The notes beneath the pieces were generated by a model. That model made no database searches, was not told the origin of the DNA, and was given only the letters and a program-made list of their open reading frames with translations. From assembly GCF_000373365.1 (NCBI RefSeq), contig NZ_KB891243.1, forward strand, positions 1 to 37,359: 37,359 nt of DNA, written 5' to 3'. Every line of letters starts with the position of its first letter. Within the stretch, counting starts at the first letter, position 1. The DNA is from Parafrankia discariae. Lineage in GTDB: Bacteria > Actinomycetota > Actinomycetes > Frankiales > Frankiaceae. Below, one piece after another: positions 1 through 37,359 of the stretch. Made by a program: the position numbers and the translations under genes.

Positions 1-780
1 CGCGGCGGAGAAGCCGTAGGGGAAGGTGCGGTCCTCCAGGCCCTTGATGAACGAGGTGCCCCCGGAGGTCTGGATGACCGGGCAGGCCATCGCCTCGGCC
101 AGCGCGCGCACGGACTCCCCCGCCCGGGAGGTGTGCACCCCGTGCCCGACCAGCAGGATCGGCTGCCTGGCCGCGCGGATGTACGCCGCGGCCTCGTCGA
201 TCCGGTCCTGACCCGCGGTCTGGTCCACCAGCCGGTACGCCGCCGGCGGCAGGGGTTCCGGGACGTCGAGCTCCTCGAGGATCACGTTCGAGGGGTACTC
301 GATGTACACCGGGCCCGGCGTGCCCGACAGGGCCTTGCGCAGACCCTGACGGATGATCTCGTCGGTCTGGTCGGGGTACTCGATGCTCGCGCTGTACTTC
401 ACCGACGGCGCGAACAGGTCGGCCTGCTGCACGAACTGGATCCGCCCCCGGCGGACCCGCTGCTCGGTGATCCGGGCCCGCTGACCACCCAGGAAGATCA
501 CCGGCGAGTTCTCGACCTTCGCGCACATCATCGCGCCGGCCAGGTTCGCGACACCCGGGCCCAGGGTGCCGATCGCCAGCGCCGCCTTCCCCGTCATCCG
601 CGACACCGCCTCCGCCATGAACCCGGCGGACTCCTCATGGTGCGGCGACACCACGGTCCAGCCACGCTCCTGCGCGAGGTGGAACATGTGCACGAAGTTC
701 GGGTCCGGAATACCGAAGATCGTCTTGATCCCCTCGGCCTCGAACAACTGGAGGATGCGCTCGTAAACTTTTACCGCCAT
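1..780 (-). CDS. thiamine-diphosphate-dependent enzyme (acetolactate synthase/decarboxylase-like), N-terminal part
   Basis: The frame is open on the minus strand from ATG 780 to the left edge, so only the first 260 residues are visible. The start is supported by AGAGGGG five bases upstream. The N-terminus reads MAVKVYERILQLFEAEGI, followed by FGIPDPNF and HHEESAGFMAEAVSRMTGK; in this family Glu49 of the HHEE motif activates the cofactor. GTLGPGVANLAGAM and SPVIFLGGQ complete the pyrimidine-binding domain, and the central domain begins near residue 190 (PILLVGHGVH). The family includes acetolactate synthases, oxalyl-CoA decarboxylase and benzoylformate decarboxylase, and substrate cannot be read from this half. 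It is divergent from the catabolic operon starting at 1496, which suggests a shared pathway and control region (inference). Confidence 0.9.
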   Translation of the reverse strand, partial: MAVKVYERILQLFEAEGIKTIFGIPDPNFVHMFHLAQERGWTVVSPHHEESAGFMAEAVSRMTGKAALAIGTLGPGVANLAGAMMCAKVENSPVIFLGGQRARITEQRVRRGRIQFVQQADLFAPSVKYSASIEYPDQTDEIIRQGLRKALSGTPGPVYIEYPSNVILEELDVPEPLPPAAYRLVDQTAGQDRIDEAAAYIRAARQPILLVGHGVHTSRAGESVRALAEAMACPVIQTSGGTSFIKGLEDRTFPYGFSAA

Positions 781-1000
781 ATTCGCCCCTCTCGGCAATA
801 ATCGCGAATTCGCCACGGAGGCCACGGACGCCGTCATCACGGATGCCGTCAACCTGCTTCGTGCGCGCCGCGGGCGAGGTGGCCTGGACGGGCACCACGC
901 CCGGGTCGGTCAGTCGGTTCGCGGCGACCTCGGCTGGTCGGCCCGGCCCCGGTTGTCGCCTCGCCGCCCAGCTCCGCCCGGCCGCGTGCGGCGGAGCGTC

Positions 1001-1090
1001 GCGTTCCAGGACACCGCGTTCCAGGGTGCCGCCATCCCGGTCGCCGTGCTGCGGGTCGCGGTGATGTAGGTCGCCGTGGTCCGGTCCGTC
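1001..1090 (-). repeat. six-unit 15-bp repeat, likely pentapeptide-repeat remnant
   Basis: Six consecutive 15-base units start at 1001, 1016, 1031, 1046, 1061 and 1076. The first two share GCGTTCCAGG and the others keep a GGTCGCC-like core. Read on the minus strand each unit gives five residues (DGPDH, GDLHH, RDPQH, GDRDG, GTLER, GVLER), which loosely follow the A(D/N)Lxx pattern of pentapeptide-repeat proteins. The flanking frame does not look like a protein, so this may be a decayed fragment. Confidence 0.4.
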
Positions 1091-1134
1091 GAGGGCCTGC
1101 GTTGGCCATCCGAACACCGCCTCAGGGAGGAAGG

Positions 1135-1209
1135 GTGTATGCAATATAGGTCGGAGGACCGTTTTGTTGCAAGACTCTTGCGATGCTTCCGGGCAAAGTG
1201 TATGCAATA
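1135..1209. promoter_or_regulatory. candidate operator: two GTGTATGCAATA repeats around a palindrome
   Basis: GTGTATGCAATA occurs identically at 1135-1146 and 1198-1209, 63 bp apart (six helical turns). Between them lies GCAAGACTCTTGC (1169-1181), an inverted repeat with 5-bp arms and a 3-bp centre. The cluster sits in the AT-richest part of the divergent intergenic region, where a regulator could control both transcription units. No regulator gene is present in the window, so the protein is unknown. Confidence 0.45.
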
Positions 1210-1309
1210 AGGGCCGGTTGCCGAGCCGACGCGACAGGGGGTCGCGGCTGCCGGCACCGCCGGCCGGTGACGCGCGCGGCCGGGTGACCCACACCGTCCG
1301 GCGCGGGTC

Positions 1310-1347
1310 GGTGCGGGCTCCGGTGACCGGTGCGGGCTCCGGTGACG
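1310..1347. repeat. 19-bp tandem duplication
   Basis: GGTGCGGGCTCCGGTGACC (1310-1328) is followed at once by a copy differing only in its last base (1329-1347). It lies upstream of the 1496 operon and has no evident function. Confidence 0.6.
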
Positions 1348-1495
1348 AGGTCGGTGAGCTCGCCGTCCGGCGTCTCCGGCCCGGCGCGGGTCGGCCCGGC
1401 GCGTGCCACGCCGGTGGTCGCGTGCCACGCACCGCTCGCCACTCATCGCTCGCCGGGAACGGACAGAGCCGGGACTCGACGGAACGGAGCTTGTG

Positions 1496-2251
1496 ATGAC
1501 GGACGCGTTAGGCTGGCGACTGAAACTGGGTGTGGTCACGCCCTCGGTGAACACCGTCGTGCAGCCCGAGTATGACGACATGCGGCCGCGCGGAGTGACC
1601 AACCACATCGCGCGCATTCACATCCCCGACTGGGTTGTCAACAACGACGAGGACTTCGACGGGCTCGTCCGGGACATCGACCGCAATGTCGACGACGCGG
1701 TCGGGTCCGTCCTGACCTGCGACCCGGCGTGTGTCGTGCTCGGGGTCTCCATCGAGGCGGTCTACGGCGACCCGAAGGCCGGTGAGGCGATCCGGGACCG
1801 GCTGCGGGCCAAGTTCGGTGAGGATCTTCAGCTCATCCACGCCGGAGACGCGATCCCCAGCGCGCTGCGGGCGGTCGGTGTCGAGGACGGGCCCATCAGT
1901 CTGATCACCCCCTATCAGCCGTCCTCGGAGCCGCATCTGCGTTCCTTCGTGGAGAGCCGCGGCTACGAGCTGCACACCGCGGTCCACCTGCGCAGCCCCA
2001 CGGCGGTGCAGATCGCGCACACCTCGGGGGAGACCCTGCGGCGCGAGCTGAAGCGGCTCGCCGCCGACCGGCCGCGGGCGATCGTCCAGTTCGGCGCGAA
2101 CATGTCCATGGGCCGGATCGCCGCGGAGGCCGAGCAGTGGCTCGAGCTTCCGGTGATCTCGGTCAACACGGCGACCTACTGGTACGCGCTGCGCAGCAAC
2201 GACGTCGACGACCAGGCGGAGGGCTTCGGGCAGCTCCTGGCCCACCACTGA
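1496..2251 (+). CDS. Asp/Glu racemase-fold protein (maleate isomerase/arylmalonate decarboxylase-like), 251 aa
   Basis: First gene of the rightward operon. ATG 1496 has GGAG at 1486-1489; an adjacent in-frame GTG at 1493 is possible. The N-terminus (LGVVTPSVNTVVQPE), the length and the C-terminal PVISVNTATYWYALR match the maleate cis-trans isomerase/arylmalonate decarboxylase branch of the Asp/Glu racemase superfamily. These enzymes use one or two active-site cysteines in motifs after strands near residues 75-85 and 185-195. Here the matching stretches read LGVSIEAVYG and QFGANMSMG. The only cysteines are Cys75 and Cys79, before the first strand, and the C-terminal half has none. It is therefore either a variant subfamily using other residues or a non-catalytic protein. 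The flavoprotein gene follows 29 bp downstream. Confidence 0.8.
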   Translation: MTDALGWRLKLGVVTPSVNTVVQPEYDDMRPRGVTNHIARIHIPDWVVNNDEDFDGLVRDIDRNVDDAVGSVLTCDPACVVLGVSIEAVYGDPKAGEAIRDRLRAKFGEDLQLIHAGDAIPSALRAVGVEDGPISLITPYQPSSEPHLRSFVESRGYELHTAVHLRSPTAVQIAHTSGETLRRELKRLAADRPRAIVQFGANMSMGRIAAEAEQWLELPVISVNTATYWYALRSNDVDDQAEGFGQLLAHH

Positions 2252-2280
2252 CGCCCGCGGCCGAGGCCCTGGAGGCACGA

Positions 2281-4275
2281 ATGCCCCACGAGTACCCGAC
2301 GTTGTTCTCCCCGATCGCACTGGGGCCGCGTACGGCCCGCAACCGGCTCTGGCTCGCCGCGCACGCCACCGAGTTCTCCACCGACGGCACCTTCGCCGAC
2401 GCCAGCGCGGACTACTACGCCGAGCGGGCCCGCGGCGGGGTGGCCGTGATCACCATGGAGGCCATGGCGGTGCACCCGACCACCCGGCCCCGGCGCGGGG
2501 TGATCCTGGCCTACGAGGAAGCGGTGGTGGACAGCTACCGCAAGATCGCGGCCGCCGTCCAGCCGCACGGCACGCTGCTGATGGCCCAGCTGTGGCACCG
2601 CGGGCGGCAGACCGACGGCATCATCAGCCGGCTGCCCACCTGGGCGCCGAGCCCGGTGCCCGACACGGTGTACCGGGAGATCCCGCATGAGGTGACCCAC
2701 CGGGAGATCGACGAGCTGGTCGCGCACTACGTCCTGGCGGCGCGGTACGCGATCCAGGGCGGTGTCGACGGCGTCGAGGTCCACGGGCTGGCGCACGGCT
2801 ACCTGCTCGGCCAGTTCCTGTCCCCCGCCACGAACCACCGCACCGACGAGTACGGCGGCTCGTTCGAGGGGCGGATCCGCATCGTCCGCCGCATCGTCGA
2901 GGAGGTGCGCCAGGTCGTTCCCGCCGACCGGGTGCTCGGGATCCGGGTCAACAGCAACGACGGCCCCGGGCAGGGCCTCGACAACGCCGACTGGGTGCGC
3001 ATCGCGACGGAGGTCGAGAGCTGGGGCGCCCTGGACTACATCTCCACCACCCAGGGCACCTACCTGGACCGGATGCAGATCTACGGCACCTCGGCGGCGC
3101 GGCCCGCCGGCTACGAGGTCGCCGACACCGCGAACATCACCCGCGCGGTCTCGCTGCCGGTCGTGGCCGTCGGGCGGATCACCACCCCGGAGATGGCCGA
3201 GGACATCCTCGCGAGCGGCCGGGCGCAGTTCGTCGGCATGGCCCGTCAGCTGATCGCCGATCCGCTGTGGGCGGTCAAGGCCGAGCAGGGGCGCCCGGAC
3301 GACATCCGGCCCTGCGTCGGCGCGAACTGGTGCGTCGCCTCCTTCGCTCGCGGCCCGCTGGCGTGCATCCACAATCCGCAGGTCGGCCGGGAGCGGGAGT
3401 TCCGGCACGACGAGACCCGGCAGCGGCGTCGCCGGCGGGTCGCGGTCGTCGGCGGCGGTCCGGCCGGGCTGCGTGCCGCGCTGACCGCCGCCGAGCTCGG
3501 CCACGAGGTCACCCTCTTCGAGCAGGACGACACCCTCGGCGGCCAGGTCAACCTGATCGCGCGGGCACCGTCCTACCGGGAGTGGACCGGGGTGACCGAC
3601 TGGCTGATCACCCAGCTGGCCCGGACCGACGTGACGGTCCAGCTCAAGCACCGGGCCACGGCCGACGAGCTGGTCGGCCGGTTCGAGGCGGTCGTGGTCG
3701 CCACCGGATCCACGCCGCTGCGCCACGGCTGGACGGCTCGCCGTCCCGAACGGTGGGCCCGGGACGCCACGGCGCTACCCGGCTCGGACCAGTGGAACGT
3801 CTACACCCCGGTGGAGATCCTCACCGGAGGCGTCGACCTGCCGAACCGGATCCTGATCGTCGACGACACCGGCGACCGCCAGGCGTTCGTCACCGCCGAG
3901 TACCTGGCCCAGCGCCGCCACGAGGTGCACGTGATCTCGCAGTACCCCCAGCTCGGGCATGCCTTCGCCGACGGTCATGATCTTCCGTTCGCGTTCGGGC
4001 AGCTGCGGCGCTCCGGGGTCACCTTCACGCCGAACGTCGAGGTGCGCGCCATCGACGAGGACACCGTCACCCTGGCCGACGTCTTCACCGGTGAGACCTC
4101 CCAGCTGTCCGACGTCGACGGTGTCGTGCTCGTTCTCGGCAACACCGTCGACGACCTGCTCGCCCGTGAGCTCGACGGCACCGGTCTCGACGTCCACCTG
4201 GTCGGCGACGCGCAGGCGCCGCGGCGCATCTTCAACGCGATCTGGGAAGCCGACACCGCGGCCCGAAAAATCTGA
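2281..4275 (+). CDS. Old Yellow Enzyme/2,4-dienoyl-CoA reductase-type FMN-FAD oxidoreductase, 664 aa
   Basis: Starts at ATG 2281. Residues 1-370 form an OYE TIM barrel (LFSPIALGPRTARNRL; VEVHGLAHGYLLGQFLSP; TNHRTDEYGGSFEGR). Residues about 385-664 form an FAD/NAD(P)-binding module with VVGGGPAGLRAA near residue 390. This is the architecture of 2,4-dienoyl-CoA reductase and trimethylamine dehydrogenase, which carry electrons through a [4Fe-4S] cluster. The cluster motif here is CVGANWC with a final Cys at about 362. Cys345, Cys351 and Cys362 are present, but the expected Cys348 is Ala. The protein may hold a three-Cys or altered cluster, or none. Likely role is reduction or oxidation of an unsaturated acid or its CoA ester in the pathway encoded by the operon (inference). 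Confidence 0.9.
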   Translation: MPHEYPTLFSPIALGPRTARNRLWLAAHATEFSTDGTFADASADYYAERARGGVAVITMEAMAVHPTTRPRRGVILAYEEAVVDSYRKIAAAVQPHGTLLMAQLWHRGRQTDGIISRLPTWAPSPVPDTVYREIPHEVTHREIDELVAHYVLAARYAIQGGVDGVEVHGLAHGYLLGQFLSPATNHRTDEYGGSFEGRIRIVRRIVEEVRQVVPADRVLGIRVNSNDGPGQGLDNADWVRIATEVESWGALDYISTTQGTYLDRMQIYGTSAARPAGYEVADTANITRAVSLPVVAVGRITTPEMAEDILASGRAQFVGMARQLIADPLWAVKAEQGRPDDIRPCVGANWCVASFARGPLACIHNPQVGREREFRHDETRQRRRRRVAVVGGGPAGLRAALTAAELGHEVTLFEQDDTLGGQVNLIARAPSYREWTGVTDWLITQLARTDVTVQLKHRATADELVGRFEAVVVATGSTPLRHGWTARRPERWARDATALPGSDQWNVYTPVEILTGGVDLPNRILIVDDTGDRQAFVTAEYLAQRRHEVHVISQYPQLGHAFADGHDLPFAFGQLRRSGVTFTPNVEVRAIDEDTVTLADVFTGETSQLSDVDGVVLVLGNTVDDLLARELDGTGLDVHLVGDAQAPRRIFNAIWEADTAARKI

Positions 4276-4304
4276 CCGAGCCAAGTGGAAAGCTGAGGAG
4301 ACCA

Positions 4305-5513
4305 GTGGGCAACGGAGAAGTGCACGGGCCGTTGACGGGATGCCGTGTTCTCGAGCTCGGTTCATTGATCGCCGGCCCGTTCTGCGGGCAGCTGCTGGGC
4401 GACTTCGGCGCGGAAGTCATCAAGATAGAGGACCCCGCCGGGGGCGACCCGATGCGCAACTGGGGCAGCCAGGCGCCGGGCGGACTGTCACTCACCTGGC
4501 CGATCATCGCCCGCAACAAGAAGTCCATCACCTGTGACCTGCGGGACGCCCGCGGCCAGGAACTGGTACGGCGACTCGCCGAGCACGCGGACGTGCTCGT
4601 GGAGAACTTCCGCCCCGGCACCCTGGAACGGTGGAACCTCGGGTACGACACTCTTTCGAGTATCAATCCGGGGCTCGTCCTGGTCCGGGTCACCGGCTAC
4701 GGGCAGGACGGCCCGTACGCGAACCGGGCGGGCTTCGGCTCCATCGGGGAGGCGATGGGCGGCATCCGCTACACGACCGGGAATCCGGACCGCCCGCCGA
4801 GCCGCACCGGCATCTCGCTCGGCGACTCGCTGGCGGGCACGTTCGCGGCGCTCGGAACGGTCATGGCGCTGCTCAACCGGGAGCGCAGCGGTCGCGGGCA
4901 GGTCGTCGACTCCGCCATCTACGAGGCCGTGCTGGCCCTGATGGAGGCCCTGGTGCCGGAATGGGAGCTGGCCGACTTCCGGCGCGAGCGCACCGGCTCC
5001 ATCCTGCCGGGGGTCGCGCCCAGCAACGTCTACACCACCGCGGACGGCGCGGAGATCCTGATCGCGGCGAACCGGGACACCATCTTCACCCGCCTCTGCG
5101 ACGTCATGGGCAGCCCTGAACTGGCGACGAACCCGCACTTCGACACACACCACGGGCGCGGCGAGAATCTCGAGGAGCTCGACAAGATCATCGGCGAGTG
5201 GACCGCGACCCAGCCCTCGGAGCAGCTCCTCGACCGCCTGCACGAGGCGGGTGTCCCGGCCGGCCGGATCTACACGGCGGCCGACATGGTCACCGACGCG
5301 CACTTCAAGGCCCGCAAGGCCGTCGTCCGGCTGCTGCACGACCGCCTCGGCGAGTTCCCGATGCAGAACGTCGCGCCGCGGCTGTCCGCCACGCCGGGCG
5401 GCATCCGCTCGCTGGGCCCGGAGCTCGGCGAGCACAACGAGACCGTCTACGGCGGCCTGCTCGGCCTCAGCCCCGCCGACCGCGAACAACTCGTCGCCGA
5501 CGGCATCATCTGA
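4305..5513 (+). CDS. family III CoA-transferase (CaiB/BaiF), 402 aa
   Basis: GTG 4305 follows GAGGAG at 4295-4300, about 30 bp after the flavoprotein gene. The sequence is typical of class III CoA-transferases: LTGCRVLELGSLIAGPFCGQLL at the N-terminus, GAEVIKIEDP, VENFRPG and GFGSIGEAMGG. The catalytic Asp is Asp174 in SLGDSLAGTF, the residue that forms the mixed anhydride with the acyl substrate. C-terminal GVPAGRIYTAADM and LGEHNETVYGGLLGLS are also family features. It should move CoA between carboxylic acids in the cytoplasm, activating the pathway acid before cleavage by the next enzyme. The specific acid cannot be read from sequence. Confidence 0.93.
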   Translation: MGNGEVHGPLTGCRVLELGSLIAGPFCGQLLGDFGAEVIKIEDPAGGDPMRNWGSQAPGGLSLTWPIIARNKKSITCDLRDARGQELVRRLAEHADVLVENFRPGTLERWNLGYDTLSSINPGLVLVRVTGYGQDGPYANRAGFGSIGEAMGGIRYTTGNPDRPPSRTGISLGDSLAGTFAALGTVMALLNRERSGRGQVVDSAIYEAVLALMEALVPEWELADFRRERTGSILPGVAPSNVYTTADGAEILIAANRDTIFTRLCDVMGSPELATNPHFDTHHGRGENLEELDKIIGEWTATQPSEQLLDRLHEAGVPAGRIYTAADMVTDAHFKARKAVVRLLHDRLGEFPMQNVAPRLSATPGGIRSLGPELGEHNETVYGGLLGLSPADREQLVADGII

Positions 5514-5583
5514 CCGACACCAGTATCGGACCGGCACCCAGTATCCGACCGGCACCAGTCGAACCCGTGAACGGAGTAACCGC

Positions 5584-6474
5584 GTGGCCATCACGATCTG
5601 CGAGGTAGGCCCGCGTGACGGCCTGCAGAACGAAAAGACGCTGCTCCCGACCGAGACCAAGGTGGAGCTGATCCGGCGCGCCGTCGCCGGCGGCGTGCGC
5701 CGGATCGAGGCGACGGCGTTCGTGCACCCGAAGCGGGTGCCGCAGATGGCCGACGCCGAACAGGTGATGGCGCAGGTCCCCCGCGACGGCGGGGTCTCCT
5801 ACATCGGCCTGGTCCTGAACCGGCGGGGATTCGAACGCGCCCTGCAGGCGGGCGTCGACGAGGTCAACATGGTCGTCCTCGCCACCGAGACGTTCAGCGA
5901 ACGCAACCAGGGGATGACCGTCGAGGCGAGCCTGCGCGCCTGGTCGGAGATCGCGGAACTGGCCCGCCAGGCCGGCATCAGGGCGTCCGTCACGCTCTCG
6001 GCCGCGTTCGGCTGCCCGTTCGAAGGCGAGGTGAGCCCGGAGCGGGTCCGGGACCTGGCCCGACGGGTCACCGAGTCGGAACCCGCGGAGATCGCCCTGG
6101 CCGACACCATAGGTGTCGGGGTGCCCACCCAGGTCACCGAGCTGGTGGCGGCCGTCCGCGACGTCGCTCCCGGCGTCGCCCTGCGGTGCCACTTCCACAA
6201 CACCCGCAACACCGGTTACGCCAACGCCGTGGCCGCGCTCGGTGCCGGTGTGGAGACGCTCGACGCCAGCGCCGGGGGCATCGGGGGCTGCCCGTTCGCC
6301 CCGGCGGCCACCGGCAACATCGCCACCGAGGACCTCGTCTACCTGCTCGACCGGATGGGCGTCCCGACCGGTGTGGATCTCCGTCAGCTCGCGGACACCG
6401 GCCGGTGGATCGGCGCGCAGCTCGGGACCGACGTGCCGGCGCTGCTCGGCCGCGCCGGCCCGTTCCCCGGCTGA
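5584..6474 (+). CDS. hydroxymethylglutaryl-CoA lyase-family enzyme, 296 aa
   Basis: GTG 5584 starts VAITICEVGPRDGLQNE, the N-terminal HMG-CoA lyase signature with metal-binding Asp12. CHFHNTRNTG near residue 202 holds the two metal-binding histidines. GGIGGCPFAPAATGN contains the catalytic-loop Cys236 (human HMGCL Cys266), and length matches bacterial MvaB-type lyases. The family cleaves 3-hydroxy-3-methylglutaryl-CoA to acetyl-CoA and acetoacetate, and relatives cleave other 3-hydroxyacyl-CoAs in a retro-Claisen reaction. Coming after a CoA-transferase and an enoate-reductase-like enzyme, it probably performs the final C-C cleavage of a branched 3-hydroxy-diacid CoA ester (inference). It is the last gene of the operon. 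Confidence 0.9.
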   Translation: MAITICEVGPRDGLQNEKTLLPTETKVELIRRAVAGGVRRIEATAFVHPKRVPQMADAEQVMAQVPRDGGVSYIGLVLNRRGFERALQAGVDEVNMVVLATETFSERNQGMTVEASLRAWSEIAELARQAGIRASVTLSAAFGCPFEGEVSPERVRDLARRVTESEPAEIALADTIGVGVPTQVTELVAAVRDVAPGVALRCHFHNTRNTGYANAVAALGAGVETLDASAGGIGGCPFAPAATGNIATEDLVYLLDRMGVPTGVDLRQLADTGRWIGAQLGTDVPALLGRAGPFPG

Positions 6475-7428
6475 GACGGGCCCGAAGCGGCAGGACGGCG
6501 ATCAGTCTCTGAGGCGTTCGGTACCACTATTTTGATCATGTTCGAACCGCCGCGGAGCGCAGGCCGGGCCGTGGCCGGGGCCGTGGCGCAGCACGGGCAC
6601 GCGGCCGGGATCTTCGCGCGCCGGATCCCATCGCCCGGCGATGCGTGGCGAGTGGGTGAGTTCTGGCTGTCACCGAGCCGCCGTGGTTCCTCGAAACCAT
6701 GCCCGGCACCGGGCGCAGGCGGGGGTTGACGTCGACCGCCCGCCTGCGGCCCCGCCGGACGGACCCGGCCCTGCGGCTCGACGCCGGCGCCGGGTGCGCA
6801 GTTCCTGCCACACCCCGGCGGCGGCCCAACCCCCCAGGCGACGCCAGCACCTCACCCCGACACCCCGAACAAGCCCGTGGGCGACTCCCGCCAGGGCACG
6901 TCATCGCGCAGCATCCATCGGATCCCGTTCGACGCCGCCCGGTCCTCGACCGGGCGGCGTCCCGGGTAGCGGAACCGCCGTGGACGCCCCGGAGCCCGCG
7001 GTGCCAACCGCGCCCAGAGACCTCATCGCCGACCGTCTCCTGATTTTCCCCGGTCCCAGGCACCATTCGCAGACCTACCTGCCATGCCCCTGTTCGGAAT
7101 ACTTTGTTAAACCGGTTCTAATGGCGGAGAAGTTCGGACCGGTAATCATTCAATCGAGTAAAAACAGTCGAACTGTCCAATGGTGTCGCAAGATCTTAAC
7201 CTGGCTGCCGTGCGGTGTGCCGGACCCGTCCGGCTAGCCTAATCGGGATACGCTGGGCTGTAGCGAGGGCGGTCGACGAAGTCTGAGTAGCATTCGGATC
7301 GAAAGCGAGGACCTCGCACCCTGACGTCATGTCGTCGGAGAAGGTTGAGAAGGATTGGTCGCCGGTCCGCTGGGTGGACCGCATGCTTGCGTGCGCCCGT
7401 CCGAAATATTGATCCGGCGGGAGCGGTC
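6475..7428. other. gene-poor stretch of about 950 bp
   Basis: Open frames on both strands here are Arg/Pro-rich shadows with no recognisable motif. Visible structures are a very strong hairpin at 6931-6961, a palindromic AACCGGTT core (7110-7117) inside an AT-richer segment (about 7095-7200), and a perfect inverted repeat GCCGGACCCGTCCGGC at 7219-7234 followed by TAGCCT (7235-7240), which resembles an actinobacterial -10 box. The AT-rich part may be the promoter region of the small gene at 7429. Confidence 0.55.
6931..6961. terminator. perfect 14-bp hairpin with 3-nt loop
   Basis: GACGCCGCCCGGTC (6931-6944), loop CTC, then the exact reverse complement at 6948-6961. There is no U-tract, as is common for actinobacterial terminators. 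It lies about 460 bp after the lyase stop codon, so it may end read-through of the catabolic operon. Confidence 0.6.
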
Positions 7429-7614
7429 GTGGTGACCGCCGGCGCTTTGACTCTCAGCACGGTCGGTGTGGCCCGCGTGGCCCAAAATTATTGGCGGTGG
7501 TGTTCGAAGTGTGAGGGGCTGTGGTTCAACGGGCATCCCGGTTACGGTGCCTGTCCCGCAGGTGGCGGACACACCTTCTCCGGCAGCGGAGACTACATTC
7601 TTCCCGTGGTCTGA
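7429..7614 (+). CDS. small Cys/His-motif protein, about 61 aa
   Basis: GTG 7429 or GTG 7432 is preceded by GGGAG (7419-7423); an upstream TTG at 7345 is possible but poorly placed. After a short N-terminal stretch the protein reads YWRWCSKCEGLWFNGH, then ACPAGGGH and SGSGDYILPV. This matches a short motif seen, often repeated, in actinobacterial secreted or hypothetical proteins (consensus about WRWCxKCxGLxFxG...CPAGGGHxxxGSGxYxL). The CxxC...CxxxxxH spacing suggests metal binding. The gene lies in DNA less GC-rich than its neighbours and may be the surviving C-terminal domain of a larger protein. Function unknown. Confidence 0.65.
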   Translation: MVTAGALTLSTVGVARVAQNYWRWCSKCEGLWFNGHPGYGACPAGGGHTFSGSGDYILPVV

Positions 7615-7744
7615 CCGACCTCCGACCTGCGGTTCGTTTCGGGATGATTGTCGAAATTTTTCCAGGCGGATGACCGGGAACGCGAGGCGGGGAACGCCTG
7701 AAAAATGTCAAAGCGGCGTTCTCGGTGGTTCCGTGCGGTGACCC

Positions 7745-7800
7745 ACGGCCACCGGCTGATCTTCGATGGTCGACGGGCCGCGATGATCGCCGGTGGCCGT
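7745..7800. terminator. 11-bp perfect inverted repeat between convergent genes
   Basis: ACGGCCACCGG (7745-7755) and CCGGTGGCCGT (7790-7800) are exact complements around a 34-nt loop. The structure lies between the rightward 7429-7614 gene and the leftward 7865-8662 gene, so a bidirectional terminator is the simplest reading. The rest of 7615-7864 shows no gene. Confidence 0.55.
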
Positions 7801-7864
7801 CCCGCGTCCGTGACCGTCCCGTCGTGAAGGCTCGCCGGCAGCTGACACCCACTCCGTAGAAGGA

Positions 7865-8662
7865 TCAGGACGAAGCCGGTTCTTCACGGGTGTGAGCACC
7901 CCCGGGCTGGGCGTGGGTCGGCAGGACGCGACCGATCCCGAAGGCGATCAGCGCCCCGCAGAGGGTGATCGCGAGGTCGGTGGGTGTCGACGGGGTCGTC
8001 AGGTGTGCCGCCGACAGCGCGAGGACCAGGAAGAGCCCCGCCACGGCGCCCGCGGGGACGAGACGCAGGCCACGCCGCCATGGTGCGGGCCCGGGGGTGT
8101 CCCGCCGTGCCGCGAGCAGGGCCGCCGCGAGCAGCAGGCCCGCGAGAGTGAACAGGCCCAGGCCGAACAGGCCGTAGGTGGAGAACAGCGAGCCGCGGAC
8201 GTCGGCGTGCCCGTTCGCCGCGGCCACCGTGGCGAGGTTCGTGTCGCGGATCTCCACCGTCACCGGCAGCGAGCCGCTGGCCCGGTGGGCGAGGTCACGC
8301 AGGTCGAGATCGACCGTCCAGGTCGCCGCGCCGCGCGCCGGGACGGTCGTGCGCACCCGGGTGTCGTAGTCGAAGAAGGTCAGGCCGAGCACCGTCCCGC
8401 TCAGGCGCATCGAGTCGACCTCGAGCGCCGACCGGCCGAGGTTCTCCAGGCCCACGACGAGGCGGGTCGCGGCCGACGCGTCGAGGACGACGTCACCATC
8501 GAGCGGTCGGCCGTCGACGCTGACGGACAGCCGTGTCGTATTGTCGTTCTCCGCCCGGGCGGCGGGTGCGAAGAATACCCCGAGCCAGGTCATGCAGAGG
8601 ACAAGGGCGGCGAGGAGGCGGCATTTTGGTGCCGTTGCCGGCCCGCGCGATCCGGAAATCAC
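7865..8662 (-). CDS. membrane-anchored surface protein with three C-terminal TM helices, 265 aa
   Basis: GTG 8662 is chosen because AAGGAG precedes it and it places a signal peptide at the start (hydrophobic LLAALVLCMTWLGVFFAPAARA, cleavage likely after ARA). Residues about 38-165 form a beta-rich extracellular domain (DGDVVLDASAATRLVVGLENLG; RVRTTVPARGAATWTVDLDL), resembling immunoglobulin-like modules in general pattern only. Three hydrophobic segments follow (LFGLGLFTLAGLLLAAALLA; AGAVAGLFLVLALSAAHL; LAITLCGALIAFGIGRVL) and a short polar tail. I do not recognise the family. It diverges from the secreted protein at 8898, with a shared 235-bp intergenic region, so the two may be co-regulated cell-envelope proteins. 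Confidence 0.75.
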   Translation of the reverse strand: MISGSRGPATAPKCRLLAALVLCMTWLGVFFAPAARAENDNTTRLSVSVDGRPLDGDVVLDASAATRLVVGLENLGRSALEVDSMRLSGTVLGLTFFDYDTRVRTTVPARGAATWTVDLDLRDLAHRASGSLPVTVEIRDTNLATVAAANGHADVRGSLFSTYGLFGLGLFTLAGLLLAAALLAARRDTPGPAPWRRGLRLVPAGAVAGLFLVLALSAAHLTTPSTPTDLAITLCGALIAFGIGRVLPTHAQPGGAHTREEPASS

Positions 8663-8897
8663 ATCTCTCCTTCCGGCCGGTGGCTCACCGAATCGGATGT
8701 TACGCTGGCCAGGATGTCGACGGCCCCGCATCGCAATCGTATTGGGTGGGGGCGGGCACCGTTCGAGGCGGCGCACTTCCGGTGCCGCGGCGCCGTTGAA
8801 CTCCACCAATGGGTGGTACCGGCGATCGCCGGCCCGCGTGCCGGGCGGGATCGCGACCGGCTTCAACAATGCTGGAAAACTGTTCCGGGGGTGGTGG
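8663..8897. promoter_or_regulatory. divergent intergenic region between two surface-protein genes
   Basis: 235 bp separating the leftward 7865-8662 gene from the rightward 8898 operon; promoters for both should lie here. I see no unambiguous -35/-10 pair. Confidence 0.4.
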
Positions 8898-10472
8898 ATG
8901 GTGAGCGGACGACGCGCCGCTGGAATGCGCGGGAAACCGTGGGTTCTCCGCGTTCTCCTGCTCGCTTTCACCGCTCTGTTCTGCGGTGTCGTCGGTGCTG
9001 TTCCGCCCGCCGGGGGCGCGGCCGTGCCGGCCTCGGCGCTCGACACCGTCCCGCCGGCGGCCACGTCCGGCTCTGAATCGTCGGCTGGGTCGCCGGCCGA
9101 ACAGCCGCCGCCCGCGCCCGCGCCGCCCGCGCCCGCGCCCGCCCCTGAGCCGTCCGCGGAGCCGGTGCCGCCGCCGACGGGTTCCGGAGCGGCGCCGCCG
9201 GCCGGCGCCACCGAACCGAACTCCGGCGGTCCGGACGTGCCCGCGGGCACGACCGGACCGGGTGGGGCCGGGGCGGGCGGCGACAGCCCGACGACCGCAC
9301 CGGCCACTCCGACCGCCGTGCCCTCGTGCCCGACCGGGCCGGCGGCGCCGCGCCGGCGCGGCTGCCCGCCGGTCACCCCCAGCGCGACCGCCGCTCCCGG
9401 GGAGTCCCCCACCCCTGGCGGGACCGCCGGCCCCACGCCGAGCCCGTCCTGCGGGGCCGGCCGGGGAACCGGCTCGACGGCGGCACCGGACGGGAACTGC
9501 GGCGGCACCGTCGTCTGCCCGAGGCTGGGCCGCCCGTTCGACGCGCTGCCCCTGCCCGGCTGCCCGCCGGTCGACCACCCGACCGGCAGCCCCTCCGGTG
9601 GTGGCGGGACGGGCGGTGGTGGCGGGACGGGCGGTGGTGGCGGGGCGAACGGTGGTGGCGGGGCGAACGGTGACGGGACGAACGGTGGCGGTGGTGGCGG
9701 GGCGCCGGTCGTGCGTTGTGCCGACGGCTCGTGGGCCCGGACGGCCGGCGACTGCCCGATCCGGCGCGTCCAGTGCCCGGACAGCCCGGTCAGCGTGGCC
9801 GTGGGGGAGCCGTGCCCGAAGCCGGCACCGGCCCGGCCCGCGCCGGTCGCCTGCTGGGACGGCTCCACCGCGCCCAGCACCGCCGCCTGCCCGCCCGGTC
9901 GCACGTCCTGCCCGGGCGGTGTCACCGTCCCGCTCGGGAGCCGGTGCGCCGAGCCGGTCGAGGCGGCGAAGTGCCCGCCGGGCACGGTGCGTGTCCTCGG
10001 CGCCTGCGCCCCGGTCGCCCGGCCCGGCTCGCCGCCACCGCCGCCCGGGGTCCCGGTCGCGCGCGAGCCCGTACCCGGGGAGCTGCGCTTCGACCGGTAC
10101 GCTCTGGCCGCCGGTGACCTCCTCTACGCCCAGGGTGCCGGCTGCGCCCCGGGCGCGGAGACGACCCTGACCGCCGACGGCGAGCTCGTCGGGCGCACCG
10201 TCGCCGACCAGGACGGGCGTTTCGAGACCGTGGTGCGTTTCGCGAGCTTCCGTCCCGGCCACCGGCAGGTTGTCGCGGACTGCGGGGCCCACCTCGCCTC
10301 CGGCGTCGACATGATGCTGGTCTCCGCGGACACGAGTGCCTCCGTCCCGTCGGTGGCGCTGCCGTTCCTGCTCGCGTTCGGGTCCCTCGCCGTCCACCGC
10401 CAGACGGCCCCCCTGCGTGGCCGTCGCCCCCGGCGGCGGCAGCTGCACGGCCCCCGGCGGCGGCAGTCGTAG
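8898..10472 (+). CDS. secreted Pro/Gly/Cys-rich protein, 524 aa
   Basis: Starts at ATG 8898 (ATG 8925 also in frame). A signal peptide (WVLRVLLLAFTALFCGVVGAV) precedes a long Pro/Ala-rich low-complexity stretch with two Cys pairs. A Gly-rich block (GGGGTGGGGGANGGGG, from the tandem repeat at 9597-9668) comes next, then a Cys-rich region with units such as VRCADGSWARTAGDCP and VACWDGSTAPSTAACPP. Near residue 395 a beta-sandwich-like domain begins (RFDRYALAAGDLLYAQGAGC). A short hydrophobic segment (VALPFLLAFGSLAVHR) and an Arg-rich tail end the protein, suggesting membrane anchoring. No LPxTG motif is visible. The kinase gene starts 3 bp after the stop, so the two are coupled. Possible cell-wall or sensory partner of the kinase (inference); family not recognised. 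Confidence 0.8.
   Translation: MVSGRRAAGMRGKPWVLRVLLLAFTALFCGVVGAVPPAGGAAVPASALDTVPPAATSGSESSAGSPAEQPPPAPAPPAPAPAPEPSAEPVPPPTGSGAAPPAGATEPNSGGPDVPAGTTGPGGAGAGGDSPTTAPATPTAVPSCPTGPAAPRRRGCPPVTPSATAAPGESPTPGGTAGPTPSPSCGAGRGTGSTAAPDGNCGGTVVCPRLGRPFDALPLPGCPPVDHPTGSPSGGGGTGGGGGTGGGGGANGGGGANGDGTNGGGGGGAPVVRCADGSWARTAGDCPIRRVQCPDSPVSVAVGEPCPKPAPARPAPVACWDGSTAPSTAACPPGRTSCPGGVTVPLGSRCAEPVEAAKCPPGTVRVLGACAPVARPGSPPPPPGVPVAREPVPGELRFDRYALAAGDLLYAQGAGCAPGAETTLTADGELVGRTVADQDGRFETVVRFASFRPGHRQVVADCGAHLASGVDMMLVSADTSASVPSVALPFLLAFGSLAVHRQTAPLRGRRPRRRQLHGPRRRQS
9597..9668 (+). repeat. four tandem 18-bp units encoding a Gly-rich block
   Basis: Two copies of GGTGGTGGCGGGACGGGC (9597-9632) are followed by two of GGTGGTGGCGGGGCGAAC (9633-9668) and a degenerate shorter unit. 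They encode GGGGTG/GGGGAN repeats inside the secreted protein. Such an array can change copy number by slippage. Confidence 0.85.
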
Positions 10473-10475
10473 CGG

Positions 10476-12995
10476 GTGACGGTGAGCTCGTCCAGCCTCG
10501 GTGAAGCCGACGGGTTCGACGGCACCGATCCGGTGCGGGTCGGGCCGTACCGGCTGCTGCGCCGTCTCGGGGCGGGCGGCATGGGCACCGTCTATCTCGG
10601 GGTGAACGGCTCCGGGCGGCAGGTGGCCGTCAAGCTCGTCCGACCCGACCTGGCGCGGGTCGCCGAGTTCCGGGAGCGGCTGAAGCGGGAGGCGGACAGC
10701 GCCCGGCGGGTCGCCCGGTTCTGCACCGCGGCGGTGCTCGACGTGAACGTCACCGCCGACGTGCCCTACCTGGTCACCGAGTTCGTGGACGGCCCGACCC
10801 TGGCCGAGGTGGTCCGTGAGCGCGGGCCGCTGCACCCCGCCGAGCTGCACCAGCTCGCCGCCAGCATGGCGACCGCGCTGATGGCGATCCACCGCGCCGG
10901 CATCGTCCACCGCGACCTCAAGCCCAGCAACATCGTGCTCTCCCGGCTCGGCCCGAAGGTCATCGACTTCGGGATCGCCCGCGCGCTCGACACGGCGTCC
11001 GTGCTGAGCGGGGAGTATCCGGTCGGCACCCCCGCGCTGATGGCCCCCGAGCAGGCCCGCGGGGACACGATCACCTCCGCGGCGGACGTCTTCGCCTGGG
11101 GCGGGGTGATCGTGTACGCCGGCACCGGCCGCTATCCCTTCGGCACCGGCCCGGCGGCGGCCCTGCTCTACCGCACGGTCAACGACACCCCCGCCCTCGA
11201 CGGCTTCGAGGACTCGCTGCGCCCGCTGGTCGAGGACGCGATGCGCAAGGCCCCGGCCGACCGACCCACCGCCGAGCAGCTCTACGCCCGGCTGCTCGAC
11301 ATGCGCGTGGACGAGGCCGAGCTGCCCCTGGGACTCCCGCTCGCCGAGGTCGCCGCGCTCGTCCAACCGGTCGCGCCCGGGACACCCCGGACGCCGGGAA
11401 CACCCGGAACACCCGGAACGCCCGCGCCGCCGGGAACGCCCGGGAACCCGTCGTCGCCGTCGCTGTCCTCGGCGTCGGTGGAGACGCAGGCCGTCCCGCC
11501 GACCCCGGTGACCGTCCTGTCCCCGCACAGCTCGCCGGCGCCGGCCACGACCGGCCCGGCCGCGACGACCGGCCGGGCCAAGGCGTCCGGGCGGCCGGAG
11601 GCGGGCGCCCGGGCCCGAGCGGCGGGCCGAGCCGAATCGGCGGGGCGGGGCGGGGCGGCGGGGCGGGTCGGAACGGATGGCCGCAACCGGAACCGGAGCG
11701 GGCCGAGGCGAGGCGGATGGCGCGGGAGGGCACTGCTCGCGGCGATCCTGGCCGCGGTCATCGCGACGGTCACGCTCGTCGTGGTCGACAACCGGGGCGC
11801 GCCGAGCCCGACCGGCGTCCCCGAGCAGGCCGCGGCCCGGGCACTGCGGCTGCAGCTGCAGGACCGTCCGCTCGCCCGCCGGCTCGCGCTCGCGGCCTAC
11901 CACGCCGCGCCGGAGTCGACATCCACCCGCAACGCGGTGATCGGCCTGTTCGCGGCGGACATCGACCCGGTGGTGGCGTCGCTGGGCGGCCACGTCCTGA
12001 GCGCCGCCCTGCGTCCCGACGGCCGGCTGCTCGCCGCCGGGACGGAAGCCGGGACGATCGAGCTCTGGGATCTCACCGACCTCGCCCGCCCCGTCCACGC
12101 CGGCACCGTCGCCGGGGTCGGTGACTGGGTCTACTCGGTGGCCTTCAACCCGGGCGGGAACCTGCTCGCGGCCGGGGTCGGCGACGGGTCCGTCCGGCTG
12201 TGGGACGTCACCGACCCCGCCCGCGTCGGCGCGCTCGCCACCCTCGCGTTCCACCGGGACCGGGTGCGGTCCGTCGCGTTCGCCCCGGACGGCGCCACCC
12301 TCGCCTCCGGCGGCGACGACGGCCAGGTCGGCCTGTGGGCGGTGACCGACCCCTCCCGCCCGCAGCGGCGGTCGGCGACCGACGGCGCCGTCGCCGGGAT
12401 CCGCTCGGTCGCGTTCTCCCCACGCGGCGGCCTGCTGGCCCTCGCCGGCGACGACGGCTCCGTCCGGCTGTGGAACGTGACCGACCCGGCCCGGCCCGCC
12501 ACCAGCTCCACCCTGCGCGGCACCGGCCGCACGGTGCGGTCCGTGGCGTTCTCCGTCGACGGCTCGACCCTCGCCGCCGGCGGCATCGACGGCGCCGTGC
12601 GCACCTGGCGGGTCGGCGGCCCGGGACCGGTCGTCGACCTGGGCTCCACCCCCGGTGGCGTCGGCGGGGTGACCAGCGTCGCCTTCGGCCCGCAGGGCAA
12701 GATCCTGGTCACGGCCAGCGAGGACGAGACCGTCCGGCTCACCGACGTCTCCGCCCCGGCGGACCCCGTCGCGCTCACCGACCTGCGTGGGCACACGAAG
12801 GCGGTGAGCGCGGCGATGTTCGTCCCCGGCGGGCGGACCGTCGTGTCGGCCGGCGGTGACGGCTCCGTCCGGCTGTGGACGGTCGACCCGGCGGTGCTCA
12901 CCCGCGACGCCTGCGCCGACCCGGCGAACCGGATCGGCGCCAAGGAGTGGCACGCCAACTTCCCGGACACGCCCTACGACCCGCCCTGCTCCTGA
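10476..12995 (+). CDS. transmembrane Ser/Thr protein kinase with C-terminal WD40 propeller, 839 aa
   Basis: GTG 10476 lies 3 bp after the upstream stop. Kinase motifs are complete: GAGGMGTVYLG (residues 32-42), catalytic Lys53 in VAVK, HRDLKPSN (145-152), DFG (164-166) and ALMAPEQARG. After residue 280 comes a Pro/Thr/Ala linker with PGTPGTPGTP repeats, a basic patch (PRRGGWRGR) and one TM helix (ALLAAILAAVIATVTLVVV, about 417-438). From about 500 to the end there are repeated WD40 blades (SVAFNPGGNLLAAGVGDGSVRLWDVTDP and similar). A single TM helix would put the propeller outside the cell, as a sensory or scaffolding domain. PknB-type kinases with WD40 domains are known in actinomycetes. Coupling to the secreted protein suggests that protein, or its cell-wall ligand, as partner. 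Confidence 0.93.
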   Translation: MTVSSSSLGEADGFDGTDPVRVGPYRLLRRLGAGGMGTVYLGVNGSGRQVAVKLVRPDLARVAEFRERLKREADSARRVARFCTAAVLDVNVTADVPYLVTEFVDGPTLAEVVRERGPLHPAELHQLAASMATALMAIHRAGIVHRDLKPSNIVLSRLGPKVIDFGIARALDTASVLSGEYPVGTPALMAPEQARGDTITSAADVFAWGGVIVYAGTGRYPFGTGPAAALLYRTVNDTPALDGFEDSLRPLVEDAMRKAPADRPTAEQLYARLLDMRVDEAELPLGLPLAEVAALVQPVAPGTPRTPGTPGTPGTPAPPGTPGNPSSPSLSSASVETQAVPPTPVTVLSPHSSPAPATTGPAATTGRAKASGRPEAGARARAAGRAESAGRGGAAGRVGTDGRNRNRSGPRRGGWRGRALLAAILAAVIATVTLVVVDNRGAPSPTGVPEQAAARALRLQLQDRPLARRLALAAYHAAPESTSTRNAVIGLFAADIDPVVASLGGHVLSAALRPDGRLLAAGTEAGTIELWDLTDLARPVHAGTVAGVGDWVYSVAFNPGGNLLAAGVGDGSVRLWDVTDPARVGALATLAFHRDRVRSVAFAPDGATLASGGDDGQVGLWAVTDPSRPQRRSATDGAVAGIRSVAFSPRGGLLALAGDDGSVRLWNVTDPARPATSSTLRGTGRTVRSVAFSVDGSTLAAGGIDGAVRTWRVGGPGPVVDLGSTPGGVGGVTSVAFGPQGKILVTASEDETVRLTDVSAPADPVALTDLRGHTKAVSAAMFVPGGRTVVSAGGDGSVRLWTVDPAVLTRDACADPANRIGAKEWHANFPDTPYDPPCS

Positions 12996-13142
12996 GGTGT
13001 GCCGGCGGGTGTCGGAACCGGCCCCGCGGATGGCGGTAGCGTCCGCCGTGGACCAGATGGTGGGCTACCTGGGCTAACTGGGCCATACGGGCGCGGATCG
13101 GGTGTGGGCCGCACGGTCGGATCACCCGGGAATGGAGAGATC

Positions 13143-14084
13143 ATGGCGACACCCGGGCGGATCATCACACCGTTCACCGCCGAGTCGACCGCGGCGGAGG
13201 TCGCGGTCGGAGTCGATCTCGGTGGCCGCCGGGTCGTGGTGACCGGCGCGTCGTCCGGCATCGGGGTCGAGACGGCCCGGGTGCTGGCCGGGGCCGGCGC
13301 CGAGGTCACCCTCGCGGTCCGTGACGTCGCGGCGGGCCGGCGGACCGCCGACGACATCGTCGCCGGCACGGGCAACAAGGAGATCCACGTGGCGCCGCTG
13401 GATCTCGCCGACCGGGCGTCGGTCGCCGCGTTCGTCGCCGGCTGGGACGGCCCGCTGCACATCCTGGTCAACAACGCCGGAGTGATGGCCACCCCCGAGC
13501 TGCGCACGCCGGAGGGCTGGGAGCTGCAGTTCGCGACCAACCACCTCGGTCACTTCGCGGTGGCCTCCGGCCTGCGCGGCGCGCTCGCGGCGGCCGGGGG
13601 CGCGCGGGTGGTGTCGGTCAGCTCGGCCGCGCACCTGCGGTCGCCGGTGGTCTTCACCGACATCCACTTCCGCGAGCGGGCCTACGACCCGTGGCTGGCG
13701 TACGGCCAGTCCAAGACGGCGAACGTGCTGTTCGCCGTCGAGGCGACCAGGCGCTGGGCCGGGGACGGCATCACCGTGAACGCGCTGATGCCGGGGGCGA
13801 TCGTCACCGGGCTGCAGCGGCACGTCGACGCCGGAGAGCTCGACCGGCTGCGCGGCGGGAGCAGCACCCCGGCGACGCCGTGGAAGTCCGTCGAGCAGGG
13901 CGCCGCGACGTCGGTGCTGCTCGCGACCTCGCCGCTGCTGGACGGGATCGGCGGCCGGTACTTCGAGGACTGCAACGAGGCGCTCCCGAACACGCCGGGT
14001 GCCCGGGGTGGCGTGGCCGCCTACGCCCTCGACCCCGCGGCCGCGGCCCGGCTCTGGGACGTCACCGTCGACACGCTCGGCTGA
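13143..14084 (+). CDS. short-chain dehydrogenase/reductase, 313 aa
   Basis: ATG 13143 follows GGAG at 13134-13137. Classical SDR motifs: cofactor-binding TGASSGIG (near residue 37), NNAGVM (about 115), the active-site Ser in SVSSAAH and YGQSK (Tyr-x3-Lys). GITVNALMPGAIVTGLQRH is the usual cofactor/substrate loop. Length and an N-terminal extension of about 25 residues match the WW-domain-oxidoreductase/retinol-dehydrogenase-like group common in actinobacteria. It is an NAD(P)-dependent oxidoreductase of unknown substrate. It probably stands alone: the neighbours are a kinase and a cyclic-di-GMP gene with no obvious link. Confidence 0.9.
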   Translation: MATPGRIITPFTAESTAAEVAVGVDLGGRRVVVTGASSGIGVETARVLAGAGAEVTLAVRDVAAGRRTADDIVAGTGNKEIHVAPLDLADRASVAAFVAGWDGPLHILVNNAGVMATPELRTPEGWELQFATNHLGHFAVASGLRGALAAAGGARVVSVSSAAHLRSPVVFTDIHFRERAYDPWLAYGQSKTANVLFAVEATRRWAGDGITVNALMPGAIVTGLQRHVDAGELDRLRGGSSTPATPWKSVEQGAATSVLLATSPLLDGIGGRYFEDCNEALPNTPGARGGVAAYALDPAAAARLWDVTVDTLG

Positions 14085-14239
14085 GCGATCACCGCGGAGC
14101 CTCCACCGCGGACCGCCCGCCCCGACCGATCGCCCACGTGGCGCGGTCCACACGGCGAGGTGCGCGGCGCCGCGCACATCCTGTCACCTTCCGTAGCGAG
14201 CCGGATATTCCGGCCCGGCGCGGGGCAGGAGAGGAGGGG

Positions 14240-16816
14240 ATGGGCCACGGCCCGGCGACGACGCCGGTCACGCGGCCTGGAGGCGGTGAGCGCGTGATGT
14301 CGGAGGCGTCCGTGCCGCCAGCGAGGCAGTCGCGGACGGCGCCGCGTCAGGCGGCGGCCGGCGGCGGGTGTTTCTGGCCGGCGGCGGTGGTCAGCGTGCT
14401 GCTGGTCGTCGGCTCGGCGGTCGCCGCGGTCGCCCTGCCCGCCCGGGCGGCGCTGCTCACCGTTCGGGTGATCATGCTCTTCTGTCTGGTGCTGGGTGGC
14501 GGGACCTGTGTGGTCACCGGCCTGCGCCGCCGCGGCGCGGAACGCGCGTGGCGGCTGCTGATCGCCGCGATGGTGCTGGGCATCGCCGCCGGAGCGACGG
14601 AGATGTTCCCGGCCGTGGTCAGCCGCGGGCCACCGGTGCCCAGGCAGGACGCGTCGTCGCTCGCCTACCTCGTCCCGCAGGCGTTCGGGCTGGCCGGAGT
14701 GCTGTGCTATCCGACCGACCCGTTCGACCTGTCGCTGCGGCCGTCGGGCCGGGGCCGGGACCGCCGCTGGTATGTGATCACGGTCCTGGACGGCCTGATC
14801 GTGGCCGGCGCGGTGACGCTGCTGGCCTGGATCGCCGTCCTGGAGGACGCGATCGCGGCGCGGGGGCCGCTGGGTGAAGGGCCCATCTACTCGCTCGTCC
14901 TGACCGCCACCACCCTGATCGTCGCCGTGGCGGTGATCCTGGTCGCGGTGTTCCGCCAGCCGCGGTCCGGTGGCGGCCTGAACCTGCTGGTCATGGGCCT
15001 GCTCACGGTCACGGCCTCGATCACCTGTTACATGGCGGTGGTGGTCCGCGGCGGGACGGACGTCCCGCGGCTGCTGGACCTGCTGCTGATCGCCGGGCCG
15101 CTGCTGGTCGGGCTCGCGGCGCTGGCACCGGACGCGTCCCGGCCGGGGCGAGCCGCCGAGGCGGACGGCGGCGAGATGTTCGCCTCCCGGCGCCGGCGCC
15201 GGCGCCGGCGCTGGCACGCCATGCTGCCGTATCTGCCGCTGGCCGCGGCTGGCATCGCGACGCTGCTGGAGATCTCCGGGGAGGACATCGCCCAGCAGGA
15301 GGAGCTGTGGGGGCTGCTCGGCCTGTTGCTGATCGCGCTGCTGCGGCAGATGGCCACGATGAGCGACAACATCCGCCTCCTCGGCCAGGTGGAGGAGAAG
15401 CAGCATCAGCTCCGCTACCAGGCTTTCCACGATCCGCTCACCGGGCTCGCGAACCGGGCCCTGTTCACCGAGCGGCTCGAGGGAGCGCTGCGCCGCGGTC
15501 GTGACCCGGGCACCGGACGGCTCGCGGTGCTGTTCTGCGACCTGGACGGGTTCAAGCGGGTCAACGACGAGTTCGGGCACGCCGCCGGGGACGACCTGCT
15601 GCGGGTGACCGCCCGCCGGCTGGCCGGGTGCGTGCGGCCGGCGGACACGGTCGCCCGGCTCGGCGGCGACGAGTTCGCGATCCTGCTGGACCCCGACCCC
15701 GACCCCGACCGCGACACCGACGCCGACGATCCCGGATCGGTCGGGCGGCGCATCGCCGCCGCGGTGCGGGCGCCCATCCGGCTCGCCGACACGACGGTCA
15801 CCGTCGCGGCCAGCACCGGTCTCGTCGTCGTCGACCCGGCCGGCGGGCCCGTCACCGCGGACGCCCTGCTGCACCGCGCCGACCTGGCCATGTACGCGGC
15901 GAAGGCACAGGGCGACGGGCAGCCGACGGCCTATACCCCCGACCTCGCCGTGCCGCGCTCGCGCTCGCGCCTGAGCCCAGGCGCGGCACGGCGGGCCGCG
16001 CTGGACGCGGCGGCCCACGGTGAGCCCTCCGACGGCCGGCTCGCCGTGACCTACCGGCCCATCGTCGACCTCGCCACCGCCACCCCGGTGGCCCACGAGG
16101 CCCGGCTCGCCTGGGTGCACTCCGACCTCGGTACCACCCAGCTGCTCCCCGCCGACGACGTGCTCGGCCTGGCGCCGGCCCTGGACCGGATCCTGCTGCG
16201 CGCCGCCTGCCGGGCGCGGGGGCCGGGCCGCCCGCTGCCGGTGCACGTGACGATCTCCGCCCGCCGGGCGGCCCAGCCGACCCTCGTCGACGACGTCGCC
16301 GCCGCGCTGCGGGCGGCGGATCTCCCGCCCGCCGACCTCGTCCTGCAGATCCGCCCCACCGCGCGCGCCGCCGGCCCGGGCCCACGAACGGACCCGACCG
16401 GTCTCGGCGACGTCGTCGGCCGCGTCCGGGCCAGCGGGGTCCGGATCGGGCTCGCCGAGATCGGGGCACCGGACACCCTGATCGACGTCGCCCTCGACAT
16501 TCTCGGCAGCGCCCCGGTGGATGTGATCACCGTCCATCCCGACCTCACCACGGCCTGGACGGCGCCCGGCCGTGGTGAGGTCGCCGCGGCCCTGGCCCGC
16601 ACCGGCCTCGCCACCCTGATCGGTCTCGGCATCACCGTGATCGCCGACGGGGTCGACAGCCCGGCCACCGCGGCCCGCCTGCGGGAGCGCGGCTGCCAAC
16701 TCGCCTTCGGTGATCCGTGCGGGCGTTCGCTGCTGTCGGACCCGCTCGCGGTCGTCACCGAGGCCGACCACCGCGACTCCGAGGACCGTCATGCCGACCG
16801 GTGTCGATCGCCGTGA
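14240..16816 (+). CDS. membrane diguanylate cyclase (GGDEF) with degenerate EAL domain, about 858 aa
   Basis: ATG 14240 is preceded by GGAGAG; GTG 14294/ATG 14297 with GGAGG at 14279 is an alternative start. Residues about 45-390 contain eight or nine hydrophobic helices. The GGDEF domain follows (DPLTGLANRALF; LFCDLDGFKRVND; GGDEF at 475-479), and an RxxD inhibitory site (RPAD) lies five residues before GGDEF, so cyclase activity with product inhibition is expected. An Asp-rich DPDPDPDRDTDAD insertion follows at once. The C-terminal domain aligns with EAL phosphodiesterases (YRPIVDLATATPVAHEARLAW), but EAL is EAR, the later Glu motif reads LQIRPTA, and the DDFGTGYSS and DxxKID motifs are lost. 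That domain is probably regulatory. The Arg8 run near residue 318 lies on a cytoplasmic loop. Confidence 0.9.
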   Translation: MGHGPATTPVTRPGGGERVMSEASVPPARQSRTAPRQAAAGGGCFWPAAVVSVLLVVGSAVAAVALPARAALLTVRVIMLFCLVLGGGTCVVTGLRRRGAERAWRLLIAAMVLGIAAGATEMFPAVVSRGPPVPRQDASSLAYLVPQAFGLAGVLCYPTDPFDLSLRPSGRGRDRRWYVITVLDGLIVAGAVTLLAWIAVLEDAIAARGPLGEGPIYSLVLTATTLIVAVAVILVAVFRQPRSGGGLNLLVMGLLTVTASITCYMAVVVRGGTDVPRLLDLLLIAGPLLVGLAALAPDASRPGRAAEADGGEMFASRRRRRRRRWHAMLPYLPLAAAGIATLLEISGEDIAQQEELWGLLGLLLIALLRQMATMSDNIRLLGQVEEKQHQLRYQAFHDPLTGLANRALFTERLEGALRRGRDPGTGRLAVLFCDLDGFKRVNDEFGHAAGDDLLRVTARRLAGCVRPADTVARLGGDEFAILLDPDPDPDRDTDADDPGSVGRRIAAAVRAPIRLADTTVTVAASTGLVVVDPAGGPVTADALLHRADLAMYAAKAQGDGQPTAYTPDLAVPRSRSRLSPGAARRAALDAAAHGEPSDGRLAVTYRPIVDLATATPVAHEARLAWVHSDLGTTQLLPADDVLGLAPALDRILLRAACRARGPGRPLPVHVTISARRAAQPTLVDDVAAALRAADLPPADLVLQIRPTARAAGPGPRTDPTGLGDVVGRVRASGVRIGLAEIGAPDTLIDVALDILGSAPVDVITVHPDLTTAWTAPGRGEVAAALARTGLATLIGLGITVIADGVDSPATAARLRERGCQLAFGDPCGRSLLSDPLAVVTEADHRDSEDRHADRCRSP

Positions 16817-16846
16817 CGGCGGGGCTGGTCCCGGCCCGCCGTCACG
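16812..16846 (+). terminator. 12-bp hairpin overlapping the cyclase stop codon
   Basis: CGTGACGGCGGG (16812-16823) pairs exactly with CCCGCCGTCACG (16835-16846) across an 11-nt loop. The left arm contains the TGA stop (16814-16816). No U-tract follows. It may end transcription before the next cyclic-di-GMP gene. Confidence 0.6.
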
Positions 16847-16942
16847 CCCGCCATCCCGGCGACCTGACTGAACGGTGACAGCTCCTCCGTGTACGGAAGG
16901 ATCGCGCCGCCGAGGGCATTCTGCTTGACGGAGGTGTGAGGC

Positions 16943-18202
16943 ATGGCCATAAGTTCCGGATCGGCACGGAGAATCATGCTGCCGGCCCGCGGCCCGGTCG
17001 TGGATGTCCCTGAGCCGGACATGGCGGTCGTCGAGCTGCTGCGGATGCTGCGCCGCGCGATGGGAATGGACGTCGCCTGGCTGTCGCAGATACGGGGAGA
17101 TGTACAGATACTGCGGGTGCTGGACGGTGACTACGCGTCGTTCGGGCTCATGCCCGGAAGCACCATCCGGGCCGAAGGCGGGTATTTCGCGCGGATTCTT
17201 TCGGGCGAGCTGCCCTCCATGATCGTGGACAGCCGGCGGGACGTCCGCACGGCCGGTCTCGCCGCCACCGCCGAGCTGGGGCTGGGCGCCTACGCGGCGA
17301 CCCCGGTCATCACCCGGGACGGCGGTGTGTACGGGATGCTCGGCTGCCTGAGCCACGAGTCGCGCCCGTGGCTGCGCTCCCGGGACGGGCGCTTCATGCG
17401 GCTGCTCGCCGAGGTGCTCGCCGACTCGGTGTCCGACCTGCAGCGGGTGTGGGAGGGACGCAACACGGTGTGGGAGCGGGTCAGCCGCGTCATCGACTCG
17501 GGCGGCCCGGAGATCGTCTTTCAGCCGATCTTCGACCTGCGGCGTGACGAGATCGTCGGGGTGGAGGCGCTGTCGCGCTTCCCCGGCAGCGGGCGCGACC
17601 CGGAGGGCTGGTTCGCCGACGCCACCGCGATCGGGCTGGGGGTCGAGCTCGAGCTGGTCGCCGCCCGGTCGGCGATGGCCGCGCTGCCGCGCATCCCGGC
17701 CGGGCTGGATCTCGCGGTGAACATCTCGCCACGCACCGTGATCGCCGGCCTGCCGCGGCTGCTGTCCGAGGTCGACGCGGACCGGGTCCTCGTCGAGATC
17801 ACCGAGCACGACCGGCTCGAGGACACCCCCGGCGCGCTGGCGGGCATCGCCGCGCTGCGCGGACTCGGGGCGCGCATCGCCGCGGACGACGTCGGCGCCG
17901 GCTACTCCGGGCTGGCGCAGCTCATCGAGCTGCGCCCGGACGTCATCAAGGTCGACCGGCGGCTCACCCACGGCATCGACACCGATCCCGCCCGGCGCGC
18001 GGTCGCCGCCGGGCTGGTCCGGGTGACCGAGGAGATCGGCGGCGTCGTGCTCGCCGAGGGCATCGAGACCGTCGCCGAACGCCGGACGGTGGCCGCCACC
18101 AACATCGATCACGGCCAGGGCGACGGGCTCGCCCCGCCGGCCCCACTGGCGCACCTGCCGTGCGCCGGCCGGTTGGCCCGGGCCGGACCGCGCCGGAAGT
18201 GA
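16943..18202 (+). CDS. GAF-EAL cyclic-di-GMP phosphodiesterase, 419 aa
   Basis: ATG 16943 has GGAGG (16930-16934) eight bases upstream. Residues about 20-155 form a GAF-like sensor domain (VVELLRMLRRAMGMDVAWLSQI; YAATPVITRDGGVYGMLGCL). Residues about 180-400 are an EAL domain with the key elements intact: FQPIFDL, GVEALSRF (Glu208), NISPRT, VEITEH, DDVGAGYSGL, IKVDRRL and AEGIET. It should hydrolyse c-di-GMP to pGpG under control of the GAF ligand. The C-terminus departs from the usual GQGYxxGRP (NIDHGQGDGLAPPAPL), probably harmless. Next to the diguanylate cyclase it forms a make/break module, though a hairpin separates the two transcription units. Confidence 0.92.
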   Translation: MAISSGSARRIMLPARGPVVDVPEPDMAVVELLRMLRRAMGMDVAWLSQIRGDVQILRVLDGDYASFGLMPGSTIRAEGGYFARILSGELPSMIVDSRRDVRTAGLAATAELGLGAYAATPVITRDGGVYGMLGCLSHESRPWLRSRDGRFMRLLAEVLADSVSDLQRVWEGRNTVWERVSRVIDSGGPEIVFQPIFDLRRDEIVGVEALSRFPGSGRDPEGWFADATAIGLGVELELVAARSAMAALPRIPAGLDLAVNISPRTVIAGLPRLLSEVDADRVLVEITEHDRLEDTPGALAGIAALRGLGARIAADDVGAGYSGLAQLIELRPDVIKVDRRLTHGIDTDPARRAVAAGLVRVTEEIGGVVLAEGIETVAERRTVAATNIDHGQGDGLAPPAPLAHLPCAGRLARAGPRRK

Positions 18203-18244
18203 CCCCTTGGCGGCGGACCACGCGAAACGCTGGAGGAGGACCGA

Positions 18245-19363
18245 ATGTCGCATCATTCCGATGCCGTACTGGCGCCCGATCCCGTGCTGGACGCCCCCTA
18301 CGGGGCCGAGCCGGAGCCGGACGCGCTCATCCAGGCGGCCATGCGCTGGCATTTCTCGCCGGAGACGGGGTCGCCGTTCTGGCTGCGGACCGCGGAGGCC
18401 CTCGACTTCGATCCGCTCCGCGACGTGCGCACCTTCGCCGACCTCGCCCGCTTCCCCAATGTGGTGAACCAGCTGCGCGAGGTCCGGGTGGCGGATCTGA
18501 TCCCGCGCGGCTACGGGCCGCACCCGGACGTGGTCGGTGTCTACGAGAGCGGCGGGACGACCGGGCCCCCCAAGCGGGTGGTCGTCCTGGAGGACTGGAT
18601 GCGGCGTCTGGTGGCGAACGCGCAGGAGCACAGCGACCGGCGCGGCGTCCCGGACGGCGTCGGCTGGCTGGCCGTCGCGCCGAGCGGCCCGCACGTGTTC
18701 GGCGAGTTCGTCGGCCGGCAGGCGCGGCGGCGCGGCTCGGTCCGCTTCACCGTCGACCTCGATCCGCGCTGGGTCCGCAAGGTGCTCGCGGACGGTCGTC
18801 CCGAGGAGGCCGAACGCTACGCCGAGCATGTGATCGACCAGGCCGCCCACATCCTCGGCACCCAGGACATCGGGGTGCTCGTGACGACACCGCCGCTGCT
18901 GGAGCGGCTCGCGCGCCGCGACGACCTGGTGAAGCTCGTCAACGAGCACGTGCGGGTGATCTCCTGGGGTGGCGCCCATCTGGACGCCGACACCCGGTCG
19001 ATCCTGCGGGACGAGGTCTTCCCCGAGATCCAGCTCTACGGCGTGTACGGCAGCACGATGGTGCTCGGCGGGGCGACCGAGCGGATCGGCCTCGCCGACG
19101 ACGACCCGTGTGTCTTCGACCCGTACTCGCCGTACATCTCCTTCCAGGTCGTCGACCCGGACACCCGCCGCCCGGTCGAGTACGGTGAGCGCGGCCAGGT
19201 GATCATGAACCACATCAGTCGGAACGCCCTGCTGCCCAACAACCTCGAACGTGACCTGGCGATCCGGATCGAACCGCCGCCCGGCCAGATGGGGGACTCG
19301 GTCGCGGACGTCGGCCCGGTGGCGGTCTTCGGCGACGAGACGCTCATCGAGGGGGTCTACTGA
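18245..19363 (+). CDS. LuxE/phenylacetate-CoA ligase-like AMP-forming acyl-activating enzyme, 372 aa
   Basis: ATG 18245 is preceded by GGAGGAGG (18232-18239). The P-loop ESGGTTGPPKR (about residues 101-111) and the adenylate-binding YGVYGSTM with the preceding SWGGAHLD are those of compact acyl-adenylate-forming enzymes (LuxE, PaaK-like). At 372 residues it lacks the full C-terminal lid of typical CoA ligases. Its stop overlaps the start of the acyl-reductase gene (TGATG at 19361-19365), so the two are made together. Such pairs act as two-component carboxylic acid reductases, exemplified by GriD (activation) and GriC (reduction) of grixazone biosynthesis and by LuxE/LuxC. Likely role: activate a carboxylic acid for reduction to its aldehyde. 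Substrate unknown. Confidence 0.85.
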   Translation: MSHHSDAVLAPDPVLDAPYGAEPEPDALIQAAMRWHFSPETGSPFWLRTAEALDFDPLRDVRTFADLARFPNVVNQLREVRVADLIPRGYGPHPDVVGVYESGGTTGPPKRVVVLEDWMRRLVANAQEHSDRRGVPDGVGWLAVAPSGPHVFGEFVGRQARRRGSVRFTVDLDPRWVRKVLADGRPEEAERYAEHVIDQAAHILGTQDIGVLVTTPPLLERLARRDDLVKLVNEHVRVISWGGAHLDADTRSILRDEVFPEIQLYGVYGSTMVLGGATERIGLADDDPCVFDPYSPYISFQVVDPDTRRPVEYGERGQVIMNHISRNALLPNNLERDLAIRIEPPPGQMGDSVADVGPVAVFGDETLIEGVY

Positions 19364-20733
19364 TGGCCGACCTGATCCAGCTCGACGCGCTCGGCCCGGC
19401 CGGCCCGTACCGGGCGCGCAACCGGGAGCTGATCCCCGACGTCACCGGGCGGCCCGTCGCCGAGCTGAGCCTGGTCCCGAGTCTGTTCGTGCGGCGCGGG
19501 ATGGCCGCCCTGCACCGGGCCGGCACCGTGGCGGCGGACCGCCGCGCGGCCGCGCTCGCCCACGCCGGCCAGATCTTCGCCACCGGCGTCATCGACGGGA
19601 TGTCCCGCGACGAGTACGAGCACACGGTCAGCCGGGTGTGCGGCCTGCCGATCTCGGTCGTGCGGGCCGCGGGCGACACAGTCGCGCTCGCCGCCCAGGA
19701 GGCGTACACCTCGGCCGACGCCGCCCGGCCGGCCGCGGCCGTCGACGACTGGCACGACCCGCTGACCCGGCAGGGACGGGCGCTGTGGACCCGGCGCGGC
19801 GACGTGTTCGCGGTGCACGCGGCGGGCAACCATCCGGCGGTGCACTCGCTGTGGCTGGAGGCGCTCGCGCTCGGCTACCGGGTGGCCGTCCGGCCGTCGC
19901 GCCGGGAGCCGTTCACCCCGCACCGGCTGGTCCTCGCCCTGCGCGCGGCCGGCTTCCCGGACGACTCGGTGCTGCTGCTGCCCACCGACCACCGGGTGGC
20001 CGACGAGATCATCGACGGCGCCGAGCTGGCGCTGGCCTACGGCGGGGACGACGTCGTCGCCAGGTACGGCCGGGACCCACGGGTGCTCACGCAGGGCCCG
20101 GGCCGGGCCAAGATCCTGCTCGACGACCCGGACTGGCGCGCCCACCTCGACGTCGTCGTCGACTCCGTCAGCCACGAGGGCGGGGCCGCCTGCGTCAACA
20201 CCACCGCCGTGTTCGTCGCCGGTGACCCGACGCCGGTCGCCGCGGCCCTCGCCGAGCGACTGGCGGCCATCCCGAGCCTGCCACCGGAGGAGGAGAAGGC
20301 CGTCCTGCCGGTGTGGGGCGCCGCGGCCGCCAACGCCGTCGAGCATTACCTGCTCGACCACGCCGGCGACGCTCGGATGCTGCTGGGCGGCGACGGCGTG
20401 GCCGACGAGCTCGGCGACGGCAGCGCCGCCCTGCGCCCGGCGGTGCTCCAGCTGGACCGGTCGGACGCGCCCCAGGCCGGCGTCGAACTGCCCTTCCCCT
20501 GCGTCTGGGTGGCGCCGTGGAGCCGGGCGGACGGTGTCGGGCCGGTGCGGAACTCCCTGGTGCTCACCGCGATCACCACGGACGACGCGCTGCTGGAGGA
20601 GCTGGTGGCGGAGCCGACGATCAGCAACGTCTATGTCGGCGACCACCCGACCTACTGGATCCGGCCGGGTATCCCGCACGACCGCTATCTCGGCGAGTTC
20701 CTCATGCGGACGAAGGCGATGATCCGCGACTGA
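19363..20733 (+). CDS. LuxC/GriC-like acyl reductase, aldehyde-dehydrogenase fold, 456 aa
   Basis: ATG 19363 overlaps the ligase stop codon. The protein has the LuxC-type aldehyde-dehydrogenase fold: RGDVFAVHAAGNHPAVHSLWLEALALGYRVAVRPSRREPFTP resembles the NAD(P)-binding region, and HEGGAACVN carries the catalytic Cys277 that forms the acyl thioester. It should reduce the acyl group activated by the partner ligase to an aldehyde using NAD(P)H. Length agrees with GriC-like proteins. No phosphopantetheine carrier domain is present in either partner, unlike one-piece Car enzymes. No other biosynthetic gene is adjacent, so the product cannot be named. Confidence 0.85.
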   Translation: MADLIQLDALGPAGPYRARNRELIPDVTGRPVAELSLVPSLFVRRGMAALHRAGTVAADRRAAALAHAGQIFATGVIDGMSRDEYEHTVSRVCGLPISVVRAAGDTVALAAQEAYTSADAARPAAAVDDWHDPLTRQGRALWTRRGDVFAVHAAGNHPAVHSLWLEALALGYRVAVRPSRREPFTPHRLVLALRAAGFPDDSVLLLPTDHRVADEIIDGAELALAYGGDDVVARYGRDPRVLTQGPGRAKILLDDPDWRAHLDVVVDSVSHEGGAACVNTTAVFVAGDPTPVAAALAERLAAIPSLPPEEEKAVLPVWGAAAANAVEHYLLDHAGDARMLLGGDGVADELGDGSAALRPAVLQLDRSDAPQAGVELPFPCVWVAPWSRADGVGPVRNSLVLTAITTDDALLEELVAEPTISNVYVGDHPTYWIRPGIPHDRYLGEFLMRTKAMIRD

Positions 20734-20751
20734 GCCGGGCCGCCCGCGGGG

Positions 20752-21318
20752 TCACCCGGGGACGGTCTCCCGGGCCCCCGTCGGCACCTCGCTGGGCGCC
20801 GTGGCGTCGCCGGGTGCCGTCGGGTCGGCGACCGGCAGCCAGGTCCCGTCGGTCTCGGCCCAGCCGTGGCCGCGGTCGTAGGCGGCGTTGAGCTCGCCGG
20901 TCAGCCGCGAGCCCCGCTCGGGCACCGGCAGCCCGTGATCTTCGGCGTGTTCTCTCAGCCACGCGCGGACCGCGGACGCGGAGGCCGACTGGTGCGGACG
21001 GCGCAGCCGGGAACGAGCCGGCGTCGGGCGTTTCGGAGTGCTCTCCGGCGGCACCGTCGTAATGGCGTCGTTCTTCTCCACGTCCGTCCACGCCGTGTCT
21101 ATCTTGGCCGAGCGGGAGATGGGCACCGTCTCGCCGTACTCCGCGTACTCGCCGAGCACGGACGCTATTTCGTCGCGGCATTCATCGCACACGTCGAGCC
21201 GCACCAGCCGGCCATCGTAGGCGAGCATCGCGGTCCTGGTGGCGGCGACCCTCTCCGTGCCGTGGTTTCCGACGTTGTCGCACCAGACGTTGATGAGCGA
21301 TATAATTTCGCGTGCCAT
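20752..21318 (-). CDS. Lsr2-like DNA-binding protein with Cys-containing N-terminal domain, 188 aa
   Basis: ATG 21318 has GAGGAGGGG upstream and a strong promoter 49 bp further. The C-terminal part (VRAWLREHAEDHGLPVPERGSRLTGELNAAYDRG, about residues 113-147) resembles the DNA-binding domain of Lsr2, the xenogeneic silencer of actinobacteria (IRAWAREHG...VSDRGRIP...AY), though the RGR tripeptide that enters the AT minor groove is RGS here. The N-terminal 60 residues are not the normal Lsr2 oligomerisation domain. They contain WCDNVGNHGTE and LDVCDECRDEI, a Cys/His pattern consistent with zinc binding, as in small actinobacterial and phage Lsr2-like proteins. A disordered basic linker joins the two. 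The tail (PTAPGDATAPSEVPTG) is low complexity. Probable nucleoid-associated regulator. Confidence 0.75.
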   Translation of the reverse strand: MAREIISLINVWCDNVGNHGTERVAATRTAMLAYDGRLVRLDVCDECRDEIASVLGEYAEYGETVPISRSAKIDTAWTDVEKNDAITTVPPESTPKRPTPARSRLRRPHQSASASAVRAWLREHAEDHGLPVPERGSRLTGELNAAYDRGHGWAETDGTWLPVADPTAPGDATAPSEVPTGARETVPG

Positions 21319-21373
21319 CAGAAAGACCCCTCCTCGTGTTCGGACGCCCATCGTCCGGGTGTTTTCGGACACC

Positions 21374-21402
21374 AGCCTAGTGGGACCGTAGAAGCGTGGC
21401 AA
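21374..21402 (-). promoter_or_regulatory. promoter of the Lsr2-like gene
   Basis: On the minus strand TTGCCA (21402-21397) and TAGGCT (21379-21374) are separated by exactly 17 bp, a close match to vegetative actinobacterial promoters. Predicted transcription start is near 21367, giving a 5' leader of about 50 nt. Confidence 0.7.
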
Positions 21403-21625
21403 ATGGCCTATGGATCGCACTGTTCACATGTCGGTCAAATCGATAGGAGGCGCCGCGGAATATCGTCGGCCGGCGCCGCCGTCCGGGCCGGCCAGGGGGG
21501 TTCCGCCAGTACCCGGTCGGGCAGGCACTCCCACCCGCGCGTGCCAGCCTGTTAGCTGGAACCGCGCGGCGCGCAGGCACGCGGCGCGGTGGCCGGTCCC
21601 TCGCGGGCGGGCCACGGGCCGGCCC

Positions 21626-21913
21626 CGGTGGGCATCCCGATGGGCCACGAGTTCGTCGGCGTCGTGGAGGAGATGGGCGGCGAGGCCTCGACGCCGCGCC
21701 CCGGCGGCCTGGTCATCGCCCCGTTCGCCTGGCACCTGTGAGTTCTGCCGGGCGGGCCTGCGCACCTCGTGCCGCGTCGGCGGCTTCTTCGCGGCCGGCG
21801 ACGGCAGCCACGCGGTGCTCGAGGCCGTCGGCTACCGGGACGCCTACGACCAGGCCCTCGGCATGGTCCGGGCGGGGGGCGTGATCAGCCGGGTCGGCGT
21901 GCCCCAGTATGCC
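21626..21913 (+). pseudogene. zinc-dependent alcohol dehydrogenase remnant
   Basis: GIPMGHEFVGVVEEMG followed by PGGLVIAPFAW is read from a frame containing ATG 21640, which ends at TGA 21739-21741. Directly afterwards another frame reads CEFCRAGLRTSCRVGGFFAAGDG, the structural-zinc Cys region of medium-chain alcohol dehydrogenases. It then jumps to HAVLEAVGYRDAYDQALGMV and GGVISRVGVPQY, which in intact enzymes lie more than 100 residues further on. So the N-terminus is missing, there is one frameshift and one large internal deletion. Flanking DNA (21403-21625 and 21914-22140) shows no other gene. Confidence 0.8.
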
Positions 21914-22140
21914 TCGTCGAGCTGGAGCTGGGGGCACGGGCGATCGGGTCCGGCACCCCGTCGGAGGCGCCGGGCGGCCCCGCCGGCCCCGCCGTGAGCC
22001 TCGCCCGCCGCGAGGCCGGGAACTCACGGATCTGCTCCCGGTTGTCCACCCCGCCCGGGGTAGGCACGGCGCCGCGGCTCAGGGAGGCCCTGCCGGTACC
22101 AGGATCGACCGGGCCCGCCCCGGCCGGTGATCTTCGACTG

Positions 22141-22740
22141 TCAGGTGCAGGCCACCCTGTCGCTGCGGCGGCTGTCGACTCCGCCGCCGTCCACCGCGCT
22201 GGTGCACTGGGTGAAGATGACCAGGACCAGGTCGGGGGTCCGGGTGCCGCCGGCGAGGATCTGCACGCTCTGGCCGCGCCCGGTGAAGGTCAGCTTCGTT
22301 CTCCCGTCGGAACCGCCCTGCTGGAAGAACTTGTAACCGACGCCCGGCAGCGCCTGCTGGTAGAAGGCCAGGGTCGCGGCCGGGGTGACCTTGGCGAGGT
22401 TGAGCGTCGCGTCGGTCGGCTTGTTGTCGGACACGGTCACCTCCGCCCCCGGGGGAAACGGGAAATCCGCGGGAATGATGCCGGTACGCGGATCGGCGGG
22501 GGCCGACGCGGTGGGCGCCGCGGCCGCCACCGTGACCACCGGGGCCGGTGTCGCCGAACCCCCGGCCAGGCTGTCCGGGACGTCGGTTGCCCAGGTGTGC
22601 GGCACCTCGCTGGCGCTGGAGGCGCTCGCCGTGGCCGCCCCGTCGTCCGCGCCGCCCCCGCCGCACGCGGTGACCAGCAGTGCCAGCCCCACCCCGGAAC
22701 AGACCATCGCGCTCCGCAGGCGCAGCCTTCCGATCCGCAC
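22141..22740 (-). CDS. putative lipoprotein, about 199 aa
   Basis: GTG 22740 gives a short basic N-terminus, a hydrophobic helix and the lipobox LVTAC (Cys near residue 26), followed by GGGG and a Ser/Ala-rich linker. The mature domain contains GIIPADFPFPPGAEVTVSDNKPTDATLNLAKVTPAATLAFYQQALPGVGYKFFQQGG, a pattern common in actinobacterial lipoproteins of unknown function, and ends with a Cys pair (FTQCTSA...RVACT). It is expected on the outer face of the membrane. It lies 202 bp downstream of the transporter operon in the same direction, but its own upstream inverted repeat suggests separate control. Confidence 0.8.
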   Translation of the reverse strand: MRIGRLRLRSAMVCSGVGLALLVTACGGGGADDGAATASASSASEVPHTWATDVPDSLAGGSATPAPVVTVAAAAPTASAPADPRTGIIPADFPFPPGAEVTVSDNKPTDATLNLAKVTPAATLAFYQQALPGVGYKFFQQGGSDGRTKLTFTGRGQSVQILAGGTRTPDLVLVIFTQCTSAVDGGGVDSRRSDRVACT

Positions 22741-22755
22741 TGTTCCCCCCGTTTT

Positions 22756-22784
22756 CAAGACCGTTCGATCTGTACACGGTCTTG
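22756..22784 (-). promoter_or_regulatory. 9-bp perfect inverted repeat ahead of the lipoprotein gene
   Basis: CAAGACCGT (22756-22764) and ACGGTCTTG (22776-22784) are exact complements with an 11-bp spacer, ending 16 bp upstream of the GTG at 22740. Size, symmetry and position suit a dimeric repressor operator (TetR-like) or a 5' leader hairpin. Confidence 0.5.
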
Positions 22785-22942
22785 TCAGCTCGCCACCCGG
22801 CCCGCGATTCACCCGTGACGTCATCCGCGACGCCGCTCGTGAAACTACCCGGACTCCGGCCGAAGTGGCGCGCCAGAATGTCCGGACACCTGCGGGGATC
22901 CCAGGATACGGGCTTGCGGGGAGGCGGCCGGTCCCGCGTCGC

Positions 22943-24696
<1,754 letters not shown>

Positions 24697-24700
<4 letters not shown>

Positions 24701-25707
24701 CGCTCCAGCTCCTGGAGGGTCTTCGAGATGTGGTTGAGGCTCAGCACCGTCATGGCGACGAACAGCCCGGGCAGCAGCGAGACCCACGGAGCGGTGATGA
24801 GGTAGTTGCGGCCGGCGGAGATGAGGGTGCCCCACTCGGCGGTCGGCGGCGCCGCGCCGAAGCCCAGGAAGCTCAGCGACGCGATCGCGATGATCGCGAC
24901 GCCTGTGTCCAGGACGGCGAGCACCGCGACCGGGCCCCACGAGTTCGGCAGCACGTGGCGCAGCAGCACCCGCAGCCAGGACGCCCCACCGCCGCGCGCC
25001 GCCTCGACGTAGGGCAGGGTCTTCACCCGCAGCACCTCGGCGCGGGTGGTCCGGGCGAATCCCGGCACGATGCCGACGCCGACGGCGACCGCCACCGGCA
25101 CCGTGCCGAAGCCCAGGGCGGTGACGATGGACAGCGCCATCAGCAGGCTCGGGATGGCGAGCAGCACGTCGACGCCCCGCATGAGCACCGCGTCGACGAG
25201 GCCGCCGAAGAAGCCGGAGATCACACCGAGCGCGAGCCCGGCCACGATCGCGATCCCGAGCGCGATCAGGGTGGCCTTGATCGTCAGCGCCGAGCCGTGC
25301 AGCATGCGCGACCACAGGTCGCGGCCGAGCTCGTCGGTGCCGAACAGGTGGCCGAGACCCGGGCTGACCAGCCGGTCGGCCGGCGCGGTCGCGTAGGGGT
25401 CGTGCGAGGTGAACAGGCCCGGCGCGAACGCCGTCACCACCACGAAGGCGATGAACAGCACCGCGATCACGAACCCCGGCCTGGAGCCGAGGGTCCGCAG
25501 GCTCGCGGCGAGGTTGGCGCGCCGTCCACCGGGCTGGGACTCGTCGAGCAGTGTCTCGCCGGCGACGGTGCCGGCTCCGGTGCCGGCCGGGGCCGTGGCG
25601 GTGGCGGTGCCGGCCGGGATCGGTCCGCTGCCGGCCGGATCCGACTGAGAGATGGCCGGGCCGGGGCCGGCGGCCGGACCGGCGAGGTGGGTAGCCGAGA
25701 CGGTCAC
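24697..25707 (-). CDS. ABC importer permease, DppC/OppC type, 336 aa
   Basis: GTG 25707 overlaps the stop of the preceding permease by 4 bp (GTGA). After an unusual 70-residue Ala/Gly/Pro/Thr-rich N-terminal extension comes a first TM helix (FVIAVLFIAFVVVTAFAP), then HLFGTDELGRDLWSRMLHG, the DppC-family signature. The binding-protein-dependent transport domain follows, with the EAA-like loop EAARGGGASWLRVLLRHVLPNSWGP that contacts the ATPase. Substrate passes inward through the heterodimer with the DppB-like partner. Confidence 0.93.
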
Positions 25708-26666
25708 GATGAGGCCACCTTCCGCCGGCCGCCCTGCACGATGCGGGGGTCCAGCAACGGATAGAGCAGATCGACCAGGAGGTTGACGAAGACGAAGACG
25801 GCGGCCGCCAGCGAGACGATCGCGAGCACGACCGGGACGTCCTGGGCCAGCACCGCCTCCTGGGCGAGCTTGCCGAGGCCGTTGCGGGAGAACACCGTCT
25901 CGACGACGATCGCGCTGGTGACGGTCAGGCCGACCAGGACGCCGAGGATGGTCAGGGCGGGCAGCAGCGCGTTGCGGAAGCCGTGCCGCCACTGCACCGC
26001 CGCCCGGGAGAGGCCCTTCGCGCGTGCCGTCACGATGTAGGGCTGGCGGAGCGTGTCGTCGAAGCTGCGCATCAGCACCTGCGCGAGCATCGACGCCGTC
26101 AGCAGCGAGATCGTGATGGTCGGCATCACCAGCGACTTCCAGCCCTTCACCCCGGTGGCCGGCAGCCAGCCGAGGTTGAACGACAGCAGCTGGATCAGCA
26201 GCAGCGCGATGAAGAACTGGGGGAAGGAAGCCCCGAACGAGGGCAGCCGGGTCAGGAACAGCCGCGCCGGCCGCCACCGCACGTAGGCGGCCAGGTAGGC
26301 CAGCCCCAGCCCGCCCACCAGCGAGAGGGCGGCGGCGGCGATGCTCAGCGCGACCGTGGGGCCCAGCCGGTCGCCGATGAGGTCGGCGACCGGCTGCTGC
26401 TTGGAGATCGAGTCACCGAAGTCTCCGTGCAGGAAGCCCCACAGGTGGGAGAAGTACTGGTTCAGCACCGGACGGTCCAGGCCGTACTGGGCCATCGCGG
26501 CGTGCAGCTGGGCGGGAGTGAGGCTGTCGGTCTCGATCCCCGCCGCTCCCAGTTGCAGGGCGACCGGATCGCTCGGCAGCAGGTAGAGGACCGCGAAGGT
26601 CACGGTGTAGGCCGCCCAGAGCACGACGAGCGCCTGGGCGAACCGACCGAGGACGTACCGAGTCAT
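25704..26666 (-). CDS. ABC importer permease, DppB/OppB type, 320 aa
   Basis: ATG 26666, with ribosome-site-like AGGAGA upstream inside the 10-bp gap after the binding-protein gene. YVLGRFAQALVVLWAAYTVTFAVLYLLPSDPV is the DppB-type first helix. YGLDRPVLNQYFSHLWGFLHGDFGDSI and TARAKGLSRAAVQWRHGFRNALLPALTILG are the periplasmic-loop and ATPase-coupling signatures. Family members transport oligopeptides, nickel, glutathione or small organic molecules. Confidence 0.94.
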   Translation of the reverse strand: MTRYVLGRFAQALVVLWAAYTVTFAVLYLLPSDPVALQLGAAGIETDSLTPAQLHAAMAQYGLDRPVLNQYFSHLWGFLHGDFGDSISKQQPVADLIGDRLGPTVALSIAAAALSLVGGLGLAYLAAYVRWRPARLFLTRLPSFGASFPQFFIALLLIQLLSFNLGWLPATGVKGWKSLVMPTITISLLTASMLAQVLMRSFDDTLRQPYIVTARAKGLSRAAVQWRHGFRNALLPALTILGVLVGLTVTSAIVVETVFSRNGLGKLAQEAVLAQDVPVVLAIVSLAAAVFVFVNLLVDLLYPLLDPRIVQGGRRKVASS

Positions 26667-26676
26667 CAGAGTTCTC

Positions 26677-28347
26677 CTACTGCTGCTTCCAGACGTCGTT
26701 GAGCTTCAAGAAGCTCTCCGACGTGAAGGCGAAGCCGTGGACCTGGCCGCTGACCCCGGCGAACTGCACCCGCTCGAACTGCGGGAACGACACGCCCTGG
26801 TCGATGAGCAGGTTCTGCAGGTCGGCGTAGCCCTGCTTAATCGTCTCCGGGTCGGTGGTCTGCGCCGCCTTGGCGAACAGCCCGGTGAGCTCCGTCAGGG
26901 TCTCCGGGGTCGTCGCGTTCGTCGCGAGTGCCTTGGAGTTGGCGTGGGCCGGGTCGAGGATGAACTGCAGCGCGCCCGGGTCGGCCCGGGTGAAGTAGCT
27001 GCTGGCGAGGTCGTAGTCGCCGTTCTTGTACTTCGCGGGAAGCTCGGCCGTCGTCGTGGTGTCGAGCACGAGGTCGATGCCGACCTGCTTGAGCTGGTCC
27101 TGGATGAGCTCGGCGCCGACGTTGAACGTGGTGGTCGGCGTCTTCAGCGTGAGCTTCTGGCTGTCCTTGTAGCGGTAGCCGTCGGGGCCGAGCTTCCAGC
27201 CGGCCTCGTCGAGGAGCTTGCCCGCGCCCGCGGGGTCGTGGCGGAGCTTGTCGGCCTGCGACACGAAGTACGGCGTCGTCGAGTCGAAGGCGCCGGAGAC
27301 GACCGGGTAGTCGGCGCCGAACACCGTCTTGGCGTAGCTCTCGAGGTCGAACGCCTTGTACAGCGCCTTGCGGACGTTGAGGTCGGCCAGCGGGCGCCCC
27401 GCGGTCACGTTGGGGAAGAACACCGACGCCGGGCCCGGCAGCGGCCGGGACTCCACGGTGTCACCCGACTTCGTGATCAGCTCGCGGTCCTCGACCGTGA
27501 ACGGGTTACGCGGCCAGGCGATGTCGACGGCGCCGCTGAGCAGGTTGCCGGTGCGCACGCTGTCCTCGGCGACATAGCTGAACTCGACGGTGTCGAGGTG
27601 GGCCTCGCCGGTGTTCTCCGACAGCGCCGAGCCCCAGGCGTAGCCCGGCCGCCGCTTCAGGACGGTGAGCTCGTTGGGCTTGTAGCTGGCGAGGGTGAAG
27701 GCGCCGGAGCCGATGTAGCCGCCGAGGCAGCGCTCCTTGCTCGTCTTCTGGTACGAGGCCGGTGAGATGATCGCCAGGTTGGTCGTCGAGGTGGCCTGAA
27801 GGAACGAGGCGTTCGGCGTCGAGAAGACGATCTTGACGGTGCTCGGGTCGACGACCTCGCTGTGGTCGTAGCCGAGGATGTAGCTGGCGCCGTAGGCCGT
27901 GCCCCCGGTCTCCGCCACGACGGCCTTGTCGCCGTCGAAGTTGGCCTTGACCGCCGCGGCGTCGAGCGGGGTGCCGTCGCTGAACGTGACCCCGTCACGC
28001 AGGTGGAAGGTGTACTCCCTGCCGTCCGCGCTGATCTCCCACTTCTCGGCGAGCCAGGGCTTGATCTCGCCGGTCTTGGGGTCCTGGTCGGTCAGCGAGT
28101 CGGCGACGTTGCGGATGACGGTGCGGTGCTCGATCCAGTAGGTCTGGAACGGGTCGAGGCAGGTGAACGTCGGGTTGTCCGGGAAGAACGCGACTTTCAG
28201 GGTGCCGCCGGCGACCGGCGCTCCGGCGATGTCGTTGGCGGCGCCGTCGTCACCGGAGGAGCCGCACGCGCTCAGGCCCAGTGCGGCCGTGACGGCCAGG
28301 GCCGTGGCGATGAGGCCGGGCCGGGGCGAGCGAAGGCGTCGTTTCAT
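26677..28347 (-). CDS. family 5 extracellular solute-binding lipoprotein, 556 aa
   Basis: ATG 28347 begins a Tat/Sec-like basic N-terminus (MKRRLRSPRPG), a hydrophobic helix and lipobox LSAC (Cys near residue 27). The mature protein has the peptide/nickel-binding (SBP_bac_5) fold: GGTLKVAFFPDNPTF, LAEKWEISADGREYTFHLRDGVTFSDGTPLDAAAVKANFD and RKALYKAFDLESYAKTVFG. It captures the substrate outside the membrane and delivers it to the two permeases. The operon context (SsuD-like and acyl-CoA-dehydrogenase-like flavoenzymes, Cys leader peptide) points to an organosulfur compound instead of a peptide (inference). Confidence 0.94.
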   Translation of the reverse strand: MKRRLRSPRPGLIATALAVTAALGLSACGSSGDDGAANDIAGAPVAGGTLKVAFFPDNPTFTCLDPFQTYWIEHRTVIRNVADSLTDQDPKTGEIKPWLAEKWEISADGREYTFHLRDGVTFSDGTPLDAAAVKANFDGDKAVVAETGGTAYGASYILGYDHSEVVDPSTVKIVFSTPNASFLQATSTTNLAIISPASYQKTSKERCLGGYIGSGAFTLASYKPNELTVLKRRPGYAWGSALSENTGEAHLDTVEFSYVAEDSVRTGNLLSGAVDIAWPRNPFTVEDRELITKSGDTVESRPLPGPASVFFPNVTAGRPLADLNVRKALYKAFDLESYAKTVFGADYPVVSGAFDSTTPYFVSQADKLRHDPAGAGKLLDEAGWKLGPDGYRYKDSQKLTLKTPTTTFNVGAELIQDQLKQVGIDLVLDTTTTAELPAKYKNGDYDLASSYFTRADPGALQFILDPAHANSKALATNATTPETLTELTGLFAKAAQTTDPETIKQGYADLQNLLIDQGVSFPQFERVQFAGVSGQVHGFAFTSESFLKLNDVWKQQ

Positions 28348-28402
28348 CGATTCGTTTCTTTTCTTTCTCGAGGGATGGAACGGGATCGGGTTGTCGTCGG
28401 GA

Positions 28403-29590
28403 CTACTGGCCGAGCAGCCGGCGGCCGGCGGCGAGCAGGGCGGTGTCCTCCTGCGGCGGGTGGACCCGCACGCACAGGACGTCGCGGAGCAGGCGCTCGA
28501 ACGGCTGGTGCCGGGTGAGCGCCGGGTTGCCCAGCGCGGCGACCGCGGTGTTGACCGCGGCGATCGCCGAGCGGGCGATCTGGATCTTCAGCAGCGACAG
28601 CTGCGGCAGGTGCGTGGTGTCGCCCGCCTCGGCGCGCAGGAGCGCGCCGAACAGAAGGGTCTCGGCCTGGGCGATCTGCGCGTCGATCTCCCCCGCGACG
28701 ACCTGGATGCGTTCGGTCGTCGCGATCGGGCGGCCGAGGGCGGTGGGCACCCGCTCGCGGGTGAACCGCGTGAAGGCGGTGCGAGCCGCCCGGGCGACGC
28801 CGACGTAGAGCGCCGGGTGGCCGAAGCCGCCGATACCCGCCGCCGCGGCCGGGTCCCGGTACACACCGTCGGGACCGCGCGGGATCTCGACGAACGCCTC
28901 GACCGGCAGCCGGACGTCCTCGTACCTGACGTCATGGGTGTTGGACGCCCGCAGGCCGAGGTGGTCCCACGTGTCGACCCAGGCGATCCCGGGCAGGTCG
29001 CCCGGGACGATCACGTGGCCGACGCGGGGATGCGCCGGGTCGCCGGCGGGCTCGTCGGCGACCGCCCACACGAGGTGGTAGGCGAGCGCGGTGCCGCCGG
29101 TCGCGTACGCCTTGTGGCCGTTGAGCACCCAGCCGTCGGCGGTGCGGGTCGCCGTCGTCGTCGGCAGGCCGCCGCGGGCCGGGGCGCCGAGCTCGGGTTC
29201 GGCGCGGACGGCGTTGGCGAGCGTCGGCCCCTCCGCGCTGCGGCGCAGGAAGTCGGCGTAGTACGCCTCGGGCCAGTGGCCGGCCGCGGCCTGCGCCTGG
29301 TGGGTGCCGAGGTTGTTGGCGGCGAGCAGCGCGACGGACGCGTCGCCCTCGCCGAGGGCGACGAGGATGCGGGCGGTGTCCACGAGCCCGAGGCCGGGCC
29401 CGCCGTACCGCGGGCCCACGGTCGCGGTCAGCAGCCCGGCGCGGTGCGCGGCCGCCAGGCCCCGGACCGGGATCTCGCCCGTGCGGTCGTACGCCGGCGC
29501 GACCGCGGCGATCTCGTCCGTGACGGCCGCCAGCGCCTCCGGGGACAGGTCGGGGCGGATCAGCTCGGGGGTGCGCACCGCCGTCGTCAT
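28403..29590 (-). CDS. acyl-CoA-dehydrogenase-fold flavoenzyme (DszC/SfnC-like), 395 aa
   Basis: ATG 29590 overlaps the monooxygenase stop by 4 bp. Fold features: YGGPGLGLVDTARILVALGEGDASVALLAANNLGTHQAQ, LNGHKAYATGGTALAYHLVWA, TWDHLGLRASNTHDVRYEDVRLP and a helical C-terminus ending in AALGNPALTRHQPFERLLRDV. It lacks the usual acyl-CoA-dehydrogenase catalytic Glu context and resembles the group that includes DszC, SfnC-like proteins and other reduced-flavin N-/S-monooxygenases. In sulfur-assimilation operons such proteins accompany SsuD/SfnG-type enzymes. No flavin reductase is encoded nearby, so FMNH2 would have to come from elsewhere. It should act in the cytoplasm on the imported organosulfur compound or an intermediate. 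Confidence 0.85.
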   Translation of the reverse strand: MTTAVRTPELIRPDLSPEALAAVTDEIAAVAPAYDRTGEIPVRGLAAAHRAGLLTATVGPRYGGPGLGLVDTARILVALGEGDASVALLAANNLGTHQAQAAAGHWPEAYYADFLRRSAEGPTLANAVRAEPELGAPARGGLPTTTATRTADGWVLNGHKAYATGGTALAYHLVWAVADEPAGDPAHPRVGHVIVPGDLPGIAWVDTWDHLGLRASNTHDVRYEDVRLPVEAFVEIPRGPDGVYRDPAAAAGIGGFGHPALYVGVARAARTAFTRFTRERVPTALGRPIATTERIQVVAGEIDAQIAQAETLLFGALLRAEAGDTTHLPQLSLLKIQIARSAIAAVNTAVAALGNPALTRHQPFERLLRDVLCVRVHPPQEDTALLAAGRRLLGQ

Positions 29591-30789
29591 CGCGGGCCGG
29601 CCAGCGCGGCGGGGTCGAAATTGGGGGCGAGGGCGCCGGGGTGGGCGTCCTGCAGTGTGCCGCGCTGCCCGGTGGCGGCGCGGTGCGCCAGCTCCTGGCG
29701 GACGAGGGGCAGGATGTGCCGGCCGTAGTCGACGGCGTCGGCGAGGGTGTCGTAGCCACGGATCGAGACCAGACTGGCACCCTGGTCGACGTAGTCGAGG
29801 ATGGCGGCGGCGACCGTCTCCGGGCTGCCGACGAGGGCGGTGGAGGCACCGGCCGCGTTGGTCGCGGCCGCGGTGCGGGTCCACAGCGCGCGGTCGTAGA
29901 CCTCGGCCCGCTGGGCGAACTCCAGCGCGCGCTGCGAGCCGACGTTCTGCGGCGAGCCGGTGAGGAAGCGCGCGGGATGACCGCCCGCGTTGTACGTCTT
30001 CTCGATCTTCGCGACGTAGTCGAAGGCCTTGCGCCAGGCGAGGTCGTCCGTCTTGGCGATGATCGGGCGGAAGGTCACCCAGATGCGCGGCCGGTCGGTG
30101 CGCCCGGCCGCGGCGGCGATCGCGTTGACCCGGTCGATCTCCGAGCGCAGGTCGGCCAGCGGCTCGCCCCAGAAGCTGAAGATGTCCGCCTTGGCCCCGC
30201 CGACCTGGAACGCGGCGTCGGACTGGCCGCCGATCGAGATCGGGATGGTGTCGCCGTACGGCCGGAAGCCCGGACCGAACTCGTCGAACTTGTAGAACTC
30301 GCCCTCGTGGCTGAACGGGCTGGTCTCCGACCAGGACCGGCGCAGCAGGTCGATGTACTCCGAGGTGCGCGCGTAGCGGCGGTCCTTCGGCAGGTAGTCG
30401 CCGTGCCGCGCCTGCTCGGCGTCGTTGCCGCCGGAGATCAGGTGGACGACGGCGCGGCCCTCGGTGAGCTGGTCGAGGGTGGCCAGCTTCTGCGCCCCCA
30501 CCTGCGGGATCGTGGTGTTCGGCCGCAGCGCGACGATCGGGCGGAGGTTCTCGGTGAGCTGGCCGACGGCCGCGGCGATGACGAACGAGTCGGCGCTGTT
30601 CGAGCCGTAGGGGAGCAGGGTGTAGTTGTAGCCCGCCTCCTCGAGCGAGCGAACGTACCTGCGGAAGTACGGCAGGTCGATGCCCCGGCTCGGCACGGGA
30701 TTCAGCTCGGTCGACGGGTTGAGATGCGACAGGCTGATGAACTCGACCTGTGAGGACGCGGTCGCGGGGATCTCCGTCGGACTGGTCAT
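29587..30789 (-). CDS. LLM-class FMNH2-dependent monooxygenase, SsuD-like, 400 aa
   Basis: ATG 30789 is chosen because AAAGGA precedes it by seven bases; an in-frame GTG at 30816 would add nine residues. The protein follows alkanesulfonate monooxygenase SsuD closely in pattern: LRPNTTIPQVGAQKLATLDQLTEGRAVVHLISGG, then RYARTSEYIDLLRRSW, FRPYGDTIPISIGGQSDAAF and FSFWGEPLADL. SsuD oxidises alkanesulfonates to aldehyde and sulfite with reduced flavin. Here it is the first gene of an operon with a DszC/SfnC-like enzyme and a peptide-type importer, downstream of a Cys leader ORF, so release of sulfur from an imported sulfonate or sulfone is the likely role (inference). Confidence 0.88.
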   Translation of the reverse strand: MTSPTEIPATASSQVEFISLSHLNPSTELNPVPSRGIDLPYFRRYVRSLEEAGYNYTLLPYGSNSADSFVIAAAVGQLTENLRPIVALRPNTTIPQVGAQKLATLDQLTEGRAVVHLISGGNDAEQARHGDYLPKDRRYARTSEYIDLLRRSWSETSPFSHEGEFYKFDEFGPGFRPYGDTIPISIGGQSDAAFQVGGAKADIFSFWGEPLADLRSEIDRVNAIAAAAGRTDRPRIWVTFRPIIAKTDDLAWRKAFDYVAKIEKTYNAGGHPARFLTGSPQNVGSQRALEFAQRAEVYDRALWTRTAAATNAAGASTALVGSPETVAAAILDYVDQGASLVSIRGYDTLADAVDYGRHILPLVRQELAHRAATGQRGTLQDAHPGALAPNFDPAALAGPR

Positions 30790-31052
30790 GCCAGGGTCCT
30801 TTCGATGCAGCTTCACGTGCGCGGGCGGTTCCGGTGCGCGACGGGTCAGGCGCGCGCGGAACGGCTCCGATGCGGTCCTGGACGGGTCCAGGTCGGGCCG
30901 GCGGCGGGTGTCAGGGGTGATCGACGGGAACGCGGCCGGCGGCCACGCACGGAGAGACAGGCCTGCCGGCGGCCGGGTGGACGGGGGAACCGGCAGACCG
31001 GCTCACGGGTGCGCCGATGCCCGGGACCGGAGAGCGCCATCCGGTGACCGAC

Positions 31053-31100
31053 CGCGGATCGGCGGGATCAGGCCCACGGGCCGGAGCGCGCCGATCCGCG
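31053..31100 (-). promoter_or_regulatory. 12-bp hairpin in the operon leader, candidate attenuator
   Basis: CGCGGATCGGCG (31053-31064) is exactly complementary to CGCCGATCCGCG (31089-31100); GGCCC/GGGCC (31071-31082) forms a nested inner stem. It lies between the leader-peptide stop (31231) and the SsuD-like start (30789). Position suits a transcription-attenuation or Rho-linked control hairpin. There is no U-run. Confidence 0.5.
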
Positions 31101-31230
31101 TCACAGCCGCGGCGCGAACACGGTCAGGACAGTCGGGAGCGAGGGGACGGGCAGGCGGTGCCGGTGGCAGATCCGGCCGCTGCGACGCGCCGGACGTCGT
31201 GTCGTGGTGTGGCTGGCTGTCGCGGGCCGC

Positions 31231-31314
31231 TCAGCGGGGGCGACAGCAGGCGGTGGTGAGGAGACCGAAATCGACGAACCGCCGACGGGTCAGCACCGAC
31301 CGGGCGGTTGGCAC
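31231..31314 (-). CDS. cysteine-containing leader peptide, 27 aa
   Basis: A minus-strand ORF from GTG 31314 (or in-frame GTG 31296) to TGA 31233-31231. It contains LTRRRFVDFGLLTTACCRPR at its end. This matches the small leader peptides found ahead of sulfur-assimilation genes in actinobacteria, whose common form is a basic stretch, a (H/F)VD(L/F) core and Cys codons just before the stop (consensus about LTxRRHVDLxRxxxAxC). Two adjacent Cys codons (TGC TGT) lie four codons before the stop. Ribosome stalling there under Cys shortage would be expected to alter downstream structure. The start codon has no obvious Shine-Dalgarno sequence. It lies 440 nt upstream of the SsuD-like gene on the same strand. 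Confidence 0.75.
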   Translation of the reverse strand: MPTARSVLTRRRFVDFGLLTTACCRPR

Positions 31315-31399
31315 GCGCGTCGCGTACCGACGCCGTGTGGCGTCGCGCGCCGTGCACGGACCGTACGCGCCCGTGCCCAGGTTCCCCGACATGTCCATC

Positions 31400-31428
31400 A
31401 GAATGGTGGAGAATATGAATGCTGTCCA
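31400..31428 (-). promoter_or_regulatory. candidate promoter of leader peptide and SsuD-like operon
   Basis: Minus strand: TGGACA (31428-31423), 17-bp spacer, CATTCT (31405-31400). The -35 box matches TTGACA at five of six positions; the -10 is weaker. It lies in the AT-rich patch and predicts a start about 80 nt before the leader ORF. Confidence 0.45.
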
Positions 31429-31566
31429 GCGTTGAGTTGCGATCGAACCGATCCGGATACGCGATAGATCGTTTATGGTGATGCAGGTGGTGGGGTTGGG
31501 AGCCGGTTCGGCCTGGAGCCCGGCCGGGGGTGTTCAGGGGGCAGGGGCGTCCGGGACACTCGCGGT

Positions 31567-32487
31567 ATGGCGACCCGCCACCCCGTGCCGCGGCAACCTT
31601 CGGTGACGATCGCCGTCCTCGGCAGCGCGAACATGGACCTGGTGGTCCGCCAGCCGCGGCTGGCCCGCCCCGGCGAGACGCTGTTCGGCTCCTCGTTCAC
31701 GGCCGTCCCCGGGGGCAAGGGCCTCAACCAGGCGGTCGCGGCGGCCCGCGCGGGCGGCCGGGTCCGGTTCGCGGGAGCCGTCGGCGACGACCAGTTCGGG
31801 GCCGCGCTCCGCGCGCGGCTGGCCGCCGACGGGATCGACACCGCGGCGCTGGCGACGGTCGGAGCACCGACGGGAGTCGCGGCGGTCTCCGTCGTCGACG
31901 GAGGCGAGAACAGCATCGTCGTCGTCCCCGGAGCGAACCATGCTGTCATGGCCCTGGACGACGCCACCCGCGACCTGATCGCGCGGTCCGGGCTTCTCGT
32001 CACGCAGTTCGAGCGGCCGCTGGGCCTGGTCGGGGAGGCCCTGGCAGCCGCCCGTGCCAGCGGTGTCACCACGGTGCTCACCCCGGCGCCCGTCCTGCCC
32101 GCCCCCGCGGACCTGCTGGAGCTTGTCGACATCCTCGTCCCCAACGCGACGGAGGCCTGCGAGCTGGCCGGGACCGACGACGAGACGGCTGCCGCCCGCG
32201 CGCTGAGCCGGACCGCCGGAACCGTGGTGATGACCCGCGGCCCGCGCGGCGTCCTCGTGGCCCGCGGTGGCGCCGTGCTGGCGGAGGTGCCCGCGCGCCA
32301 GGTCGAAGCGGTCGACACCACGGCCGCCGGCGACACCCTCGCCGGGGTCATGGCGTCGGTGCTGGCGGCCGGGCAGGGTCTTGAGCGCGCGGTGCGGGTG
32401 GCGGTCACCGCGGCGTCGATCGCGGTGACCCGCCCGGGTGCCTCCGTCTCCATGCCCACCCGGGCTGAGATCGCCGCACTGCTCTGA
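31567..32487 (+). CDS. rbsK: ribokinase, PfkB family, 306 aa
   Basis: ATG 31567; no strong ribosome site is visible, so the transcript may be leaderless or weakly translated. PfkB motifs: VLGSANMDLVVRQPRLARPGETL, PGGKGLNQAVAAAR (signature 1) and DTTAAGDTLAG with catalytic Asp256, the same DTTAAGDT form as Escherichia coli ribokinase. It should phosphorylate D-ribose, or a related sugar, at O5. No ribose transporter or LacI-type regulator accompanies it, so it is probably a stand-alone salvage enzyme. A different PfkB sugar or nucleoside kinase is the alternative. Confidence 0.87.
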   Translation: MATRHPVPRQPSVTIAVLGSANMDLVVRQPRLARPGETLFGSSFTAVPGGKGLNQAVAAARAGGRVRFAGAVGDDQFGAALRARLAADGIDTAALATVGAPTGVAAVSVVDGGENSIVVVPGANHAVMALDDATRDLIARSGLLVTQFERPLGLVGEALAAARASGVTTVLTPAPVLPAPADLLELVDILVPNATEACELAGTDDETAAARALSRTAGTVVMTRGPRGVLVARGGAVLAEVPARQVEAVDTTAAGDTLAGVMASVLAAGQGLERAVRVAVTAASIAVTRPGASVSMPTRAEIAALL

Positions 32488-32560
32488 GACCGGCACGCTC
32501 CATCGCCGCGTGTCCCATCACCGTCCGGCCCATCACCGTGTGCGGGTCACCGCCTGCGGG

Positions 32561-32794
32561 TCACGGCTGCGCCGTCCACTCGGCGCCGCAGGCCGTGCAG
32601 GTCTGGACCATGGTGCGGCTGAGCGAGCCGGCCCGGCGGGTGACGAGCGCGTCGGCCGGATGCGGGCACGGCTCGGTGCGGGCGGGGGCCGGGCCCGGGC
32701 CGGTGGGGGCCGCGCCCGGTGTCGGGCCCGGCGCCTTCCGAGTCCGCCGCTGCAGGGAGGCCAGGGAGGTGAGGACCTGCCGCCAGGCGGTCAC
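32561..32794 (-). CDS. small zinc-ribbon-like protein, 77 aa
   Basis: The frame from GTG 32794 (GAGG seven bases upstream) reads VTAWRQVLTSLASLQRRTRK, a Pro-rich linker, then PCPHPADALVTRRAGSLSRTMVQTCTACGAEWTAQP. CPH plus CTAC gives a Cys/His set typical of small zinc ribbons, and the sequence lacks the Arg/Pro shadow character of competing frames. It is convergent with the ribokinase gene, 188 bp from the polymerase-like gene and in the same direction. Function unknown. The 32795-32982 gap shows nothing further. Confidence 0.6.
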   Translation of the reverse strand: MTAWRQVLTSLASLQRRTRKAPGPTPGAAPTGPGPAPARTEPCPHPADALVTRRAGSLSRTMVQTCTACGAEWTAQP

Positions 32795-32982
32795 GAGGTG
32801 GCCTCGGGCGTGAGTCGCACCAGGGCCGAAGGGCAGTTCGTCACCTCCCCAACGTCCCACATGGGTGAGACCGGGCCGGAACGCAGCGCCGAGGCCATAC
32901 AGTCGCCTTCCGGTCACCTCGCCGGGCACTGTGCCAGGTCGCGGAGGGTTTATCCCGACTTGCGGTGCGCCGCGAGCGGCGG

Positions 32983-34908
32983 TCAGCCCTTGGCATCGGA
33001 CCACCGCCGGACAACCGCGATGTCGACGACGAAACGGACGCCGCTGCCGGCGGCCCAGTATCCGGCGGTGGCGTCCAGCGCCCGGCGGGTCGCCTGCGCG
33101 GCCGCCTCCGCCCGCGCGGCCGGCACGTGCAGCAGCAGCTCGTCGTGCAGGCAGAGGACGATCGCGCCGCCGAGCGGGGCGATCGACTGGCGCACCGTCA
33201 CCGCCCACGCCTTGAACAGCTCGGCGGCCGCGCCCTGCACGACGGCGTTGCGCGCGAACCGGCCCCAGGCCGTGCCCACCCTGTTCTCGTCGGCGGCGTC
33301 GCCGACCGCGGCGAACCGCAGCGGGATCCGCCGCCCGCCGAACGTCCGCAGCGGCGCTGGCGCCGCCGGCGACGCCGGTCGAGTCGCGCCCGACGGGTTC
33401 GGCGCGGGCCGGCCCAGGGCGGCGGCCCGGCCCGTGGCGTCGGCGGCGTCCAGGTACGCCAGCGCGACCGGGTACGTCTCGCGCATCTGCCGCAGGGCCT
33501 GGCCGGCGACGCCGGTCGTCTGCCCGTACATCGCGGCGAGCACCGCGACCTTCGCCGTCGGCCGGTCGACGCCGAGGCTGGCCGCGACCGGGGCGTAGAG
33601 ATCGTCCTGGTGGGTCGCCCGGGTCAGCTCCGGGTCGCCGGAGACCACGGCCAGCACCCGCGGCTCGATCTGGCCGAGGTCGGCCCGGACGAACCGGTAC
33701 CCGGGCTCGGCGATCACCACGACCCGCAGGTCGGCCGGCAGGTTGTGCAGGCCGGCGGCCGCGGTCATCCGGCCGGCGGCGCCGTCGCTGCCGTGCCACT
33801 CGCCCCGCAGCCGGCCGTCGGCGCCGACATGGGTGTCGAGCCACCGGTAGCCGTAGGTCGTCGCGATCCGCTCGGCCCTGCGCCAGGTGAGCAGCGCCTC
33901 GACGACCGGGTGCACGCCGCGCAGCGCGCTCAGCCGGCCCGAGCGGGTGTCCGGCACGTCGATGCCCACCGTGGCGAGCGCGGACCGCACCGCCGCCGGG
34001 TTACGCAGGTCGACCGACGTACCGAGATGGCGCAGGACGGGGGCGTCCCGGGCCCGCCGGGCCGCCGTGATCGCGGCGTCGCCGTGCGGCCGGGGCCCGA
34101 CGGCGGCGGCGATCGTCGCCTCGGCGGTCTGGCGGTCCACCGGCAGGCCGTCCCGTCGCAGCTCGCGGGCGAGGAGCTCGGCGCCGGACTCGGCCCGCGC
34201 GGTCAGGACGGCCAGCGGGAGCCCGGCCGGCCGGGCCCGCGGGTCGGGCAGCGCGCGCAGTGCCTCCTCCTGGGTGGCCGTGACGGTGAGGGCCAGCTGG
34301 GCGAGCCGGCCCGCCCGGGCCAGCCGGGCACCGGTGCCACCCGGGCCGGCACCGCGCAGCGTCTCCTCGGCCCAGCCGGCCCGGAGCTGGCCGTCCGGGC
34401 CGATCGGGTCGTCGGCCGCGCCGGCGTCCGGGCCGCCCGGATGATCGACCAGCGCGAGCAGGTCGAGCTGGCCGTCGGCGCGGGGCCGGGGCGGCGCGGG
34501 CGGGAGCGGCAGGCCGCGCGCGCCGGCCCAGACCGCCGCCGGATCATCCCGGTGCCCCCCGTGCAGGACGCGGTGCGCCGCGGCGAGATCCCAGCACACG
34601 GCGGGGAGGGGAGCCCGCCCGCCACCGGCGCCGGTGGCCGCGTCCCCGCCGGCGCCCGGCGTGGCCAGCAGGGCCCCGGTGCCGTGCGCCGACCACCAGA
34701 CCCACCGGGGGCGGAGGGCGTGTTCCACCTCGGCCAGGACGGCGGCGGGGTCGGCGGGCCGGGCCCAGACCGCACCGGCGCACGCCAGCGCCACCCCGAC
34801 ACCCGAGACCGGGACCACCGCCACCAGGGCGCCCCGCCCCACCCCGGCCGCCCGCAGCGCGGCCACGGCGCCGGCCGGCGTGCCGGCGGGAGGGGAGACG
34901 GGGACCAC
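32983..34908 (-). CDS. family A DNA polymerase-like protein (bifunctional 3'-5' exonuclease/polymerase type), about 641 aa
   Basis: GTG 34908 is chosen because AGAGGA lies seven bases upstream. The N-terminal 170 residues are a divergent exonuclease-like region (VCWDLAAAHRVLHGG; ARGLPLPP). The C-terminal palm and fingers keep polymerase I motifs: motif A RADLGQIEPRVLAVVSGD (Asp410), motif B RPTAKVAVLAAMYG and motif C CLHDELLLHV (His588-Asp589-Glu590). AGRMTAAAGLHNLP is the RxxSxxPNxQN-equivalent. It lacks the 5' nuclease of PolA and has Ala/Pro-rich insertions (APNPSGATRPASPAAPAP). Such proteins are widespread in actinobacteria beside the main PolA and are thought to act in repair. It stands alone here. 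Confidence 0.85.
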   Translation of the reverse strand: MVPVSPPAGTPAGAVAALRAAGVGRGALVAVVPVSGVGVALACAGAVWARPADPAAVLAEVEHALRPRWVWWSAHGTGALLATPGAGGDAATGAGGGRAPLPAVCWDLAAAHRVLHGGHRDDPAAVWAGARGLPLPPAPPRPRADGQLDLLALVDHPGGPDAGAADDPIGPDGQLRAGWAEETLRGAGPGGTGARLARAGRLAQLALTVTATQEEALRALPDPRARPAGLPLAVLTARAESGAELLARELRRDGLPVDRQTAEATIAAAVGPRPHGDAAITAARRARDAPVLRHLGTSVDLRNPAAVRSALATVGIDVPDTRSGRLSALRGVHPVVEALLTWRRAERIATTYGYRWLDTHVGADGRLRGEWHGSDGAAGRMTAAAGLHNLPADLRVVVIAEPGYRFVRADLGQIEPRVLAVVSGDPELTRATHQDDLYAPVAASLGVDRPTAKVAVLAAMYGQTTGVAGQALRQMRETYPVALAYLDAADATGRAAALGRPAPNPSGATRPASPAAPAPLRTFGGRRIPLRFAAVGDAADENRVGTAWGRFARNAVVQGAAAELFKAWAVTVRQSIAPLGGAIVLCLHDELLLHVPAARAEAAAQATRRALDATAGYWAAGSGVRFVVDIAVVRRWSDAKG

Positions 34909-35003
34909 GCGGTCATCCTCTCCCGGCCCACCGACAGGTGGGCAGGTCGGTGCCAACAGGGCGATCGGACGGTTCCGCGACCGAAAGCGGGGGGTCAGCG
35001 GCG

Positions 35004-35377
35004 ATGGGTGACACCGAGGTCGGGGCGGCCGGCGGGACCTCGTTCCTCAGATTCGTCAGCGCCAGCGTGAGCCCGCCGGATCCGCGGACCGACATCCCCA
35101 CTCGGCCCGGATGCACGACTACTACCTGGGCGGGAAGGACAACTTCCCGGCGGACCGGGAGACGGCCGAGCAGGCGCTGGCGGCCTTCCCGAACCTGCGG
35201 CTCTACGCCCGGCAGAACCGGGCGTTCCTGCACCGGGCGGTCGCGCACGTGACGGCGACGGCCGGGGTGACCCAGTTCCTGGACATCGGCACCGGCATCC
35301 CCACCAACCCGAGCCTGCACGAGACCGCCCAGCGGTTCGAACCGGCGGCGCGCGTGCTCTACGTCGACAACGACCCG
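35004..35377 (+). pseudogene. truncated, frameshifted SAM-dependent methyltransferase (DUF574 type)
   Basis: ATG 35004 opens MGDTEVGAAGG...DPRTDIPTRP. A frameshift near 35107-35111 then switches to MHDYYLGGKDNFPADRETAE, RQNRAFLHRAV and FLDIGTGIPTNPSLHE. Family members keep these parts in one frame (DxxxPxxARMxDYxLGGKDNFxxDR). Homology stops after VLYVDNDP at about 35377, before the substrate-binding half; a different gene set starts within 10 bp. This looks like an insertion into a methyltransferase gene that has since decayed, or the reverse order. Confidence 0.8.
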
Positions 35378-35385
35378 TCGACCCC

Positions 35386-35874
35386 ATGGATGCGCACACC
35401 AGTAAGGCCCCGCGGCTGTCGGACCCTCAGCGCCGTGCGCTGACCTTCGCCCACGCGGGTGTTCTGTACTACCGGGCCGACAGCTTCGGTCACGGCTACT
35501 ACGGGGAGCGGGACTGCGCTCCCGTCCGCATCCGCTGGAACACCTTCGAGGCGATCGAGCGTCGCGGTTGGGTCGTCAGGGAGCCAGCGGGAGACCCGAG
35601 CCTTCACGACGGCACCGTCACCATCCTCGCATACGTCCTGACCGACGCGGGACGCACGGTGTCGCGCTGGATGAGGCCCCCTCCGGGGAGACAGCGCCGC
35701 AGGACGAGGCCCCCGTCACGGTCGATGTTGCCGATCTCCGGCTTGGCGTGCCCACGTCGCTGGGCTGGGTCGACTACCTCTCTCGTCTCGACGATGGCGG
35801 GGCCATCGTCTACTACCTCCCGTTCGATCTCTCCGCGAAGACCTGCCGCGCGTGGCCTGCGGGAAAGCGGTTGA
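35386..35874 (+). CDS. mobile-element protein, winged-helix-like N-terminus; C-terminal part possibly out of frame
   Basis: ATG 35386 lies at the methyltransferase break, without a ribosome site. The first 96 residues are protein-like: LSDPQRRALTFAHAGVLYY, TFEAIERRGWVV and AYVLTDAGRTVSRWM. This resembles small helix-turn-helix proteins of actinobacterial integrative elements and phages. From about residue 97 the frame becomes Arg/Pro/Ser-rich (GRQRRRTRPPSRS), the shadow of the next frame, and no stop occurs until 35874. So a stop or frame has probably been lost near 35665-35690, and the real product may continue in the 35667-35963 frame. Confidence 0.5.
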   Translation: MDAHTSKAPRLSDPQRRALTFAHAGVLYYRADSFGHGYYGERDCAPVRIRWNTFEAIERRGWVVREPAGDPSLHDGTVTILAYVLTDAGRTVSRWMRPPPGRQRRRTRPPSRSMLPISGLACPRRWAGSTTSLVSTMAGPSSTTSRSISPRRPAARGLRESG

Positions 35875-35963
35875 CGCTCGTTCCCTGCCCGCACATCCCC
35901 GGCATCTTCGATCGCTCCCACTGTGCGAAGTGCGGTCACGAGCTGGGGAGCGTGGCCGCGTGA
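35667..35963 (+). CDS. mobile-element protein with C-terminal zinc-ribbon-like motif, start uncertain
   Basis: The frame has no ATG or GTG at its apparent beginning; CTG 35667 or a distant TTG at 35568 are the only starts before a late internal GTG. It reads DEAPSGETAPQDEAPVTVD, then GWVDYLSRLDDGGAIVYYLPFDL and a Cys/His cluster CPHIPGIFDRSHCAKCGHEL. It is either the second half of a frameshifted protein of about 192 residues starting at 35386, or a gene with an unusual start. Its stop overlaps the recombinase start (GTGA at 35960-35963). Confidence 0.5.
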   Translation: MDEAPSGETAPQDEAPVTVDVADLRLGVPTSLGWVDYLSRLDDGGAIVYYLPFDLSAKTCRAWPAGKRLTLVPCPHIPGIFDRSHCAKCGHELGSVAA

Positions 35964-37089
35964 GGCCCACCATCACGCTCTGGTCGGACAATCGGGACGC
36001 CGCGTACGGTTCTGGGGTGGTTCGCAAGCTGCGCACGATCGGCTACCGCCGCATCTCCGACGATCGTGAAGGGCTGGAAGCCGGCGTCACCCGCCAGAAA
36101 GAGGACATCCGGGATCTTGCCGCGCGGCGTGACGACGTCGAGCTGATCGACGTTCTGACCGACAACGACCTGTCGGCCACGAAGGACTACCGGCCGGAGT
36201 TCGAACGCATCCTCGCCATGGCGCAGGCCGGGGAGATCGACGCGGTGATCGCGTGGACGTCGAACCGCTTCCTGCGTAACCGGCCCGACCGGATGCGCGT
36301 GATCGAGCTGCTCAAGGCCCGCAACGTCCGGCTGATTCCGGTCCGGGGCAACACCATGGATTTCACCTCCGCCGACGGCCGGATGATGACAGACATCATC
36401 TTTTCCATCGACGCGGGAGAGGCCGAGCGCACAGCGGAGCGTGTCGCACGGGCCGCACAGCAGCGGGCAGAGCAGGGCCGCCACCACGGCGGACGCCGGG
36501 CCTTCGGCTACGGGACGATCGTCGGCACCGACCACGCTGGCAAGCCCATCCGGGACTTCCACGCGGTCATCCCAGAAGAAGCCGCAGTCCTCCGCCGCAT
36601 CGCTGCCGATGTGCTGGCAGGCATACCGTTGGGGGCCATCGCGCGCCAGCTCGACGCGCGAAGGCGTGGCGACCGTGACCGGTCGTCCGTGGGACCCGAC
36701 CACACTCAAGGAGATGATGATCAACCCGCGGTTGATCGGCATGCGCGGCTACCAGACCCGCGCCACCCGCCGCTGCACGGGAACCATCGCGGTCATGGGC
36801 GAAGCACAGTGGCCCGCGATCCTGGATGTCGACACCTGGGAGCAGATTCGGGCGATCCCGACCGACGCATCGCGGCGGACCAACACCAACGCCGAGAAGG
36901 TTCGGCGCGTGCTGGCCGGTTTCGTCTACTGCGCCTCCTGTGGGCACAATCTGACCGGGAACGGCGCGAACGGGAAGCGGCTCTACTGCCAGGGGCGCAA
37001 CGGCCGCTGTGCGGCCAAGGTCCGGATCGGGGAACGCTTCGTCGTCGAGCTGGTAAGCCTCGCCGTGCGCAAGCGTCTCGACGAACTAG
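35960..37089 (+). pseudogene. serine recombinase/integrase, frameshifted and truncated by an insertion sequence
   Basis: GTG 35960 overlaps the upstream stop and has GGGGAG nine bases before it. The catalytic domain is intact: IGYRRISDDREGLEAGVTRQ with the nucleophilic Ser, DLSATKDYRPEFERIL and AGEIDAVIAWTSNRFLRN. The recombinase domain begins (GGRRAFGYG; IPLGAIARQLD), but near 36655-36665 the reading frame changes. The continuation (EGVATVTGRPWDPTTLKEMM; INPRLIGMRGY) and zinc ribbon (YCASCGHNLTGNGANGKRLYC...GRC) are in a second frame. The coding sequence stops at CTAG 37086-37089, where the IS630-type element begins; only VPHP and a stop are added. The normal coiled-coil C-terminus is missing. 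Presumably the old integrase of the element that interrupts the methyltransferase. Confidence 0.85.
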
Positions 37090-37359
37090 TGCCGCATCCG
37101 TGAAGGTTTGCCCGTTGTGAGGGCGCGCCGGGTCGGGTCCCGCAGAGGCCTGGCTGTCCGGCTGATGATCTGTGGTGTGGCGGAACGGGTGCGGGTCCGG
37201 GAGATCGATCCGGACGAGGGGCAGCGGCTGTTGCGGATCGTGCGCCGTTCGTCGGGGTCGGTGGTGACGTGGCGGCGGGCGCAGATGATCCTGCTCTCCG
37301 CGCAGGCCATGACCCCAGGCAAGATCGCGGAGGTGACGTTCACGTCCGAGGACCGGGTC
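37088..37359 (+). mobile_element. IS630-family insertion sequence, left end (continues past window)
   Basis: The recombinase sequence ends at CTAG (37086-37089), containing the TA target typical of IS630 elements. From there unrelated DNA leads to a transposase start. The right end lies outside the window, so terminal inverted repeats cannot be checked. Confidence 0.65.
37165..37359 (+). CDS. IS630-family transposase, N-terminal part
   Basis: Open from ATG 37165 (or in-frame GTG 37177) to the right edge, 65 codons. VREIDPDEGQRLLRIVRRSS is followed by VVTWRRAQMILLSAQAM, TPGKIAEVTF and TSEDRV. This is the N-terminal helix-turn-helix DNA-binding region of actinobacterial IS630-type transposases. 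The DDE catalytic domain would follow outside the window. Confidence 0.85.
   Translation, partial: MICGVAERVRVREIDPDEGQRLLRIVRRSSGSVVTWRRAQMILLSAQAMTPGKIAEVTFTSEDRV

Follow-up and report, generated by a model that had tools for sequence, protein, structure and literature searches.

On its minus strand, the 37,359-nt stretch of Parafrankia discariae DNA analysed in the present study (contig NZ_KB891243.1; hereafter the window) carries a short cysteine-containing ORF in front of a SsuD-like operon. Comparison with related genomes indicates that the leader peptide it encodes is genuine, conserved and associated with sulfur genes, and that the start given for it in a preliminary description of the window was misplaced. 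We regard the element, with good confidence, as a leaderless leader peptide that responds to cysteine and acts as an attenuator of a probable sulfonate- or sulfone-scavenging operon, belonging to a Frankiaceae subfamily of RRxVD...C leaders. What the aligned DNA itself shows is the ORF with its conserved start and promoter spacing, selection at the level of the peptide, the association with neighbouring genes and a bias towards UGU; translation of the leader, its response to cysteine, pausing and the route from the pause to expression are what we infer for it. The surprising part of the leader, as judged from these alignments, is a near-invariant UGU whose distance from RRxVD is fixed.

Reading frame, start codon and promoter of the leader

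The preliminary description had placed at this position a 27-codon ORF, and such an ORF is present on the minus strand, running from GTG 31314 to TGA 31231 with the RRRFVDF core and the ACCRPR end as claimed. Its start did not stand, since the 27 codons form the 3' half of a leader ORF of 53 codons. The frame terminates in ...LTRRRFVDFGLLTTACCRPR with its stop at 31231, and the longer open frame holds in-frame ATG codons at 31398 and 31392. Conservation points to ATG 31392-31390 as the start, based on a gap-free alignment of 30 Frankiaceae leaders with their promoter-like hexamers (30 of 35 Frankiaceae matches, five matches without DNA being left out; the aligned ATG was picked by eye among the in-frame starts). 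GTG 31314 was rejected, as the corresponding codon is GTG in four and ATG in three of the 30 leaders. The distance from the ATG to LTRRR takes seven different values in these leaders, from 36 to 111 nt, and is always in frame and stop-free, a pattern which argues that the leader ORF is not there by chance. The leader is 48-57 codons long in 28/30. The two Cys codons, TGC TGT, stand consecutively near the end of the ORF (31248-31243), at D+8 and D+9 when residues are counted from the Asp of RRxVD. The coordinates of all features are collected in Table 1.

Table 1. Features of the leader region and operon in the window
Feature	Position	Strand	Remarks
Operator-like block with GATCGGTnnGATC, upstream of promoter	31429..31470	minus	Partly conserved in 30 Frankiaceae loci
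-35-like hexamer TGGACA	31423..31428	minus	Same letters in 24/30 leaders
-10-like hexamer CATTCT	31400..31405	minus	17-nt spacer to -35; ends 7 nt before ATG
Leader ORF, 53 codons, MSGNLGTGAYGPCTARDATRRRYATRVPTARSVLTRRRFVDFGLLTTACCRPR	31231..31392	minus	Assigned by conservation of start and frame
First Cys codon TGC (D+8)	31246..31248	minus
Second Cys codon TGT (D+9), the putative sensor codon	31243..31245	minus
Untranslated gap, 441 nt	30790..31230	minus	More C than G; little conserved in either sequence or length
TCGAAAGGA: Shine-Dalgarno-like stretch and ATG of first structural gene	30787..30810	minus	TCGAAAGG invariant in 7 aligned loci
SsuD-like luciferase-fold monooxygenase	29587..30789	minus	PF00296; TIGR03565 174 bits (cut-off 518)
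Acyl-CoA dehydrogenase-like flavoprotein	28403..29590	minus	SfnB model 87 bits (cut-off 431); start overlaps previous stop
ABC substrate-binding protein, SBP_bac_5	26677..28347	minus
ABC permease	25704..26666	minus
ABC permease	24697..25713	minus	Start approximate
Double ABC ATPase	22943..24700	minus	Named by eye from translation

The geometry of ATG and promoter is the same in 30/30 aligned Frankiaceae leaders. The -10 element reads CATCCT or CATTCT in 24/30 and the -35 element TGGACA in 24/30, the rest being near variants. Because the -10 element ends 7 nt before the ATG, transcription is predicted to start at or near the A of this codon; the mRNA of the window leader is thus probably leaderless, the promoter-ATG spacing being that of leaderless geometry. 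A generic sigma-70 scan did not recognise the -35/-10 pair of the leader. The pattern of the operator-like block occurs at 18 sites in the host's own genome (whole-genome pattern search). A divergent ribokinase-like gene (31567-32487, plus strand; named by eye) adjoins the leader promoter. Elsewhere in the window lie a family-A DNA-polymerase-like ORF (32983-34956, minus strand; named by eye) and a serine-recombinase-like frame (35852-37120, plus strand), which by eye seems to go on in another frame (36441-37103).

Conservation of the leader and its neighbouring genes

A search with a 25-residue peptide found the leader in 22/35 Frankiaceae genomes at E<=0.01: 6/6 in the own genus, 13/13 in genus g2, 3/5 in g6, 0/8 in g7 and 0/3 in the others. 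In 29 distinct sequences compared over 17 C-terminal codons, the minor-base fraction averaged 0.136 at the first, 0.032 at the second and 0.237 at the third codon position, and synonymous swaps are seen for Arg (CGN/AGR) and Ser (TCN/AGC). By this measure, selection acts at the peptide level on the C-terminal motif LTRRR[F/V/I]VD..C. Good conservation is limited to about the last 20 residues; the N-terminal half varies in length and sequence, and the C-terminal Cys count ranges from one to six. Two features that the preliminary description had singled out as unusual proved ordinary. Relatives have F, V, I, C, H, A, T, Y, S or W at the x of RRxVD, so that Phe in the place of His is one residue among many, and 27/30 Frankiaceae leaders carry Cys at both D+8 and D+9.

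Peptide-level conservation of LTRRRxVD with one or more Cys would also be expected if the peptide acted in trans, for instance as a small protein that binds metals or thiols, and not as an attenuator. We consider this very unlikely, given the changing N-terminal part and the variable number of Cys residues described above, and a near-fixed synonymous codon (TGT, see below) would be left unexplained by it.

The host assembly (7.9 Mb) holds three more good leaders besides that of the window; among 15 matches these four have E<=1.5e-8, and the remaining 11, with E from 0.03 to 4.4, were dismissed as chance. In an own-genome leader search with five matches, one (L004) was read and judged to be chance. 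The first paralogue precedes a hydrolase-like gene (by eye) and an acyl-CoA dehydrogenase, the second an FMN-reductase-like gene (by eye) and the third another SsuD-like gene, 47% identical. These paralogues also bear on the idea of a chance ORF in GC-rich DNA. Open frames are common in such DNA: a 251-amino-acid ORF lies on the other strand, and frame +2 is also stop-free in 26/30 Frankiaceae leaders, so the open frame alone is little proof at this locus. The idea is nevertheless hardly credible, as start, frame, peptide and Cys are conserved across genera, the codon-position pattern contradicts chance, three good paralogues are present in the same genome, and the leader motif was matched downstream or on the other strand in 0/56 control stretches, namely the SsuD-homologue loci described below.

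The genes that follow the leader encode a SsuD-like monooxygenase, an acyl-CoA dehydrogenase-like protein and an ABC transporter of the oligopeptide/nickel type, placing it ahead of a sulfur operon. SsuD proper was rejected for the first gene, whose score stays below the more than 518 bits that TIGR03565 needs; its closest solved proteins are alkanesulfonate monooxygenases, and it is 94% identical to its Parafrankia soli homologue. None of the acyl-CoA dehydrogenase-like and ABC transporter genes scored above an NCBIfam cut-off. The operon probably scavenges sulfur from organic compounds (sulfonates or sulfones). A SsuD-like match lies within 1.5 kb downstream in 18/31 Frankiaceae leader loci and an acyl-CoA dehydrogenase in three more; among the remainder, with neither match, five loci run out within 420 nt of the leader. 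Of 13 loci read by eye, 12 have an alpha/beta-hydrolase-like gene in first place, and elsewhere, in 12 loci again read by eye, the downstream genes were those of an LLM monooxygenase, rhodanese, substrate-binding and other sulfur-type proteins.

Conversely, we started from 56 loci bearing a SsuD homologue. An RRxVD leader was found upstream on the gene's strand at 12/56 in a wide-motif scan, open at the x of RRxVD; with only H, F, C, Y or L allowed before VD, the scan finds eight. By title, 14 of the SsuD loci belong to Frankiaceae/Frankiales, and with two left out for having less than 270 nt of upstream DNA, an RRxVD...C leader is present at 10/12, eight being of the RRRFVD/RRRFLD type, and absent at two. 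Among other families it is present at 2/42 SsuD loci, both from Pseudonocardia and ~1.6 kb upstream, and absent at 40. The check offered in the preliminary description, conservation of the ORF in relatives that keep the operon, was therefore borne out inside the family and mostly failed outside it. The leader lies 220-583 nt from the SsuD gene in six of the Frankiaceae/Frankiales loci and farther upstream in L013 and L060 (~1.8 kb), L040 (1.1 kb) and L058 (3.3 kb), so the leader may be followed first by other genes in these four. Three loci from Actinokineospora, Lentzea and Umezawaea (L017, L018 and L028) have unrelated Cys-Cys mini-ORFs, S[R/H]CC[R/P]AR, ~320-410 nt upstream of the SsuD homologue, which perhaps represent an independent Cys leader.

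Class-wide relatives and the choice of UGU at D+9

A profile of the Frankiaceae leader peptides matched 339/393 class-wide genomes at E<=1, a threshold at which weak matches include chance, and the matches fetched include RRHVD and KRRAVD leaders. Sixty regions were hand-picked among the matches listed; dropping the repeats L173-L175 left 57, of which the 46 with a GC content of at least 0.60 were used. In 37/46 of these high-GC relatives a TTGACA-like / A..T promoter lies 5-8 nt before an in-frame start (p<0.05). When 10 class-wide relatives were tested against NCBIfam leader models, four passed NF042934 (three RRHVD and one KRRAVD) and one came within 0.2 bits of the NF042933 cut-off. The window peptide had no match to NF042934 (cis_reg_atten; at least 27 bits) in its 27-, 55- or 53-residue version, and none to NF042933 or NF042936 (Ms5788A and Ms4527A; at least 45 bits). 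Among five Frankiaceae leaders, that of the window and two others had no match and two matched NF042933 weakly (14.5 and 13.6 bits). Taken together, the non-matches of the window peptide and the matches and promoters of its relatives suggest that it works like Cys leaders while lying outside the curated models. By these comparisons, the window leader is of a known and widespread kind, the actinobacterial Cys leaders, in a subfamily without a curated model, and it probably descends with them.

With the mycobacterial polycysteine leaderless sORFs (NF042933 Ms5788A and NF042936 Ms4527A), as far as the available parts of the literature describe them, the window leader shares a short ORF, predicted to be leaderless in its case, clustered Cys codons and the first place in a sulfur operon, and scores from weak to strong on those models are seen for other Frankiaceae leaders and for class-wide relatives. 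It differs from them in its RRR[F/V/I]VDFG core, the 441-nt gap to the gene, the operon that follows and the lack of an NCBIfam match. The 'putative leader peptide' of NF042934 has in common with it the core, the spacing to the last Cys and, in relatives, the leaderless-type promoter; the window peptide is nevertheless unmatched by that model. Ribosome occupancy on a mycobacterial Cys ORF was described by Shell 2015, in the portion available (PMC4633059), and cysteine-responsive attenuation by mycobacterial polycysteine leaders is attributed to Canestrari 2020 in excerpts of papers citing it (PMC13236596, PMC9031893). The preliminary description held in that the window has a conserved Cys leader ahead of a SsuD-like operon, of a kind reported in the accessible parts of these sources to be cysteine-responsive in mycobacteria; its further proposal, cysteine control of this operon through ribosome stalling at TGC-TGT, stands as a prediction. 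By analogy with these relatives of its kind, the window leader very probably responds to cysteine as well. Outside the phylum, uORFC-8-2 is a tandem-Cys leader of cysS in Rhodobacterales with predicted ribosome-mediated attenuation. According to the part of the report available (PMC8632094), it likewise has tandem Cys codons in an upstream ORF and differs in its terminator-like U run, its gene and phylum, and the dominance of UGC.

The Cys codon at D+9 is TGT in 127/133 distinct high-GC actinomycete leaders, and that at D+2 is TGC in 35/36 of the same set. This pooled set comprises all leader loci minus identical DNA (L007, a duplicate of L067, was dropped, as was one spurious extra match in L248, leaving 133 of 134 high-GC rows), and its P-values ignore relatedness. 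In three of the six exceptions TGT stands at the following codon. Among the 46 high-GC class-wide leaders, Cys at D+9 is TGT in 46/46 and Cys at D+2 is TGC in 15/15, with a background of 12 TGT to 105 TGC in 45 downstream ORFs. In Frankiaceae, D+9 is TGT in 29/30 leaders and the background is less extreme (14 TGT to 30 TGC); the ORFs of the window have 7 TGT to 31 TGC, the background ORFs being chosen by GC3 and not from annotation. A second sample gave TGT at D+9 in 24/29 leaders in the genus of G285 and 24/24 in that of G215. GC-poor relatives have it in only 6/15, so the TGT rule is one of GC-rich lineages. Synonymous codons occur at 16/17 of the other codon positions shown in the 46 class-wide leaders, the exception being D+1, where all are GC-ending. 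Since the search profile had a fixed spacing, the constancy of D+9 is partly a matter of ascertainment; the codon choice is not.

We then considered what may keep UGU at this position. The leu leader offers a precedent for a biased synonymous codon at a regulatory position: its regulatory codons are CUA, a bias explained by isoacceptors that lose charge differently (available part of PMC1183508). In the present case, however, one tRNA-Cys gene, with anticodon GCA, was found for both codons among 46 tRNA matches in the host genome, which means that UGU would need wobble reading and that the selective charging set out there, between isoacceptors, gives no reason for it. Local RNA pairing was rejected as a cause: the third base was unpaired in 33, paired A in 31 and paired G in nine of 73 leaders, changing it in silico altered the mean energy by 0.05 (28 leaders) or 0.00 kcal/mol (45 leaders), and complementary 6-mers downstream of UGU were found in 6/72 against 5.1 expected. 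The pattern suggests that UGU at D+9 serves as a hungry codon read by wobble, with the nascent RRxVD chain perhaps assisting. We tentatively propose that actinomycete Cys leaders act as a two-part sensor, in which the nascent RRxVD, ~9-13 residues behind the peptidyl centre, is combined with one UGU kept for its G-U wobble by the sole tRNA-Cys(GCA), a proposal that we hold to be possible and somewhat doubtful. No published statement of a UGU preference in Cys leaders was found in the literature available, which was partial and did not include Canestrari 2020.

Proposed mode of action of the window leader

In the mode of action that we propose, transcription would start at the leader ATG and the ribosome would load there directly. 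With enough Cys-tRNA, the ribosome would reach the stop and the operon would stay low; with little, it would pause at the last Cys codon, UGU, wobble-read by the single tRNA-Cys(GCA), and the nascent RRxVD segment would meanwhile sit at a fixed distance within the exit tunnel. Expression of the monooxygenase and transporter genes would rise as a result of the pause, and two routes from pause to expression were weighed. A terminator scan found no intrinsic terminators in the window, Rfam gave only two chance-level matches on the leader region, RNA folding of this region was slightly stronger than that of shuffles (z -1.3), and alignment of the 441-nt gap across loci revealed no useful conservation.

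One route, quite possible if tentative, is termination that is probably Rho-dependent in type. Ribosomes released at the stop would leave the C-rich gap bare, and Rho would stop the polymerase; a ribosome paused at UGU would keep Rho away or the polymerase coupled. The gap is long and variable, fitting this route as does the lack of an intrinsic terminator, and its skew of C over G, 0.16 on average, is above zero in 19/19 loci in which the gene start was found (19/30), compared with 0.00 just upstream of the promoter. However, a lean to C (0.087, sd 0.094) is also seen over the 300 nt in front of 46 SsuD homologues scored as without a Frankia-type leader, four of them with a different type of leader farther upstream, so the skew of the gap is only partly special. 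Moreover, 3/19 loci gave gaps of more than 1000 nt, whose gene starts are probably wrong, and a ribosome halted only a few codons short of the stop covers little of the gap.

The other route is translation attenuation as in Mycobacterium smegmatis, in which a ribosome paused in the Cys codons melts RNA structure hiding the ribosome-binding site of the next gene. This is the published view for the nearest characterised relatives, in the portions available of PMC13236596 and PMC9031893, and the window RNA can form a strong hairpin, GCUGUCGC/GCGACAGC with a perfect 8 bp (31216-31247, minus strand), that spans the UGU codon and the leader stop. In the window, however, the Shine-Dalgarno site lies ~430 nt away, placing a modelled ribosome footprint over TGT or over the stop left its accessibility at 0.50-0.51 compared with 0.50, and the exact hairpin arm occurs in 1/30 Frankiaceae leaders, namely the window's own, and in 0/29 others. 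We therefore regard this route as rather unlikely here, and Rho-type termination stands somewhat ahead of control at the ribosome-binding site, without proof.

These results would extend cysteine-responsive leaders to organosulfur scavenging in Frankiaceae; they correct the gene model of the window leader and point out a subfamily missed by the NCBIfam leader models. The spacing from RRxVD to Cys raises an arrest-peptide role as a possibility. If the two-part sensor is true, codon choice would tune sensitivity without a choice between isoacceptors, unlike in attenuation theory as presented in the available part of PMC1183508, and if the codon itself is the sensor, a single synonymous base change from UGU to UGC should change the cysteine sensitivity of the leader.
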